A DNA stretch of 64,000 nucleotides from Ignavibacteriales bacterium. GTDB lineage: Bacteria > Bacteroidota > Ignavibacteria > Ignavibacteriales > Ignavibacteriaceae. A program made the position numbers and the translations under genes. The stretch spans positions 1-64,000 of the forward strand of contig JAGUYG010000083.1 of the NCBI GenBank assembly GCA_020061465.1, written 5' to 3'. Below, piece after piece: positions 1-64,000 of the stretch. A model generated the notes under the pieces. It saw nothing but the letters and a program-made list of their open reading frames with translations, was not told where the DNA came from and ran no database searches. Numbering within the stretch: position 1 is the stretch's first letter; the number at the start of each line of letters is the position of its first letter.

Positions 1-21
1 AGTAACTTTATACTTTTTCAT
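1..21 (-). CDS. Start of an unknown gene, cut by the window edge
   Basis: Seven codons beginning M-K-K-Y-K-V-T run off the left edge. The only support is an ATG with GGAG seven bases upstream on the minus strand. It lies about 44 bases downstream of the small minus-strand ORF at 65-241, so the two could be co-transcribed. The product cannot be identified. Confidence 0.3.
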
Positions 22-26
22 TGAAA

Positions 27-50
27 CTCCATCAATAATTTTTGATGGAG
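27..50 (-). promoter_or_regulatory. Hairpin covering the ribosome binding site of the leftmost gene
   Basis: CTCCATCAA (27-35) and TTGATGGAG (42-50) form a perfect 9-bp stem with a 6-base loop. On the minus strand the GGAG ribosome binding site of the gene starting at 21 lies in the 3' arm of the stem. Folding could therefore limit translation of that gene. The stem is seen directly; the regulatory role is inference. Confidence 0.35.
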
Positions 51-64
51 TAATTTACTAAATA

Positions 65-241
65 TTATACGACATTACAAGTATGACGTGACACTAGTAA
101 AACTTTCAAACTAATTGATTGATTTATAATCTGATAGACTGGACCGTCTATTTCAGGCGAGCAAGCCTCTTGCCCCTTCATCTCTGATACGAATACAAAA
201 AATGGAAGTATATATAAGAATAAAATTAATAAGACTTTCAT
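65..241 (-). CDS. Small secreted peptide-like ORF, 58 aa, unknown
   Basis: The ORF starts at ATG 239-241, has GGAG upstream with good spacing, and ends at TAA 65-67. The N-terminal 24 residues (MKVLLILFLYILPFFVFVSE and onward) form a hydrophobic, signal-peptide-like segment. The short mature part has two cysteines, in EACSPE and HTCNVV. I recognise no family. It may be a genuine small exported protein or the truncated front of a longer exported protein. The ribosome binding site and signal-like start are the only support. Confidence 0.4.
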   Translation of the reverse strand: MKVLLILFLYILPFFVFVSEMKGQEACSPEIDGPVYQIINQSISLKVLLVSRHTCNVV

Positions 242-705
242 TATTACTCCATCACTTTGATTTATTGAATTTTTATTTTCCCATAAAAATATAATTAAAT
301 TTTTTGTTTGTAAAACTTAGTATTAATACTAATTCTTTTTCCCGCACTTTCTTCTGTTGAGTTCATCTCTTTATACATATATTACCCAAAATACTAAAAT
401 CAAATTAGTTTTATTTCCTTTAAATATCAATCTCTACAGTGCAGCATTGGCTCATAGCATTGACTAATAATTAATGTAACCCAAAAGAATTTGGATAAAT
501 GCTCGTTTACTAATAATAAAGGTAACTAAGAATTGAGGTTCTTTATGATCTATGCAACAAAACTTAAAAAGAATATTTTCTTGAAATAGAAAAGTGTTAG
601 ATTTTTATTTTACAACTGGAACTATTGATTATGTCAACCCAAAATGATTAAATTAAACTGCATTTCAAATCAATCTAATTAAACCATTAAACTGGAGAAA
701 AGTTA
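242..705. other. Intergenic region upstream of acs
   Basis: This AT-rich stretch of about 460 bases holds no supported gene. It must contain the promoters of the divergent small ORF (minus) and acs (plus), but I could not identify a confident promoter motif. A GGAG ribosome binding site lies 10 bases before the acs start. Confidence 0.5.
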
Positions 706-2595
706 ATGAACGATAAACAATTAACCGGTGAGGTCTATTATCCATCTAAAGACGTGATTAAACATGCAAACGCTAAATGCGAAAAATTATATGAAGAAGC
801 GGAAAAAAATCTGGAAGGTTTTTGGGAGAAAGAAGCAAAAAATCTTAAGTGGTTTAAAAAGTGGAATAAAGTTTTAGATGATTCCGAAAAACCTTTTTAT
901 AAATGGTTTGTGGGGGGCAAAACAAATATTGCATACAACTGCCTCGATGTTCACGTTGAGACTTACCGGCGAAATAAATTAGCTTTAATATGGGAAGGCG
1001 AGAAAGGAGAGTTCAGATCGTTTTCTTATTTTGCCCTGCGGCGTGAAGTCTGCCGTTTCTCGAATATCTTGAAAAGCCTAGGAGTGAAAAAAGGCGATCG
1101 TGTTACACTTTACATGGGGCGCATCCCGGAGCTTATGATCGGTATGTTAGCATGTGCAAGAATCGGCGCAATTCACTCAGTCGTTTACGGCGGATTTTCC
1201 GTAGAAGCGCTTCACGAAAGATTGGAAGACAGCCAATCAAAAGTTTTGATTGTAGCAGACGGTTCGTATCAACGCGGTAAAATAGTACAATTAAAACAAA
1301 TTGCCGATGAAGCTCTTCAACGTGCGGCTACGGTTGAAAGCGTACTTGTAGTTAAGCGAACCGGCGAAGATGTTTACATGGAACCGGGAAGAGATATGTG
1401 GTATCATGAATTAATGAATCTGCCTATTGCTAATAATTCGTGCAGTGTTGAGCAGGTAGATGCAGAAGATCCTTTATTTATTCTTTACACTTCGGGAACA
1501 ACGGGCAAGCCAAAAGCAATACTTCATACGCACGGCGGGTATATGGTTGGAACATATACAACCTTAAAGTATGTTTTTGATATTCATGAAGATGACAGAT
1601 TCTGGTGCGCCGCCGATCCCGGTTGGATAACGGGTCATAGTTACATAGTTTATGGACCATTATTGAACGGCGCAACTTCTTTTATGTACGAAGGTGCACC
1701 GACTCATCCTTATCCTAACCGCTGGTGGCAGATGATAGAAAAATACGGCATCAATATTCTTTATACAGCTCCTACTGCAATTAGAGGATTAATGCGTTAC
1801 GGAGAAGCCTGGCCTAACCGGCATGATCTTTCTTCGCTTCGATTGCTTGGCAGCGTTGGTGAGCCGATAAATCCCGAAGCGTGGAAATGGTATTACAGAG
1901 TTATCGGAAAAGAAAACTGCCCTATAATGGATACCTGGTGGCAGACGGAAACGGGTATGTTTATGATAACTCCTTTGCCCTGCACACCGTTAAAACCAGG
2001 CAGCGGAACAAAACCATTCCCTGGATTAAAAATGGATATAGTAGATGAAGATGGAAAACCTGTCAAGACAAATGAAGAAGGATATCTTGTAATTAAGACC
2101 CCGTGGCCTGCAATGATGAGAACTATTTACAACGATCCGGATAGATATGTTCAACAATATTGGAGCCGATTCCCCGGAATGTATATGACAGGTGATTCCG
2201 CAAAAAGAGATGAAGATGGATATTATTGGATAATCGGAAGAGTTGATGATGTAATTAAAGTATCAGGTTACAGGCTAGGCACCGCTGAAATTGAGAGTGC
2301 GCTGGTAAGTCATCCTTCCATTGCCGAAGCTGCGGCAATTGGTTTGCCGCATGACGTTAAAGGAAATGCGATTCATGCCTTTGTAATCTTACGAGTCGGC
2401 TATGAAAAAAGCGATAAGCTTATTGAAGAGTTAAGGCAGCACGTCGGGCATGAAATGGGACCAATCGCAAAACCCGAGCATATTGATTTTGTTGATTCAC
2501 TCCCTAAAACGCGCAGCGGAAAAATTATGAGAAGAGTTCTTAAAGCCCGCGCATTAGGGTTGGACCCGGGGAATATTTCGACGCTGGAAGAATAG
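706..2595 (+). CDS. acs: Acetyl-CoA synthetase (AMP-forming)
   Basis: This ANL-superfamily enzyme makes acetyl-CoA from acetate, ATP and CoA through acetyl-AMP, in the cytoplasm. The 629-aa length is close to the usual 640-650. The adenylation motif [11 protein letters not shown] is near residue 262. The acetate-pocket/AMP region DTWWQTETG is near residue 410, the [31 protein letters not shown] hinge region is near 500, and the C-terminal catalytic lysine lies in [10 protein letters not shown]. That lysine is the one usually controlled by acetylation in this family. GGAGAAAAGTTA precedes the ATG. The gene stands alone, with the hip operon convergent downstream. It would let the cell assimilate acetate. 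Identification is secure. Confidence 0.97.
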
Positions 2596-2616
2596 AAGTT
2601 AAATGTTAGTTCCCTT

Positions 2617-2637
2617 CCGAAGGATCGTTCCGACAGG
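2617..2637. repeat. Copy of a dispersed palindromic repeat (core CCGAAGGATCGTTCCGA)
   Basis: The 17-base core CCGAAGGATCGTTCCGA lies just after acs. The same core recurs near 33846, and an expanded version lies at 38261-38291. Such repeats at gene ends suggest a REP-like intergenic family. A weak A/T hairpin follows at 2678-2696 and may help end acs transcription. Confidence 0.5.
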
Positions 2638-2771
2638 GTAAACTCGAAGGAATATATTTAACATTTTGAGGGAAGGTGATAAAAGTAAATTTTATCATTT
2701 AGTTTACCCTTAATATCATTTCTTCAATCCGAAGCCGTAATTAATTTGTTATTCTTTTGAAGATAATAACA

Positions 2772-3752
2772 TTAGTATTTTAATCTATCTACGCGCACGA
2801 GAAAGTTTTTTTCATATTCTAATTTCATTTCATCATTAAGGAATGCCTTTGCAATTAGGTTTTTGACATCATCCGTTTTAGTCAGCATGCCATCTATTAT
2901 TTTGAGGTAACGAATCTCTCTCAAACCTATTCGTCTGGCAAACTCGATAAAATCTGTTCTTGTATACTTAGAACCTTCTTTGAAAGCATCTGTTTGAAAA
3001 TCATCCTTAAATAAATCTAAGGCTGTATCTGATTCTCCTGGTACATGGAGGGAGGTATTTAGCAAATCATAAAAGGGTGTGAATAGATAATCGCCATATT
3101 TTTCATTTCGATGCAATGAAAAATTTTTTAAATGCGAATCCCCATTGGAAAATAAATAATTGAATAGAATAATTTGAAAATATTTTTCGATTTCTATGGG
3201 ATATGCACTTATATATTTTTTGGCAAGTTCGGCAATCTCCTCATAACTGAAATCATATTTATAATTTTTCCCGTGAGTTTCTTCAGTTTTGCCGGCTATT
3301 TGTGCAAAATCTTCCTGAAGAATTTTTCTTCCGTCGCTCAAAACATCAAATCGTTTGGTAATGTAAGCTATTTCCCCATCAGCAAAAAATACAATTCCGT
3401 TTGCTGCGGAGTTTATGCTGTAAACCTGCGCTGCAATTTGCATCGTTAGATGTTCATTTGCCGGTACTTGATTTAGATTTTCAAACTGTCCGGTTGGAAT
3501 CGGTTTTAAAATGTATCTTCCATTAGCTTCAGTAAGCACTAATTCATTGCTCTCTAATTTCAAGGAGTGTTTAATTTGTACGCCGGATATAGACAGCTTC
3601 CCGCTCTCATCGATTTTTCTTTTGTTAAACTCCGGTCTTGTAAAACTTAAATTATGGTTTATCTTTTTCCCATCAAATAATTTTTTCCTGCACTTAATGC
3701 AGTATGTATTGTGTCCCTCGCTTAAACAACCCGGACATTTAGCTAAAATCAT
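2772..3752 (-). CDS. hipT: HipT-like kinase toxin (HipA C-terminal domain)
   Basis: This is a 326-aa HipA-family Ser/Thr kinase that lacks the usual HipA N-terminal subdomain, which is encoded separately just upstream. It opens with a possible zinc ribbon (CPGC at 6-9, CIKC at 18-21). The Gly-rich loop reads S54-I-S56-G-V-Q, the two-serine form known for HipT autophosphorylation. The catalytic loop is NGDSHLKN and the metal motif is FYDLLNT. Relatives phosphorylate an aminoacyl-tRNA synthetase and stop translation (tryptophanyl for E. coli HipT). The gene overlaps the upstream small gene by 4 bases. Family assignment is secure; the target is not known here. Confidence 0.88.
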   Translation of the reverse strand: MILAKCPGCLSEGHNTYCIKCRKKLFDGKKINHNLSFTRPEFNKRKIDESGKLSISGVQIKHSLKLESNELVLTEANGRYILKPIPTGQFENLNQVPANEHLTMQIAAQVYSINSAANGIVFFADGEIAYITKRFDVLSDGRKILQEDFAQIAGKTEETHGKNYKYDFSYEEIAELAKKYISAYPIEIEKYFQIILFNYLFSNGDSHLKNFSLHRNEKYGDYLFTPFYDLLNTSLHVPGESDTALDLFKDDFQTDAFKEGSKYTRTDFIEFARRIGLREIRYLKIIDGMLTKTDDVKNLIAKAFLNDEMKLEYEKNFLVRVDRLKY

Positions 3753-4072
3753 ATCGACCTCACGGAAATTCCACCGATGGTATCATACCCTGCGGTTTTT
3801 AATAATCTTGTAAAATGATCATTCTCATCAATCTTTAATATTCTGCACTGTAATTCTTTATTAGTTCCTTCCGCAAGCAAACCATAGAAAAAGGGGAAAA
3901 GAAAATCCGAAACAAACGGCTCTTTCTGTTTCGGCAATGTTAAACTTATAGGGGGATTATTTTCATTCAACAGATAATCTTCTGTATAGCGGAAATAATA
4001 TTTACCTTTTTCCTTTGTTAAAACTCCCACAAGTATATCATTAAAATATATGTTTGCTTTTCCGTCAATCAT
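3749..4072 (-). CDS. hipS: HipS-like protein (HipA N-terminal subdomain alone)
   Basis: This 107-aa protein corresponds to the N-terminal 'couple_hipA' subdomain. Recognisable parts are ILVGVLTKEKGKYYFRY near the start, the PPISLTLP segment, and FPFFYGLLAEG. In HipBST systems this stand-alone piece (HipS) acts as the antitoxin for HipT. It sits 1 base after hipB, and its end overlaps the hipT start by 4 bases, so all three are probably translationally coupled. The alternative is a HipA gene split by frameshift. The clean ATGA overlap and the HipT-type SIS loop argue for a natural three-gene system. Confidence 0.8.
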   Translation of the reverse strand: MIDGKANIYFNDILVGVLTKEKGKYYFRYTEDYLLNENNPPISLTLPKQKEPFVSDFLFPFFYGLLAEGTNKELQCRILKIDENDHFTRLLKTAGYDTIGGISVRSI

Positions 4073-4073
4073 T

Positions 4074-4274
4074 TTACTTTACTATGATCTTTAAGCTTAA
4101 TCCCAGTGCTGACAATACTTTATTTATTTGATCAATAGTCGGATTACCTTTACCCGATTCAATATCAATTAAGCTTCGCAAGCCTAATCCTACTATTTCC
4201 GAAAGTTCTTTTTGAGTAATACCCAGGAACTTTCGTCTTGCTTTAATTGCTTTTCCAATTTCGGATTTATCCAT
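4074..4274 (-). CDS. hipB: HipB-like antitoxin / repressor (HTH XRE)
   Basis: From the ATG at 4272-4274 the protein is 66 aa, beginning MDKSEIGKAIKARRKFLGIT. An upstream ATG at 4343 is in frame, but its added residues look non-coding and overlap the likely operator. Residues 6-60 form a Cro/XRE helix-turn-helix (TQKELSEIVGLGLRSLIDIESGKGNPT). It should bind the operon promoter and repress hipB-hipS-hipT, as HipB does. First gene of the minus-strand operon. Confidence 0.85.
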   Translation of the reverse strand: MDKSEIGKAIKARRKFLGITQKELSEIVGLGLRSLIDIESGKGNPTIDQINKVLSALGLSLKIIVK

Positions 4275-4339
4275 TATTAATGACGATTTGTTAAGCGTTA
4301 TTTTTTGCAAAAGGAATTTATCAAAACTTATATAAATAA

Positions 4340-4404
4340 GCAATATATTGCATAATTCTCATATCAGTCGTTCAAATTTGAAATTAATAAACACGATTAT
4401 GCAA
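4340..4404. promoter_or_regulatory. Candidate HipB operator region
   Basis: A perfect 12-bp palindrome GCAATATATTGC lies at 4340-4351, upstream of hipB. TTGCATAAT (4348-4356) is repeated in inverted form as ATTATGCAA (4396-4404). Two related inverted boxes in front of an autoregulating HTH gene fit operator sites. The binding itself is inference. The rest of the roughly 430-base gap to the proline dehydrogenase start is AT-rich with nothing else I can identify. Confidence 0.4.
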
Positions 4405-4703
4405 AATGCTGCACACTATGGATACGATTTTTATTGCATTTTATCTTTAGAGCCATGCAGGTATCCCGTAAGAGGAAGAATAATTTAAACACATTTAGAA
4501 TTTGTTTTATTGAATCCCATGATACTTTTATAAGTTAATAATATAATTTATTGATGTTAAACAAAGGTGAATTGGAATAAATATTAAAAGTTTCTGAATA
4601 ACGAAGTGCAAAAAAAGTTTATAATTTATAACTTAGAACGAAATAATTAATTATTTTATGATTAAATGTTAGATATATTTTTCAAATTATTTCTGGTTAT
4701 TTT

Positions 4704-5633
4704 ATGGATATAGGCAGAGACATTCTTCTGTGGGCTTCTCGGAACGAGTGGATGAAAAATAGCATCCCAAATTATCCGTTCGTGAAGAAAGCAATGAAAC
4801 GATTCATGCCCGGCGAGAAAATTGAAGATGCACTCAGAGAAGCACAAAAGTTTAATGAATTGGGAATCGGAACGGTGTTCACTCACCTCGGGGAAAATCT
4901 GAAAAATCTACATGAAGCCGAAGAAGTAACCTTCCATTATATTGAGGCGCTAAAGAAAATTGAAACGGCTCAAACTCCCACCGAAATTTCGATAAAATTA
5001 ACTCAGCTTGGATTTGATCTTTCAGTTGATCAAACCATGTCAAATTTTGAAAAGATTCTTAATCAAGCTAAGGACAAAAACAATTTCGTCTGGATCGATA
5101 TTGAGCAAAGCTCTTACGTTGATGCTACACTGCAATTTTACAAGCGCTTCAAAAAACTATCTTCGAATGTTGGGCTATGTTTACAGTCTTACCTCATCAG
5201 AACAAAAAATGATCTTATCGACTTACTCGACCTATCACCTAATATCCGATTAGTGAAGGGTGCTTATAAAGAACCCCACCACATAGCATTTAAAGAAAAG
5301 TCTAAGGTTGATGAAAATTATTTTGAATTATCGAAGTTATTGTTAGAAGCTGTAAAATCTAAAAATTGTCGTGCAGCATTTGCTACTCACGATCTCAGAC
5401 TAATTTCTATGATTGAAGCCTTCGGCAAGGCAAACGGATTTCAAAGAGAACAATTAGAATTTCAGATGTTATATGGCATTAAAACCTCCGAACAGATTAA
5501 GCTTGCAAAAGAAGGATACAAGATATTGGTTTTAATCAGCTACGGTTCATCATGGTATCCGTGGTATATGCGCCGCCTCGCCGAACGACCGGCAAATGTA
5601 GGATTCGTTCTAAAAAATCTTTTTACTAACTAA
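4704..5633 (+). CDS. Proline dehydrogenase family (possible hydroxyproline dehydrogenase)
   Basis: This monofunctional, 309-aa FAD-dependent PRODH oxidises L-proline, or in one branch 4-hydroxyproline, to the pyrroline-carboxylate and passes electrons to quinone. Barrel motifs are visible: IDIEQSSYVD near 132, RLVKGAYKEP near 180, FATHDL near 227, and the substrate-binding tail YGSSWYPWYMRRLAERPAN near 280. It lies 13 bases before an aldolase that resembles 4-hydroxy-2-oxoglutarate aldolase. That raises the hydroxyproline branch as an alternative substrate. No strong ribosome binding site precedes the ATG. The family is secure; the substrate is not. Confidence 0.9.
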   Translation: MDIGRDILLWASRNEWMKNSIPNYPFVKKAMKRFMPGEKIEDALREAQKFNELGIGTVFTHLGENLKNLHEAEEVTFHYIEALKKIETAQTPTEISIKLTQLGFDLSVDQTMSNFEKILNQAKDKNNFVWIDIEQSSYVDATLQFYKRFKKLSSNVGLCLQSYLIRTKNDLIDLLDLSPNIRLVKGAYKEPHHIAFKEKSKVDENYFELSKLLLEAVKSKNCRAAFATHDLRLISMIEAFGKANGFQREQLEFQMLYGIKTSEQIKLAKEGYKILVLISYGSSWYPWYMRRLAERPANVGFVLKNLFTN

Positions 5634-5646
5634 AGTTTGAATTAAA

Positions 5647-6534
5647 ATGCTTACCGGAATATTTCCCCCGCTGACAACTCCCTTTTTGAACGATGAGATT
5701 TCTTTTGAAAAATTAAAATCGAATATAGAATCTTATAATCAAACTAAATTAGCCGGCTATGTTGTATTAGGTTCAAATGGTGAGAGTCCGTTTCTTAGTT
5801 TTGAGGAAAAGATTAGATTGATAGCTGCTGTAAAAAACTATTCGTCTTCAGATAAAATAATTATTGCCGGAACAGGAAGTGAATCAATTAAGGAAACAAT
5901 AAGGTTAAGTAATATTGCAGCACAGGGAGGCGCTAATTACGTTCTTATTCTTACTCCGTCGTACTACAAAAGCAATATGGATAAACAGGCAATGATTGAT
6001 TATTTCACTACTGTAGCAGATGGTGTAAAAATTCCGGTCATTTTATACAACGTACCAAAATTTACCGGAGTTAATATTGAAGCTGAAACTGTAGCTAAAT
6101 TAGCAGAGCATGTAAATATTTGCGGTATTAAAAACAGCAATGAAAACCTTGCGCATCTTTCGGAAATAATTAATAATTGTCCAAACAGTTTTAACGTATT
6201 GGTAGGCACCGCATCAATTCTTTATCCGGGATTATTATTAGGTGCAACAGGCGGTATTGTTGCTTTAGCCAATATCGCTCCGGGGGAGTGTATTAATATT
6301 TTTGAGCTAATTAAGAAAGGTGAGCTTGATAAAGCAAAATCAATTCAGTTAAATCTTATTGAATTAAATAAGGCTGTTACTTCAAAATATGGTGTGCCGG
6401 GGGTAAAAGCTGCAATGGATCTTTTAGGATATTTCGGCGGTGAGCCAATGAAACCATTAAGAAAATTAAATTATGAACAGTTAGTTGATTTGAAATCGAT
6501 TCTAAAAAAAGCGGGATTAATAGAAGAAAAGTAG
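5647..6534 (+). CDS. DapA-superfamily aldolase, 4-hydroxy-2-oxoglutarate aldolase-like
   Basis: This is a 295-aa (beta/alpha)8 Schiff-base aldolase. The pyruvate-binding loop reads GSNGE (residues 42-46), not the GTTGE of dihydrodipicolinate synthase. GSNGE is the form seen in mammalian HOGA1, which cleaves 4-hydroxy-2-oxoglutarate to glyoxylate and pyruvate. YNVPKFTG holds the catalytic Tyr and CGIKNS the Schiff-base Lys. The C-terminal FGIPG-like segment (YGVPGVKAAMDLLGYFGG) also resembles HOGA1. It probably forms an operon with the upstream proline dehydrogenase. A generic DapA role cannot be excluded, but the neighbour favours hydroxyproline breakdown. Confidence 0.8.
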   Translation: MLTGIFPPLTTPFLNDEISFEKLKSNIESYNQTKLAGYVVLGSNGESPFLSFEEKIRLIAAVKNYSSSDKIIIAGTGSESIKETIRLSNIAAQGGANYVLILTPSYYKSNMDKQAMIDYFTTVADGVKIPVILYNVPKFTGVNIEAETVAKLAEHVNICGIKNSNENLAHLSEIINNCPNSFNVLVGTASILYPGLLLGATGGIVALANIAPGECINIFELIKKGELDKAKSIQLNLIELNKAVTSKYGVPGVKAAMDLLGYFGGEPMKPLRKLNYEQLVDLKSILKKAGLIEEK

Positions 6535-6659
6535 ACAGAAGAAGTTTAGCGATATTCAAACTTTGTATTTGTAAAAATCAATCTCTGCTGAGCGATTATT
6601 ATCCTAAAAAAGCACTAACGAATATCCTGAGAAATAAATTCAAATAAAGGATTATTATT

Positions 6660-7967
6660 TTGAATAAAGTCAAAACAATTTTCTTTGTAAAGTTATTCCT
6701 TCTATTTTCAATTACAATACAATTTGCTTATTCACAGCAAAGCCAATCAACTGAACTGTATGAATGGTTAAAATCGATAGAGGGTATTGAGGTAAAAACT
6801 TTAGAACCGGATTCGGTTTATTCAGAAGTGTATGAAATAATGGTTACCCAGCCGGTTGATCATTTTAGCCATGATTCAAAAACATTTAAGCAACAGATTT
6901 TTATTTCGCATGTTGATAAGCAAGGTCCGATGGTAATAGATATGGATGGTTACTCAGTGAACAACCGCAAACTTGAGCTAAGCAGAATACTAAGAGCCAA
7001 TCAGTTAGTTGTTGAACATAGATATTTTGGCGAATCGATGCCGGATTCTTTGGAATGGCAATATATGACTGTAAGACAAGCAGCAGCCGATCATCATAGA
7101 ATTATAGAATTATTTAAACAGTTTTATACAGGCAAATGGATTAGCACAGGAATAAGCAAAGGCGGACAAACAGCAATGATTCATCGAAGATTTTACCCTA
7201 ATGATGTAGATGTTACTGTACCTTACGTAGCTCCTTTGAATTTTTCTGCCGAAGATAAACGGGTAGATGAATTCCTTAAAAATGTATCTACACAAGAGTG
7301 CAGAGATAGAGTAAAAGAATTTCAAAGGCTTGCCTTAAAAAAGCGCAATGAAATTTTACCTTTGTTCAAAAAAGAAATAGAAGAAAAGAGTTTTACTTAC
7401 AATTTTGTTGGGGAAGCAGCCTTCGAGTATGTTGTACTAGAATACGGATTTGCTTATTGGCAATGGAGTTCGGGTGACTGCAGCTTAATTCCGGATTCAA
7501 CCGCAGAGATAGATTCGATTTTTGAGCATCTAAAATCCAATAGTCCCTTCAGCTATTTTTCTGATGAGGATATTACAAACTTCGCTCCTTTCTTTTATCA
7601 AGCTTACACCGAAATGGGTTATTATGCTTATGATATAGAACCATTCGAAGATTTATTAAAATATGCAAACGGTAAAACTCCTTTCTTCATACCAAAAAAT
7701 GTCTCTGTTTCATTCGATCCTGAGGTAATGAAGGACATAAATCATTTTATTCAATGCGAAGCCGACAATTTTATTTTTATTTATGGAGAGAATGATCCAT
7801 GGACGGCTACAAGCGTTTGTTTATCCGGCAGGACGAATTCAATAAAGATGGTTCATCCGGGTGGATCGCATAGAACAAGAATCAGACACTTTTCTAATGA
7901 GGAAAAAGAAATTATTTATTCCAAGCTGGAAGAGTGGCTGGGAATAAAGATTGGTAGAAATTTTTAG
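6660..7967 (+). CDS. Secreted S37-family prolyl aminopeptidase
   Basis: This 435-aa alpha/beta-hydrolase peptidase resembles the S37 family (PS-10 type, Pro-specific aminopeptidases). It starts at TTG 6660, supported by AAAGGA upstream and a clear signal peptide (residues 1-25, ending FAYSQQ). The nucleophile motif is GISKGG near 162, the catalytic Asp is in GENDPW near 380, and His is in GGSHRTRI near 402. EHRYFGES near 118 is typical of the S28/S37 group. It would release Pro-containing peptides outside the cytoplasm, a natural feeder for the proline or hydroxyproline genes just upstream. Operon membership is uncertain because the gap is about 125 bases. Confidence 0.85.
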   Translation: MNKVKTIFFVKLFLLFSITIQFAYSQQSQSTELYEWLKSIEGIEVKTLEPDSVYSEVYEIMVTQPVDHFSHDSKTFKQQIFISHVDKQGPMVIDMDGYSVNNRKLELSRILRANQLVVEHRYFGESMPDSLEWQYMTVRQAAADHHRIIELFKQFYTGKWISTGISKGGQTAMIHRRFYPNDVDVTVPYVAPLNFSAEDKRVDEFLKNVSTQECRDRVKEFQRLALKKRNEILPLFKKEIEEKSFTYNFVGEAAFEYVVLEYGFAYWQWSSGDCSLIPDSTAEIDSIFEHLKSNSPFSYFSDEDITNFAPFFYQAYTEMGYYAYDIEPFEDLLKYANGKTPFFIPKNVSVSFDPEVMKDINHFIQCEADNFIFIYGENDPWTATSVCLSGRTNSIKMVHPGGSHRTRIRHFSNEEKEIIYSKLEEWLGIKIGRNF

Positions 7968-8382
7968 AACAATTTTTATTTGTCTGTGTCAAGCAGTATA
8001 TGTTGGGAATTGAATTTACTCGAATCTTTTTAGACTTTACATAGATTCTGTTTCATAGCTAAAATTTTTCATTCTAACGAGTTTTTGAGTTAGCAGTGTG
8101 TTTTTCTGTTCTGCCGGATTATGTGTTACTATTTCCAATTCAACCTTACAATTGCATCATTCCTATCTGAATTAATTCATACCATTTAAAGTTTACCAAC
8201 CGCCGATTGAGCCCTGCCCGCTGAAACCCCCGACCTCCGACCCCCGACTTCCAATCACCCCCCCTCACTTCTTAACTTAAATAATCTTAAATTTGTATCG
8301 TTATTTAATTGGCTTTTCAAAATATTCATTTTTATCAGATTCCTCATTTATAATAGCAAACTAATTATCATACAGCTTCAAT
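7968..8382. other. Intergenic region between the S37 peptidase and der
   Basis: About 415 bases contain no open frame that I can support. A C-rich patch near 8215-8268 is a low-complexity run of CCCCCGAC-like units. The der promoter should lie in the AT-rich stretch 8280-8370, but no clear motif stands out. Confidence 0.5.
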
Positions 8383-9693
8383 ATGAAAATACCGTTGGTA
8401 GTAATTGTAGGCAGACCCAATGTTGGGAAATCTACTCTCTTTAATAGATTTATAGGAAAGCGAGAAGCAATAGTTGACGATTTAAGCGGCGTAACGAGAG
8501 ATCGGAATTACGGGGAAGTTGAGTGGAACGGGAAATTGTTTAAGCTGATCGACACCGGCGGTTATGTGCCAAATTCAACCGACTTAATTGAAACGGCAAT
8601 AAGAGAGCAGGTAGATATTGCAATCACCGAAGCGGAGTTAATTCTTCTTGTAGTTGATGTTCGTTCCGGTATTAACCCTATGGATATTGAACTAACAAAT
8701 ATTCTTCGCAGCTCCAATAAAAAATTCCTTCTGCTTGTTAATAAAGTTGATTCAGAAAATTTTGAAGCAGCCTCGGCAGAATTTTATTCCCTCGGAATAG
8801 AAAATATTTTTCCAATTTCCGCTTTAATAGGGCGTAATATTGGTGATCTGCTAGATGAAATTACATTTGATTTTCTTGCAGTTACCGAAGGCGATTCCGA
8901 TCCCCGATTAAAAATTGCCATAGTAGGCAGACCCAATGTTGGTAAATCGTCGTTAACTAATGCTCTGCTTGGTTATGACAGAAGCATTGTAACCGATATT
9001 CCCGGCACAACACGCGATAGTATCGATTCTATTATGAAATACTACGGACAGGAAATAGTTTTGATCGATACCGCCGGTTTACGTAAACGCAAACGAATTG
9101 AAGAGAGTATAGAATTCTATTCTGCCGTTCGTACTTTACGAACAATAAGCGAATCGGATGTAACCATAGTTATGCTCGATGCTCAAATTGGGTTAGAAAA
9201 GCAAGATCAAAAAATAATTGATGAAGCAGTACGCTGGAGAAGAGGAATAATATTAGCAGTGAATAAATGGGATCTAATTGAAAAAGAAACAAACACAACA
9301 AAGATTTTTGAAAATAAAATAAGAGACTTATTAGGATCGATAGATTATTTGCCTATCATATTTGTCTCAGCATACACTAAGCAAAGAATTTACAAATTAA
9401 TTGATCTTTCCATTAAAATTAGAGATGAGCGAAAGAAAAAAAATCCTACAAGAGAATTGAATGATTATCTTCTGCAAGAAATTTCAAATACTCCGCCGCC
9501 TTCAACTCCTACGGGTAGAAATGTTAAAATAAAATATATAACTCAGGTAGGCGAACATTATCCCATTTTTATTTTCTTTTGCAATTATCCAAAGAATATT
9601 CCCGATTCGTACAAGCGTTTCTTGGAAAAATTAATTCGAAGAAAGTACGGTTTTATAGGTGTCCCGATAACTCTTTCATTTAAAGAAAAATGA
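8383..9693 (+). CDS. der: Ribosome-assembly GTPase Der (EngA)
   Basis: Der has two tandem GTPase domains and acts in 50S ribosome assembly. The first P-loop, GRPNVGKSTLFN, is at residues 10-21. The second, GRPNVGKSSLTN, is near 183, each with DTAG/DTGG and NKxD motifs (NKVD, NKWD). A C-terminal KH-like domain (VKIKYITQVG and following) completes the usual architecture. The 436-aa length is typical. The last codons overlap the next gene start by 4 bases, so der and the flavoprotein are probably co-transcribed. Confidence 0.96.
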   Translation: MKIPLVVIVGRPNVGKSTLFNRFIGKREAIVDDLSGVTRDRNYGEVEWNGKLFKLIDTGGYVPNSTDLIETAIREQVDIAITEAELILLVVDVRSGINPMDIELTNILRSSNKKFLLLVNKVDSENFEAASAEFYSLGIENIFPISALIGRNIGDLLDEITFDFLAVTEGDSDPRLKIAIVGRPNVGKSSLTNALLGYDRSIVTDIPGTTRDSIDSIMKYYGQEIVLIDTAGLRKRKRIEESIEFYSAVRTLRTISESDVTIVMLDAQIGLEKQDQKIIDEAVRWRRGIILAVNKWDLIEKETNTTKIFENKIRDLLGSIDYLPIIFVSAYTKQRIYKLIDLSIKIRDERKKKNPTRELNDYLLQEISNTPPPSTPTGRNVKIKYITQVGEHYPIFIFFCNYPKNIPDSYKRFLEKLIRRKYGFIGVPITLSFKEK

Positions 9694-11048
9694 ATAGCAA
9701 ATTAAAAATTGTAGTTGTTGGGGGAAATGCTGCCGGTGCTGCTGCCGCTGCCAAAGCGAAAAGAACGAATCCGGAAGCAGATGTAATTATTTATGAAAAA
9801 AGTAATTTTATATCTACGGGAACTTGCGAAATACCTTACGTCTTAAGTGATGAAATAAAAAATGTTGAGGATATAATCTTCTTTACACCTCAAACTTTTC
9901 TTGCAGAAAAAGGAGTGGAAGTTTTTGTAAATCATGAAGTGCTTGAAATCGACAGGCAAAAGAAAACCTTAACAATTAAGAAATTGAGTATAAATAAAAT
10001 ATTAAACACAGGATATGATAAATTAATCCTTGCTGCAGGTTCAACGCCAATTGAAATTTCAAATTTATCATCTGATTCTGCAAACTTATTTAACTTAAAA
10101 ACTATTAACGATTTAATCCGGCTAAAAAGCTTTATTGAAACTCACAAAACAGGCACTGCTGCTGTTTTAGGTGCAGGTTATATAGGCTTGGAGGTGGCTG
10201 ATGCACTCCATAAAATTGGTATAGATGTGCTGTTGTTTGAAAAGCTGCGGAATCCCATACCTTCGGCAGAACCTGAAGTCCAATATCTTATCAAAGAACT
10301 GCTCGATAAAAACGGAATCCGATTCTTTGGCGGTGCTGATTCCATAAAATTCTTTACTGACGGGGATTTTATTAAACAAATTAAATTGAATGAAAGACTG
10401 CTCGAAGTCGATATGGTTATCTCGGCTGCAGGCTTTAAACCAAATTCGATTTTAGCAAGAAGTGCCGGATTGGCTATTGGAAAAAGCGGTGCCGTTAAAG
10501 TAAATAACAAACTGCAAACAAGCGATCAGAATATTTTTGCTGCCGGCGATGATATTGAGGTCGTTAACGCTATAACATCAAGACCTGATTATATTCCCCT
10601 GGCTTCATTGGCGCATGAATACGGTCATATTGCCGGAGAGAATGCAGCAGGCGGAGTTAAGTTCGCAAAGCCTGTAATAAAAAATATTTCTGTAAAAATT
10701 TTTGATAAGTTTTTTGTTTCCGTTGGATTGACCTCTCATGAATTAAAGCAAATGGGTACGGTATTTAACCAGGTATCCGCTGTTCGACCTAATCTGATAA
10801 CAGTTATGCCGGGCAGCGAAAATGTTTTTGGGAAAATTTTATTCAGGAAAGACGATAAAAGAATTCTCGGTGCTTCTTTCTTCGGCGGGAAAGAAACATC
10901 AGGGTATGCAGATATAATTTCCTTGATGATTAGAACAAATCTTAAAGCCGATGTTTTATCAGATGTAAATTACAATTACACACCGCCGCTGTCACCCATG
11001 ATCAATTTGTTATCGGTGCTGGGAAGAGAATTAAAAGTCTCAATATAA
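9690..11048 (+). CDS. CoA-disulfide reductase / NADH oxidase-like flavoprotein
   Basis: This is a 452-aa class III pyridine nucleotide-disulfide oxidoreductase. The FAD site is VVVGGNAAGAAAAAKAKR at the N-terminus, with a single redox cysteine (C46 in STGTCEIPYVLS). The NAD(P)H fold, AVLGAGYIGLEVAD, is near residue 155. The FAD-anchoring motif IFAAGDDIE is near 283, followed by a C-terminal dimerisation domain. Family members reduce CoA disulfide or per/polysulfide, or act as NADH oxidases. The sequence does not tell which. It overlaps der by 4 bases and is followed closely by upp. Confidence 0.85.
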   Translation: MNSKLKIVVVGGNAAGAAAAAKAKRTNPEADVIIYEKSNFISTGTCEIPYVLSDEIKNVEDIIFFTPQTFLAEKGVEVFVNHEVLEIDRQKKTLTIKKLSINKILNTGYDKLILAAGSTPIEISNLSSDSANLFNLKTINDLIRLKSFIETHKTGTAAVLGAGYIGLEVADALHKIGIDVLLFEKLRNPIPSAEPEVQYLIKELLDKNGIRFFGGADSIKFFTDGDFIKQIKLNERLLEVDMVISAAGFKPNSILARSAGLAIGKSGAVKVNNKLQTSDQNIFAAGDDIEVVNAITSRPDYIPLASLAHEYGHIAGENAAGGVKFAKPVIKNISVKIFDKFFVSVGLTSHELKQMGTVFNQVSAVRPNLITVMPGSENVFGKILFRKDDKRILGASFFGGKETSGYADIISLMIRTNLKADVLSDVNYNYTPPLSPMINLLSVLGRELKVSI

Positions 11049-11060
11049 TTTAGGAGATTT

Positions 11061-11699
11061 ATGGAAGAATTTTTTAAGGATTTTCACTTACTTCAACATC
11101 CCTTAGTGAAAAGAGACATTACAGTTTTGAGAGATATAAACACAACTACCGAAATCTTTCGCGCGGCAGTTAAAAGACTTTCCAACTTGTTAGCAGTTGA
11201 AATATGCAAAGATTTAACTCTCGAGGAAATAGAAGTTCAAACGCCGCTAGAAAAAACAACCGGTTTTGAGCTTGTTACTGAAATAGTTTTAGTTCCCGTT
11301 CTGCGTGCGGGTTTAGGAATGGTAAGCGGATTTTTGGAAATCATTCCCGATGCAAAAGTAGGGCATATCGGATTACAACGTGATGAAGAAACACTAACTC
11401 CTGTGCAATACTACTACAAAACTCCAAGTAACATCGATACTGCAAAAGTAATTTTACTCGATCCGATGCTTGCAACGGGCGGAAGCACATCGGAGGCTAT
11501 TAAGTATTTAAAACGGAAAGGGGCGAATGGAACGGTGTTCGCATGCTTAGTTGCTGCACCGGAAGGAATAAAAAAAATTCAAGCTGAACATCCCGGCATT
11601 CAGATTTATGCTGCAGCGCTTGACCGGGAATTAAATGATAAGGGTTATATTTTGCCTGGTCTCGGAGATGCCGGTGATAGAACGTTTGGAACGCTTTAA
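11061..11699 (+). CDS. upp: Uracil phosphoribosyltransferase
   Basis: Upp salvages uracil to UMP using PRPP. At 212 aa it has the usual length. The PRPP loop is LLDPMLATGGSTSEAI near residue 132, and the uracil-binding tail GYILPGLGDAGDRTFG is intact. AGGAG precedes the ATG. The 3' end overlaps the frame of a signal-peptide ORF that begins at GTG 11674 and belongs to the interrupted TPR gene downstream. Confidence 0.96.
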   Translation: MEEFFKDFHLLQHPLVKRDITVLRDINTTTEIFRAAVKRLSNLLAVEICKDLTLEEIEVQTPLEKTTGFELVTEIVLVPVLRAGLGMVSGFLEIIPDAKVGHIGLQRDEETLTPVQYYYKTPSNIDTAKVILLDPMLATGGSTSEAIKYLKRKGANGTVFACLVAAPEGIKKIQAEHPGIQIYAAALDRELNDKGYILPGLGDAGDRTFGTL

Positions 11700-11760
11700 G
11701 CTAATCGGCTTATTTTCTGTTTTTCTTTTACTACTTTTTCCACAGTTCGGTTTAGCTTAG
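11674..11760 (+). pseudogene. Signal-peptide exon of the TPR gene, cut off by an in-frame TAG
   Basis: In the same frame as the TPR protein at 11791-12708, codons run from GTG 11674 (GGAG upstream) through a basic start and a strong hydrophobic core (LIGLFSVFLLLLF). They then reach a cleavage-like QFGLA and hit TAG at 11758-11760. After the stop the frame continues I-Y-P-V-R-H-V-D-S-L into the TPR body. A single C-to-T change of CAG would give exactly this. As read, the signal peptide is disconnected from its protein. A sequencing error is the alternative. Confidence 0.65.
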
Positions 11761-11790
11761 ATTTATCCGGTACGTCATGTTGACTCGCTT

Positions 11791-12708
11791 GTGAATTCTG
11801 GAATTGAGCATATAATCAATCAGAAATACGGTAATGCTGAAGCCGCTTTCATCCGTTTGAAAGAGAGTTATCCCGAGTTGCCTCTATCCGATATTTATCT
11901 TGCGGCGGTTGAAATAGCTAAATCTTACGATTTGTCAGAACCGTTTAATGAAGTTTTAATTAATAAATATCTTGAGCAGGCTAAGAAACTAACTTATCGT
12001 TTAATTGAAACTAATCCGGGAAACGCATGGCACTATTACTTTGCTGCTCTAACTGAAGGATACTACGCTTATTTTAAAGGTTTACAAGGCGAATTGTTTT
12101 CGGCAATAATTAATGGCGTTGAAGCAGTATCGAAGTTCGAAAAGTGTATCTCAATTGACAGAAATTTTTCCGAAGCTTATGCGGCAATCGGTACATTCAA
12201 ATATTGGAAAAGCAAAAAGTTAGGATTTTTAACCTGGCTTCCATTTATCGAAGATGAACAAGAATTAGGCATTTCATTATTAAGGCTGGCGGTAAGAAAA
12301 TCAACCTATAATAAATATCTGGCGATGTATTCCCTGATCTGGATTTACATTGATCGTGAAGAATTTAACAAAGCTTTCAATCTGGCGAAGGAAGCATCAT
12401 CTCAATATCCAGAAAGCCGTCTTTTCAAAAAATCTTTAGCAAGGGTGTATGAAGAATTTGATATTAAAAAAGCAATCGGTCTGTATTGGCAGGTAATTAA
12501 ATCGCTTCCCGAAGATAATAACAGGTATGATGAAATCGAAACAAAACATATAATTGCTCAGTTGTATGTTAGAATTGGAGAGAAAGACAAAGCGAGAGAA
12601 ATATTATCCGAAATTATTTCAATTGAAAATCTCACTCCATACGTGAAAGATAAGCTGAAGGAGAGGATGAAGCGAGTTAAAGAATTGTTTTTGGAACTAT
12701 CTGGGTAA
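11791..12708 (+). CDS. TPR-repeat protein, body of an interrupted secreted protein
   Basis: This 305-aa, all-helical protein has TPR-like repeats: KYGNAEAAFIRLKESYP near 12, NPGNAWHYYFAALTEGYYA near 77, FSEAYAAIGTFKYWKS near 122, and REEFNKAFNLAKEASSQYP near 188. The GTG 11791 start is only the first start codon after the in-frame TAG at 11758 and has no ribosome binding site. The native protein was probably exported and about 345 aa long from GTG 11674. No partner or reaction can be named. If the TAG is real, the protein is either not made or stays in the cytoplasm. Confidence 0.65.
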   Translation: MNSGIEHIINQKYGNAEAAFIRLKESYPELPLSDIYLAAVEIAKSYDLSEPFNEVLINKYLEQAKKLTYRLIETNPGNAWHYYFAALTEGYYAYFKGLQGELFSAIINGVEAVSKFEKCISIDRNFSEAYAAIGTFKYWKSKKLGFLTWLPFIEDEQELGISLLRLAVRKSTYNKYLAMYSLIWIYIDREEFNKAFNLAKEASSQYPESRLFKKSLARVYEEFDIKKAIGLYWQVIKSLPEDNNRYDEIETKHIIAQLYVRIGEKDKAREILSEIISIENLTPYVKDKLKERMKRVKELFLELSG

Positions 12709-12795
12709 AAAAACACATCATAATGTTGACTTTATCTATTCACTTAAAAAAGGTACATTAGCACAGGAAAATAAATTCGGGAAATAATTGGTTGT

Positions 12796-15015
12796 ATGAC
12801 CATCAGTTCACCAAAACATATTAAAATGTTAGACGACTTGTTAGATGTTTGCAACCGGAATTTACCGGTTGTAAATAACGACAAGATCGTTAAGAGTTTC
12901 GAGTTTGCTTTAGAAGCGCACAAGAACGATTTGCGTGCCTCCGGTGAACCATATTTTTCTCATCCTTATGAAGTATCGATGATTGTAGCCAAAGAAATTC
13001 CTTTGGATTACATTACAGTTGTAGCTTCGCTGCTTCACGATGTGGTTGAAGACACCGAATTTAATTTAGACCTTCTATCAAAAGAATTTGGAAAGGAAGT
13101 TGCCGAAATTGTTGATGGTGTTACTAAAATAAGCGGAATCTTTAAAGGACAGGAAATAACCACTGCCGAGAATTATCGTAAGATGCTGCTATCGATGGTT
13201 AAGGATGTCAGGGTGATTCTCGTAAAATTTGCCGACCGCCTTCATAATATGCGAACGCTTGAATTTGTGAATTCCGATAAGCAACGGAGAATTGCGCAGG
13301 AAACTCTGGAAATTTACGCTCCCTTTGCCAACAGATTCGGGTTAGGTCAGGTTAAATGGGAATTGGAGGACCTTTCATTCAAATATTTAAATAAAGAAGC
13401 CTATGAAGAGGTAGCCCGCAAAATAAAAGCAAAGCGGCGGGAAAGGGAATCATACATTAAAAAATTTTCCGAACCGCTGATGGAAAAATTGAATGAATAC
13501 AATCTGAAATATGAAATTAGCGGAAGACCCAAACATCTTTACAGCATATATAGAAAAATGGTACGGCGTAACAAACCGTTCGAAGAAATCTATGATCTTT
13601 TTGCTATAAGAATTATTCTTGATACCGATGATAATAATGATTGTTACACAACTCTTGGGATAGTAAATCAAATGTATACCCCCGTGCCCGATCGCTTCAA
13701 GGATTATATTTCTATTCCGAAGACGAACAATTATCAATCAATTCATACAACCGTAGTTGGACCGGATGGACGTTTGGTAGAGGTTCAGATTAGAACGCGC
13801 AAAATGCATGAGGTTGCTGAAATAGGAGTTGCTGCTCATTGGCGGTATAAAGAAAATAAAACTGCATCCGATAAAGAACTTGAAAATTGGGTTACATGGA
13901 TCAGGGATATTTTTGAAAGCGCATCAAAGGATGAAGCACGAAAAGATCTTCTCGAAAGTTTTAAGTTGAATTTATATCAGCATGAAATTTATGTCTTCAC
14001 TCCTAAAGGGGATCTTCGACGGCTTCCCGTAAATTCGACTCCCGTTGATTTTGCCTTCGATATTCACAGCAAAGTAGGATATCACTGCATAGGTGCAAAG
14101 GTTAGCGGTAAGATTGTTCCTCTTGATACACAACTGCACAGCGGCGATCAGGTTGAGATAATCACTTCAAAAAATCAACATCCAAACAAGAACTGGATAA
14201 AATTTGTAACTACCCACAAAGCAAAATCAGCCATCCGGAAATGGATGAACAAAGAAGAAGAAAAAGTTATTGAAGCCGGAAAAGAAATTTGGGAGAAAAA
14301 AGTAAAGAAGCTGAAATTATCCTTCACGACGAACGACGTTTTAAGGCTTGCATCAAATTTAAAATATGAAAATCAAAAACAATTTTATAAAGCCATTTCG
14401 GTTGGTAAGCTTAACATAGATGAAATTCTTACCGCAACCAAAGAAGACCGCGAGAAGCCGGAACGATCCCGTCCAAAGGATCCTTCGGAAATGCCTTCGG
14501 GAAAAGAAAAATCGTCTGTTCTTGAATTCGAAAATTTTGCAGCTATAGCCCGAGACGATATTGGGGGAGTATTAGTTGACGGTAAAGTTACAGGCATAAT
14601 GTATTCGTACGCCAAATGCTGCAGCCCGATTCCTGGAGATCCAGTAATTGGTTACATCACCGTTGGTGAAGGAATCAAAATTCATAGAAAAACATGCAAC
14701 AATTTGTTGAAAATTTCGGAGAGAGATGGCAGTAAGCTTGTTCCCGTTCAATGGCCCGTAACGGAAAGCACTTTATTTGTAGCAGGATTAACCGTAACAG
14801 GAGAAGATTCTCCCGGCATCTTGAATGAATTATCCCATGCAATTGTTTCTTATCAGAATACCAACATCAAATCGATAAATATCAATACGCACAAATCAAT
14901 GTTCGAAGGAAGCATTACACTTTACGTTAATAACTTAGAGTATCTCAACAGGATAATCGAGAGAATAAAAAAGCTTAGAGGCGTTTATTCGGTTGAAAGA
15001 TTCGAAAGCGCATGA
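12796..15015 (+). CDS. relA/spoT: Bifunctional (p)ppGpp synthetase/hydrolase
   Basis: This 739-aa long RSH enzyme controls the stringent response. An HD hydrolase domain (ASLLHDVVEDTEF near 75-87) is followed by the synthetase domain (YDLFAIRIILD near 265, YQSIHTTVVGPDGRLVEVQIRT near 315). Then come TGS (IYVFTPKGDLRRLP near 397), a helical/zinc-finger region (YAKCCSPIPGD near 608) and a C-terminal ACT domain (LTVTGEDSPGILNEL near 667). The hydrolase motif is intact, so it is probably a bifunctional Rel. The stop overlaps the ruvX start. Confidence 0.95.
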   Translation: MTISSPKHIKMLDDLLDVCNRNLPVVNNDKIVKSFEFALEAHKNDLRASGEPYFSHPYEVSMIVAKEIPLDYITVVASLLHDVVEDTEFNLDLLSKEFGKEVAEIVDGVTKISGIFKGQEITTAENYRKMLLSMVKDVRVILVKFADRLHNMRTLEFVNSDKQRRIAQETLEIYAPFANRFGLGQVKWELEDLSFKYLNKEAYEEVARKIKAKRRERESYIKKFSEPLMEKLNEYNLKYEISGRPKHLYSIYRKMVRRNKPFEEIYDLFAIRIILDTDDNNDCYTTLGIVNQMYTPVPDRFKDYISIPKTNNYQSIHTTVVGPDGRLVEVQIRTRKMHEVAEIGVAAHWRYKENKTASDKELENWVTWIRDIFESASKDEARKDLLESFKLNLYQHEIYVFTPKGDLRRLPVNSTPVDFAFDIHSKVGYHCIGAKVSGKIVPLDTQLHSGDQVEIITSKNQHPNKNWIKFVTTHKAKSAIRKWMNKEEEKVIEAGKEIWEKKVKKLKLSFTTNDVLRLASNLKYENQKQFYKAISVGKLNIDEILTATKEDREKPERSRPKDPSEMPSGKEKSSVLEFENFAAIARDDIGGVLVDGKVTGIMYSYAKCCSPIPGDPVIGYITVGEGIKIHRKTCNNLLKISERDGSKLVPVQWPVTESTLFVAGLTVTGEDSPGILNELSHAIVSYQNTNIKSININTHKSMFEGSITLYVNNLEYLNRIIERIKKLRGVYSVERFESA

Positions 15016-15467
15016 TGGATAAACCTGCAGAGCTAAAAAGATTTATGGCTATTGATTTTGGATTGAAGCGGATTGGAATAGCTTTGAGCGATCCTCTTTT
15101 AACATTTTCTTATCCTTACAAAACAATCGAAAATTCATCAACCTTTTTTAAGGAATTAAAATCGATTATACTTGAGATGAACGTAGAAAAAATTATACTT
15201 GGATTTCCTTTCGAAGATGAAAAGGAGACGATGATCTCAATGAGCATTAAAAAGTTTCATGAAGATTTAATTAAAAATTTCAAGTTGGAAGTAATACTGT
15301 GGGATGAGCATTTTACTTCGGAGATGGCAAAAGAAAATGTGATTAAAACTATTTCAAAAAAATCCAAAAGACGCGATAAAGGACTGATTGACCGGGGAGC
15401 CGCGGCAATAATTCTTCAGGAGTATCTGGATAGACGTAAGGAAGAAGGAGAAAACAGAATTTTTTAA
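15012..15467 (+). CDS. ruvX: YqgF/RuvX family nuclease
   Basis: This 151-aa RNase H-fold protein starts MAIDFGLKRIGIALSDP (residues 12-28) with the catalytic Asp. It continues with GFPFEDE near 69 and ends with DRGAAAIILQEYLD, which carries the C-terminal Asp. YqgF proteins process the 16S rRNA 5' end or resolve Holliday junctions. The start overlaps the end of rel by 4 bases, so translation is coupled. Confidence 0.9.
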   Translation: MMDKPAELKRFMAIDFGLKRIGIALSDPLLTFSYPYKTIENSSTFFKELKSIILEMNVEKIILGFPFEDEKETMISMSIKKFHEDLIKNFKLEVILWDEHFTSEMAKENVIKTISKKSKRRDKGLIDRGAAAIILQEYLDRRKEEGENRIF

Positions 15468-15480
15468 CTAATAATAATAA

Positions 15481-15508
15481 TTGACATTTAAAGGCATTAA
15501 AATTATTT
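15481..15508 (+). promoter_or_regulatory. Possible promoter for the BMC shell genes
   Basis: TTGACA (15481-15486) and TATTTT (15503-15508) are 16 bases apart. They lie just after ruvX and 37 bases before the first shell gene, whose start has GGGAG upstream. A second AT box, TATAAT, is at 15514-15519. These fit a housekeeping-type promoter, although FCB-group promoters often differ from this pattern. Confidence 0.35.
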
Positions 15509-15544
15509 TCGTTTATAATAATTCACACTAATGGGAGCACTCTT

Positions 15545-15823
15545 ATGACACTTGACGCACTTGGAATGATCGAAACCAAGGGGTTAGTCGGCGCAATAGA
15601 AGCAGCCGATGCTATGGTTAAAGCTGCAAAAGTAGAACTAATCGGAAAAGAAACAATCGGAGGGGGATATGTAACTGTAATGGTAAGGGGTGATGTGGGA
15701 GCAGTAAAAGCTGCTACAGATGCCGGAGCCGCCGCCGCTCAGAGAGTCGGTGAATTAGTGTCCGTTCATGTAATTCCTCGTCCTCATACAGAAGTAGAAA
15801 GTATTCTTCCTAAAAGAAAGTAA
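15545..15823 (+). CDS. BMC-H microcompartment shell protein
   Basis: This 92-aa protein has a single bacterial microcompartment (BMC) domain of the PduA/EutM/CcmK kind. The opening [24 protein letters not shown] and the [22 protein letters not shown] helix are classic. The pore loop reads IGGGYV. Such proteins form hexamers that tile the shell of a protein organelle. A second BMC gene follows 3 bases later. No encapsulated enzyme lies nearby, so this is a satellite shell locus and the compartment type cannot be told from this window. Confidence 0.93.
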
Positions 15824-15826
15824 TCT

Positions 15827-16531
15827 ATGCCAAAAGCATTAGGGCTGGTTGAAACCAGAGGATTAGTAGCTGCTATCGAAGCCGCAGATGCTATGGTTAA
15901 AGCCGCAAATGTAACTATCATCGGAAAAGAAAAAGTAGATCCTGCTTTGATAACTATTAAAATTGCCGGAGATGTAGCGGCAGTAAAGTCGGCGGTTGAT
16001 GCCGGAGCTGCTGCCGCTAAAAGAGTAGGAGAGTTAGTTTCTGTACATATAATCCCGCAGCCCGATGAGCAGCTTACAACCATCTTACCGGAAATTGCCG
16101 TTCCGGAAGAAAAGAAAAAGAAACCGGAGGAACCGCCCTCAAAAACTGCTGCCAAAACCGATGTTGACAAGACTGCCGACTCGCCTGTTTCAAAACCATC
16201 CCGGACCGAGAAGCAAGAGGAAATACGCGGGCAATCACTCTTCGACACTCCGAGTGACACTATTGCCAGGCTTAGACATGAAGCTTTAGGACAGAAAGCA
16301 GATTTACAGGAGAAAAGAAAACAGGGCAGAGGCGCAGCACCCGCTTCGGCTTTAACAAAACCTCCTTTAGCAATTCCTTCAGAAGATGAACTTGATGCTT
16401 TGAATGTTCATCAATTAAGAAGATTGGCAAGAGACTTTGAAAACTTCCCGATTAAGGGCAGAGAAATTTCGCGTGCAAACAGACAGGAAATTCTGGAACA
16501 TTTTAAACGCCTTAAAAATCTTGGCAAATAA
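15827..16531 (+). CDS. BMC shell protein with linker and C-terminal HeH-like domain
   Basis: The 234 residues fall into three parts. A BMC domain (1-90) is close to the preceding gene, but its pore loop reads KVDPALI in place of the Gly-rich IGGG. A charged, Lys/Glu/Pro-rich linker (about 90-180) follows. The C-terminal 45 residues ([16 protein letters not shown], then [13 protein letters not shown]) resemble the helix-extended-helix fold of Rho_N or SAP domains. That tail could bind nucleic acid or recruit cargo; both are inference. Shell proteins with C-terminal tails are known (EutK, PduK), though with other tails. Confidence 0.88.
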
Positions 16532-16540
16532 ATTTTTTGT

Positions 16541-16626
16541 GAGACTGTCTTAGTAAACCGATAATCGTACTGCTTATCTTACAAACGATTGCTTTCATTT
16601 TCGGTTATTAAGACAGTCTCTTTTTT
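16541..16626 (+). terminator. Long inverted repeat with T-run, probable terminator of the BMC operon
   Basis: GAGACTGTCTTA at 16541-16552 pairs with TAAGACAGTCTC at 16609-16620. With a bulge the stem extends inward to about 20 bp around a 39-base loop, and TTTTTT follows. The tip GAGACTGTC is also the tip of the MITE-like element at 22976-23124. It may therefore be a small mobile element that now serves as terminator. Confidence 0.6.
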
Positions 16627-16653
16627 GTACTCAATTTCTTTTATATTTGTGCT

Positions 16654-17568
16654 ATGAGGAAAAACATTCATATTGTAATTATTTCGATATTGTTCTCGTT
16701 TATATTATGGATGTCTATTTCTTTATCAAATGATTATTATACCACCATCGATTTACCCGTTAAGCTTACCGATTTTCCCGAAGGATATTCATCCGGTACC
16801 AAGCTGCCGCAAAATATTACGGTTAAGATGAAGGGGAAAGGATGGAAGTTAGTGGGTGTACAATTAACCGGAGAATCGGAGTACATTGTTTCGGCAAAAG
16901 GAGACAGCGGACGCAAATACGTTAATCTTTACAGCCATCTATCGGATAATCAATGGTTATCATCAGATCTGGAAATAGTGGATATTTCACCCGATACGCT
17001 TTCATTCTTTGTAGAGCGTATTAAAAACAAAAAGATAAATATAGTACCTGCTCTTGATATTAGTTTTAGAGCCGGTTATGGGCTGGCAACAAGCATAAAA
17101 ATATCACCTGATTCCACGGTTGTATACGGACCGGGTAGTGTAATCGATCAATTGGAGTTTATTTCAACCGAATTGCTGATTAAACGGGATCTCGACGAAA
17201 AAATTTCGGAAAGGATACCGCTTGTCATGCTGCCCGGCGTTAGATTTGACAATGCATTTGTAACAATTTCGCTTGATGTTCAAAAAATAGTTGATAAAGA
17301 TTTTGACAATCTTCCGGTGCAGGTAATTGATGTTCCGCGCGATAGAGATGTAGTGCTGCTTCCTAACAAGGTTTCCGTAAACGTGCGCGGAGGAATTGAT
17401 ATTTTAGGAAAGATAACAAATGAAGATATTAAAGTTAAAGTTAATTACAGAGATGTGGTATTAGATACGCTTGGGAGTGTTGCCCCATTGGTTGAGCTTC
17501 CCGCCAACACTACTCTGGTAAGCATCAAGCCAAAACAGTTTAGATATATCATCAAAAAATTTAATTGA
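16654..17568 (+). CDS. YbbR-domain protein (CdaR-like)
   Basis: This 304-aa membrane-anchored protein has one N-terminal transmembrane segment (residues 6-24). Several extracytoplasmic YbbR repeats follow, with recurring LPVKLT / LPQNITVKMKGKGW and LPVQVIDVP / PNKVSVNVRG strands. In other bacteria YbbR proteins (CdaR) regulate the c-di-AMP cyclase CdaA. No cyclase gene is beside it here. The tmk gene overlaps its end, so they are co-transcribed. Confidence 0.85.
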   Translation: MRKNIHIVIISILFSFILWMSISLSNDYYTTIDLPVKLTDFPEGYSSGTKLPQNITVKMKGKGWKLVGVQLTGESEYIVSAKGDSGRKYVNLYSHLSDNQWLSSDLEIVDISPDTLSFFVERIKNKKINIVPALDISFRAGYGLATSIKISPDSTVVYGPGSVIDQLEFISTELLIKRDLDEKISERIPLVMLPGVRFDNAFVTISLDVQKIVDKDFDNLPVQVIDVPRDRDVVLLPNKVSVNVRGGIDILGKITNEDIKVKVNYRDVVLDTLGSVAPLVELPANTTLVSIKPKQFRYIIKKFN

Positions 17569-17582
17569 ATGAAATCCCGAAT

Positions 17583-18209
17583 ATGTTTATAACTTTTGAA
17601 GGAATAGATTTTTGCGGTAAATCCACGCAGGTTGATAAGTTAAAAGAATTTCTATTAGAACAAAAAAAGAAAGTGGAGGTTATCCGCGAACCCGGCGGTA
17701 CATTAATTAGCGAAAAAGTTCGACATATTCTCCTTGACAAAAACCACTATAGCATGTTCGAAGAGACAGAAATTTTTTTGTTTTCAGCCAGCAGGGCGCA
17801 ACTTGTAAGAGAAAAAATTAGACCTTATTTGGAAAAAGGATATTATGTAATTTCGGATAGGTTTTATGATTCAACTACTGCTTATCAAGGATACGGACGC
17901 GGAATTTCAATCGAAGCAGTAAAGCAAATAAATAATCTTGCAGTAGGAGATACTATTCCGGACATTACTTTTTTTATCGATATTCCGTTTGAAGAAGCAG
18001 TAAAACGCGGCAGTAAAAAATCAGGTGCCCAGCTCGACAGAATTGAAATATCTGGAGCCGAATTTTACAGTAAAGTAAGAGAAGGCTATTTAAAGCTGGC
18101 TTCGGAAGAAAAACGATTCCGCATAATTAATGGAACCCTGAATATTCAAGAAATTCACAATACGGTAATAGAAGAAATTATAAATTTAGAGAGCAAGGTA
18201 TCAGCATGA
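17583..18209 (+). CDS. tmk: Thymidylate kinase
   Basis: This 208-aa kinase phosphorylates dTMP to dTDP. The P-loop is FEGIDFCGKSTQ near residue 4, with F where Gly is usual. DRFYDSTTAYQGYGR near 93 carries the DRx and dTMP-binding motifs. The ATG at 17583 (MFITFEGID) matches the normal family start. A TTG at 17565, overlapping the ybbR-like stop, would add six residues. The stop overlaps the ctpA start. Confidence 0.93.
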   Translation: MFITFEGIDFCGKSTQVDKLKEFLLEQKKKVEVIREPGGTLISEKVRHILLDKNHYSMFEETEIFLFSASRAQLVREKIRPYLEKGYYVISDRFYDSTTAYQGYGRGISIEAVKQINNLAVGDTIPDITFFIDIPFEEAVKRGSKKSGAQLDRIEISGAEFYSKVREGYLKLASEEKRFRIINGTLNIQEIHNTVIEEIINLESKVSA

Positions 18210-19861
18210 AACGACTTCATATAAAAAATTTATTGGTCGGTGCTTTGATATTGATTCTTTTTTCGGGTTTCTTTCCCGGGAAAGACGATCTTTATTTTCA
18301 GATATCAAAGAACATCGATTTATTTGCTAAAGTATATAAGGAAATCAGCTTCAATTATGTTGATGATATTAATCCTGAAGAATTTATGCGGGCAGGAATA
18401 AGAGGTATGCTTAGTTCGCTTGATCCGTATACAATCTTTGTCGATGAAAACAAAAAGGATGAAATTGAACTAATTACAAACGGTAAATACGGCGGTGTCG
18501 GGATTACAATAGGTGTGAGAGGCGATAATGTAACCGTTGTTGAAGTGCTGGACGGATACTCGGCTCAGAAACAGGGCATACGGGTAGGCGACGTTCTTAT
18601 CGAAGCCGCAGGAGTTATGATTTCACCAGAGAATATTGATGAAATTTCAAGCCTGGTTAAAGGTGAACCGGGAACTTCAGTGGAAGTGATTATAACACGT
18701 AATGAAGCGAGAGATACAATTAAATTTGATTTGCTTCGCGAAGAAGTTCTTGTAAAAAATATTATGTATTATGGATTTTATCCCTCGAATAGTTCTAATG
18801 TTTACATTAAGCTTGCCAATTTCAGCAGAACAGCCTCAGATGAACTGAAGAAAGCTTTGCAGGAATTAAAAGCACAAAGGGAAATTAAATCCATTATTTT
18901 AGATTTACGCGGAAACCCCGGCGGTTTATTGGATGTTGCCGTTGATATTTGTGATAAATTTCTTAAAAAAGATATGCTCATCGTTACCACGAGAGGTAAA
19001 GATGCGGCTAGCGAAAGGAAATATTATTCCGTACAAGAACCGCTTGTCGGTAATGCGAATTTAATTGTTTTGGTAAATGAAGGTTCCGCTTCGGCTTCGG
19101 AAATTGTTGCCGGTGCAATTCAAGACCACGACCGCGGCTTAATCCTCGGTACTAAAACTTTCGGAAAAGGATTGGTGCAAACTATTACGCCTCTTAGCTA
19201 TAATACTTCACTAAAAATAACAACGGCAAAATATTATACTCCGAGCGGAAGGTGCATTCAAAGGGTTGATTATGCTAAATCGAACAAAGTTATAAACGAT
19301 CCGGATTCTTTAATCGAATCGTCGTTTCAAACCGACAATAAAAGGTATGTTTATAGCGCAGGCGGCATCACTCCGGATTCAATCGTTCAGTTTTCGGTAG
19401 AGGGCGATATTACTAAAGAACTCTTAGCTAAAGGTGTATTTTTCAAGTTTGCGGATAATTTTTATTATGCCAATTCATCCGAAGATTTAAATTCATTTTC
19501 GGATGAAATTCTCTTTTCGGATTTCGAAAAATATTTATCCAAAATAAATTTTGTCTATCGTTCCGAAGCCGAAAAGCAAATTGAAAAGCTTATCGCGGAT
19601 ACGGATTCAAAAAAAATGAACAAAACTATAAGCGAGGAACTAAATAAACTAAAATTATTACTCGAAAAAAGTGCAGATTCTGACTTGAAAGCTTACAAAA
19701 AAGAAATAATGCGGGAAATAAAAAGCGAACTTGCATCAAGATATTTAGGTGCCCAAGGCAAAATCATTAAACTGTTAGAGTATGATGAACAATTTCAAGC
19801 GGCATTGAAAATTTTTTCCGATTCAAATAAATATGACAAACTGCTGAATCTTAATGAATGA
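18206..19861 (+). CDS. ctpA: S41 carboxy-terminal processing protease
   Basis: This 551-aa CtpA/Prc family serine protease acts in the periplasm or envelope. It has a signal anchor (residues 7-22). A PDZ domain (about 85-175, GGVGITIGVRGDNVTVVEVL) precedes the catalytic core. The catalytic Ser is in NEGSASASEIVAGA near 300 and the Lys is in GTKTFGKGLVQT near 325. A C-terminal helical extension of about 150 residues follows, as in many Bacteroidota homologues. The start overlaps tmk by 4 bases. Confidence 0.93.
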   Translation: MKRLHIKNLLVGALILILFSGFFPGKDDLYFQISKNIDLFAKVYKEISFNYVDDINPEEFMRAGIRGMLSSLDPYTIFVDENKKDEIELITNGKYGGVGITIGVRGDNVTVVEVLDGYSAQKQGIRVGDVLIEAAGVMISPENIDEISSLVKGEPGTSVEVIITRNEARDTIKFDLLREEVLVKNIMYYGFYPSNSSNVYIKLANFSRTASDELKKALQELKAQREIKSIILDLRGNPGGLLDVAVDICDKFLKKDMLIVTTRGKDAASERKYYSVQEPLVGNANLIVLVNEGSASASEIVAGAIQDHDRGLILGTKTFGKGLVQTITPLSYNTSLKITTAKYYTPSGRCIQRVDYAKSNKVINDPDSLIESSFQTDNKRYVYSAGGITPDSIVQFSVEGDITKELLAKGVFFKFADNFYYANSSEDLNSFSDEILFSDFEKYLSKINFVYRSEAEKQIEKLIADTDSKKMNKTISEELNKLKLLLEKSADSDLKAYKKEIMREIKSELASRYLGAQGKIIKLLEYDEQFQAALKIFSDSNKYDKLLNLNE

Positions 19862-20180
19862 GTTATAGTTAATAAGTTCGAAATTTAATTTTTGTGCCTC
19901 GATTTTTTGACAAAATTTAGAATATTTTTTAGTCAAAAATACCTTTTTTAGAGTGGCTTCATGAATAATAAGAATTTGTCTCAAGAGGTTCTCTTGCGAA
20001 TAGTCCTTTCTGAAAAAATTCTTTTGAGCCAAGTAGGGGAAATACTTTTAACCTGTGATACTCAGTTGACCTCACTGTTATATTTAAAGTATTAAAATTT
20101 ATTGTTCCATTTACTCTTGAGAAGCGAATTACTTATATTTACAATAAAGTGTGCATCTAAATAATCGACCGTAAAAACAG
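19862..20180. other. Intergenic region at the left edge of the accessory region
   Basis: These 319 AT-rich bases carry no supported gene. The HEPN gene promoter must lie in the right half, where TATATTTA at 20134 weakly resembles a Bacteroidota -7 box without a well-spaced -33 box. The stretch marks the change from core genes to accessory genes. Confidence 0.4.
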
Positions 20181-20564
20181 ATGAAGATCGAGCAGCAAAT
20201 TGACTATTGGTTATCAAGCGCAAAAGATGATCTTGATACGGCTGAATTGCTTATAGGAAGCGGAAAGATAATGCACGGTCTTTTCTTTTGTCACCTCAGT
20301 ATCGAAAAGTCATTTAAAGCCGTTTATGTAAAAATCAAAAAAAGTATTCCCCCTAAAACTCATAATTTAATTTACCTTATTGACAAGATGTCTTTAAATA
20401 TTAACGAATCGGATGAAGAATTTTTAGGGGTATTGATGAAATATCAATTGGAAGGAAGATATCCGGATTACAATCCTTCATTACCCTCTAAGGAAAAAGC
20501 AAAAGAATATTTTGATAAAACTAAAGAATTGTTGAAATGGCTAAAAAATCAGTTATCAAAATAA
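20181..20564 (+). CDS. HEPN-domain toxin
   Basis: This 127-aa helical protein of the HEPN family begins DYWLSSAKDDLDTAELLI (residues 8-25). It has the FFCHLSIEKSFKAVYVK helix near 35 and PPKTHNLIYLIDKM near 58. HEPN proteins paired with MNT proteins form type VII-like toxin-antitoxin modules, in which HEPN acts as an RNase. Its end overlaps the MNT gene by 28 bases. The catalytic R-x4-6-H motif is not obvious, so nuclease activity is unproven. Confidence 0.82.
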   Translation: MKIEQQIDYWLSSAKDDLDTAELLIGSGKIMHGLFFCHLSIEKSFKAVYVKIKKSIPPKTHNLIYLIDKMSLNINESDEEFLGVLMKYQLEGRYPDYNPSLPSKEKAKEYFDKTKELLKWLKNQLSK

Positions 20565-20854
20565 TCAACCGTTACCTTGAGCTATTAAGAAAGAACGGAT
20601 TGAAAATTGATAAAGCTTACTTGTTTGGAAGCTTTGCAAGAGGAGATGAAAATCATGAAAGCGATATCGATTTAATGATAGTTTCAAAAATTTTTGATTC
20701 TGAAAATGACAAAGCAGTAGGCTTAGCCTGGAAAATTACACGTCAGGTTGATTCTCGAATAGAACCGTATCTGGTAGGCTTAGAAAAATTTAATAATGAT
20801 GATATCTCACCACTGCTGCAAATTGTGAAGCAAGAGGGAATTTCATTAGTATAG
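20537..20854 (+). CDS. MNT-type nucleotidyltransferase antitoxin
   Basis: This 105-aa minimal nucleotidyltransferase carries the pol-beta motif GSFARGDENHESDIDLMIV (residues 31-49), with the Gly-Ser and paired Asp catalytic residues intact. In HEPN/MNT pairs it adenylylates the HEPN toxin. It overlaps the HEPN gene by 28 bases, which is strong evidence for a working pair. The pair sits just before the cassette array. Confidence 0.86.
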   Translation: MAKKSVIKIINRYLELLRKNGLKIDKAYLFGSFARGDENHESDIDLMIVSKIFDSENDKAVGLAWKITRQVDSRIEPYLVGLEKFNNDDISPLLQIVKQEGISLV

Positions 20855-21012
20855 AAAATTTTGTAGAATGTAAATTATTACAAACCGCTGAAGAATAATT
20901 ACGGAAATATAAAGGGGAGATGTCGTTATTTAAAATTAATCCACCCCTTCTTCTACCTCGTGAAGGGGACGTCGACCTTCCTTTTAATTACAAGTAAATT
21001 TCAGGTTTCACG

Positions 21013-21240
21013 TTAGCGGCTGGAGTGGCTTAACATTTTCAAATAATCCTCAACTCCGCTTATTAATATTTTTTCTTTGGATTTATATTCATCGAATAAT
21101 TTTTTCTGCTTAGCGTCCATTTCTCTGCCGTATTTAACCTCAAGAAGTTTTTTATCAAAGAAAAAATCAAGTTCGATTCCGTTTGCATATGATTCTTTTT
21201 GATGGTAACAAATAGAAAAATTGAATTCTTTTTGCTATTG
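21013..21240 (-). pseudogene. C-terminal remnant of a DUF4143-type AAA ATPase
   Basis: A minus-strand frame of about 70 codons with no start reads ESYANGIELDFFFDKKLLEV and onward, and ends ...VEDYLKMLSHSSR at TAA 21013-21015. The 'LDFFFD..LLEVKYG' strand resembles the C-terminal nuclease-like end of DUF4143 AAA ATPases. The rest of the gene is absent. Around it, 20855-21616 holds no intact gene. Confidence 0.5.
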
Positions 21241-21616
21241 TCAAATAGAAAATAGTGTTAAAATTACCGCAATAAATTCGATCATCGACACACCTCCGGG
21301 GTTTGAAGCCTGGCACAATGAAGAAAAACCTCGAAGGTTTTAAGATATATCAAAGGTATCAAATACAGCCTCAATTAAAAAAACTTGTAGCGGAAATAAA
21401 AAAAAATAGTTAAGTTGCAAGTGCTCTTCTTATGGCGGAGGGGATAAAACATTGTAAAGTTGGTAAGAGGGATATTTATGATGAATTCAGTCATTTACAT
21501 AAAATCTTTTACTGCGGTGTAATGTGAGCAAGCCAGAATTACCAGAACAGAGTAATATTGAACGGAGTGTCAAAATTATTTTAAAAATTAAAGAAATGAG
21601 ACGATCGAATACCAAA

Positions 21617-22108
21617 ATGAAAAACATAATTTCAGTTCTAATTATTAGCTCCTCATTACTATTAAATTGGGGATGTAAAAATAATGTTGTTAGTTCTAAT
21701 AATAATACTGATTCTCTATTCATAGCTTTTAAGGATGTTGAAAACTATGGAATTTTTCAAGTGATTGTAAATGGGACTAAAGTTGTAAATACTGAATCGG
21801 AATGGCTGAATTTGTGGAAATTATATTGGAATAATTTTGATGGAAATGGAAATAAAACCCCCCCTCCTCAAATTGATTTTGACAGTAAAACAGTGATCGG
21901 AGTTTTTTGGGGAGATGAGTGTACTTACTCCGGTTGTCAAAATGAAAGTCCTTCTATCAAATCTATATTTATTTATTCAGATACACTTTATGTAGATGTT
22001 GGTGAATTAGTTGATTTGGGATTCTGTGATGCTTGTGTAAAACCACTTCATCTAGTGGAAATTGATAAACAAATTTTACCGGTAAAATTCATAGGCTATG
22101 TTCCGTAA
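21617..22108 (+). CDS. Putative lipoprotein
   Basis: From ATG 21617 the 163-aa product starts with a lipoprotein-like signal (MKNIISVLIISSSLLLNWGC). An in-frame GTG at 21524 would add 31 residues ahead of the signal and is unlikely. The body has four further cysteines in two pairs (ECTYSGC and FCDAC). The IGVFWG...YSG region loosely resembles PrcB-type C-terminal domains. Function is unknown. The gene ends 50 bases before the first attC-like site, so it may be the last-inserted or an adjacent cassette. No matching left boundary was found. Confidence 0.65.
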   Translation: MKNIISVLIISSSLLLNWGCKNNVVSSNNNTDSLFIAFKDVENYGIFQVIVNGTKVVNTESEWLNLWKLYWNNFDGNGNKTPPPQIDFDSKTVIGVFWGDECTYSGCQNESPSIKSIFIYSDTLYVDVGELVDLGFCDACVKPLHLVEIDKQILPVKFIGYVP

Positions 22109-22158
22109 AAGAAAATTGTAGTTCGATCTTTGAAATTTTATTAGTAAAATAATAAAAT

Positions 22159-22327
22159 GCCCAACGGCGGCTCAACCGGGCAGTTTAGCATACGATAATG
22201 ATTTTACCATTTATGAAGTGCCTTTTCCCGAAGGGACAGGTTGCTTCGAGGGATTGGGTGTTAATAATATGACTTCTATTATATTTTTTTGTTAATTTAA
22301 CTAAGCGTAAGATAGAAATCGTTAGGT
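22159..22327 (+). repeat. attC-like site a
   Basis: The left box GCCCAAC (22159-22165) fits RYYYAAC. It is followed by an L''-like GGCTCAACCGGGCAG. The right core GTTAGGT (22321-22327) fits GTTRRRY exactly. The interior holds a 75-base repeat (22201-22275) also present in site f, and the 26 bases ending at the core match site f as well. At 169 bases it is longer than most attC sites. Confidence 0.6.
22201..22275 (+). repeat. Dispersed repeat copy 1 inside attC-like site a
   Basis: The block from ATTTTACCATTTATGAAG to ATAATATGACTT is nearly identical to 33696-33770. It contains the short inverted core CCCGAAGGGACAGG...CTTCGAGGG. Both copies lie in the interior of an attC-like site. Confidence 0.7.
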
Positions 22328-22500
22328 GCGTAGCCAAAGTAAAAGTAGTAAGCAATACATAAGGACTGAATAATAAGATTATTTCAAAGGTGAAAGGATT
22401 TAACTGCATATAAAATATTGAAAAACACATGAAAATAGACTGCTAAACTTAATTCCAAGTAGTCCTTGAAAAAATTTAGTTACTTATTAAAAGTATAAAG

Positions 22501-22938
22501 ATGTCATACAGAGATAGTGCTTCTTTTGGGAAAAGACAAGAATTTGTCGTAATAGCAGAATTATTAAAACGTAATTATGATGTTTATTTAACTCTTGTGG
22601 ATGACCAAGGAATTGATTGTCTTATTCGGAAAAGTTCAAATCGTTATCTTGATATTCAGATAAAAGCAAGGTCAAAGAAAGCAATACATTCACATACATT
22701 TGCGGGCTTAAAATTTAGTGTCAGAAAAAATTATTTTTTCATCTTCTATACAGAAATTGACAATAATTATTGGATAATCCCATCATCTGCAGTAAAAAGA
22801 TTCGGTAGAAAAAATAAATCTGGTAAAAACAAAGGCAAAGTTACAATCATAATGCCTCATAGAACTTATGGAAAAGTTTTCGAACGTTTTAAAAAATATA
22901 ATGGTGAAGAAGGATTCAAATTTTTAAAAAGGAAATAA
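22501..22938 (+). CDS. Cassette protein, restriction-endonuclease-like fold (DUF4365-like)
   Basis: The 145-aa basic protein shows a PD-(D/E)xK-like pattern: QGIDCLI near residue 39, then YLDIQIKARSKK near 50-62, with Asp, Gln and Lys in the usual order. This resembles DUF4365 proteins, often met in mobile and defence regions. It is the only gene of its cassette, which starts at GTTAGGTGCGT (22321). The cassette ends with the exact complement ACGCACCTAAC (22965-22975), 27 bases after the stop. A nuclease role is inferred from the fold pattern only. Confidence 0.6.
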   Translation: MSYRDSASFGKRQEFVVIAELLKRNYDVYLTLVDDQGIDCLIRKSSNRYLDIQIKARSKKAIHSHTFAGLKFSVRKNYFFIFYTEIDNNYWIIPSSAVKRFGRKNKSGKNKGKVTIIMPHRTYGKVFERFKKYNGEEGFKFLKRK

Positions 22939-22964
22939 GAATTTTAAAACAAGTAAATCAATAG

Positions 22965-23377
22965 ACGCACCTAACGAGACTGTCGAAAAAGTCATGTTGA
23001 ACAAAAAATTAACTTAAAAAAGAATACAAAAATGTTGACTTCAATTGAGCTCTTGGCGTACAAACCAAATATGGAAGTCGTTTTTTTTTGGGTTCTGCTT
23101 TGTCTTTACTTTTTCGACAGTCTCAACCCGCCAATCAAGCGGACGCCGTATTCGCATTTGGCATTTTTGATATTATAGAGTTAGTCGTTCCGTTTCGGCT
23201 AACTTGTTTAGGGTAGTTCTATTAATTAACATTGTTGCAAACTGCGCTTACGATGAAAGTTAAGCACAGTTTGCTAAATTATTGGCGTTGTCTTTCTAAT
23301 CGGCATCCTTGTTCCCGCCTTCGTTAAAAACTACGGCGGGCAAGCTGGGGCGCCGCTTATTGGCAACACCGATATAC
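22965..23377 (+). repeat. attC-like site b, carrying an inserted element
   Basis: The left box ACGCACCTAAC is an 11-base perfect complement of the start of its own cassette. L'' (CCAATCAAGCGGACGCC, 23131-23147) pairs with L' (GGCGCCGCTTATTGG, 23349-23363) over 15 positions. It leaves an extrahelical C and A, the hallmark of attC folding. The right core is GATATAC (23371-23377). A 149-bp element interrupts the site between R'' and L''. Confidence 0.72.
22976..23124. mobile_element. MITE-like element inside attC-like site b
   Basis: Perfect 17-bp terminal inverted repeats (GAGACTGTCGAAAAAGT at 22976-22992 and its complement at 23108-23124) bound 149 non-coding bases. AAC flanks both ends (22973-22975 and 23125-23127). 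Removing the element plus one AAC restores ...CCTAACCCGCC..., the same spacer seen in site d. It is therefore an insertion with a 3-bp target duplication. The parent transposase is not in the window. Confidence 0.75.
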
Positions 23378-23396
23378 CGTTTGATGCAATAATATT

Positions 23397-24296
23397 ATGA
23401 GTGATTATATTATTATGGCAATTGGGGCGATCATTACTGCTGCTGGTGCAATATTTTCTTTTCTTGAAAAAAGCAAAGAGAATAAAAATGATGGCAAAAG
23501 TAATTTGTATAATCTATCTACTTTCATAGCAATAATATGCGGTGTTTTAATAGCTTTATATTCAGGGATAGATTCGGTTTTTAATAAAAACGAAAGTGAA
23601 AGAGAAAGAAAAGCGAGTGATAGTTTAGCGAAAAAATCACAAGCCGAGTTACAATTAAAAAGTGACATGATTATTAGATTACAAGAGGAAAATAAATTTG
23701 AGACTAAATTATTGAATGATTCTTTGACAACTGCTAAATCAAAAATTATCAGTCTTCAAACAGAGATTAATAACAATATTATTGGAAGCCTTGAGCCCTG
23801 TTTTATTGTCTTTCAGACTTCATCATCGCGTAATGGAAATTCCGTAATTGTAAATGAAGGTAAACTTCCAATACTAGGCATTGAAATATACATAACAGAT
23901 TTTAATGAAATGATGAAATGTAAACAATCTCCGCAGGAAGAGTATTTAATTATTGATGAAACTTGTTACAACAAATGTACTAAAGTATTTAACTATCCTT
24001 TGATAAAACCTGGTCCATCCAAATTAAAGGACTATTCTTTACCTGATTCAAGTGATTTATTTCTTTTTGAAATTAGATTTTCTTATAACAGAAATATTGA
24101 ATATATGGAACATCTGATATGTAAGCGACAAGGCAATAATATCAATTGTTTAGCTCGTCTTTATGTATCGAAAAATAACAAGTATGAATTAATTAAAATT
24201 ATTAATCCAGATAAAGTTGATTGGAAAGTTGATTTCGAAAAGTTATTTGATGTGCCCAAAACCCAAAGAGCATTTGCCCCAATATTTTGGAGGTAA
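23397..24296 (+). CDS. Cassette membrane protein with coiled coil, unknown
   Basis: The 299-aa product begins with a hydrophobic segment (residues 3-23) and a second one (about 41-58), so the N-terminus is a hairpin anchor. A charged coiled coil (about 68-125) is followed by a beta-rich domain with four cysteines. The protein is not recognised. It is the sole gene of a cassette starting at GATATACCG (23371) and ending with CGGTATAAC (24316). Its membrane anchor, soluble C-terminal domain and position before Gabija are compatible with a defence or sensor role, but that is speculation. Confidence 0.7.
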   Translation: MSDYIIMAIGAIITAAGAIFSFLEKSKENKNDGKSNLYNLSTFIAIICGVLIALYSGIDSVFNKNESERERKASDSLAKKSQAELQLKSDMIIRLQEENKFETKLLNDSLTTAKSKIISLQTEINNNIIGSLEPCFIVFQTSSSRNGNSVIVNEGKLPILGIEIYITDFNEMMKCKQSPQEEYLIIDETCYNKCTKVFNYPLIKPGPSKLKDYSLPDSSDLFLFEIRFSYNRNIEYMEHLICKRQGNNINCLARLYVSKNNKYELIKIINPDKVDWKVDFEKLFDVPKTQRAFAPIFWR

Positions 24297-24315
24297 TAAT
24301 TTTTTTATAACAAAA

Positions 24316-24505
24316 CGGTATAACCAGTTTTACAAGTCGCCTGCTTTAAACTGTTCGGCATTTGTGTCGTTATAAAGTTGCGGTGTAAAAGTTAGTTGCT
24401 CTTTAAGTGTAGTACACAAAACAAATTTATAAATAATTATCGGCGTTGGCTTTTTAGTGTTGCATTGTTGTTCTGGGCAGCGCCTTAGTTGCCACGCCGT
24501 TATAC
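24316..24505 (+). repeat. attC-like site c
   Basis: CGGTATAAC (24316-24324) complements the start of the preceding cassette; with flanking bases 11 of 12 match. ACAAGTCGCCTGC (24332-24344) is roughly complementary to GCAGCGCCTTAGT (24477-24489). The core is GTTATAC (24499-24505). The interior shares the block AGTTGCTCTTTAAGTGTAG with sites d and g. The site is 190 bases long. Confidence 0.68.
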
Positions 24506-24525
24506 ATCTAAATATTTGGAATATT

Positions 24526-26277
24526 ATGCACATACAAAAAGTATTCATAAAAAATTTTCGAAACTTTTCTGAATTTGAAATAAACTATTCAGAGGGATTT
24601 CAAACAATAATTGGCGAAAACAATGTTGGCAAAAGTAATCTATACCATGCAATAAGGTTGGTGCTAGATGGGAATATGACTTATAATGATAGGTTACTTT
24701 CGGAAGAAGATTTCTTTGGATTCAACAAAATTAAAATTGATGATTATGTTATCATTGGCATCGATTTTTATAGTGATAATCTCTCATCGTTCCCAAACTT
24801 ACATGCTATTAAAACATCGGATACAACTGCAAGAGTAATATATCTTTACGCTCACAAATCCAAACTAAAACAAACTGAAGAAGTATTTGAAAAAGTCGAA
24901 ATAAAAGACTTTCGATTTAATCTATATGGTGGTGGTAACTCATACGAATTTGCAGACATCATTGAATTAAATAAAATATCTTTCAAGGAACTTGAAGGAA
25001 TTAATTTATTCTTTATTACAGCCTTTCGAAATATATATAGAGATCTTCATGGTAGTAATAATTCATTGCTCAGCCAATACTGTTCTACTCGTGAAAATTC
25101 TGAAGATGAACTTGATAAAATTAATACAATATTAGATTCCTCTTCAACACAATTAAACGAATTGGATTTTATACCAGACATAACAGAATATATCAAAGAA
25201 AAGAGTAAAGAAATCGCGGGTAATTATTTTTCATTCCCAATATCTTTAAGTTTCTTATCTAACTATCAATCTGATTCATGGAATAAATTAAATATTTTCT
25301 TTAATCCAGAAGAGGGAAAGAATATACCTCTGAATGTCCTTGGACTTGGTCAAAGGAATATTCTTTATCTAAGCTTATTTGTAGCCAAACTTATTAATGA
25401 ACAGAATAGCAATGAATTAAACCTATTGTTAATTGAAGAGCCAGAAGCACACCTTCACCCTCAATTACAAAAACTGTTGTTTTCAAATTTGGGTATTTTG
25501 AAAAATACACAAGTATTCATGACTTCTCATTCTACCCACATTGCAAGTGATTGTGAATTCAAAAACCTTAATATTCTTTATAGAGATACTAAGGGCATCG
25601 TGAAATCTTACTCCCCATTCATAAATGATATTCTTACAAAACGTGAATCACGTCTCTTGAAAAGATATTTAGATTCTACACGTTCTGAAATCTTTTTTGC
25701 CTCTTCAGCTATTTTCGTTGAAGGAGTAGCTGAGCAATTCATTATCCCAGCTATTGCAAAACAAAAATATGGCATTAATTTAACTGAATATAACGTTTCA
25801 GTTATACCAATTCATAGTAGATACTTTGATCCATTTTTAAAACTATTCCAGAATAATAATTTGGAAGTAATTGCTTGTGCTATTATAGATGGAGATAGTT
25901 CAGAAATAAAAAATGAAGAAGACTCTACAACTGCTGTTCAAAAGGCAAAGGAGTTAGAAGTAGAAAAGCGCGTGAAAATTTTCGTTGGTATAAATACACT
26001 CGAAACAGATTTATTTCCAGACCCAAATGTCAATAATGCTTATCTCCTAAAATGTTTTGAAAACCTTGGTCATAAACAATCATTTTCGAATTTATTAAAA
26101 GTGCCTTCTGAAGAATGGTGTGAGCAATTGATCCTTCGAATAGAACAAACTGTTAAAAAAGGAAGATTTGCACAAGAATTAGCTGGACTTATTGACGAAG
26201 ATTTTATAGTCCCAAGCTATATAGAAGAAGCGTTAAAATTTATAGCTCAGCAAAAAGGAATAGCCATTAATGCTTAA
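24526..26277 (+). CDS. gajA: Gabija GajA: OLD-family ATPase/TOPRIM nuclease
   Basis: From ATG 24526 the protein is 583 aa, beginning MHIQKVFIKNFRNFSEFEI. An in-frame ATG at 24457 lies inside the attC-like site and is rejected. Walker A is GENNVGKSN (residues 30-38), the signature-like LGLGQRN is near 270, Walker B is LLIEEPEAHLHPQ near 304, and SHSTHIA follows. The TOPRIM part has FVEGVAEQ near 398 and IIDGDS near 454. In Gabija, GajA is a sequence-specific DNA nickase held off by nucleotides. The overlap with the helicase gene and the matching length give good confidence. Confidence 0.88.
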   Translation: MHIQKVFIKNFRNFSEFEINYSEGFQTIIGENNVGKSNLYHAIRLVLDGNMTYNDRLLSEEDFFGFNKIKIDDYVIIGIDFYSDNLSSFPNLHAIKTSDTTARVIYLYAHKSKLKQTEEVFEKVEIKDFRFNLYGGGNSYEFADIIELNKISFKELEGINLFFITAFRNIYRDLHGSNNSLLSQYCSTRENSEDELDKINTILDSSSTQLNELDFIPDITEYIKEKSKEIAGNYFSFPISLSFLSNYQSDSWNKLNIFFNPEEGKNIPLNVLGLGQRNILYLSLFVAKLINEQNSNELNLLLIEEPEAHLHPQLQKLLFSNLGILKNTQVFMTSHSTHIASDCEFKNLNILYRDTKGIVKSYSPFINDILTKRESRLLKRYLDSTRSEIFFASSAIFVEGVAEQFIIPAIAKQKYGINLTEYNVSVIPIHSRYFDPFLKLFQNNNLEVIACAIIDGDSSEIKNEEDSTTAVQKAKELEVEKRVKIFVGINTLETDLFPDPNVNNAYLLKCFENLGHKQSFSNLLKVPSEEWCEQLILRIEQTVKKGRFAQELAGLIDEDFIVPSYIEEALKFIAQQKGIAINA

Positions 26278-27952
26278 TGATTATCAAAGAAGGGTAGCAT
26301 ATCAACTTGAAAGTAACACTTTAGTGTCTGCGAGTCCTGGCTCTGGTAAAACAAAAACGCTTGTGGCACGGGCTGAACATAAATTAGATTCATTGCCTGC
26401 AAAAAAAACATTAGCTTTGATTACATATACAAATGCAGCGGCTGATGAAATAGCTTCGAGATTAGTATCTAATACTCCAATATTTATTGGAACCATTCAT
26501 AGATTTTGTCTTGAATATATCTTAAGACCGTTTTCATGGTTATATAACTGGTCAAAACCAAGAATTGCTAGTTATGAAAATCTACGTCAATTCATTGATG
26601 ATAATGTTGATTTATCTTTGACCATTGATGATTTAAATATGATTCGCAAGGATATACATGGGAATATTGATTTAACTGTAGATTGGAATAATAACAATGC
26701 GATCGAAGAGGTAGCATTTAAATATTATTCATATCTGGAACGTATTAATGTCATAGATTTTAATGAAATTCTATATAGGTCTTTCAAAATAGTCGCTGAA
26801 AATAAATTTGTAGCCATATCTTTATCTAATAAGTTTTATGAAATATTAATTGATGAGTTTCAAGACACTAGTTATTTCCAATACAGTATATTAAAAATAA
26901 TTAACGATTCTGGACCCACCACCTATTTTATGGTTGGTGATGAAAGACAAAGCATTTATCGTTTTGCTGGTGCATTCAGTGGATCATTCCAAAATGCTCA
27001 GACTGATTTTTCGACTAATATTGAAAATTTACCCATTACTTATAGATCAACTAATAATATAGTAAAGGCATATTGTTCTCTTTTTGAGAATCACCCTGAA
27101 ATAATAAATGAATCTGAGAATAATTGCATTTCTATTCCAATACAGTCTATAGAATATGATAGAAATAATCATGCTGGAATTTTGCGACAAATAATTAGTC
27201 ATTTGTATGTTAACAATGGTATACCTCTATCAGAAATAGCAATCCTTTCTGCAAGATGGCAAGAATCTTTTTTTGCAAGCAGAGAGTTAAGAGTTAATTA
27301 TAATGTTGTGGGATTAGGTGCATTACCACACCCATCTCGTAATTTGAACAACTCTACTTTTAACCTTTTTAGAACTTTAGTCCAATTTAGATATCGACAA
27401 TCTATTGGTCGTTTAAGAGCTATTAAACGTGCTATTGAATTACATTTTCTTGAAAATGGTGTTTCATACGAAGAAAAAGCAATAAACGTAATACAAAATA
27501 AATTGCTTGAAAGTATTATTGGAGTTGATACTTTAATTCCTTTAGAAAATGGTTTGCTAGTTGTCTTAGATATATTTAATAATACATTTCAAGTTGATCA
27601 CCCAACATTTCACGACATTATTTTAAGGATTCAACCTGATGAATTACCATTATGGTCGTTAGCTAAATACTTTAAAACACTTTCTGGTGTTGATGGAATT
27701 ACAATTAACACTATTCATCAAGCAAAAGGTCTTGAATTTGAAGCAGTTGTTCTTGATTCGATTAATACTGGTAGAATTCCTTATCAAGTATGGGATTCAA
27801 GAAATAGGCAATATTTGCCTCCAACTCCAATTAGTATTGAAGATGGCAGAAAACTTTTTTATGTAGCTGTTAGTCGAGCAAAAAAACATTTGGTAATAAC
27901 ACATAATTGGAATCCATCTTTTTTTGTTGATATTATTCGAAGCGAGGTATAA
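26270..27952 (+). CDS. gajB: Gabija GajB: UvrD-like helicase
   Basis: This 560-aa superfamily 1 helicase has Walker A SASPGSGKTKT (residues 19-29), ILIDEFQDTS near 193, MVGDERQSIYRFAGA near 222, TIHQAKGLEFEAVVLD near 480, and LFYVAVSRAKKH near 531. In Gabija, GajB senses DNA ends and works with GajA against phage. It overlaps gajA by 8 bases. Its TAA stop (27950-27952) lies inside the R'' box of the following attC-like site, so gene and site are tightly joined. Confidence 0.88.
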   Translation: MLNDYQRRVAYQLESNTLVSASPGSGKTKTLVARAEHKLDSLPAKKTLALITYTNAAADEIASRLVSNTPIFIGTIHRFCLEYILRPFSWLYNWSKPRIASYENLRQFIDDNVDLSLTIDDLNMIRKDIHGNIDLTVDWNNNNAIEEVAFKYYSYLERINVIDFNEILYRSFKIVAENKFVAISLSNKFYEILIDEFQDTSYFQYSILKIINDSGPTTYFMVGDERQSIYRFAGAFSGSFQNAQTDFSTNIENLPITYRSTNNIVKAYCSLFENHPEIINESENNCISIPIQSIEYDRNNHAGILRQIISHLYVNNGIPLSEIAILSARWQESFFASRELRVNYNVVGLGALPHPSRNLNNSTFNLFRTLVQFRYRQSIGRLRAIKRAIELHFLENGVSYEEKAINVIQNKLLESIIGVDTLIPLENGLLVVLDIFNNTFQVDHPTFHDIILRIQPDELPLWSLAKYFKTLSGVDGITINTIHQAKGLEFEAVVLDSINTGRIPYQVWDSRNRQYLPPTPISIEDGRKLFYVAVSRAKKHLVITHNWNPSFFVDIIRSEV

Positions 27953-28134
27953 CCCGCCGCTCAACACGGACAGCATTTTTCAAAGCGGCAATTGTGTAAT
28001 TATAAAGTTGTGTTTGCAAAGCTAAGTTACTCTTTAGGGTAGGTTGTTATAAGAAACATTTTTATAAATAAAAGTTATTGCTTCTATTCGGCATTCTTGC
28101 TCTGGGCAGTAGCTTAAACACAACGCCGTTATAT
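27944..28134 (+). repeat. attC-like site d
   Basis: GAGGTATAAC (27944-27953) matches the complement of the Gabija cassette start GTTATACATC at 9 of 10 positions. CCGCCGCTCAACACGGACAGC follows as the L'' region. The L'-R' end TCTGGGCAGTAGCTTAA...AACGCCGTTATAT (28101-28134) aligns with the ends of sites b, c and g. The interior carries AAGTTACTCTTTAGGGTAG (28024-28042). Confidence 0.66.
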
Positions 28135-28194
28135 GCACAGTAAATAAATTAATTATGTCCTATATTACAGACAAAAAATTTTGGAAAAACATCA

Positions 28195-30129
28195 ATGAAA
28201 TTATTTAAAATATTAGAAAATCAACTCAAGAAAGAACCCAACTTCGTTTCCGACAACGGAGAACTGAAAAAATGGGTGGTGCTGAACAAAGCACAGAATT
28301 TTGACGAAGAACTTATTGGTCTGTTGCTCGACAATAACGACTTGAAAGAGAAGTTTTTTGTAAAAGTTAAAGGCACGATGGTTTTTAATCAAAACTTGTT
28401 TGTGCAATTCTTAGAGCAAAAAAACTACCTGAACGACAGCTACACTCAATACAAAAAAAAGGTTGGACTGACCATTGACGGCAAATACTTAAAACAACGC
28501 AACGAAGTGGCTTTAGTATGGCCTTTTAAAGACTGCATTTTGGAAGGCGGACAAAGCCGGGAAGAAGATAAACGGGAAGAAATTTTCTTCAATGAAATTT
28601 TAGCACAAGACGAAATTACACAACTCTTAGAACCAAAAGTTTTAACCAACGCAAAACGCATTGACAAGGAGGGTGAAAAACCACTTGACCAATTTAACCG
28701 AAACGAAAACGGCACAATAACAGACAACTTGATTATAAAAGGTAACAACCTATTGGCCTTGCATACTTTGAAAGAAGAATTTGCAGGGAAAGTTAAACTG
28801 ATTTACATAGACCCGCCATATAATACAGGCGGTGAAGCCGAAACTTTTACCTACAATAACAATTTTAATCATTCAACCTTTTACACTTTTCTTAAAAACA
28901 GGCTTCAAATAGCAAAGACATTTTTACGGGAAGATGGGTTTATTTGTATCGCAATAGACCACTTCGAATTATATTACTTGGGAGTTATTGCAGATGAAAT
29001 CTTTGGAAGAGATAACAAAGTTGGAGTAGTAACTGTAGTTCATAAACCTGAAGGAAGAAATCAGGAAAAGTTTTTTGGTACTTCGAATGAATTTATGTTA
29101 GTCTATGCTAAAAATAAAAGTATTGCGGAGTTTCAAGATGTAATTTTAGACAAAGAATTGGCTGAGCGATATGATAAAGAAGATGATGGTGGAAAGTATA
29201 GATTGAAAAATTTTATCAGATTAACTGATGGAAAATATAGTTTACGGGAGAATAAACCCCACTTCTATTATCCAATTTACGTTAGTAAGACATTAGATAA
29301 ATTCAGTATAGAACCTATTGAAGACTATACCCCAGTTTATCCAATAACAGATAAAGGAGTTGAAAGAACTTGGAAAACTACTGAAAAAACTTTCTTGAAA
29401 TTGGTTAGCGAAAATAAAATAGTAGCTGAAAAATCTGAAGATGGTAGTATTGCACTTTTTGAAAAACTTAGAGAAAAACAAGTAATAAAAACTCATTGGA
29501 TTAAGAAAGAGTATCACGCATATCATTTTGGAACAAAGCTTTTGGAAAACACACTTGGAAGAAAGGCTTTCAGTTTTCCTAAATCATTATATACGGTTTT
29601 TGATACCTTAAAAATAATAACTGAACCTGAAGATATTATAATGGATTTTCACGCAGGTTCGGGAACAACAGCACACGCAGTAATTGAGTTAAACAAGGAA
29701 GATGATGGGAATAGACAATTCATTTTAGTTGAACAACTAAATGAACATATTGATATTTGTAATGAACGTATTCAAAAAGTTTTATTAAAGAATAATGCAG
29801 CACTTTCCTTCATCTATCTCGAACTGAAAAAATACAACCAAACTTTCATTGAGCAGCTAGAAGAAGCCAAAAATACTAAAGCACTTTTAAAGATCTGGGA
29901 ACAGATGAAAACCAAATCATTCCTAAATTACAATGTGGATATTAAAAAACAAGAAGAACACATTGAAGACTTTAAAGCCCTAAGTCTGAAAGAGCAGAAA
30001 CAACACCTTTGCGAACTGTTGGACAAAAACCAACTGTATGTAAATCTTTCTTCGCTCAACGACCAGGACTTTGCCTGCACCGAAAAAGAAAAGAAAGTAA
30101 CCAAAGATTTTTACCAAATTAAAGAATAA
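28195..30129 (+). CDS. mod: Type III restriction-modification methyltransferase (Mod)
   Basis: This 644-aa beta-class adenine-N6 methyltransferase has the DPPY motif LIYIDPPYNTGG near residue 203, ahead of the AdoMet motif DFHAGSGTTAHAV near 484. That is the order seen in Mod proteins. The region between should hold the target-recognition domain, roughly 270-440. Its base composition is more AT-rich than the flanks, as usual for swapped recognition domains. The res gene follows after 4 bases. It is the first gene of a two-gene cassette that starts at GTTATATGC (28128). Confidence 0.93.
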   Translation: MKLFKILENQLKKEPNFVSDNGELKKWVVLNKAQNFDEELIGLLLDNNDLKEKFFVKVKGTMVFNQNLFVQFLEQKNYLNDSYTQYKKKVGLTIDGKYLKQRNEVALVWPFKDCILEGGQSREEDKREEIFFNEILAQDEITQLLEPKVLTNAKRIDKEGEKPLDQFNRNENGTITDNLIIKGNNLLALHTLKEEFAGKVKLIYIDPPYNTGGEAETFTYNNNFNHSTFYTFLKNRLQIAKTFLREDGFICIAIDHFELYYLGVIADEIFGRDNKVGVVTVVHKPEGRNQEKFFGTSNEFMLVYAKNKSIAEFQDVILDKELAERYDKEDDGGKYRLKNFIRLTDGKYSLRENKPHFYYPIYVSKTLDKFSIEPIEDYTPVYPITDKGVERTWKTTEKTFLKLVSENKIVAEKSEDGSIALFEKLREKQVIKTHWIKKEYHAYHFGTKLLENTLGRKAFSFPKSLYTVFDTLKIITEPEDIIMDFHAGSGTTAHAVIELNKEDDGNRQFILVEQLNEHIDICNERIQKVLLKNNAALSFIYLELKKYNQTFIEQLEEAKNTKALLKIWEQMKTKSFLNYNVDIKKQEEHIEDFKALSLKEQKQHLCELLDKNQLYVNLSSLNDQDFACTEKEKKVTKDFYQIKE

Positions 30130-30133
30130 GCAA

Positions 30134-32695
30134 ATGGCGTTTCTACACGAAATATTCAACAATCCATTTGCCCGTAAAACCTTAGCACAAGTTGCCTTGC
30201 CAAATGGAATAAGTGATAATTTGAAATTCGATATTCGTCCTTATCAGGAAGAAGCTTTCAAACGCTATTTATACACTGAGCAAGAAGATTTTGAAGAAAA
30301 GCCAAAGAAACCTTTGCACTTGCTTTTCAATATGGCAACAGGAAGCGGAAAAACGTTGATAATGGCAGGTTTGATGTTGCACCTTAGCGAAAAAGGCTAT
30401 CGAAATTTTCTGTTTTTTGTAAACAGCAACAATATCATTCAAAAGACGAAAGATAATTTTCTGAATCCTCAGGCTTCAAAATATTTGTTCAACGACAAAA
30501 TTGTGCTTGAAGGAAAAGAAGTGTTAATCAAAGAGATTGATAATTTTGAAGAAGCCGACAATCAAAATATCAATATCAAGTTTACTACCATTCAGCAACT
30601 GCATATTGACCTAAACAACACCAAGGAGAACAGTGTAACCTACGAAGATTTTAAGGACAAGAAAATGGTGCTGATTGCTGACGAAGCTCACCATTTAAGT
30701 TCAGCCACCAGAAGCAACGGAGCATTATTCGGTAGTTGGGAAGGAACGGTTTTAGAAATTCTCAATCAAAACTTTAATAATATCCTTTTAGAATTTACAG
30801 CAACATTAGACTATGAAAGCCGAGAAATCGTAAACAAGTATCAGGAAAAAGTCATTTTCAAATACGACCTTGCCCAGTTCCGAATTGATAAGTATTCCAA
30901 AGAAATCAACCTTATCCGTTCCTTGTATGACGAGCAAGAGCGAATTATACAAGCCTTGATATTGAATTTGTATCGCCAAGATTTGGCAAATTCAAACAAT
31001 ATCAATTTGAAGCCGGTAATTCTATTCAAGGCAAAACGAACAATCAAAGAATCTGAACAGAACAAAGAGAATTTCCACAAACTAATTGATGATTTTTCCG
31101 TGGCAATGGTGGAAAAAATCAAAAAGACTTCCACCGTTCCCATCGTTCAAAAGGCTTTCCAGTTTTTTGTCGCAAAAGAAATTTCAGCTAACGAAATTGT
31201 GAAACGCGTACAAGCCAATTTCAGATTTGAAAACTGCCTGAGTGCTAACAATGATGCAGAAGCGGAACAAAATCAAATTTTGCTCAACACTTTGGAAGAT
31301 GAAAACAATCCAATCCGTGCCGTTTTTGCCGTACAGAAGTTGAACGAAGGTTGGGATGTACTGAATTTGTTTGACATTGTTCGTCTGTATGAAGGAAGAG
31401 ATGGCAGAGAAAATAGACCAGGCAAAACAACAATTTCCGAAGCACAGCTTATTGGTAGAGGCGCAAGATATTATCCCTTTACATTAGAAGAAGGACAGGA
31501 CAAATACACCCGAAAATTTGATGATAATATTTCCAATGACTTGAAAACACTGGAAGAGTTGTATTACCACACCAAAGAAGACAGTAAATATATCTCAGAA
31601 TTAAAAATTGCTCTGGTAGAATCCGGCATTTATGAAGATGATGAAAACTTGGTTTCAAAGCAGCTTACTTTAAAATTAGAATTTAAGGGAACGGATTTTT
31701 ATCGAGACGGGCACGTTTTATTCAATAAAAAAGTGCCAAAGAGCTTTGACAATATAAAATCATTTGCAGACTTAGGAGTAAAGAAAACAAACTATCGTCA
31801 TACCCTATCTTCGGGAGTTGGCAGAATGTCGAGTGCATTTTTTGAAATGGAAAATCCGACTTCAAATGATGAAGTGATTAAAACCAAAGATGTAAAAATG
31901 ATGGATATTCCTAAAAACATATTACGATTTGCATTAAGCCAAAATCCGTTTTACTATTTTGATAGTTTATCACATTACTTCCCAAGTGTAAGTTCACTTT
32001 CCAATTTCATTGACAGCACAGACTTTTTAGCAGGCTTGGAAATCACTTTTAGCGGAACAGTAAACCGATTAAAAGAAATTAGCCACTTTGACTATTTGCA
32101 AGCCCTGAACGGACTTTTGCAAAGCATTGAAGCGGACATTAAGAGCAATTCAACCGAATACGAAGGTTCAGACTATATTTCTGATCATATTCGCAATGCT
32201 TTTAAAGACAAGGAAATTAGAATAAATAAATATGATGAGAGAGCAAAAGGTCAAGAAGAATTAGTAGCCAACGAACCTTGGTATGTATACAACGCAAACT
32301 ACGGAACAATTGAAGAAAAGAAGTTTGTAGAACTTTTTGCCAGACGCTTTGAAGGACTGAATCAGAAGTTTGAAAACATTTACCTAATCCGTAATGAAAG
32401 AGAAATTAAAATCTTCGACAAACTCGGACGAGCTTTTGAACCTGACTTTTTACTTTTCTGCAAACAACGCGACGGAGAACAGATGACTTATCAGGTATTC
32501 ATTGAGCCAAAAGGCGAACATATTGCAAACAGCAAGGATAATAAATGGAAAGAAGACTTTTTGAAAGAAATCAGAACTGATCAAAAGACAATCAAAATCC
32601 ACACGGACACTTACTTAATCACAGCCGTTCCTTTCTACAATTACGCAAACGAAAATGAATTTAAAACGACATTAGAAAGTACATTAAAAATATAA
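30134..32695 (+). CDS. res: Type III restriction enzyme (Res)
   Basis: The 853-aa subunit combines a superfamily 2 helicase with a C-terminal nuclease. Walker A is NMATGSGKTLIMAGL (residues 62-76). The DEAH-type Walker B is LIADEAHHLS near 180, NEGWDVLNLFDIVRLYE is near 407, and motif VI is QLIGRGARYY near 442. A PD-(D/E)xK nuclease lies near the end: FEPDFLLF near 771 and YQVFIEPKG near 790. With Mod it cuts unmodified foreign DNA, driven by ATP hydrolysis. The gene looks complete. Confidence 0.93.
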   Translation: MAFLHEIFNNPFARKTLAQVALPNGISDNLKFDIRPYQEEAFKRYLYTEQEDFEEKPKKPLHLLFNMATGSGKTLIMAGLMLHLSEKGYRNFLFFVNSNNIIQKTKDNFLNPQASKYLFNDKIVLEGKEVLIKEIDNFEEADNQNINIKFTTIQQLHIDLNNTKENSVTYEDFKDKKMVLIADEAHHLSSATRSNGALFGSWEGTVLEILNQNFNNILLEFTATLDYESREIVNKYQEKVIFKYDLAQFRIDKYSKEINLIRSLYDEQERIIQALILNLYRQDLANSNNINLKPVILFKAKRTIKESEQNKENFHKLIDDFSVAMVEKIKKTSTVPIVQKAFQFFVAKEISANEIVKRVQANFRFENCLSANNDAEAEQNQILLNTLEDENNPIRAVFAVQKLNEGWDVLNLFDIVRLYEGRDGRENRPGKTTISEAQLIGRGARYYPFTLEEGQDKYTRKFDDNISNDLKTLEELYYHTKEDSKYISELKIALVESGIYEDDENLVSKQLTLKLEFKGTDFYRDGHVLFNKKVPKSFDNIKSFADLGVKKTNYRHTLSSGVGRMSSAFFEMENPTSNDEVIKTKDVKMMDIPKNILRFALSQNPFYYFDSLSHYFPSVSSLSNFIDSTDFLAGLEITFSGTVNRLKEISHFDYLQALNGLLQSIEADIKSNSTEYEGSDYISDHIRNAFKDKEIRINKYDERAKGQEELVANEPWYVYNANYGTIEEKKFVELFARRFEGLNQKFENIYLIRNEREIKIFDKLGRAFEPDFLLFCKQRDGEQMTYQVFIEPKGEHIANSKDNKWKEDFLKEIRTDQKTIKIHTDTYLITAVPFYNYANENEFKTTLESTLKI

Positions 32696-32705
32696 ATCTT
32701 AAATC

Positions 32706-32726
32706 GCATATAACACGCCATTATGT
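32706..32726 (+). repeat. attC-like site e, collapsed to its outer boxes
   Basis: GCATATAAC (32706-32714) is a perfect complement of the restriction cassette start GTTATATGC (28128-28136). Only ACGCC separates it from the next core ATTATGT. The hairpin interior present in the other sites is gone, probably lost by deletion between ACGCC copies that normally flank the interior. Such a site should no longer fold for recombination. Confidence 0.5.
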
Positions 32727-33577
32727 TACAAAATTATATGAACAAAATAGAATTAAATCCATCCATTTTTAAACATATTGAAGCAATAAAGACAAATTCT
32801 GAAAATTTCTTCAATGCGTTTCCAAATCTTCTTCTTGCCGCTGAGGAAATCCATGATATTTTTGACCAATTATTTGTAGAACAATTCCAACAAAAAAATA
32901 ATGCGCTATGGGAGGCTTCCGTCCATAAAATGATTTTTGGTGCTCATTCTAGTTGGTTACAGGGGATAATATTGACAGCAGCAGGTTTAAATGAGACCGG
33001 TTTAATTAGTATTCGCAGAGGTATTGAATATGTATGCTATTCATCGAAAATAAAACAGTCCGATGAAAAAAACATCATTTGGTTAGATCGAGGAATGGAT
33101 GATGAAAAAGATAGATTATTTAGTAGTAAGTTTTCAATTCCTTCAAAATATTTTACTGATAAATATAAAAATTTAAAAGCTCTTTTAGTTTGGCATGATT
33201 ATGCATCTTTGTTTGGTGCTCACGGAAATTTCACATCATTAATTAGTAAATGGGATTCAGAATCAGAAGGAAGTATGAAAATGTTCTTCCATGATAATCC
33301 ACAAAGAACACCTTTATCAACTGGTGTAGCGGTTCGTATTGGCAGTTTTATGATTACTGCATTCTTTGAAACTTTTAAGGGAAATATAAAAGATGAACAA
33401 GCATTTCAAGAAAAAATAGAAATTATGAATGAGATATTAAATAAGGCTCGTGTTGAGGTTATTAATTACGAATCAAAAGGCAAAGTAACGTTTGAAGATT
33501 TATTAGCTGTATATAGTAGAGAGGATCCTGCAATCGAAGAGATGTATCTAAAGTTAAAAGAAAAATATTGCAAATAA
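32723..33577 (+). CDS. Cassette protein, helical, unknown
   Basis: The 284-aa frame opens at ATG 32723, inside the collapsed core site. ATG 32738 (MNKIELNPSIF, 279 aa) is the more natural start, though neither has a clear ribosome binding site. The product is mostly helical and soluble. A conserved-looking stretch, HSSWLQGIILTAAGLNETGL then SIRRGIEYVCYSSKI, lies near residues 75-110. I do not recognise the family. It is the only gene of its cassette; the closing box GCAACATAAC (33584-33593) complements the start TTATGTTAC. Confidence 0.65.
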   Translation: MLQNYMNKIELNPSIFKHIEAIKTNSENFFNAFPNLLLAAEEIHDIFDQLFVEQFQQKNNALWEASVHKMIFGAHSSWLQGIILTAAGLNETGLISIRRGIEYVCYSSKIKQSDEKNIIWLDRGMDDEKDRLFSSKFSIPSKYFTDKYKNLKALLVWHDYASLFGAHGNFTSLISKWDSESEGSMKMFFHDNPQRTPLSTGVAVRIGSFMITAFFETFKGNIKDEQAFQEKIEIMNEILNKARVEVINYESKGKVTFEDLLAVYSREDPAIEEMYLKLKEKYCK

Positions 33578-33583
33578 ATAAAA

Positions 33584-33927
33584 GCAACATAACCTCTTTA
33601 ATCTGCCTTCAGCAGACAAGTAAGTAAAAAGTCTCCGCTTCGCCTTTGGCTCTGCCGGGACAGGCAAGCGGATAAAGTTATTCCATGAAATAATTATTTT
33701 ACCATTTACGGAGCGTCTTTTCCCGAAGGGACAGGTTGCTTCGAGGGATTGGGTGTTCATAATATGACTCCTAATATATTTTTTTGTTTATTTAAGTACT
33801 TTCTACGAGCACACAAAAATTATACTTGAAAGCAGAAAGGCTTGTCCGAAGGATCGTTCCGACCTACCGACAGGCAGGCACAATTTTATTTTTTAATTAA
33901 CTAAGCGTAAGATAGAAATCGTTATGC
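33584..33927 (+). repeat. attC-like site f, enlarged by repeats
   Basis: GCAACATAAC (33584-33593) pairs with the start of its cassette at 9 of 10 positions. The right core GTTATGC is at 33921-33927. The 344-base interior holds the block shared with site a (33696-33770), a CCGAAGGATCGTTCCGA repeat (near 33846), and a 26-base end identical to that of site a. No gene lies in the 372-base gap. Confidence 0.55.
33696..33770 (+). repeat. Dispersed repeat copy 2 inside attC-like site f
   Basis: Nearly identical to 22201-22275, differing at only a handful of positions. The two copies lie 11.5 kb apart in direct orientation and flank the Gabija and type III restriction cassettes. Recombination between them could delete that whole block. 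Confidence 0.7.
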
Positions 33928-33949
33928 GTATTAAAAATGGAGATTCACA

Positions 33950-34384
33950 ATGATTAAATATATTTCCAAGTTTGCTCTTTTAATTCTTCTTGCATCAATT
34001 ATCATATTGCTGGTCACTGAAAATTTTCTGTCAGACTCACCATTTATAATAATTGGACAATTGCTCTGTGTTGGTTTTAGTATTTGGGCACGTCGCAGTT
34101 TTCAAAAAAATCAGTTTAGTATTCATGCTGAACCTTCAAATGGTTTACTTCTTACGATAGGTCCGTATAAATACGTACGTCACCCTATGTATACCTCGGC
34201 ATTGTTTCTTATATGGATAAGCATTGCTGGTCATCTGTCTATATTGACTATTTCAATTGCCGTAATTGTAACAACAGTAATAGCAATTCGTATAATTAGC
34301 GAAGAACAATTACTTTCTTTAAGATTTTCTGATTATCAAAATTATAAATTAAAAACTAAAACTATAATCCCATTTCTATACTGA
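33950..34384 (+). CDS. ICMT/PEMT-like membrane methyltransferase
   Basis: This 144-aa membrane protein has about four hydrophobic segments (residues 5-25, 28-45, 75-92, 94-113). The family motif GPYKYVRHPMYTSAL, near 61-75, is typical of isoprenylcysteine carboxyl methyltransferase-like and phospholipid methyltransferase-like proteins. The C-terminal EEQLLSLRFSDYQNYK fits too. Bacterial members methylate small or membrane substrates using AdoMet, but the substrate here is unknown. It is the only gene of the cassette starting at GTTATGC (33921). Confidence 0.82.
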   Translation: MIKYISKFALLILLASIIILLVTENFLSDSPFIIIGQLLCVGFSIWARRSFQKNQFSIHAEPSNGLLLTIGPYKYVRHPMYTSALFLIWISIAGHLSILTISIAVIVTTVIAIRIISEEQLLSLRFSDYQNYKLKTKTIIPFLY

Positions 34385-34416
34385 TGATTTTATTATAAGA
34401 TATTAAATAGAAATTA

Positions 34417-34634
34417 GTGCCTAATCATCAAATCAATCCGCTAGTGTGAGCTAGCGGCTATGATGCAGTTCTTAAGTTTTGTGTTTTATGAAAGTTACTC
34501 TTTAAAGTAGTTAATGTTGGAAAGTTAGTTCCGCCTTGCTTGCAAAGAAAAATAAGCAAGGCTACAGTTCTAAACATTTTTAAATAAAAAATATTGTGGT
34601 TCCGGGCGGCGGGTTATTTGCAACGCCGGCAGGC
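34417..34634 (+). repeat. attC-like site g, degenerate
   Basis: GTGCCTAATC (34417-34426) partly complements the right core GGCAGGCAC (34628-34636). The L'-R' end TTCCGGGCGGCGGGTTATT..AACGCCGGCAGGC aligns with sites b, c and d. The interior carries AAGTTACTCTTTAAAGTAG (34492-34510), as in sites c and d. The core has drifted from GTTRRRY. The 288-base gap holds no gene. Confidence 0.5.
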
Positions 34635-34672
34635 ACATGTGTAATAAGCATACAAACAAACGGGGATTAGAT

Positions 34673-35602
34673 ATGAAAAACAGTTATACTAAATTAGTTT
34701 TTCTTCTGCTTTTTTATTGCTCGAATTTGTACTCCATAAACCCGGAAAAAGAATATAGAGCACTGCCCTCTGACTATGGGATAATCTTCAAAGAAATATC
34801 AATTACAACGACTGATGGATTGAATTTAAAGGGCTGGTTTTACCCTGCACAAGATACAAACGGTATCTCTAACGAAATAATCGGTAGAGTTTTACCTGTA
34901 CCTAACGAATTAAAAAAACAGCCCCGGGAATATTTCTTGAAGTTTGATAAAAGAATGCCAACAATTGTAATATCCGGCGGAGATGCTGGAAATATGGGTT
35001 ATCTGATTTTTTATGCATATCACTTCTTCACAAAAGGTTTTAATGTACTTACTTTTGATTGGCGGGGTTTTGGGGGCAGTTCTGACTGGAAAATGGAAAA
35101 AGACTTTCTTTGCTACACTGAATTTCTTGATGATTATGATGCTGCAATAAATTATGTCAAAACTTTAAGCGAAGTTGATACTACTAAAATCGGTGTAATG
35201 GGATTTTCAACCGGTGCGTATTTATCTTTTGCGATATTTGCAAAAAGAAATGATATATCTGCTTTATGCGGAAGAGCGCTCATTACCTCATTTGATGATT
35301 TATTATCAGTTTTAAAAACGGTGGATACTGCAAGGACATTTGCAGCGCCTCCTGATTATCCTAAAGAATTACTTCCAATAAACGCAGCAAGTAAAATTGA
35401 TAGACCTGTTTTTCTTATTGTTGGCGAAAATGATATTCGTACTCCGCCTTGGATGTCAGAAAAAATAATTGAATTATTAGAAGGACAAAAGGAGCTTTGG
35501 ATAGTAGCTGGGGCAGAGCATGGTGGTATTAGGGGACCGGAATTTTATAATTATCCCGAATTTTTTGATAGAGTATATTTATTCTTTGAAACTCATTTAT
35601 AG
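34673..35602 (+). CDS. Secreted alpha/beta hydrolase
   Basis: From ATG 34673 (GGGGA upstream) the protein is 309 aa with a signal peptide (residues 1-21, ending CSNLYS). An in-frame ATG at 34637 is less likely. The oxyanion strand FDWRGFGGSSDW is near 127 and the nucleophile elbow GFSTGAY near 176. The Asp is in VGENDIRTPP near 248 and the His in AGAEHGG near 279. The triad is complete. The substrate (esterase, lipase or peptidase type) cannot be told. It may be the last gene of the cassette cluster, but no clear closing site was found. Confidence 0.85.
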   Translation: MKNSYTKLVFLLLFYCSNLYSINPEKEYRALPSDYGIIFKEISITTTDGLNLKGWFYPAQDTNGISNEIIGRVLPVPNELKKQPREYFLKFDKRMPTIVISGGDAGNMGYLIFYAYHFFTKGFNVLTFDWRGFGGSSDWKMEKDFLCYTEFLDDYDAAINYVKTLSEVDTTKIGVMGFSTGAYLSFAIFAKRNDISALCGRALITSFDDLLSVLKTVDTARTFAAPPDYPKELLPINAASKIDRPVFLIVGENDIRTPPWMSEKIIELLEGQKELWIVAGAEHGGIRGPEFYNYPEFFDRVYLFFETHL

Positions 35603-36004
35603 ATAAAAAACGTGTCTGAAGTTTAAGGGATTCTCCATAAGGAGTACTTTGGACATGCCGAAGCCCAAACTCATAAAAAAACAGCTTTGATAGACAAGCC
35701 TGCCGACGCATGGCGTAGCCATCACTTTGTGATAATCCCGTTGTAGTCCGAAGCCTACTAGATTGGACTAAAACTTCCCCACATATTTTAGTATCAATAT
35801 TTGGGAAGAAAATTCAATTTAACTTGGAGATGCTAAAATACACGGTGATCAAAAATCAAAAGCAATATGATGAATATTGTCGTATCCTGGAAGAATTAAT
35901 ATTAACTGAACCTTAGTTTGATAATTAACTTCAGTAACACTACCTGTTTATTCCGCATTTGTTTAATTTTCAAATACTTACTTTCAGAATATTGAAGAAT
36001 CAGC
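35603..36004. other. Gap holding repeat fragments and a gene relic
   Basis: About 400 bases contain no complete gene. They hold a relic of a HigA-like antitoxin (35830-35916), given separately, and short repeat-like pieces such as the CCGAAGCC motif near 35652 and again near 35740. The glcD promoter should lie in the last 80 bases, but no clear motif is seen. Confidence 0.45.
35830..35916 (+). pseudogene. N-terminal relic of a HigA-like antitoxin
   Basis: A 28-codon frame begins MLKYTVIKNQKQYDEYCRIL and continues EELILTEP before TAG. TTGGAG lies directly before the ATG. The wording matches the N-terminal helix of HigA-type antitoxins, which normally continue with an XRE helix-turn-helix that is absent here. 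No toxin gene is next to it. Confidence 0.5.
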
Positions 36005-37444
36005 ATGAACGAATCAGTCAAAGTAAAATTGAAGAGTATTGTCGGGGGAAATAATTTTTTTGATTCGTATGAGGACCGCTTGTGTTATTCATACGATGCT
36101 ACTCCTCTCTATCAGCAGCTTCCCGAAGCTGTTGTTTTTCCCGAATCGGAAGAGCAAATCTCTGCTGTAATAAAACTTGCAAACGAAGCCAGGTTTGCTG
36201 TAGTTCCGCGTGGTGCCGGTACAGGCTTAAGCGGTGGCTCGATCCCTGTTGAAAATTCAGTTGTCGTTGTAATGACAAGGTGGAATAAAATTTTAGAGAT
36301 TGACACTCAAAACCTTACAGCATGGGTTCAACCCGGTGTAGTAACTGGCGACTTACAGAAGGAAGTTGAAAAGTACGGGTTATTTTATCCACCCGATCCC
36401 GGAAGCCTTAACGTTTGTACTTTAGGCGGTAATGTTGCCAATAACGCCGGAGGATTAAGAGGTTTAAAATACGGTGTAACAAAAAATTATGTGCTCGGAA
36501 TCGAGATGATTTTGCCTAATGGACAACTTCTGAAATTCGGCGGTAAAAATATGAAGGATGTGGCGGGCTACAACCTGAAAGATTTTATTATCGGCAGTGA
36601 AGGCACATTAGGAATTATTACAAAAATTTTGCTGCGGATTATTCCGATGCCGACGCATTCGGTTACACTGCTTGCTTATTTTGATAAACTGAAAGACAGT
36701 GCACAATCAGTAAGCGATATAATCGCCGCACATATCACTCCCTGCATGATGGAGTTTCTCGACAATACAACCATAAATTGTGTTGAAGATTATACTAAAA
36801 TCGGTTTGCCTATTAATGCTGAAGCAATGCTCCTAATCGAAGTTGACGGAAGAGGAAGCAGTGTTTTCGAAGATTCGGAATTAATTCAAAACTTATTAAA
36901 AAAGAATAGAGCGGCGAACATCAAAATAGCTTCCGATGCTGCTGAATCTTTAATACTTAAAACTGCTCGCCGAAGCGCATTCAGCGCACTCGCAAGAAGA
37001 AAGCCGACCACCATTCTTGAAGATGCAACCGTGCCGAGAAGCGAATTGCCTGTTATGATAGAAAAGGTTACCGAAGCGGCAAAAAAATTCGACGTGATTA
37101 TTGGGAATTTCGGACATGCCGGCGACGGAAATCTTCATCCCACTTGTTTAACCGATGAACGTGACGAAGCTGAAATCGAAAAAGCTCACAAAGCATTCGA
37201 CTTTATTTTTAATGAAGCTATCAAGCTCGGCGGAACTATTACCGGAGAACACGGGACAGGCTTAGCAAAGAAAAAATTCCTTGAAAAGGTTGCCGGCATT
37301 CCCGCAATAGATATGATGATGAAAATTAAATTGGTAATAGATGAAAATAATATCTTAAATCCAGGCAAAATCTTTTCAATCAGTCCGCGGTGCGAAGGAA
37401 CTCTTCCTATAAGCAGAAATCAAATAAAGGAATTTCACAAGTGA
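36005..37444 (+). CDS. glcD: FAD-linked 2-hydroxyacid dehydrogenase, GlcD-like
   Basis: This 479-aa flavoprotein belongs to the glycolate/D-lactate dehydrogenase family. The FAD-binding PCMH domain (about 40-215) contains PRGAGTGLSGGSIP near 60 and DPGSLNVCTLGGNVANNAGG near 130. The FAD-oxidase C domain ends with GNFGHAGDGNLHPT near 363 and GEHGTGLAKKKF near 417. With the iron-sulfur subunit GlcF encoded 0.9 kb on, it would oxidise glycolate or D-lactate and pass electrons to quinone. No glcE is seen. The stop overlaps the start of the next gene. Confidence 0.92.
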   Translation: MNESVKVKLKSIVGGNNFFDSYEDRLCYSYDATPLYQQLPEAVVFPESEEQISAVIKLANEARFAVVPRGAGTGLSGGSIPVENSVVVVMTRWNKILEIDTQNLTAWVQPGVVTGDLQKEVEKYGLFYPPDPGSLNVCTLGGNVANNAGGLRGLKYGVTKNYVLGIEMILPNGQLLKFGGKNMKDVAGYNLKDFIIGSEGTLGIITKILLRIIPMPTHSVTLLAYFDKLKDSAQSVSDIIAAHITPCMMEFLDNTTINCVEDYTKIGLPINAEAMLLIEVDGRGSSVFEDSELIQNLLKKNRAANIKIASDAAESLILKTARRSAFSALARRKPTTILEDATVPRSELPVMIEKVTEAAKKFDVIIGNFGHAGDGNLHPTCLTDERDEAEIEKAHKAFDFIFNEAIKLGGTITGEHGTGLAKKKFLEKVAGIPAIDMMMKIKLVIDENNILNPGKIFSISPRCEGTLPISRNQIKEFHK

Positions 37445-38094
37445 GGTTCGAAAAAATATTCCTGATACTCTTCCTTTTGTGGACTTCAACCGCCTTTCCA
37501 TTTTATGAAGGTGATTCAACTAAAAGCAGATACAATTTAATGCTCGATTCTTTATTCAATGATTTAAACATCGATACATCCGGAATTACTGCTTCATTTT
37601 TGACAGCGAACGTAAAAGATTGGAGTTCGTTCAAAACCGCTCTGCTTTCAAGTGAAACTTTCTGCAGAGATTATTTCATTGTTCGTCCAAATTTTGAATT
37701 CTTAATAAACGAAGAGGAATTAAACTTCGTTTTAGCCGCTGCCGATACAAATGAAGAATTTCTATTCCGTTTTTTAGAAGATAATTTTATCACTTCAAAT
37801 TTCTTTAAAGTTTATATCGACTCAAACCATACCCCAATTAAATTAGTTCAGTTAGGAACCGATATAAATGTAAATTTTGCCGAGCCTGTGGCGTTATCAG
37901 TTTACGAAGATGGGGTAATAAGATTCTATCTCAACCTTGAGTGCAAAAAATTTTATGGGATGCAGTCAGCCCGTTTTTTTTATTACGATAACAATCAAAT
38001 TATTTCAGAAAAAATTCTTACTGAGGATAGCTCTAAAATTATATATGAGGAATCCCCCGGTGGAAATAAACATCGCCTAATGTTTGAAAAATGA
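37441..38094 (+). CDS. Exported protein of unknown function between glcD and glcF
   Basis: GTG 37441 overlaps the glcD stop (GTGA) and gives 217 aa, starting with a signal peptide (VRFEKIFLILFLLWTSTAFP). An upstream ATG at 37390 lies inside glcD and would put 17 polar residues before the signal, so it is rejected. The mature part is acidic and mixed alpha/beta, without recognised motifs. The overlap indicates coupling to glcD. I do not recognise the family. Confidence 0.7.
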   Translation: MRFEKIFLILFLLWTSTAFPFYEGDSTKSRYNLMLDSLFNDLNIDTSGITASFLTANVKDWSSFKTALLSSETFCRDYFIVRPNFEFLINEEELNFVLAAADTNEEFLFRFLEDNFITSNFFKVYIDSNHTPIKLVQLGTDINVNFAEPVALSVYEDGVIRFYLNLECKKFYGMQSARFFYYDNNQIISEKILTEDSSKIIYEESPGGNKHRLMFEK

Positions 38095-38144
38095 ATGAGT
38101 CTTCTCTGATAAGATATTTTCGTCAAATAGATGTATTGAGTATT

Positions 38145-38329
38145 AACTCATGTTACGCAAAGTGATGGGTGAGGAGAGATGACATCTTTACCATTTAATA
38201 GTAATTACTTCAAACTAGCGTTTATCATATGGAAATGAGGATTGACATAAGCTTTTCCGTCCGAAGGATCCTTTGGAAAGGATCGTTCCGAAAAAAAATG
38301 TCGTCTCTTCAGAGTGCGTAATGTGAGTT
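38145..38329. repeat. Imperfect inverted-repeat (MITE-like) element
   Basis: AACTCATGTTACGCA (38145-38159) and TGCGTAATGTGAGTT (38315-38329) are inverted copies with 13 of 15 matches. The similarity continues inward (GAGAGATGACAT against ATGTCGTCTCTTC). The 185 bases are non-coding and include the expanded repeat CCGAAGGATCCTTTGGAAAG and onward (38261-38291). The element separates the glcD gene pair from glcF. Confidence 0.5.
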
Positions 38330-38374
38330 ATTAAGAATATTTAAATGCAAAATTTTCAAATAAGACCTTTTTAG

Positions 38375-39697
38375 ATGCGCCTCATGAATGAAATAAAAAC
38401 TAATCAACGTTTATTAGGTGTTCTTCCTCATGACGACGTACTTTCGCAGTGCATCCATTGCGGAATGTGCCTGGCGGTGTGTCCAACTTATGAGCTGACA
38501 AAGTTCGAACGATCTTCGCCGCGCGGCAGAATTAAACTGATAAAAGCCGTTGCCCGCGGTGAGATGGCAATCTCCGATTCATTTGCCGAAGAAATGAATT
38601 TTTGCTTGGACTGCCAGGCATGCGAAACTGCGTGTCCCGCCGGTGTAAAATACGGCTCAATGGTTGAAGCTGCACGTGTTGAAGTTGATAACAGCGGCTA
38701 TGGCTCATTCGCTGCCCGGTTCATCAAAAAAATAGCTTTGAAATATGTTTTGGCTTCAAACGCTGCATTGAAGTTTTTTGCCCGATTATTATTTATATAT
38801 CAGAATTGGGGCTTGCAAAAAATTGTTCATTCATTACATCTCTTAAAAGTATTTTCACCAAAGTTAGAAGAAATTGATAAGCTTGCACCAAGAGTTTCGA
38901 AAACCTTCAGCGACGATTTATTTGAAGTGATAACTAAACCCGAGGGTGAGGTTAAATATAAAACCGCTTTTCTTACCGGTTGTTTGATGAACGTAATGTT
39001 TGCCGAGATAAACAAAGATACGGTTGACGTATTAAAAGTCTGCGGATGTGAGGTATTCGCCCCGAAAGATCAAGTTTGCTGCGGCTCGCTGCATGCACAT
39101 AACGGTGATTTTGATACCGCAAAAAAATTAGCCCGAAAAAATCTGGATGCTTTCGATAATTATAAATTTGATTTTGTAATCTCAAACTCTGCCGGATGCG
39201 GTGCTTTTATGAAAGAGTATCAGCATGTACTGAAAGATGACCAGAAGTATAGTGTAAGAGCAAAAATCTTTTCAGCCAAGGTGAAAGACATAACTGAGTT
39301 TGTAACCGAAAATAAAATTCTTCTGCCGTTTACAGAATTTATTGATCACATTACCTACCATGACGCATGTCACTTAGTGCACACACAAAAAATTTCAAAT
39401 CAGCCAAGAGAAATTATAGATAAAATTCCCGGAATAACATTCACACAGTTAGAAGAATCCACATGGTGCTGTGGAAGTGCAGGCATCTATAATATAATTC
39501 ACTACAATGAATCCATGATCTTTCTTGAGCGCAAGATGAAGCATATCAAAAACACAGGAGCAAGAATGGTTGTGACCGGCAATCCCGGCTGTTTGCAGCA
39601 AATTAAATACGGCGCTGAAAGATTTGGAATGAACATCGAGGTTCTTCACCCCGTTACATTATTCAAAAGAGCTTTGAATTTTAAAGCAGAAGAGTGA
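38375..39697 (+). CDS. glcF: Glycolate oxidase iron-sulfur subunit, GlcF-like
   Basis: The 440-aa protein has two 4Fe-4S motifs (CIHCGMCLAVCP near residue 29, CLDCQACETACP near 78) and two CCG domains (VCCGSLHAHNG near 229, WCCGSAGIYN near 367). This is the GlcF/LutA architecture. It would take electrons from the flavoprotein at 36005 and hand them to the respiratory chain at the membrane. ATG 38384 is an alternative start three codons later. The MITE-like repeat just upstream may separate it from the glcD promoter. Confidence 0.9.
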   Translation: MRLMNEIKTNQRLLGVLPHDDVLSQCIHCGMCLAVCPTYELTKFERSSPRGRIKLIKAVARGEMAISDSFAEEMNFCLDCQACETACPAGVKYGSMVEAARVEVDNSGYGSFAARFIKKIALKYVLASNAALKFFARLLFIYQNWGLQKIVHSLHLLKVFSPKLEEIDKLAPRVSKTFSDDLFEVITKPEGEVKYKTAFLTGCLMNVMFAEINKDTVDVLKVCGCEVFAPKDQVCCGSLHAHNGDFDTAKKLARKNLDAFDNYKFDFVISNSAGCGAFMKEYQHVLKDDQKYSVRAKIFSAKVKDITEFVTENKILLPFTEFIDHITYHDACHLVHTQKISNQPREIIDKIPGITFTQLEESTWCCGSAGIYNIIHYNESMIFLERKMKHIKNTGARMVVTGNPGCLQQIKYGAERFGMNIEVLHPVTLFKRALNFKAEE

Positions 39698-40133
39698 TGG
39701 AGGATATCTCTGAAGAGAACTCCATTATGCATGTGGGATAAACATCACTAAATTTATTGATGCAGCAAAGTGATGAATTTTTAAATAAAATAATTTTTGT
39801 TTTTTTTACATTATTCTATAAATTTGACGCCAAGTTTTACAAATAAAACTTAGCGTGTTCAGTATCAAGCGGGCTCATATTGAATCGCCGCATCTTTAAC
39901 TCAATCTTAAAAAAATTTTCATTTTGAGGAGTAATCCTAAAAGTAAATGATTATATCCTTATTACTACTCTTGTTGATATTCGGCGCGGGTGATAGAGGC
40001 TAATACAAATAATTTACTGCGGCAATAAATAATTGTCGTATATCAGAATTTACTTTCAGGATCATTCGCTTAAATGCGCTTTTAATTTGAGTTTCAAAAT
40101 TCCAAAACTAAGCAGGCAACCAAAAGGGAAATA
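39698..40133. other. Intergenic region upstream of the alternative complex III operon
   Basis: These 436 bases hold no supported gene. An imperfect hairpin at 39697-39727 (ATGGAG...CTCCAT with inner TCTC/GAGA) follows glcF and may end its transcript. A promoter candidate lies at 39796-39826. Confidence 0.5.
39796..39826 (+). promoter_or_regulatory. Possible Bacteroidota-type promoter for the act/cox operon
   Basis: TTTG (39796-39799) and TAAATTTG (39819-39826) match the Bacteroidota -33 TTTG and -7 TAnnTTTG boxes with a 19-base spacer. This would give a leader of about 300 bases before actA. The match could be chance in such AT-rich sequence. Confidence 0.35.
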
Positions 40134-40703
40134 ATGAAAAATTCATTATTGGACTATATACTTAGAATTCGTTTACCTATCACTATCTTTGTTATCATTG
40201 CCTCTTTTACATTAACCTATTTCGCCTCTCGAGCCGAACGTGACGGCGTTGGATACATGCCCGATCAACCGATAAATTATTCCCATAAGCTGCATGCAGG
40301 AGACTTGCAAATTGACTGTCAATACTGCCACGTAGGTGTTGAAAAATCAAGGCATGCCATTGTACCGGCTGTTTCCGTTTGTATGAACTGCCATACTGTT
40401 GCACGTAAGGACAGCCCAGAAATTATTAAACTGACCGAGTATTATAACCAGGGAAAAGCATTACCATGGAAACGTGTACATAAAGTACCCGATTATGCCT
40501 ATTTCAGTCATAGTGTTCATGTAAATAGGGGAATTGACTGTACTGTTTGCCACGGTGAAATAACACAGATGGAGAAGGTAGGACAGATGAGTTCTTTTAC
40601 TATGGCAAATTGTCTTGATTGCCACCGAAACATACATCAGAAATTACCAGATCTGGCAGGCATAAACAAAGGACCGGATTATTGTTGGGCTTGTCATAGA
40701 TAA
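40134..40703 (+). CDS. actA: Alternative complex III pentahaem cytochrome c
   Basis: The 189-aa membrane-anchored cytochrome has one N-terminal transmembrane helix (residues 13-30). It carries exactly five CxxCH haem sites: CQYCH, CMNCH, CTVCH, CLDCH and CWACH. That pattern is ActA, which carries electrons in the quinol:cytochrome c/HiPIP oxidoreductase complex. It is the first gene of a long co-directional operon that runs to 54935. Confidence 0.94.
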   Translation: MKNSLLDYILRIRLPITIFVIIASFTLTYFASRAERDGVGYMPDQPINYSHKLHAGDLQIDCQYCHVGVEKSRHAIVPAVSVCMNCHTVARKDSPEIIKLTEYYNQGKALPWKRVHKVPDYAYFSHSVHVNRGIDCTVCHGEITQMEKVGQMSSFTMANCLDCHRNIHQKLPDLAGINKGPDYCWACHR

Positions 40704-40731
40704 TTCATTAACATTTTTATAAAGATTAAAA

Positions 40732-40896
40732 ATGAAAAGAAAAAAATTTTTTACTTCGCTCGGTACAGCTTTAACAGGGATTTTATTACTGAAATCGATC
40801 CCTTCGTCATTAAGAAAAGAAAAAAAGATTAAAAAATCTAAGACGGTAAAAATTATATTATCCCCTGATGCTGTAAGCCGAACAAAAAAGGTTTAA
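40732..40896 (+). CDS. Small Tat-like ORF between actA and actB, 54 aa
   Basis: ATG 40732 to TAA 40894-40896 encodes MKRKKFFTSLGTALTGILLL and on, a basic KRKKFF start plus a hydrophobic stretch, like a Tat signal or anchor. About 30 polar, lysine-rich residues follow. It fits exactly between actA and actB (28 bases after, 3 bases before), so it is probably translated with them. I know no function. It could be a small subunit or assembly factor of alternative complex III. Confidence 0.6.
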   Translation: MKRKKFFTSLGTALTGILLLKSIPSSLRKEKKIKKSKTVKIILSPDAVSRTKKV

Positions 40897-40899
40897 AGA

Positions 40900-43800
40900 A
40901 TGAATAATAGAAAGAAGGAGAAGGCTGAGTTGAGTGAAAACAACAACCTGCAGCCACACTATTGGCGCAGTTTAGCAGAATTGCATAACGATCCGAATTT
41001 TAAAGAAGCAAGCCGGCATGAATTTCTTGAAGGTGTTACTAATGATTTCCATCCATCTCAATTGCCATCATTTTCAAGGCGTAAGTTTCTTGCATTGTTA
41101 GGTGCTTCGGCTGCATTAGCTGCGGCGGGATGTTCCGATTATCATGATAAAGGAGAGATTGTCCCTTATACTTCTAAACCGGAAGAGATTCTTCCGGGCA
41201 AGGCTAATTATTATGCTTCCTCTGCCAGAGACGGCTCGGGTATTCTAATTAAAACGCGAGAAGGAAGACCTATCAAAGTGGACGGTAACTCCGATCATCC
41301 CGTTAATAGAGGAAAAGTTTCTGCACAGGTTCAAGCCGACATTTTAAATCTTTATGATTCATCTCGGATTAAAAATCCGCTTAAACGCAGAGCGGGAAAT
41401 GCTTTTACCGAAACTTCCTGGAAAGATGTTGACAATGAAATCATTAAGGAATTGTCTAACGCAGGTGGCAAAGAAATTGCAATAATCACTAAGAGAATAA
41501 TTTCGCCTGCTACAAAAAAGGTTCTGGACGGATTTGCACAGAAATATCCGGGTTCAAAAGTTTATTCTTATGAATTATTTAGTAATGTTATTCGAAACAA
41601 AGCCTGGCAAAAATGTTATTCATCTTCTCAGTATCCTTTAATTAAATGGGATGAAGCAAAAATCATCATTTCTCTCGATGCTGATTTTTTAGGAACCGAC
41701 GGTGACAGAATAGAAAATTCGAGATTATTTGCTATCGGGAGAGATGTAAAGAATCTTAATAAATTTAATCGTCTTTACACAATCGAAGGAAACATGTCGA
41801 TAACCGGAATGAATTCCGATTATCGTATTAGGCTTAGACCCGATGCACAACTTGAATTAATCATGGGAATAATAAATGAACTGGGATACGGTGCAAATTC
41901 CGTTAAGTTAAATGATGTAATTAGAAAATATTCTTTACCGGGAAAAACTATTTCACTGCTTCTGGATGATGTAAGAAAGAACAAAGGCAAAGCGATTTTC
42001 TATGCAGGCAGAACTTTACCGGAGAGTATTCACATTGCCGTAAATTATCTCAATGAAAAAATAGGTGCTGTATATCTTTATCGAACAGATGCTGCAAATG
42101 TTGAATTGATACCGTTAAGTGATGATTCGGATTGGCAGCAGTTAATAGATAAAATGAATAATTCCCGTGTTGCTGCAACAATTCATTTCGATTCAAATCC
42201 GGTCTATCATCTTCCAAAAGATTTAGGATATGAAAACGCTCTTCTGAAAGTATCAACTGTAATCAGTTTAACTGAAACAGAAAATGAATCTTCGGTAAAA
42301 GCAAACTATACCTTGCCGATTAATCATCCGTTTGAAGCTTGGGGTGATGTAAAAATTAGAACAGGCTTCTATTCTCTGCAGCAGCCGGTTATCGCTCCGA
42401 TATTCAACACACGGCAGAAGGAAGCAGTTTTGCTAACATGGTTGAGCGGAAATCCCGATTCATATAACGATTCTTTGTACCATCAATACTTGAGGAATCA
42501 TTGGCAAAATGAAATTTATCCCACCATTAGCTCTGTTCTAGATTTTAAACAATTTTGGTACGGTGCTTTGCATGATGGAATAGTCCTTTCAAAAGACAAA
42601 CCTATTCAACACGGTTCGATTAATTCTGACATACTTAAATCTAAACAACCCGAAGAAACAAGCACTGATCGATTTATTATTTCGCTAAGAGAAAGTTATA
42701 ACGTAGGCGATGGTCAATTTGCAGGCAACGGTTGGCTGCAGGAACTGCCCCATCCGGTTTCGAAAATAACTTGGGATAATTATGCAGCCTTATCCGCAGT
42801 TAGCGCAGAAAGAATAGGAGTGAAAAACGATGACTTGATTGAAATAAACATTGACGGAAGGAAATTGGAGTTACCCATTTTCATTCAGCCGGGTGCGGCT
42901 GATGATACGATTACAATTGAATTGGGCTTTGGCAGAAAATCTGCAGGTGTTGTTGGTACCGAAGTGGGATTTAATGCTAATGTACTTCTATCCAAGAATG
43001 ACGGTATTTCAAAATGGATTTATAGTGCCTCCTCTGTTCAAAAAGTAAAAGGAAGATACAACCTTGTAACAGCACAGGAACACCACGCATTTGATAATGA
43101 ATTGCTAAAAGATATTGCACAGAATCGCGGTATAATTCGGGAAGGTACTGTAGAGCAATACAAAAAAAATCCTCGTTTCCTTCACGAAAAAGAAAAACAC
43201 GAACTGCATTCATTTTATACCACTTTTGAGTATACCGGTGTAAAATGGGGCATGGCAATAGACCTGAATAAATGCCTTGGATGCGGTGATTGCATCATTG
43301 CCTGCGGTTCGGAAAATAATATTCCGGTTGTAGGAAAGGACCAGGTTGCAAAAGGGAGGGAGATGCATTGGTTAAGAATAGATAGATATTACTCGGGATC
43401 GCCGGAAGAACCCGTGGTCAGTAATCAACCGATGCTTTGTCAGCATTGCGATCAGGCTCCATGTGAAAATGTATGCCCTGTTACAGCTACTACACACAGC
43501 CCCGACGGACTTAATCAAATGGTTTATAATAGATGCGTCGGAACCCGATATTGTTCAAACAACTGCCCATATAAAGTCCGACGGTTTAACTTCTTCAATT
43601 TCCGCGATCATTTCAAGAGCGGATATCAAGAAGATTCATTATTCAGCCTAATTTATAATCCGGAAGTAACTGTACGTTCGCGCGGAGTGATGGAAAAATG
43701 TACTTTTTGCATACAGCGAATTGCCGAAGCTCGTCAAGAAGCTATAAATGAAAATAGAAGCTTGAAGGGAAGCGATGTTAAAACCGCTTGCCAGGATGCC

Positions 43801-43965
43801 TGCCCGACTAATGCTATTGTTTTTGGTGATATGAATGATAAAGAATCAGAGCTGACTAAATTCCGTAATCATGAATTAGGCTATTACCTGCTCGAAGAAA
43901 CAAATTCGAGACCCAATGTTACATATATAGCTAAATTAAGAAATACTCACCCGGAGAAAGCATAA
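40900..43965 (+). CDS. actB: Alternative complex III molybdopterin-like/iron-sulfur subunit
   Basis: The 1021-aa fusion has three parts. A twin-Arg-like segment (SRRKFLALLGASAALAAAGC near 58-77) is followed by a molybdopterin-oxidoreductase-like domain (to about 740), which in ActB lacks the cofactor. A ferredoxin-like domain closes the protein, with cysteine clusters CLGCGDCIIAC near 791, CQHCDQAPCENVCP near 847, CVGTRYCSNNCP near 879, and CTFC...CQDACP near 929-970. These carry the Fe-S clusters that move electrons from quinol toward the haems. The length and layout are normal for ActB. Confidence 0.94.
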   Translation: MNNRKKEKAELSENNNLQPHYWRSLAELHNDPNFKEASRHEFLEGVTNDFHPSQLPSFSRRKFLALLGASAALAAAGCSDYHDKGEIVPYTSKPEEILPGKANYYASSARDGSGILIKTREGRPIKVDGNSDHPVNRGKVSAQVQADILNLYDSSRIKNPLKRRAGNAFTETSWKDVDNEIIKELSNAGGKEIAIITKRIISPATKKVLDGFAQKYPGSKVYSYELFSNVIRNKAWQKCYSSSQYPLIKWDEAKIIISLDADFLGTDGDRIENSRLFAIGRDVKNLNKFNRLYTIEGNMSITGMNSDYRIRLRPDAQLELIMGIINELGYGANSVKLNDVIRKYSLPGKTISLLLDDVRKNKGKAIFYAGRTLPESIHIAVNYLNEKIGAVYLYRTDAANVELIPLSDDSDWQQLIDKMNNSRVAATIHFDSNPVYHLPKDLGYENALLKVSTVISLTETENESSVKANYTLPINHPFEAWGDVKIRTGFYSLQQPVIAPIFNTRQKEAVLLTWLSGNPDSYNDSLYHQYLRNHWQNEIYPTISSVLDFKQFWYGALHDGIVLSKDKPIQHGSINSDILKSKQPEETSTDRFIISLRESYNVGDGQFAGNGWLQELPHPVSKITWDNYAALSAVSAERIGVKNDDLIEINIDGRKLELPIFIQPGAADDTITIELGFGRKSAGVVGTEVGFNANVLLSKNDGISKWIYSASSVQKVKGRYNLVTAQEHHAFDNELLKDIAQNRGIIREGTVEQYKKNPRFLHEKEKHELHSFYTTFEYTGVKWGMAIDLNKCLGCGDCIIACGSENNIPVVGKDQVAKGREMHWLRIDRYYSGSPEEPVVSNQPMLCQHCDQAPCENVCPVTATTHSPDGLNQMVYNRCVGTRYCSNNCPYKVRRFNFFNFRDHFKSGYQEDSLFSLIYNPEVTVRSRGVMEKCTFCIQRIAEARQEAINENRSLKGSDVKTACQDACPTNAIVFGDMNDKESELTKFRNHELGYYLLEETNSRPNVTYIAKLRNTHPEKA

Positions 43966-45336
43966 GTGAAGATCGACTATAAAATTGAACCGCCGGTAGT
44001 AGAGGGTCGTTTATCTCTATCCCAAATAGAAGAGCTTGTAGCAAAACCGCTTGAAACTCGACCCGATAAAAAATTCTTCATTGCAATCGGCATAAGCGGA
44101 ACGGCATTGCTAATAGGTATAATTTGTGTTGCAATCACGCTGCATTATGGGATAGGCATGTGGGGCAACAATCAACCCGTAGGTTGGGGTTTTGGAATTG
44201 TAAACTTTGTATTCTGGGTCGGTATCGGTCATGCAGGAACGCTTATATCTGCAATTTTATTTTTATTGCGGCAGAAATGGAGAACAGGTATAGCCCGCTT
44301 TGCCGAAGCAATGACGATCTTTGCGGTTATTTGTGCCGGCTTGTTTCCTATTTTACATACAGGGAGACCCTGGTTAGGTGGCTATTTATTTCCTTATCCT
44401 AATCAGCATGGATTATGGATAAATTTTACCTCACCTCTTATCTGGGATGTTTTTGCTGTTTCAACTTATTTTACTGTTTCATTGGTGTTCTGGTATATTG
44501 GACTGATCCCGGATTTTGCTTCATTAAGAGAAAGAACTGCTTCTAAGGTTAAAAAAATAATTTATTCAATATTTAGCTTAGGCTGGCGCCACTCTAACAG
44601 AAATTGGCTGCACTATGAAAAAGCATACTTGCTTTTAGCAGGATTTGCAACGCCGCTTGTTCTTTCCGTACACACTATCGTAAGTTTTGACTTTGCCGTT
44701 TCCATCATGCCCGGCTGGCACACTACCATCTTTCCGCCATACTTTGTTGCGGGTGCTATCTTTTCCGGTTTTGCTATGGTGGTTACAGTTTTAATTTTTG
44801 TTAGAAAAATATTCAACCTCGAACATATCATAACGTTAAATCATTTCGATAAGATGAATAAGGTGATCATGGCTACGGGAATGATGGTTGGATATGCTTA
44901 TGCAATGGAATTTTTTATTGCCTGGTACAGCGGTAATCCGTTTGAACAATTTGTTATTATAAACAGAGCATTTGGACCTTACGCCTGGGCGTATTGGATA
45001 ATGGTAACCTGCAATGTGGTCTTTCCGCAGTTGTTTTGGATAAAAAAATTCAGAAGATCAATTCCGGTGATGCTTGCAATAGCGATATTAGTGAATGTGG
45101 GGATGTGGTTCGAACGTTTTGTAATTACTGTTACTTCGCTTCACCGTGATTATCTTCCGTCAAGCTGGGGATATTTCACTCCAACTTTGTACGATATCGG
45201 AATTTTAGTAGGGAGCTTCGGGTTATTTTTTACGCTGGTTATTCTTTTTACAAAGACGCTTCCGGTTGTATCAATTTCGGAGGTTAAAGCGGTTGCCGGG
45301 GGCGCTCAGCCTTCTCATCACGGAGGTAATCATTGA
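43966..45336 (+). CDS. actC: Alternative complex III NrfD-like membrane subunit
   Basis: This 456-aa NrfD/PsrC family protein has about ten transmembrane helices and forms the quinol-oxidising membrane core. It starts at GTG immediately after the actB stop. Recognisable parts are [19 protein letters not shown] near 69, [18 protein letters not shown] near 132, and [22 protein letters not shown] near 304. Its 3' end overlaps the next gene by 4 bases. Confidence 0.93.
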
Positions 45337-46499
45337 TGAATAGAACAGATAAAATTTTTGGAATTGCCGCATTGTTCGATACGCCGGATGCAATAATTAA
45401 TGCAGCAGAAAAAGTTACTGCCGCAGGATATAAAAAGATAGATGTCAATACTCCTTATCCCGTTCACGGAATGAATAAAGCTATGAAATTAAAACCGTCA
45501 AAGCTTGGATTCATTACATTATTCTTTGGATTGTCAGGTGCAGCGTTTGCGATGTTGTTCATGTTTTGGGCGATGTCGTTAGAATATCCTATGATAATTG
45601 GCGGAAAGCCTTTCTTTTCATTACCTGCTTTTATACCGATTACTTTTGAAGTTACAGTCCTTCTGGCGACTCTTTCAACTGTAATAGGAATGCTAACTTT
45701 CTTTTTCAATTATCCGAATAATAATCATCCGTTAAATGGGACTGCATACATAAAAGCCGTGGCGGTCGATAAGTTCGGTATTTGCATCGAGGCTTCCGAT
45801 AATAAATTTGATAAAGACGTTATCGAACAGTTGCTGCATCACCTTGGTGCTAATGAAATCGAAACAATTTATTATCCAAAAGATGAAGTCTATCCGATCT
45901 TTCAGCCAAAATATTTAATGTTCCTTGCAGCCACTGCAATTGCCACATCTCTTGTAACATATTTCGTGCTGAATAAATTGATGTTTATGGATCCGTTCAA
46001 CTGGATGATGGTTCAGGACAAATTAATCCCCCAGGAAAAAAGCGAAGTTTTTGAGGATGGTTTTGGCATGAGAAAGCCTGTTGAAGGTACTGTTGCCAGG
46101 GGATTTATTCCTTATCCGTTTATGGGAGAGCCAACTCCGGCTGATGTGCTTTCTAATCCGTTTCTTCCAACCCGGGAGAATATTGAATTAGGTAAAAAGA
46201 AATATTTAATCTATTGTAGTCCGTGTCATGGTAATTATGCTGAAGGTGACAGCCGGTTAAGAGGTCAATTCCCTAATCCGCCTACACTTCATTCTGTGCG
46301 TTCGAGGGAAATGAGCGACGGAATGCTCTATCATATAATTACTAACGGTCAAAATATCATGCCTTCGTATGCATCGCAAGTTACAAGAGAAGAAAGATGG
46401 GCAATTGTGAATTATATCAGGGTACTACAAAGAGCAAAATTTGCCCGGGAATCTGATTTACAGGAAATTAAAAAGGAGTCTGCCGCAAATGTCGAATAG
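45333..46499 (+). CDS. actDE: Fused ActD-ActE: DUF3341 membrane protein plus monohaem cytochrome c
   Basis: The 388-aa protein joins two subunits usually encoded apart. Residues 1-210 are ActD-like: [21 protein letters not shown], then two transmembrane helices near 60 and 95-125, then a ferredoxin-like fold. After another helix near 190-210, the C-terminal part is an ActE-type cytochrome with one haem site, CSPCH, near residue 294. The axial Met probably lies in [12 protein letters not shown] near 345. Reading frame and spacing are intact, so this is a true fusion. Confidence 0.88.
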
Positions 46500-47676
46500 T
46501 GCGATAGAATTTAAAGCTAAACAAATACCCGATACTCTAAGCAAATTAGGATTGATTATCCTTGCTATCGGTGTGGTTTTGGGCATACTTGCTTTTTATA
46601 CCGATCATTCAAGAGCCTTATTTAATTATCTCATTGCCTTCATGTTTCTGCTTAGTGTCGGTGTCGGTTCAATCTTTCTAATTTCTCTTGAATATATTAC
46701 CGGTGCAGTTTGGAGCGTACCTTTCCGCAGAATAGTTGAATTCCTGGCATCGGTTACTATTCTTTTATTTATTCTGGTAATTCCGCTGCTGCTTAATATG
46801 CACGATCTATTTCATTGGACTCATACCGAAGCAGTCGCCGGAGACGAAATATTAAAAGGCAAGTCACCTTATTTGAATACTTCTTTCTTCATAATACGAG
46901 TTTTGGCAGGATTAGTAATATGGGCTTTCTTCTATTTTGCCTTTACCCGGAATTCGAAAAAGCAAGATCTTTCTCAAGATCAGCATCTGACTACAAAGAA
47001 CATAAGGCTTTCCGCTGTCTTTATTCCAATATTTGCAATAACGATTACAGTTTCGGCTGTAGACTGGTTAATGAGCCTCGAGCCGCATTGGTTCTCTACC
47101 ATATTCGGTATTTACTTTTTTTCGGGAACGGTATTAGCCGCATTAGCAGCCGCTACACTTATAGTCGTTCTGCTTAAAGAGAAAGGCTTTCTTCATCCAA
47201 AAATAATCGATGATCATCTTTATAGCTTTGGCGCTTTGATGTTCGCATTCATTAATTTCTGGGGTTATATAGCATTTTCTCAGTACATGCTAATCTGGTA
47301 TGCAAATCTGCCAGAAGAGAATTTTTGGTTTTTGCATAGATGGGAAGGCGGTTGGATTGTCGTTTCAATTCTATTAATCATAATACACTTTGTTGTTCCG
47401 TACTCAGCGCTTCTTTCGCAACCTGCAAAGATAGACCCGAAGAGATTAAAATTTGCTTCTATTTGGATAATGTTCGCTCATCTTTTCGATCTCTATTGGT
47501 TGATTATGCCGAACCTTGAAAGTGAACACGGATACTCTTTTAGCTCGATAGACCTCGTTTTCCCTGTGTCCGTCGTCGGAATACTTATTTTGGTATTTAA
47601 CTACAACGCAAAGAAATATAATTTACTGCCCCTCGGTGATCCAAAATTAGAGCGCGGGCTAAATTTTCGCTTATAA
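46489..47676 (+). CDS. actF: Alternative complex III membrane subunit ActF
   Basis: From ATG 46489 (AAGGAG upstream) the protein is 395 aa and overlaps actDE by 11 bases. An in-frame ATG at 46441 lies deep in actDE and is less likely. ActF is a second NrfD-like subunit with about ten transmembrane helices. The sequence VSAVDWLMSLEPHWFSTIFGIYFFSG near 185 and FINFWGYIAFSQYMLIWYANLPEE near 258 are characteristic. Confidence 0.92.
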   Translation: MSNSAIEFKAKQIPDTLSKLGLIILAIGVVLGILAFYTDHSRALFNYLIAFMFLLSVGVGSIFLISLEYITGAVWSVPFRRIVEFLASVTILLFILVIPLLLNMHDLFHWTHTEAVAGDEILKGKSPYLNTSFFIIRVLAGLVIWAFFYFAFTRNSKKQDLSQDQHLTTKNIRLSAVFIPIFAITITVSAVDWLMSLEPHWFSTIFGIYFFSGTVLAALAAATLIVVLLKEKGFLHPKIIDDHLYSFGALMFAFINFWGYIAFSQYMLIWYANLPEENFWFLHRWEGGWIVVSILLIIIHFVVPYSALLSQPAKIDPKRLKFASIWIMFAHLFDLYWLIMPNLESEHGYSFSSIDLVFPVSVVGILILVFNYNAKKYNLLPLGDPKLERGLNFRL

Positions 47677-47700
47677 AGTAAATGTTGCATAGGATTTTGT

Positions 47701-48621
47701 ATGAAGGAAATATTTAAAGAACAACTTTCTCAGTTGAAGGAAAATCCGGGAAGGGCTTTTGGATTGGTCTATCCTTTTATGCTGATAATCGGTTTAACTA
47801 TTGGCATATATTACCTTAGTCATTTAGATTCTGTAGCCAGACAATCGATACCGCCAAAACTTCAAGATACGGCAACGACAACAGATTTACCGCTTATAGA
47901 AGCCAAATCAATTCCACCGATTGATGTTATTTCTATTAACAATCCTACTGATGAACTTGTTCAGAAAGGCAAACAGTTATATTCTGCAAATTGTGCTTCC
48001 TGCCACGGTGAGGATGGTACAGGCAACGGACCGGCTGCTGCCGGGCTTAATCCCGCTCCAAGGGATTTCACCGATTCTACCAACTGGAAAAACGGAATGA
48101 AACTGGTGAATATCTATCAAACGTTGGAAGAAGGAATTAACGGAAGCGGAATGATTGCTTATGATTTTATAATTCCGGAAGAAAAGTTTGCCATTGCTCA
48201 TTATATCAGAACACAATTTATTCCTAATCCGCCGCAGAATAGTAATGACGATTTAGCTGCTCTTGACCTCACCTATAATCTTTCGCAGGGGAAAGAAGTT
48301 CCCGCTCAAATACCGGTTGCGGCTGCAATAAATTTGATAGTGAGTGAAAATCAATCGACGGTTCAAAAGGCAGAGCAAATTGTTAACGCTATTGACAACG
48401 ATAAATCTTCCGAAGGTGCCGGTATATTCAATCGTGTTACAAAAAATCCTTTACAGGCGGTAGCATTGCTTAGCAGCTATTCCGGATGGAAAGATAAGGA
48501 GAGTGAATTCATCAAAGCTCTAACCAGCAATGTAAGGGTTAACGGTTTCAATAGAGAAGTATTTTTATTATCCGAAGATGATTGGACTGTACTTCATAAT
48601 TATTTAAGAAAATTTTTTTAA
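47701..48621 (+). CDS. Membrane-anchored monohaem cytochrome c
   Basis: The 306-aa protein has an N-terminal anchor (residues 19-40), then a class I cytochrome c with haem site CASCH near residue 98 followed by GEDGTGNGPAAAGLNPAPRDF. A probable Met ligand lies near GSGMIAYDF around 144. A 110-residue C-terminal extension lacks further haem sites. Its place between complex III and the oxidase suggests it carries electrons between the two. Confidence 0.88.
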   Translation: MKEIFKEQLSQLKENPGRAFGLVYPFMLIIGLTIGIYYLSHLDSVARQSIPPKLQDTATTTDLPLIEAKSIPPIDVISINNPTDELVQKGKQLYSANCASCHGEDGTGNGPAAAGLNPAPRDFTDSTNWKNGMKLVNIYQTLEEGINGSGMIAYDFIIPEEKFAIAHYIRTQFIPNPPQNSNDDLAALDLTYNLSQGKEVPAQIPVAAAINLIVSENQSTVQKAEQIVNAIDNDKSSEGAGIFNRVTKNPLQAVALLSSYSGWKDKESEFIKALTSNVRVNGFNREVFLLSEDDWTVLHNYLRKFF

Positions 48622-48630
48622 GCAAACGAA

Positions 48631-49431
48631 ATGCGATTCCAATTGATTCTTAAAATTTTACTATTATCCTTTCTCGGCGCAAACGGTAGCATTGCTTCTT
48701 CAGATAAAATAGAAGCCGGAATTGATGAACAGTTAGGGAAAAAAATTCCGTTGGATGTGCATTTTACCGATGAGAGCGGTCGTCAAATTAACCTTGGTGA
48801 TTTATTTAATAAAACCACCATAATTACTTTTGTTTATTACAACTGTCCCGGCATTTGTTCACCGCTGCTTTCGGAAGTTGCCGATATAATTAATAAATCA
48901 GATTTACAGCCCGGTAAAGATTATAACGTTATATCTATAAGTATGGATGATAGAGAAACTTACCTCCAGGCTGCAGAAAAGAAAAAAAATTTTCTTCAAA
49001 TGATAGACAAAAAAATGCCGGAGGATGCCTGGCGTTTTCTTACAGGAGATAGTATTAATATTTACAAGGTTACTAATGCTGCTGGATTTTATTTTAAGAA
49101 ACAAGGCGATGAAATAATTCATTCCGGTGCATTAATTTTCTTAACAAAGGAAGGAATGATCACCCGTTATCTATTTCCAGGCTATAATAAGAAATACGGA
49201 TTCAGCATATTACCCTTCGATTTTAAGATGGCTGTTACAGAAACCGCTAAAGGAAATACATCTCCGACCGTAGCACGTTTTCTGCAGTTTTGTTTTAGTT
49301 ATGATCCGGAAGGAAAAACTTATGTATTAAATTTAACTAGAATTTTCGGTGTAGGCATTCTAATGTTAGTTGTTATTTTCATTTTGTTTTTAAAAGTTAA
49401 ACCTAAAAAAGAAAATAGAATTACGAGGTAA
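48631..49431 (+). CDS. SCO1/SenC copper chaperone
   Basis: This 266-aa thioredoxin-fold protein has a signal peptide (1-22) and the copper motif CPGIC near residue 73 (C-x3-C). The third ligand is His in the HSGALIFL segment near 167. A C-terminal transmembrane helix (about 235-255) is unusual but common in FCB homologues. SCO proteins load the CuA centre of oxidase subunit II, encoded three genes on. Confidence 0.92.
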   Translation: MRFQLILKILLLSFLGANGSIASSDKIEAGIDEQLGKKIPLDVHFTDESGRQINLGDLFNKTTIITFVYYNCPGICSPLLSEVADIINKSDLQPGKDYNVISISMDDRETYLQAAEKKKNFLQMIDKKMPEDAWRFLTGDSINIYKVTNAAGFYFKKQGDEIIHSGALIFLTKEGMITRYLFPGYNKKYGFSILPFDFKMAVTETAKGNTSPTVARFLQFCFSYDPEGKTYVLNLTRIFGVGILMLVVIFILFLKVKPKKENRITR

Positions 49432-49437
49432 TATTTT

Positions 49438-51102
49438 ATGTCTAACGATGCTTTAGCAATAAAGAAGAACGGCAGCGAACCAACATATCTTGAATATGAT
49501 GGGAAGGGCAGGGGAATCAAATCATGGATATTCTCTACCGACCATAAAAGAATAGGTATTCTGTATCTCGTTTCGTTGATTACATTTTTTATAGTCGGCG
49601 TCACTTTCGGATTTTTAATGCGGCTCGAATTAATTGCTCCGGGCAGAACTATAATGGATGCTCAAACTTATAACTCCATTTTTACTCTTCACGGAGTTAT
49701 AATGATTTTCTTATTTGTAATACCGGGCTTGCCTGCCGTATTCGGAAACTTTTTCCTTCCAATAATGATTGGGGCAAAGGATGTAGCGTTTCCGAGAATC
49801 AATTTATTATCGTGGTGGCTTTTTGCATTCGGCGGATTTTTAGCAGTTCTTTCAATTTTATTACCCGGTGGACCTGCAGATACCGGCTGGACTTTCTACG
49901 TTCCTTACAGTGTTAGAACAGGCACCAACGTAATGTTAGCGCTTTTTGCGGCTTTCGTACTCGGTTTCTCTTCGATACTGACAGGATTAAATTTTGTTAC
50001 AACTGTGCACAGGCTAAGAGCTCCCGGTATGAGCTGGTTCAAGCTGCCTCTATTCATCTGGTCGCTTTATGCCACTGCATGGGTGCAAGTTTTAGCAACT
50101 CCTATAATAGGTATTACTTTGCTGCTTGTAGCGGTAGAGCGATGGTTAGGAGTCGGTTTATTTGATCCCGCGTTAGGCGGCGATCCTGTCTTATACCAGC
50201 ATTTGTTTTGGATTTATTCTCATCCTGCTGTTTATATAATGATACTGCCGGCAATGGGAGTAATCTCCGAGATAATCCCGGTCTTCTCGCGAAGAACTAT
50301 TTTTGGTTATAAGTTTATTGCATTTTCGAGCATTGCCATTGCACTTTTTGGTTCGCTTGTTTGGGCACACCACATGTTTACAGTAGGAATGAGCGATACG
50401 GGACAATTTATATTTTCGCTGTTAACTTTTTTGGTTGCGATTCCTAGTGCCATTAAAGTATTTAATTGGACAGCCACCCTTTACAAGGGTTCCATCGAGT
50501 TAGCGCCTCCGATGCTATTTGCACTTGGCTTTGTTTTCCTCTTCTCTATCGGAGGTTTTACCGGGCTTTTCCAGGGGACATTATCTGTTAACATTCAAAT
50601 ACACGATACTTCATTCATCGTTGCGCATTTCCATTATGTGATGTTTGGTGGAACAGGCTTCGGAATTTTTGCCGCATTACATTACTGGCTTCCAAAAATG
50701 TTCGGAAGAATGTATAATTTGAAAGCAGCCAAAACCGCCTTCTGGATTTTATTAGTAGGCTTTAATACATTATTCTTTCCGATGTTCATTATGGGCTGGC
50801 TGGGTATGCCGCGCAGATATTACGATTATTTACCTGAATATCATATCTATCATTTAATTTCAACAATAGGTTCATGGATTTTGATAATTGGGCTTACCAT
50901 AATGTTCACAAATCTTATAAGATCATTAAGGAGAGGAAAAGTGATTCAGGAGAAGAACATTTGGGGCGGCGAAACTCTGGAATGGTCGGTTGATACTCCG
51001 CCTATATTAGAAAATTTTGTCGACATTCCAACAGTCACCGAATCGCCTTATGAATATAAAATGAACGAATACTCTGAAACGGAAAAGGAGGAAGTGAAGT
51101 GA
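49438..51102 (+). CDS. ctaD: Haem-copper oxidase subunit I, A2 type
   Basis: The 554-aa subunit I has 12 or more transmembrane helices. The low-spin haem His lies in FTLHGVIMIF near 83. The active site reads YSHPAVYIM near 260-268, with the crosslinked His-Tyr pair. The HH pair is in WAHHMFTVG near 310, and HDTSFIVAHFHYV near 388 binds haems a3 and a. The Tyr-Ser pair before HPAVY in place of the D-channel Glu defines the A2 subfamily, as in Rhodothermus caa3 oxidase. It pumps protons while reducing oxygen. Confidence 0.95.
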   Translation: MSNDALAIKKNGSEPTYLEYDGKGRGIKSWIFSTDHKRIGILYLVSLITFFIVGVTFGFLMRLELIAPGRTIMDAQTYNSIFTLHGVIMIFLFVIPGLPAVFGNFFLPIMIGAKDVAFPRINLLSWWLFAFGGFLAVLSILLPGGPADTGWTFYVPYSVRTGTNVMLALFAAFVLGFSSILTGLNFVTTVHRLRAPGMSWFKLPLFIWSLYATAWVQVLATPIIGITLLLVAVERWLGVGLFDPALGGDPVLYQHLFWIYSHPAVYIMILPAMGVISEIIPVFSRRTIFGYKFIAFSSIAIALFGSLVWAHHMFTVGMSDTGQFIFSLLTFLVAIPSAIKVFNWTATLYKGSIELAPPMLFALGFVFLFSIGGFTGLFQGTLSVNIQIHDTSFIVAHFHYVMFGGTGFGIFAALHYWLPKMFGRMYNLKAAKTAFWILLVGFNTLFFPMFIMGWLGMPRRYYDYLPEYHIYHLISTIGSWILIIGLTIMFTNLIRSLRRGKVIQEKNIWGGETLEWSVDTPPILENFVDIPTVTESPYEYKMNEYSETEKEEVK

Positions 51103-51719
51103 GTTCACAAGAACACGCAGCGGCTCATGTCCATCGGGATGATGTCGGTTCACGTATGGGAATGTGGCTGTTTCTTTTTACCGAAATGCTTTTATTCGGC
51201 GGTATGTTTTTCCTTTACTCGATTTACCGTTATATGAATCCCGAAGCATTTCATGTAGCGGCAAAGGAATTGAATACGCTTATTGGTGCATTCAATACTG
51301 CTATACTTTTAACAAGCAGTTTAACCATGGCGCTTTCAATTACAGCTATTCAAAAGAATAACAAGAGCCTTTCATTATTTTTCCAATTCCTTACAATTCT
51401 TTTGGCGCTTGGCTTTATGGTTAACAAATATTTTGAATGGACAGCCAAATTTCATCACGGTATTTATCCCGGCGGAGAAGAACTTCTTTCGCGTTCTCCA
51501 GGTGAAGTGCTTTTCTTTGGGCTGTATTATGTAATGACCGGATTGCACGGATTGCACGTCGTAATAGGTGCCGTAATAATTGCAGTTATGATGAGATTTA
51601 CAGCAAAAGGAATTATTACACAAACAAATTACGTTAAATTAGAAACCGCCGGTTTATATTGGCATCTGGTCGATATTATCTGGATATTTTTATTTCCGTT
51701 ATTCTACTTGATAACATAG
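51099..51719 (+). CDS. ctaE: Haem-copper oxidase subunit III
   Basis: This 206-aa subunit has five transmembrane helices. Typical segments are GMWLFLFTEMLLFGGMFFLYSIYRY near 21, the ATG of FNTAILLTSSLTMALS near 65, and GLHGLHVVIGAVIIA near 148. HLVDIIWIFLFPLFYL closes the protein. The start overlaps the subunit I stop by 4 bases. Subunit III supports proton uptake and stability. Confidence 0.94.
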   Translation: MSSQEHAAAHVHRDDVGSRMGMWLFLFTEMLLFGGMFFLYSIYRYMNPEAFHVAAKELNTLIGAFNTAILLTSSLTMALSITAIQKNNKSLSLFFQFLTILLALGFMVNKYFEWTAKFHHGIYPGGEELLSRSPGEVLFFGLYYVMTGLHGLHVVIGAVIIAVMMRFTAKGIITQTNYVKLETAGLYWHLVDIIWIFLFPLFYLIT

Positions 51720-51728
51720 GATTAAATT

Positions 51729-52022
51729 ATGGATGACTCAAAATCGCATGTTGAACATTCTCATGGCTACGGTATTTATATTTTAGTATGGATGGCGTTG
51801 ATGACATTAACGGCGATTACGGTGGCAGTAGCAGGAATTAATTTTGGTGCATTAACTATAACTACCGCCTTAGTTATAGCAGCAATCAAATCCTATCTCG
51901 TGCTTCAAATTTTTATGCATTTAAGGATTGAACAAAAAGTTTTCAGAATTTTTGTTTTTGTTGCGGTACTATTTTTTGTTATTACAATTGTATTATTATT
52001 TACAGATTACTCTTTTATGTAA
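51729..52022 (+). CDS. Oxidase subunit IV-like small membrane protein
   Basis: The 97-aa protein has a His-rich N-terminus (SHVEHSHGYGIYI) and three transmembrane helices, with YLVLQIFMHLR near 62. This matches the COX4_pro/CtaF type subunit IV. It lies between subunits III and II. The role is structural. Confidence 0.88.
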   Translation: MDDSKSHVEHSHGYGIYILVWMALMTLTAITVAVAGINFGALTITTALVIAAIKSYLVLQIFMHLRIEQKVFRIFVFVAVLFFVITIVLLFTDYSFM

Positions 52023-52036
52023 GGTGAGAAAATAAA

Positions 52037-52678
52037 ATGTTTGAAGGAGCGTCAAATTTTGTTCATTCGGTCGATACTGCATTTCTAATTGTACTTGTTA
52101 TTTCCGTTGCATTCTTAGTTCTCATAACATTTCTGATGATTTTTTTCGTAATTAAGTACAGCAGAAAAAAGAATCCTAAAGCGGAAAATATTCATGGAAA
52201 CGTGCCGTTAGAGATTGCGTGGACAGTTATACCAACCATATTAGTTTTGGTTATGTTTTGGTTTGGATGGACCGGTTACAAGGAAATGTCAGAGATACCC
52301 GAAGATGCTTACGTAATAGATGTTACCGGTCAAATGTGGCAGTGGAAATTTAAGTATGAAAATAATTTTGAATCTGATTCTCTCTTCGTGCCTGTGAATA
52401 AACCAATAAAGTTGAGGCTGCATTCACTCGATGTAAATCATGCTTTTTTCGTTCCTGCCTTTAGGGTAAAGAAGGACGTTCTGCCGAACAGAAATAATGT
52501 AACATGGTTTACAGCGACCGAAACAGGTGAATTCGAAATATTATGTGCTGAGTATTGCGGAATGAATCATTCATATATGCTTTCTAAGGTGATAGTTTTA
52601 CCTGAATACGAGTTTAATGAATGGCTAAAAAAAGATTCTTCCAGTTCAATCTCAACTCTTTCATCGGCTTCTGAATAA
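52037..52678 (+). CDS. ctaC: Haem-copper oxidase subunit II (CuA)
   Basis: This 213-aa protein has two transmembrane helices (about 14-38 and 58-76) and a CuA cupredoxin domain. The CuA ligands are His in LDVNHAFFVP near 136 and CAEYCGMNHSYM near 172-183 (C-x3-C-x3-H-x2-M). GQMWQWKF near 97 is the electron-entry Trp motif. There is no fused cytochrome c, although many A2 oxidases are caa3. Separate cytochromes in the operon probably supply electrons. Confidence 0.94.
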   Translation: MFEGASNFVHSVDTAFLIVLVISVAFLVLITFLMIFFVIKYSRKKNPKAENIHGNVPLEIAWTVIPTILVLVMFWFGWTGYKEMSEIPEDAYVIDVTGQMWQWKFKYENNFESDSLFVPVNKPIKLRLHSLDVNHAFFVPAFRVKKDVLPNRNNVTWFTATETGEFEILCAEYCGMNHSYMLSKVIVLPEYEFNEWLKKDSSSSISTLSSASE

Positions 52679-52709
52679 CTTTTGTATGAGAAAATTAATT
52701 TAGCATATA

Positions 52710-53579
52710 TTGAAAAAGAATCTAAACATATTAGCCGAGTTAACAAAAATCCGTATTACGTTGTTCGTAACAATAACTACTTTGTTTGGGTTTATTTCGG
52801 CAGCTGGAAAAATTACTACAGATGCAATTGCACCCACTGTCGGTATCTTATTATTAGCCTGCGGATCTGCTGTTATTAATCATATTCAAGAACGTGACAC
52901 GGATGCTAAGATGGATAGAACTAAAAACCGTCCGCTTCCTTCGGGGAGAATTAAATTACAGCATGCCGTATTAATTGCAGCGATTTTGACTTTAAGCGGT
53001 TCGGTTACACTTTTTTGGGGCGCAGGTATTACTGCATTAGGCTTAGCATTATTAAATTTGATCTGGTATAACGTAATTTACACACCCTTGAAAAGAAAAA
53101 ATGCAATGGCCGTAATCCCGGGTTCTTTAGTTGGAGCGATTCCGCCCGCTGTTGGATGGGTTGCAGCAGGAGGATACATCCTCGATCCGCATATTCTGAT
53201 AATCTCATTCTTCTTTTTTATCTGGCAAATCCCGCATTTCTGGATCTTACTGCTTATGCTCGGCAAGGATTATGAACAAGCCGGGCTTCCTTCATTAACA
53301 AAAATTTTTAGTGCCGATCAATTAGCAAGAATTACTTTTATGTGGACGGCAGCAACAGTGGTTACTTCTCTGCTGATCCCGTTATTCGGAATCGTTCAAT
53401 CACCCTTTATTGCCTACAGTCTGGTAGTGATTGGTTTGCTAATGACTATTAAAGCTTTCAGACTTCTGCTAACCGGGAAAGAAAAGCTGTATTTTAGATA
53501 TGTATTTAGAGGGATAAATTCTTTTGCATTATCAGTTATTGTTCTTTTGTCTATCGACAAATTATTTTTTTTATCATAA
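52710..53579 (+). CDS. ctaB: Haem O synthase (protohaem IX farnesyltransferase)
   Basis: This 289-aa UbiA-family prenyltransferase farnesylates haem B on the way to haem O/A of the oxidase. Nine helices are predicted. The Asp-rich loop IQERDTDAKMDRTKNRPLPSGR near residue 60 and the second motif GKDYEQAGLPSL near 183 are intact. It starts at TTG 52710, which gives the usual N-terminus LAELTKIRITLFVTITTLFG. No strong ribosome binding site is seen. Haem A synthase is not in the window. Confidence 0.93.
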   Translation: MKKNLNILAELTKIRITLFVTITTLFGFISAAGKITTDAIAPTVGILLLACGSAVINHIQERDTDAKMDRTKNRPLPSGRIKLQHAVLIAAILTLSGSVTLFWGAGITALGLALLNLIWYNVIYTPLKRKNAMAVIPGSLVGAIPPAVGWVAAGGYILDPHILIISFFFFIWQIPHFWILLLMLGKDYEQAGLPSLTKIFSADQLARITFMWTAATVVTSLLIPLFGIVQSPFIAYSLVVIGLLMTIKAFRLLLTGKEKLYFRYVFRGINSFALSVIVLLSIDKLFFLS

Positions 53580-53600
53580 GAAATTAAGTGAGAATATAAA

Positions 53601-54935
53601 ATGGAATTATTAGATAAACTAGTTTTACCTCAATCCTCCGAGCATATTCAGCTTTTACAATTTTTACTTATGCTGGTAATGTTTCTCTTCATTCCGTTTT
53701 TGGGTGCCATATTAGGCGGAACCATCATTTCGATTTACTTGCAAAGAAAAGGGGTAAAGGAAAAAAGTTATAACAGCCTCCGCTTTGCAAAAGATATAAT
53801 CGAAATTGTTACAATAAATAAAAGCATGGGTGTTATACTTGGGGTAGTCCCTCCAATCGCAGCCGCTCTAATCCTGGCACAACTGCTTCATAAATCCGGT
53901 TCTGCTGCAGTTGACTTAACGATATATGCATTTGTACTGATTGGCATTGGTCTAATATTTATTTATGCCTATCGTTACTCCGTTATATTTTCCTACATGT
54001 TTGGGAAAATTAATTCATCGGGTGATAGGGATGTAGATGCAGAAATAAATTATTTTAAAGAAGGTTCTGAAAAACTGCGTTCAAAATCCGGCAAATATGG
54101 CTTTCTAATTTTATTTTTTGGAATGTGGACATTCATCTCAGCACTTTCTCTTGCAGCTTATCCGCTCAAATGGTCGGCTAATGATTATGTAAGCATTATT
54201 TTTTCCTGGGAAGTTATTCTACGAATACTACAATTCATTTCAGCTTCATTAGCAATAACAGGTGCAGCGGTCCTTTTCTCATTTTTTTACTGGGAGGGAG
54301 GCAAACAAGAGATTGGGGATGAATACAAACGCTTTGTTAGGAAATTTGCCATCAAAATTACTTTTATCGGTGCACTTTTGCAGCCTGTATTCTTAGTGCT
54401 AAATTTATTCACTCTGCCCGAAACCGCATTGTCGGGTTCAGTTTTTAGTTTTTCGGTAATTGCACTTATCTTACTATTGCTTGCGTACAATTATTTATAT
54501 GCAATGGTTAAAAAGACTGAGTTCAATTACAGCGGACACGTTTTCTTTGTACTGGTTTTTGCGCTTGTCTCTCTTATTATAAAAGATCAACTTGCTATGA
54601 ACAACGCAACCAAATCTCAATCGCTTAGGCTAAGTTTGGAATATGAAAAGTACTTGAGTGAATTACATGTTGATAGGCAAGGAATAGCTGAAATCAGCGG
54701 TAAGGAGATCTTCGATGTACGTTGCACGCCGTGCCATAGATTCGATCAAAAATTAGTTGGTCCGGCTTATAATGATGTGCTGCCTAAATATGAAGGTAAA
54801 TCGAATCAATTGGTTGCTTTTATTAAAAATCCTGTAAAGGTTGATCCCGCCTTTCCGCCTATGCCTAATCCGGGATTAAAGCCCAACGAAGTGGAAGCTG
54901 TAGTTAAGTATTTGCTTGAACAGAGCAAAAAATAA
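53601..54935 (+). CDS. Polytopic membrane protein with C-terminal cytochrome c
   Basis: The 444-aa protein starts with about eight transmembrane helices (residues 15-345). It ends in a monohaem cytochrome c domain with CTPCH near residue 375, VGPAYNDVLPKY near 385 and a likely Met ligand in FPPMPNPGL near 420. The membrane part is not one I can assign to a known respiratory subunit. As last gene of the act/cox operon it may anchor a cytochrome near the oxidase. Confidence 0.82.
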   Translation: MELLDKLVLPQSSEHIQLLQFLLMLVMFLFIPFLGAILGGTIISIYLQRKGVKEKSYNSLRFAKDIIEIVTINKSMGVILGVVPPIAAALILAQLLHKSGSAAVDLTIYAFVLIGIGLIFIYAYRYSVIFSYMFGKINSSGDRDVDAEINYFKEGSEKLRSKSGKYGFLILFFGMWTFISALSLAAYPLKWSANDYVSIIFSWEVILRILQFISASLAITGAAVLFSFFYWEGGKQEIGDEYKRFVRKFAIKITFIGALLQPVFLVLNLFTLPETALSGSVFSFSVIALILLLLAYNYLYAMVKKTEFNYSGHVFFVLVFALVSLIIKDQLAMNNATKSQSLRLSLEYEKYLSELHVDRQGIAEISGKEIFDVRCTPCHRFDQKLVGPAYNDVLPKYEGKSNQLVAFIKNPVKVDPAFPPMPNPGLKPNEVEAVVKYLLEQSKK

Positions 54936-54955
54936 TTTGAAGAAAAGAATCACCT

Positions 54956-54992
54956 AATGCCCTGCGATAAATTTCTAAGGGCATTTTTAATT
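54956..54992 (+). terminator. Rho-independent terminator after the act/cox operon
   Basis: AATGCCCT (54956-54963) pairs with AGGGCATT (54978-54985), followed by TTTTAATT. The stem is 8 bp with a 14-base loop. It lies between two convergent genes and may serve both. Confidence 0.75.
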
Positions 54993-54997
54993 ATATA

Positions 54998-56191
54998 TCA
55001 AGCGAGAATGGGGATAATTTCAGATTGTCTTTCGCCCCCGGTAGCGATTACTTTACCATCCGGAGAAATAAAAACATCAATTTCACTTCTTACACCGAAC
55101 TCACCCGGCAGATAAATACCCGGCTCAATTGAAAAAGAAGTAGAAGGTAAAAGTAATCTTTCATCTTTTGTTTCGAAATTATCAAGGTGAGCACCGCTTC
55201 CATGTAAGTCGGTCGTTATCGAATGTCCTGTTCTATGAATGAAATAATCGCTGTAGCCTGCTTTAGTGATAAAACTTCTTGCTTCTTCATCAACTTCGAA
55301 TCCTCTTACAGGTTCATTTGTTTCAAATCTTCTTTTAACTAAATCGAATGCTGCATCTCTGGCTCCGGCAACAATATTGAATATGTTAATATATTTTTCG
55401 GGGACTGATTTACCGGCATATCCAACCCATGTAATATCCGACCAAACACCTTCCGGTTTATTTAGTTTTGCCCAAAGATCAATCAGCACAAAATCATTTC
55501 GTCTTACCGGTTTATTTATTTCTATCGTGGGAGCATAATGAGGATTGGCACTGTTTTCATTTACGCCAACTATCGGAGGATGATCGGTATAATAACCTCT
55601 TGCATCAAATTCTTTCATTATGAATTGCTGAACATCATATTCGGTAATAGAAGAATCGGATAATATGTTATTTTTAATGAAGTTAAAAGCATCTTTTACT
55701 ATTGCGGTTAAGGAGTTTGCAACCGGTTTATTCTCTCCAAATTGTTCTTTTGTCCAAACAGCTGCAAAAAGAGATATTAAATCTGCACTGCTCCCGATCT
55801 CCACATTTAAGGATTTGATTTGTTCAATTGTTCCTGCATCAACCTTTGATACATAAGGTATTGCATTCTTAGGAGAATATTCCATGGCAATTCTTTTTGT
55901 TCCCGAAAGCATATTGGATAAGTGATGAGCAAGAGAGGCATGACTGGAATAAGTTAGTTTCTCTCCGGGTAGATGATCGAGATTGCCGGCTTCAATTGCA
56001 TTAACTATCTTTTTTGGGATTCCTTCTTTAGGAATAAAGTAATAAAATCTTCGAGTCAAATGACTTGCTTTAGGCACATCCAAAATATTCAGTGCTAAGT
56101 CATTACTGCCCCGAAAATCATACAATAGCCATGCATCGAAATTCATTGACTGTATAATGGATTGAATTTTAGAAAGATTAAAGTTTCCCAT
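54998..56191 (-). CDS. pepP: Xaa-Pro aminopeptidase-like M24 metallopeptidase
   Basis: This 397-aa M24 family enzyme has a creatinase-like N-terminal domain (1-150) and a pita-bread domain. The metal ligands are present: Asp in VLIDLWAK and Asp in WSDITWVG near 240-255, His in HRTGHSITT near 322, Glu in SIEPGIYLPG near 358, and Glu in GVRSEIDVF near 370. These enzymes remove the N-terminal residue before proline, in the cytoplasm. GAGG lies before the ATG. It would complement the S37 peptidase at 6660 in using proline-rich peptides. Confidence 0.9.
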   Translation of the reverse strand: MGNFNLSKIQSIIQSMNFDAWLLYDFRGSNDLALNILDVPKASHLTRRFYYFIPKEGIPKKIVNAIEAGNLDHLPGEKLTYSSHASLAHHLSNMLSGTKRIAMEYSPKNAIPYVSKVDAGTIEQIKSLNVEIGSSADLISLFAAVWTKEQFGENKPVANSLTAIVKDAFNFIKNNILSDSSITEYDVQQFIMKEFDARGYYTDHPPIVGVNENSANPHYAPTIEINKPVRRNDFVLIDLWAKLNKPEGVWSDITWVGYAGKSVPEKYINIFNIVAGARDAAFDLVKRRFETNEPVRGFEVDEEARSFITKAGYSDYFIHRTGHSITTDLHGSGAHLDNFETKDERLLLPSTSFSIEPGIYLPGEFGVRSEIDVFISPDGKVIATGGERQSEIIPILA

Positions 56192-56232
56192 CGGGTCCTC
56201 TTGAATGGTTTTATTTAGAAGGTAAGAGTAAA

Positions 56233-57321
56233 TTAAATATCACAAATAATGCTAACCTTCGTTCCCTCATTAAGCAAGCTTTCAATTTTAAACTGACCAC
56301 CGTGCAGCTCTACTATTTTTTTGGCTATGATCAGGCCTAAGCCGGAACCTTGCTGTTCATGAAGTTGACGGTCGAACTGCATATACCCACCTACAGAAAT
56401 AATTTGTTCCGGAGTCATCCCGCGTCCGCTGTCCGATACATGAAATAGAACGCTGTTATCATTAGACATCAGGGTAACGATAACCGGTGTTCCTTTCTCG
56501 GAGAATTTGAATGAGTTGTCGATTAATTCATAAGCAAGTTTTTTTACATAACCTTCACCCATCCTCAGCGGAGCGTCCTCAACTTCTAACAGTAAGTCCT
56601 CATCCCGTTCCAATTCTTGGGCAAGCTGCTTAGCGGTAGATATTATAATATCCCGCGGGTTATAGTAATAAGATTTTCTTAACAAGCTGACTTTTTCGGG
56701 GTCCTTTCCGATCATATCGAGTTGTGCAAAAGCAAGAAAATTTTCTGTAAGTTTTTTTAATCGAATAGCATCCTTGTTGATGTATTTAAGCATCTGAATC
56801 ATTTCCGGTTTGTTCAGATGATCAAAGTCCTTAATAAGTATTTCCGAGAACCCGAGTATTCCGTTAAGGGGAGTAAAAAATTCATGCGGCAAAGAGAAAG
56901 AAATACTGCCGCGTAAATCATCTAATCTCTTCTCGGAATTTTTGAGCCACGTCTCGTACTTTTCGAATGCAAGCTGTATAATCTTAATAAGTTCGGGAGA
57001 GCTGAAAGGTTTTATAATAAAATATTCAAAACTAAAGAGAGACCCACCTTTTTTGGCTTTGCTGGATTTTTTATCTAACAGAAATATGAATGGAATAGTT
57101 GCAATAAAAGTTTCATCGCGCAGCCGGCGCAGCACATCGTATCCAAATCCGTCGTATATATCCCAACTGCAAATGACCAGATTAGGAACGTTCTTTAGTG
57201 CTAGCTCGTATCCTTGTGATGCTGTTTCTGCAACATCCAGGTTGAACTCGTCGGATTCAAGCGCAGAAGCCACCTGCCTGATTACCTTGCTGTCATCTTC
57301 TATGAGGAGAATATTTTTCAT
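56233..57321 (-). CDS. Receiver-histidine kinase hybrid with degenerate receiver
   Basis: The 362-aa cytoplasmic protein has an N-terminal receiver domain (1-120), a HisKA dimerisation helix with H146 in SLPHEFFTPLNGILG, and an HATPase domain (N box ELIDNSFKFS, G box DSGRGM, GSGLGLIIAKKIVELHGG). The acidic pair D9-D10 and K104 of the receiver remain. The phosphoacceptor position, however, is Ser (S52 in VICSWDIYDG), so it probably works as a pseudo-receiver. The partner response regulator is unknown. It lies 41 bases upstream of the M24 gene on the same strand. Confidence 0.88.
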   Translation of the reverse strand: MKNILLIEDDSKVIRQVASALESDEFNLDVAETASQGYELALKNVPNLVICSWDIYDGFGYDVLRRLRDETFIATIPFIFLLDKKSSKAKKGGSLFSFEYFIIKPFSSPELIKIIQLAFEKYETWLKNSEKRLDDLRGSISFSLPHEFFTPLNGILGFSEILIKDFDHLNKPEMIQMLKYINKDAIRLKKLTENFLAFAQLDMIGKDPEKVSLLRKSYYYNPRDIIISTAKQLAQELERDEDLLLEVEDAPLRMGEGYVKKLAYELIDNSFKFSEKGTPVIVTLMSNDNSVLFHVSDSGRGMTPEQIISVGGYMQFDRQLHEQQGSGLGLIIAKKIVELHGGQFKIESLLNEGTKVSIICDI

Positions 57322-57398
57322 TAATTCTCTTAAATCATTATAAAATATATTTGCAATGCAAAGTTAAACATCTCACACACAATAAAAATTACAATAAT

Positions 57399-57776
57399 TT
57401 ATTGCTTTTTCAAAATAATTGCAGAAACCACTGCTGTCCAAAACTGTAGCCACATTGCATCCTCGCTGATGCCGATAAATGATTTGATTTTTAAGTGTTG
57501 TTTAAGCTCTTGGAAGAAAATCTCTATCCTCCATCTCTGTTTATATAGCTCTGCAATCATAGATGCTGTCCAAGAAAAATTGTTCGTTATTACTTCTATA
57601 ATCCGGTTTTTCTCGTCATCATAGATTACAACACGATTCAGATTTTCCGGGTATAGTTCTTTTGTATCTTCTTCTGTAAGTCTTATTATTTCATCTTTTA
57701 ATATATGCTCATCTTTATCCTCCGGTAAAGGCAATTCTTTGACGTGTTCGTATTTTATAGATTTCTTTAACAGCAT
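57399..57776 (-). pseudogene. C-terminal remnant of an IS4-family transposase
   Basis: These 125 residues hold the C-terminal DDE region with the IS4 signature Y-x2-R-x3-E-x6-K (YKQRWRIEIFFQELK near residue 90), preceded by ITNNFSWTASMIAELY. The N-terminal DD part is missing, cut where a second IS remnant begins. The element can no longer move by itself. Confidence 0.8.
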
Positions 57777-58288
57777 TTAATTAGCGATGAAGCATTCAAA
57801 GAATTACTTTCAGATATGCAATTACCAACCAGTGATGCCATAGGAGACTGGTTACGACGATATGGCGGGTAACAATCCGAGGAAAAGATAAAGATGGTAT
57901 TAAAGAAGATTATGAAATAGCAGAGACAAAATATCGGTTTGGTTCAAAGAAGCACATGGTCAGAATAATAGCAAAACGGACAAAAATAAAGCAGCAATAT
58001 GATTTGTTTTTAAATTACCGTTATTGGATAGTTGCTACTAGTCTAGGAATAGAAAAATATGATTTTCAAGCAATAATAGACTTACACCAAGGAAGAGGAA
58101 ACATAGAAAAAAGAATAGGAGAGTTAAAGCATCAACTAAATTTTGACAGGCAACCGTGCGGACAATTTGAAGCTAACTGTTTATATTTTACTATTGGGCT
58201 ATTGGCGTATAACTTATTGCAAATTCTAAAGTTGTTAGGATTACCGGAAGAATATCACTCAAAGAGCATACGAAAATTGAGATATTAA
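57777..58288 (+). pseudogene. Decayed IS1380-like transposase
   Basis: A short N-terminal-like piece (DEAFKELLSDMQLPTSDAIG, 57790-57872) ends at a TAA. A separate frame from about 57896 to 58288 then gives the C-terminal part, with RGNIEKRIGELKHQLNFDRQ and LAYNLLQILKLLG, typical of IS1380 transposases. The middle of the gene is deleted. It abuts the IS4 remnant on its left. Confidence 0.7.
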
Positions 58289-58749
58289 CTGCTTAAGTTA
58301 GCTTGTAAAGTATTTTTCATGCAAGATATTTAGTCATTCAAATAACCGCTCCGTTAAATAACATTGAATTGTTTAAGAGGGCATACTATCGCCTCAGATA
58401 AGCGCCTTTACCTTCAGGTTAAAGTTTTGAATAAATAAAAGATAAAAATTTTATCGGGCAATTGATTGTCAGCGAGGGGGTATGGTTAAAAGCGTATGAA
58501 AAACTGAAAACACCTCTTTACCAGAACCGGATCATTACAGGCAAATTAAAAAATCAAACTAAATGAATGACTTTACACTCTTTCCTGGCTTTTACCTATT
58601 TATTTTGACCCCTATATCGGATTTAAGGAATCTTGCATTTGGTTCAGTAATAGTTATTATTACAGGTGCTGGTTTGTAATTATCACCGGCAAATAATATT
58701 TTAAGTCAGCGTCAAATCAATATTTTCAAATCCTGCGGAAAAAATTCAG
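58289..58749. other. Gap after the IS remnants
   Basis: About 460 bases contain no intact gene. A 43-codon frame without a start codon (58435-58565, ending TPLYQNRIITGKLKNQTK) may be the tail of another broken gene, but I cannot name it. The promoter for the phosphatase-kinase pair should lie in the last 100 bases; no clear motif is seen. Confidence 0.4.
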
Positions 58750-59478
58750 ATGAATTATTTATATACCTGTCTTTCGAAGATCGGGCTGACACGTTCAGAT
58801 AATGAAGACTCAATCGGTGTATTCAAACTCGATTACGGTTTGCTTGCAATAGTTTGCGATGGATTGGGCGGGAACCAAGCCGGCGAGGTTGCATCCCGTT
58901 TAACCGTTGAAACAGTTAGCAATAACTTTTTACAATCCGATGAACCTAATTATTTAGAACGGATAAAGGATGCCGTTATAAATGCCAACGATCTACTGAT
59001 AAAAAAATCAATTGCCGAACCGGAGCTTAAAGGTATGGCTACAACGGTGGAGGTGTTGTTCTTAAATGAAGAAGGCGCATATTGGGGGCATGTTGGCGAT
59101 TCAAGAATTTATTCGGTAATGAACGGCAAACTGAAGCAGTTAACCAAGGACCATTCCCTTGTTCAAAAATTAATTGATGAAGGTTTTCTTACTCACAAGG
59201 AAGCTGAAAATCATCCGAACAAAAATATAATTATGCGCGCTCTCGGCGATGAAAAAGAAATTGATGTTGATCTGAGCAAACTAAAATTTAATTCAAAAGA
59301 GGATGCCCTCTTTTTTATGTGCACCGACGGAGTAACTAATGTATTGAAAGATGATGAGATTGAACAAGTGCTGAGCAAAAATGAGTTGAGCGTTAGCCCG
59401 GATATGCTTTCAGGCATAATAGAAGAAAGAGGGGCGCCGGATAATTTCTCCTTTGTCATTATCTCAAAGAGTGAATAA
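58750..59478 (+). CDS. PP2C-type Ser/Thr protein phosphatase
   Basis: This 242-aa PPM-family phosphatase shows the metal-binding motifs in order: RSDNEDSIGV near residue 15, VCDGLGGNQAGEVAS near 36, WGHVGDSRIY near 112, MCTDGVTN near 193 and GAPDNFSFVII near 228. It dephosphorylates Ser/Thr phosphoproteins. The kinase gene begins at the very next base after its stop, so the two form a reversible switch in one operon. Confidence 0.94.
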   Translation: MNYLYTCLSKIGLTRSDNEDSIGVFKLDYGLLAIVCDGLGGNQAGEVASRLTVETVSNNFLQSDEPNYLERIKDAVINANDLLIKKSIAEPELKGMATTVEVLFLNEEGAYWGHVGDSRIYSVMNGKLKQLTKDHSLVQKLIDEGFLTHKEAENHPNKNIIMRALGDEKEIDVDLSKLKFNSKEDALFFMCTDGVTNVLKDDEIEQVLSKNELSVSPDMLSGIIEERGAPDNFSFVIISKSE

Positions 59479-61386
59479 ATGGTCGGGCGTAACATAGAAC
59501 ATTATAAACTTATCCAGGTACTCGGCGAAGGCGGAATGGGTATTGTTTACAAAGCCTTTGACTTGAAGCTTGAGAGATACATCGCTTTAAAAATTTTAAG
59601 CTCACATGCTACAAACAACCCGCAGTTCGTTGAACGATTCAAGAGAGAAGCAAAACACCAGGCTAAGCTTACTCACGCAAATATAATTCCGGTATATGGC
59701 TTTACAGAAGAACAGGGTGTCCTTGGAATAGTAATGGAATACGTTGACGGCGAGCCATTGGAAAAAATGATTGAACGAAGAGGGAGAATTCCCGTTTCAG
59801 AAGCGTTGCTGATTATCAAACAGATTCTTGCGGGTGCAGCGTATGCTCATAAAAAAGGATTTATTCATAGAGATATAAAACCCTCCAATATTATTATTAA
59901 TAAAGAAGGTGTTGCCAAAATTATGGATTTCGGTATTTCGAAATCTTTAACCGAAACTAAGAATATCACAAAGACCGGGACTAAAATCGGTACCGTATTA
60001 TATATGAGCCCCGAACAGATAAAAGCACACGACCCGACGATTCAAAGCGATATCTATTCTATCGGAATTACGTTTTATGAAATGTTGGCAGGAAAAGTTC
60101 CGTTTGATTTTGATACCGAATATGAAATAATGGAAGCTCACCTTAAAAAAATTCCTGAAAAGCTTTCATCCGTCATTGAAGAAATCCCGCCCGAAATAGA
60201 TCTAATCCTTTCTAAAGCCTTGAATAAAAATCCGCAGAGAAGATACCTTAGCTGTGAAGAATTTATGGATGACTTAAATTCAAAAATTACACCACAGGTA
60301 TTAGCAAGAAAAAAAGAGAGTAAGAAAATTGGCAGGGCTTCAACATTAATTCCAAAGTTAAAATTCGCTTTAGTTATCACTTTTATATTTGTTGTATTAG
60401 CAGGGCTTTTTCTTTTCGTTTATGATGCAGTGTCTGGATTCTGGAAAGGTGCTTATACCAGCAGTAAAGGTCCCGTTTCCGGCGAGCATAGTTACCGGTT
60501 GAACCCATCCTATGTAGTTAAAACAAATTGGATTGCTCTGCCTTCTTCGACCTCTGAAGATTTGAACTCGATTTACATGCTTAACGATAGTACAGGACTT
60601 ATTTGCGGAAACAGCGGGATAATCTTAAAAACTGAAAACGCCGGATTAAGCTGGAAACAAATTAATGATTCGTTTCTCACCGATAGTCTTTACTCTCTTA
60701 CCATTAATAATTATGTTGCTTTCGCTGTAGGAAAGAACGGTGCAATCTTAAAATCTACCAATCAAGGAAATTCATGGCAGCCGGCAAATAATTATAATGT
60801 TACAGAATCTTTGTTCGATATAACTTTCATTAAAGGAACTCAAACAGGGATTATTGTGGGAAGCAGAGGAACAATTCTAAAGTCTAAAGATAATGGTGAA
60901 ACCTGGCATCCCATTCAAACAAATGTTTCAAACCTTCTTTATGGTGTTAGCTTTGTGAATAATCAAACAGGTTTTGCCGTAGGCTGGGACGGAACAATCT
61001 TAAAATCAACTGATCAAGGCGAAAGCTGGATTCTCCGACCAAAAATTACAGATAATTACTTAAGGGATATCGAATTCTTTGATGAACAAACCGGGATAAT
61101 TGCATGCGGAGGTGGAGAAATTTTACAAACAAATGATGGCGGTGAAACCTGGACTCTTATAGATGGCGGGGTAATTTCCGGTTTATATGCGGTTAGATTC
61201 TTGAATGAGAAATATGCAATGATTTTAGGCAGCCGGGGTGAAATTTTAGTAAGCGAAAGCGGAGGGAAAAATTGGGAACTCACATCAAGCGGAAATTTTA
61301 TAGCTCTTACCGATCTATCCGTAACACCATCCGGCAAAATCTTTATTACCGGTTTTGGCGGAACCATCTTAACATCCCAAAATTGA
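59479..61386 (+). CDS. Transmembrane Ser/Thr kinase with YCF48/BNR-type beta-propeller
   Basis: The 635-aa protein has a cytoplasmic kinase domain (1-275): GEGGMGIVYKAFD P-loop, Lys in IALKIL, HRDIKPSN near 131, DFGISK near 153 and SPEQ. A single transmembrane helix lies near 293-315. The outside part (about 345-635) is a series of repeats such as GNSGIILKTENAGLSWK and GRDGTILKSTDQGESW, a Ycf48/BNR-like propeller of about six blades. It probably senses an envelope signal. It is paired with the PP2C gene upstream. Confidence 0.93.
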   Translation: MVGRNIEHYKLIQVLGEGGMGIVYKAFDLKLERYIALKILSSHATNNPQFVERFKREAKHQAKLTHANIIPVYGFTEEQGVLGIVMEYVDGEPLEKMIERRGRIPVSEALLIIKQILAGAAYAHKKGFIHRDIKPSNIIINKEGVAKIMDFGISKSLTETKNITKTGTKIGTVLYMSPEQIKAHDPTIQSDIYSIGITFYEMLAGKVPFDFDTEYEIMEAHLKKIPEKLSSVIEEIPPEIDLILSKALNKNPQRRYLSCEEFMDDLNSKITPQVLARKKESKKIGRASTLIPKLKFALVITFIFVVLAGLFLFVYDAVSGFWKGAYTSSKGPVSGEHSYRLNPSYVVKTNWIALPSSTSEDLNSIYMLNDSTGLICGNSGIILKTENAGLSWKQINDSFLTDSLYSLTINNYVAFAVGKNGAILKSTNQGNSWQPANNYNVTESLFDITFIKGTQTGIIVGSRGTILKSKDNGETWHPIQTNVSNLLYGVSFVNNQTGFAVGWDGTILKSTDQGESWILRPKITDNYLRDIEFFDEQTGIIACGGGEILQTNDGGETWTLIDGGVISGLYAVRFLNEKYAMILGSRGEILVSESGGKNWELTSSGNFIALTDLSVTPSGKIFITGFGGTILTSQN

Positions 61387-61545
61387 TTTTCCTTCCTCTA
61401 ATATTTAATTTGATTTTAAGAAATTAAACTTGCTTTATGGTTATTCAAGCGTTGGCATCTGCTTATTTAAGAATGTACCATTCCATTTAGTTTAATATCT
61501 TTATTTATTGAAATTTTTGAAAAAATTTAGGAAAATTATTTGATA

Positions 61546-62010
61546 TGACTAACAGCAAGGAGAGGCCTTAGAGATAGAAGAAATGAAATACTTTTCATTG
61601 ATACCCGCAATATGGGGTGCTTAATTAACAGAAAAACCCGTGAGCTATCTCAGGAAGATATTAGGAAGATCGCAGATACATATCATCGATTGAGATATTC
61701 CCCCTCACCTAATCTCTCCCAGGGGGAGAGGGATAAAAATTCTCTCCCTTTGGGAGAGATGTCCGAAGGACAGAGAGGGTATAAAGATATAAAAGGTTTC
61801 TGCAATTCCGCTTCTGTTGAAAGAGTGAAAGAACTTGATTATGTGCTTACTCCCGGACGCTACGTGGGCTTGCCCGATGTTGAAGATGACTTTGATTTTA
61901 ACGAACGATTTACAACACTTAAAGCCGAGTTTGAAGTACAGCTTATAGAAGAAACAAAATTAAATGATCTGATAAAAGAGAATTTAGCAAGGATTGAACT
62001 TAAAAATTAA
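61546..62010 (+). pseudogene. hsdM: C-terminal remnant of a type I methyltransferase (HsdM)
   Basis: The frame reads ILFIDTRNMG, then RKTRELSQEDIRKIADTYHRL, IKGFCNSASVERVKEL and DYVLTPGRYVGLPD, the familiar C-terminal end of HsdM. It closes with the helical tail ending ARIELKN. The catalytic N-terminal part is absent. About 28 residues of repeat-derived sequence (SPSPNLSQGERDKNSLPLGE and onward) are inserted in frame near 61697-61779. An ATG at 61612 could start a 132-aa product. Confidence 0.8.
61700..61779. repeat. Palindromic repeat inserted within the hsdM remnant
   Basis: CCCCTCACCTAATCTCTCCC followed by GGGGGAGAGGG, then TCTCTCCCTTTGGGAGAGAT, form two nested palindromes. This resembles the widespread CCCTCACC-type intergenic repeats. 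It is unusual to find it inside a reading frame, where it has kept the frame open. Confidence 0.65.
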
Positions 62011-62088
62011 TTATTGGATGTCGCAAATTGTGACCTTTGATTTATCACTACCGCATTTTGCGATACCATTATAATAAATGAATACAAA

Positions 62089-63033
62089 ATGAAAGAATCC
62101 AAGAACAAAATAATAGTTTTCGATGCTGCAACAATTCAGCGAAAAATTTATACAATTCGTGATGCTCAAGTAATGCTTGACAGCGATTTAGCCAATTTTT
62201 ATAACGTTGAAACCAGACGACTCAATGAACAAGTAAAACGAAACAAGGAAAGATTCCCTTCTGAGTTTATGTTTAGAATTACCCGAGAAGAATATGATAA
62301 CTTGATATCGCAAAATGCGACATCAAACGAGGATTCTTTAAGATCGCAAAATGCGATCTTAGAAAAAGGACGTGGAAGACATCGGAAATTTTTGCCTTAC
62401 GCGTTTACAGAACAAGGCGTGGCAATGCTTTCCGCAGTGCTTAAAAGCGAAACGGCAGTTAAAATGAGCATCCAGATTATGAGCGCTTTTGTGGCAATGA
62501 GGAGATTTCTCGTTGAGAATGCCGGTGTGTTTCAGCGACTGGATAGACTTGAATTAAAACAGTTAGAAACCGATAAAAAGGTAGACCAAATATTTGACGC
62601 TATGCAAAGCATAGACTTTGCGCCGAAACAAGGAATTTTTTTTGAGGGACAAATTTTTGACGCTTACAAGTTTGTATCATCTCTCATTAAAAAAGCCGAC
62701 ACCTCAATTTTGTTAATCGATAACTACATTGATGAAACAATTCTTGATCTGTTTTCCAAAAAGAAAAGGGATGTTACCGTAACAATACTAACAGCCAACC
62801 TAAATAAATCTTTACGTCTCGACGAAAAAAAATTTAACGCACAGTATTCTTCTATTACCGTAAAAGAATTTAACAAAGCCCACGATAGATTTTTAATTAT
62901 AGATAACAAAGATGTTTACCATTTTGGAGCGTCTCTTAAAGATTTGGGTAAAAAATGGTTTGCTTTCTCTAAAATGGATAAATCCGCACTTGAACTTTTA
63001 GAAAATCTTAAAAAGGTTGTCGCTGATGAGTGA
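62089..63033 (+). CDS. ORF6N-domain DNA-binding protein with PLD-like C-terminus
   Basis: The 314-aa protein has an N-terminal ORF6N domain (residues 12-110: IYTIRDAQVMLDSDLANFYNVETRRLNEQVKRN, FPYAFTEQGVAMLSAVL-like). A helical linker (150-185) and a C-terminal domain follow, with KAHDRFLIIDNKDVYHFGASLKDLGKKW near 260, like half of a phospholipase-D-type module. ORF6N proteins often sit between hsdM and hsdS in type I restriction loci, as here. Its stop overlaps the hsdS-like start. It is intact while its neighbours are broken. Confidence 0.82.
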   Translation: MKESKNKIIVFDAATIQRKIYTIRDAQVMLDSDLANFYNVETRRLNEQVKRNKERFPSEFMFRITREEYDNLISQNATSNEDSLRSQNAILEKGRGRHRKFLPYAFTEQGVAMLSAVLKSETAVKMSIQIMSAFVAMRRFLVENAGVFQRLDRLELKQLETDKKVDQIFDAMQSIDFAPKQGIFFEGQIFDAYKFVSSLIKKADTSILLIDNYIDETILDLFSKKKRDVTVTILTANLNKSLRLDEKKFNAQYSSITVKEFNKAHDRFLIIDNKDVYHFGASLKDLGKKWFAFSKMDKSALELLENLKKVVADE

Positions 63034-63200
63034 GTGGAAGGAATCAGACTTTGGACTTACCGTTTTACAGGGAACTAAAAGGGATTGTTAATCGCACCTA
63101 GCGTTCATTCGGCTACCTGCCGGATATGCAAAAGCTTACAACCGAAACAGTTCTTAAACAAGCTGAGTTAATTGCTAATGAATTAACAAGTGAAAAATAG
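63026..63200 (+). pseudogene. hsdS: Relic of an hsdS-like specificity subunit
   Basis: ATG 63026 overlaps the ORF6N stop and opens MSEWKESDFGLTVLQGTKRD before TAA at 63089. The MSEWK opening is typical of HsdS. A second open piece in another frame (63126-63200, MQKLTTETVLKQAELIANEL and on) may be the tail of the same or another gene. Nearly all of the subunit has been deleted. Confidence 0.45.
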
Positions 63201-63228
63201 TTTTCAAAAAAATATCTGAAAAATTAAA

Positions 63229-64000
63229 ATGGATAAATTTGTAATAACAGGCGGGAAAAAATTAAGCGGCACAATTGAAATAAGCGGAGCAAAAAATGCT
63301 TCGCTTGCATTGATGCCTGCATCGATACTTGCCCATGGCAAAGCAAAATTATTTAACACCCCCGAGCTTAATGATGTATTTACTATGCTTAAGCTGATGA
63401 AACATTTAGGGGTTGAAGGCAGCTTCTCAAATCATGTAATGGAACTTGACACAAGCAGAATCAATAACCTCATCGCTCCCTATGAACATGTGAAAAAGAT
63501 GAGGGCTTCTGTTTATGTGCTGGGACCGCTGCTCACAAAATTCGGTGAAGCAAAAGTTTCATTGCCCGGCGGTTGTGCCTGGGGACCACGACCCATCAAT
63601 CTGCACCTCGAAGGTTTGAAAAAAATGGGGGCGGAAATAGACCTTGAAGAAGGTTATATAATTGCAAAAGCAAAAAGACTGCATGGTGCAAAAATTAATT
63701 TCGATGTTTCTTCGGTCGGTGCAACAGGAAATTTATTAATGGCGGCTGTTTTAGCAAAAGGCACCACTGTTATTAACAACGCAGCTATCGAACCGGAAAT
63801 TACGAACCTTGTCGATTATCTAATTAAGATGGGTGCTAAAATTTATGGAGCTAATACCACCTGTTTAACTATCGAAGGAGTTGATGAACTTCAACCATGC
63901 AGCATCGAAACAATTCCGGATAGAATAGAAGCCGGTACGATGCTTATTGCTGCAGCTATTACAGGAGGCAGCATAACAATTAATAATATTTCATCTATGC
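63229..64000 (+). CDS. murA: UDP-GlcNAc enolpyruvyltransferase MurA, 5' part
   Basis: The frame runs from ATG 63229 past the right edge (257 codons present of about 420). MurA adds enolpyruvate to UDP-GlcNAc in the first step of peptidoglycan synthesis. The substrate Lys lies in SGAKNASL near residue 22. The catalytic, fosfomycin-target Cys lies in GGCAWGPRPINLHL near 116. VGATGNLLMAAVLAKG near 163 and DRIEAGTML near 230 are also typical. No strong ribosome binding site is seen. Confidence 0.95.
   Translation, partial: MDKFVITGGKKLSGTIEISGAKNASLALMPASILAHGKAKLFNTPELNDVFTMLKLMKHLGVEGSFSNHVMELDTSRINNLIAPYEHVKKMRASVYVLGPLLTKFGEAKVSLPGGCAWGPRPINLHLEGLKKMGAEIDLEEGYIIAKAKRLHGAKINFDVSSVGATGNLLMAAVLAKGTTVINNAAIEPEITNLVDYLIKMGAKIYGANTTCLTIEGVDELQPCSIETIPDRIEAGTMLIAAAITGGSITINNISSM

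Follow-up and report, generated by a model that had tools for sequence, protein, structure and literature searches.

Evidence for a complete Gabija operon captured as a single, large integron gene cassette in an Ignavibacteriales bacterium

In Vibrio, sedentary chromosomal integrons serve as reservoirs for anti-phage cassettes (Darracq et al. 2025; Getz et al. 2025, via PMC12409362), and in the consulted passages of that source these defence cassettes are described as streamlined and small, no system among them exceeding two genes. The same passages attribute phage defence functions to mobile integrons as well (Kieffer et al. 2025, via PMC12409362). Outside the vibrios, in the chromosomal integrons of Treponema transcription of intI runs in the direction of attI and the cassettes (PMC3607928), and complete integrons have been reported in Ignavibacteriae (PMC9024848), in passages that are silent on defence cassettes in those arrays.

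Here we describe a locus from an Ignavibacteriales bacterium (GCA_020061465.1) in which the two genes of a Gabija system, gajA and gajB, lie between integron recombination sites. The stretch analysed, hereafter the window, comprises the first 64,000 nucleotides of contig JAGUYG010000083.1. Like the Vibrio integrons as portrayed in PMC12409362, the locus holds attC-flanked defence cassettes in a chromosomal array; it differs from them in carrying a full-size two-gene Gabija system (3.6 kb) and a type III restriction-modification (R-M) system (4.6 kb), in an array that is short and whose intI has decayed. With the mobile integrons of the same passages it shares anti-phage cassettes, but no mobile platform or plasmid context is seen here. 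It belongs to the same group as the reported Ignavibacteriae integrons, and the integrons of its class share the intI orientation of those of Treponema, a different phylum. Defence genes carried by integrons are already known, as are integrons in Ignavibacteriae; what this locus adds is an unusually large Gabija cassette, and Gabija within an integron cassette is undescribed in the consulted passages of PMC13064858, PMC12409358 and PMC12342005.

We consider it very probable that an integron of the type seen across this class captured the gajA-gajB operon as one gene cassette. The case rests on the structure of the attC sites, the pairing of boxes over 94 cassettes, a full-length IntI and the co-occurrence of intI and attC.

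The gajAB operon and its recombination sites

The two genes are as follows.
24526-26277, + strand: gajA, 583 aa, AAA_15 ATPase with OLD-like TOPRIM, ATG start
26270-27952, + strand: gajB, 560 aa, UvrD-like helicase, directly downstream of gajA

Both frames are intact and they overlap by 8 bp, and the genes therefore form one operon, with a GC content (30.5%) lower than that of the flanks (36.5-37.8%). GajA matches the PADLOC GajA model (340 bits, 7e-102) as well as Pfam AAA_15 and OLD-like_TOPRIM, both above cut-off, and structures of class 2 OLD nucleases align to its C-terminal portion. GajB matches the PADLOC GajB model (262 bits, 2e-78), and its PDB matches include solved GajB chains, with UvrD and Rep scoring higher. 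The pair thus has the composition that characterizes Gabija, an ATPase and TOPRIM OLD-like nuclease with a UvrD-like helicase immediately 3' of it, and it shares with the known systems the class 2 OLD type of the nuclease and the overlapping operon. This GajA is distant from most known GajA proteins (about 28-33% identity among the matches found), the best match, at 60%, being from Allomuricauda ochracea. If expressed, the two proteins would work as a Gabija anti-phage pair. A gajA start at GTG 24457 (606-aa ORF) was set aside, as it lies inside an attC and the Allomuricauda homologue agrees in its start with the ATG at 24526.

The boxes, the cassette and the attC sites of the window are listed below, with scores from a covariance model, R1, described further on.
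24499-24508, + strand: R' box GTTATACATC, start of the cassette
27944-27953, + strand: R'' box GAGGTATAAC, holding the gajB stop codon TAA
24500-28128, + strand: gajAB gene cassette by integron convention, 3,629 bp, running from the G^TT point of one R' box to that of the next
R'' to G^TTATACATC: predicted junction of a gajAB circle
23115-23385: attC further upstream (R1 E 7e-20), with a 149-bp MITE-like element after its R''
24313-24513: attC upstream of gajAB, belonging to the preceding cassette (R1 134 bits, E 3.8e-30)
27942-28142: attC of the gajAB cassette (R1 80 bits, E 2.7e-17), L-arm pairing partly lost
34414-34642: last attC of the array (R1 E 2.4e-26)

A sequence-only reading of the window had already pointed to the two boxes, and they were found where it had placed them, complementary at 9 of 10 positions and enclosing exactly gajA and gajB. 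The extent it had given, 24499-27953, is right at its start and falls short at its end, where the body of the attC was left out; the cut points lie in G^TT at 24499/24500 and at 28128/28129. It had also singled out the gajB stop codon, and the TAA (27950-27952, in GAG GTA TAA) does lie within R'', a position that is ordinary rather than rare for a stop codon (15/94 cassettes).

A 9/10 match between boxes is not significant in itself, since three other GTTA[GT]/[AC]TAAC pairs between 21 and 36 kb, unrelated to attC, equal it (24242/29339, 26871/27891 and 27658/31183). A plain R' pattern search of the genome was likewise useless alone, giving 119 matches against 341 in the reversed control. In an integron, the R'' box that closes a cassette pairs with the R' box that opened that cassette. 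This rule holds for 20 cassettes of the genome, whose own R' and R'' boxes match at 4.80 of 6 variable positions versus 2.20 for mismatched boxes (0/200,000 permutations), while an R'' and the R' next after it in the array match at the background level (2.4); it also holds for 94 cassettes from the genome and its relatives (4.73 of 6 versus 2.01, 0/20,000 permutations). The boxes of gajAB match at 5 of 6, a value equalled by 18/380 mismatched pairs, so that, taken for gajAB alone, box pairing argues only modestly, and the attC context supplies the remainder.

This context is provided by R1, built from eight attC-like sites on contigs C24, C85, C115, C68, C1 and C106, aligned as bottom strands and including no sequence from the window. 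Its structure has 26 pairs, 10 in the R box and 16 in the L box; columns 221 and 228, which lie on the L'' side in the bottom strand, are unpaired. In the alignment, 87% of cells are paired versus 30-39% with the partner slid, a figure that leans to the structure because this was drawn from the same sequences; better evidence comes from the 14 pairs with two-sided changes, a number reached by 0/500 shuffles. R1 finds four full sites in the window and, over the whole genome, 24 sites. That of gajAB is the weakest of the four (80 bits versus 170-198 for the best of the genome) and keeps the R core but only part of the L arm; about 6 of 16 L-arm pairs are broken in both sites beside gajAB. Single-sequence folding was not taken as proof, as some sites fold well and these two do not: their fold energies are unremarkable (z of -0.30 and -0.25, the latter for the attC of gajAB), unlike that of C24:67213-67412. 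An Rfam search of 19-41 kb gave no match at gathering score. A sub-threshold match to RF02800 lies at 19062-19189 on the minus strand (53 bits, gathering 60).

The integrase and its distribution across the class

The genome carries one full-length IntI (C114:13429-14370), which scores 439 bits against TIGR02249 (cut-off 265), has the IntI-specific extra segment and gives a full-length alignment to V. cholerae IntI4 (2a3v, 272 bits). Its contig ends 70 bp past the intI stop codon; in relatives a GTTA box follows intI. No attI was identified in the window, and a repeated 26-mer, AACTAAGCGTAAGATAGAAATCGTTA, was rejected as a candidate because the sequences after intI in relatives differ.

Among 245 genomes of the class, intI is present in 45, R1 attC sites in 47 and both in 26 (Fisher P 5e-11). 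The R1 sites begin shortly 3' of intI, in the same direction, in G124, G263 and G333, and a few kb past it in G236 and G294. One locus serves as an example.
G124 C1 1507483-1520635: attC array directly 3' of intI
In these class integrons the attC sites are about 200-240 bp long and IntI reads towards the array. Such an integrase would recombine the folded bottom strand of attC, leaving a G^TT join at each end, and the operon would have been captured as a unit, to stand today as third cassette beside the type III R-M system.

History of the array

The array is a small chromosomal one (22.3-34.6 kb) in which gajAB is the third recognisable cassette, the order being a DUF4365-like gene, a 299-aa gene, gajAB, type III mod-res, a 284-aa gene and a methyltransferase-like gene. 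It lies between a C-terminal peptidase gene (18206-19861) and glcD (36005-37444), which are 16.1 kb apart here and only about 20-450 bp apart in 11/20 family relatives; the intervening 16 kb or so must then be an insertion, or several.
21372-21541, + strand: remnant of the intI-upstream region, sharing 84% identity with what precedes an intI fragment on C23 and intI on C114
22322-23371, + strand: cassette with the DUF4365-like gene (22501-22938), boxes GTTAGGTGCG/CGCACCTAAC matching 10/10
23372-24499, + strand: cassette whose gene, 23397-24296, encodes 299 aa and matches no family, boxes GATATACCGT/ACGGTATAAC
28129-32720, + strand: type III R-M cassette (mod 28195-30129, res 30134-32695), boxes GTTATATGCA/CGCATATAAC matching 9/10

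Both genes of the 4.6-kb R-M cassette are recognised by PADLOC (MTase_III 5e-136, REase_III 1e-140). The attC after them has collapsed to R''-ACGCC-R' (32705-32729, about 25 bp), and the gene that follows has its start codon (32723) in the R' box; as a consequence of the collapse, mod-res could now exit only with that gene, if at all. Of the proteins of neighbouring cassettes, P0003 has no match in 244 other genomes of the class and P0004 has one (38%), a rarity that fits a patchy cassette pool and says nothing on movement.

Two kinds of repeat occur at the array. A MITE-like element of 147-149 bp with inverted ends GAGACTGTCGAAAAAGT...ACTTTTTCGACAGTCTC has at least eight copies (window 22976-23124; L024 7268, 8060 and 10622; L025 1931; L101 6201; L030 1493; C68), and each copy immediately follows the TAAC of an attC R'' and precedes AAC or AAT; it is either a MITE that strictly targets attC or the mark of an attC lineage that inherited one insertion. 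A repeat ending in AACTAAGCGTAAGATAGAAATCG stands directly 5' of a cassette GTTA and occurs six times in the genome, three times at the end of a contig (window 22195-22324 and 33690-33924; C19, C68, C85, C106); it is unlike the sequence after intI in relatives. The insertion between the peptidase gene and glcD also holds, at 20181-20854 of the window, two small overlapping genes, the second MntA-like (below cut-off), possibly a HEPN-MNT pair.

Whether the cassette is still in motion is a separate matter. With intI absent from the array and represented there by its upstream remnant only, the L arms degraded in both attC sites that flank gajAB and the attC after the R-M cassette collapsed, we lean, if only somewhat, towards the view that gajAB entered long ago and is now fixed. 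Against this, the box cores are intact and the full-length IntI elsewhere in the genome could act in trans. This view refines the capture of the operon as a cassette, and both can hold. The lack of an intI of its own and the weakened L-arm pairing of both attC sites make the efficiency of excision doubtful, and present mobility is doubtful too. No second copy of the cassette, nor an empty site within the array, was found; viral contigs held no copy and plasmids only matches below 60%. The earlier claim that a full Gabija system forms a single cassette is supported by the attC on both sides, the intact genes and the box pairing, and its corollary, that the system is movable as a unit, holds as history, given the pairing of the cassette's own boxes and the attC structure, but not for the present.

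Homologous gajAB genes lacking the boxes had been proposed as a sign that the boxes are coincidental. A search for GajA in 394 other genomes of the phylum gave nothing above 33% identity, and the nearest gajAB, that of A. ochracea (genome_contigs search), lies beside another large gene and without attC, which is literally the case proposed; it means that gajAB exists outside integrons too, not that the boxes here are coincidental. This same homologue, outside any attC context, is what could suggest that gajAB was never a cassette and was placed between attC sites by homologous recombination or a transposon. We regard this as improbable, since the gajAB boxes, R' and R'', are partners of one another (5/6) and not of the neighbouring boxes (2-3/6), the start and stop codons abut the boxes and no terminal repeats are seen. 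Still less likely is a fusion of two cassettes, one with gajA and one with gajB, through loss of an intervening attC: the site at 32705-32729 shows that attC sites do collapse in this array, but the 8-bp overlap leaves no space for a scar and the Allomuricauda homologues are likewise adjacent and overlapping. Finally, the absence of any integron at gajAB, with boxes that match by chance as 9/10 pairs can in an AT-rich region, is refuted by the covariance model, IntI, the box rule and the class-wide co-occurrence.

Cassette size and defence genes in relatives

In the sampled relatives, whose loci were chosen for their attC arrays and not at random, attC-to-attC lengths have a median of 1,013 bp, and G333, G473, G035 and G236 have intervals of 2.5-4.2 kb whose boxes match 6/6. 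Defence-type genes occur in four of the arrays.
L142 5536-7844: type II R-M, a methyltransferase and restriction endonuclease pair in a 2.57-kb cassette of G473
L139 5685-7307: fused AriAB-like (AriAB/PARIS-like) gene, 466 bits, in a 1.86-kb cassette of G124
L147 1270-4995: nSTAND3, a cassette gene of 1241 aa in G035
L148 8147-9646: SIR2 (SIR2/ThsA-like) gene of G267, sharing its interval with two genes on the reverse strand

As gajAB and mod-res have two genes each, the reported statement on gene number is unbroken; the cassettes are simply not small. Full-size two-gene cassettes such as these, and the type II R-M pair of a relative, do press against the reported rule of small size. Tentatively, the integrons of this class, with their long attC and an intI reading into the array, may tolerate large multi-gene cassettes and so serve as libraries of full-size defence systems, beyond that limit.

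A precise cassette is a defined capture route for Gabija that can be read from sequence, and one of 3.6 kb with two genes tests the rule that integron-borne defence systems are small. The class-wide attC model allows further defence cassettes to be listed in Ignavibacteria-like genomes.
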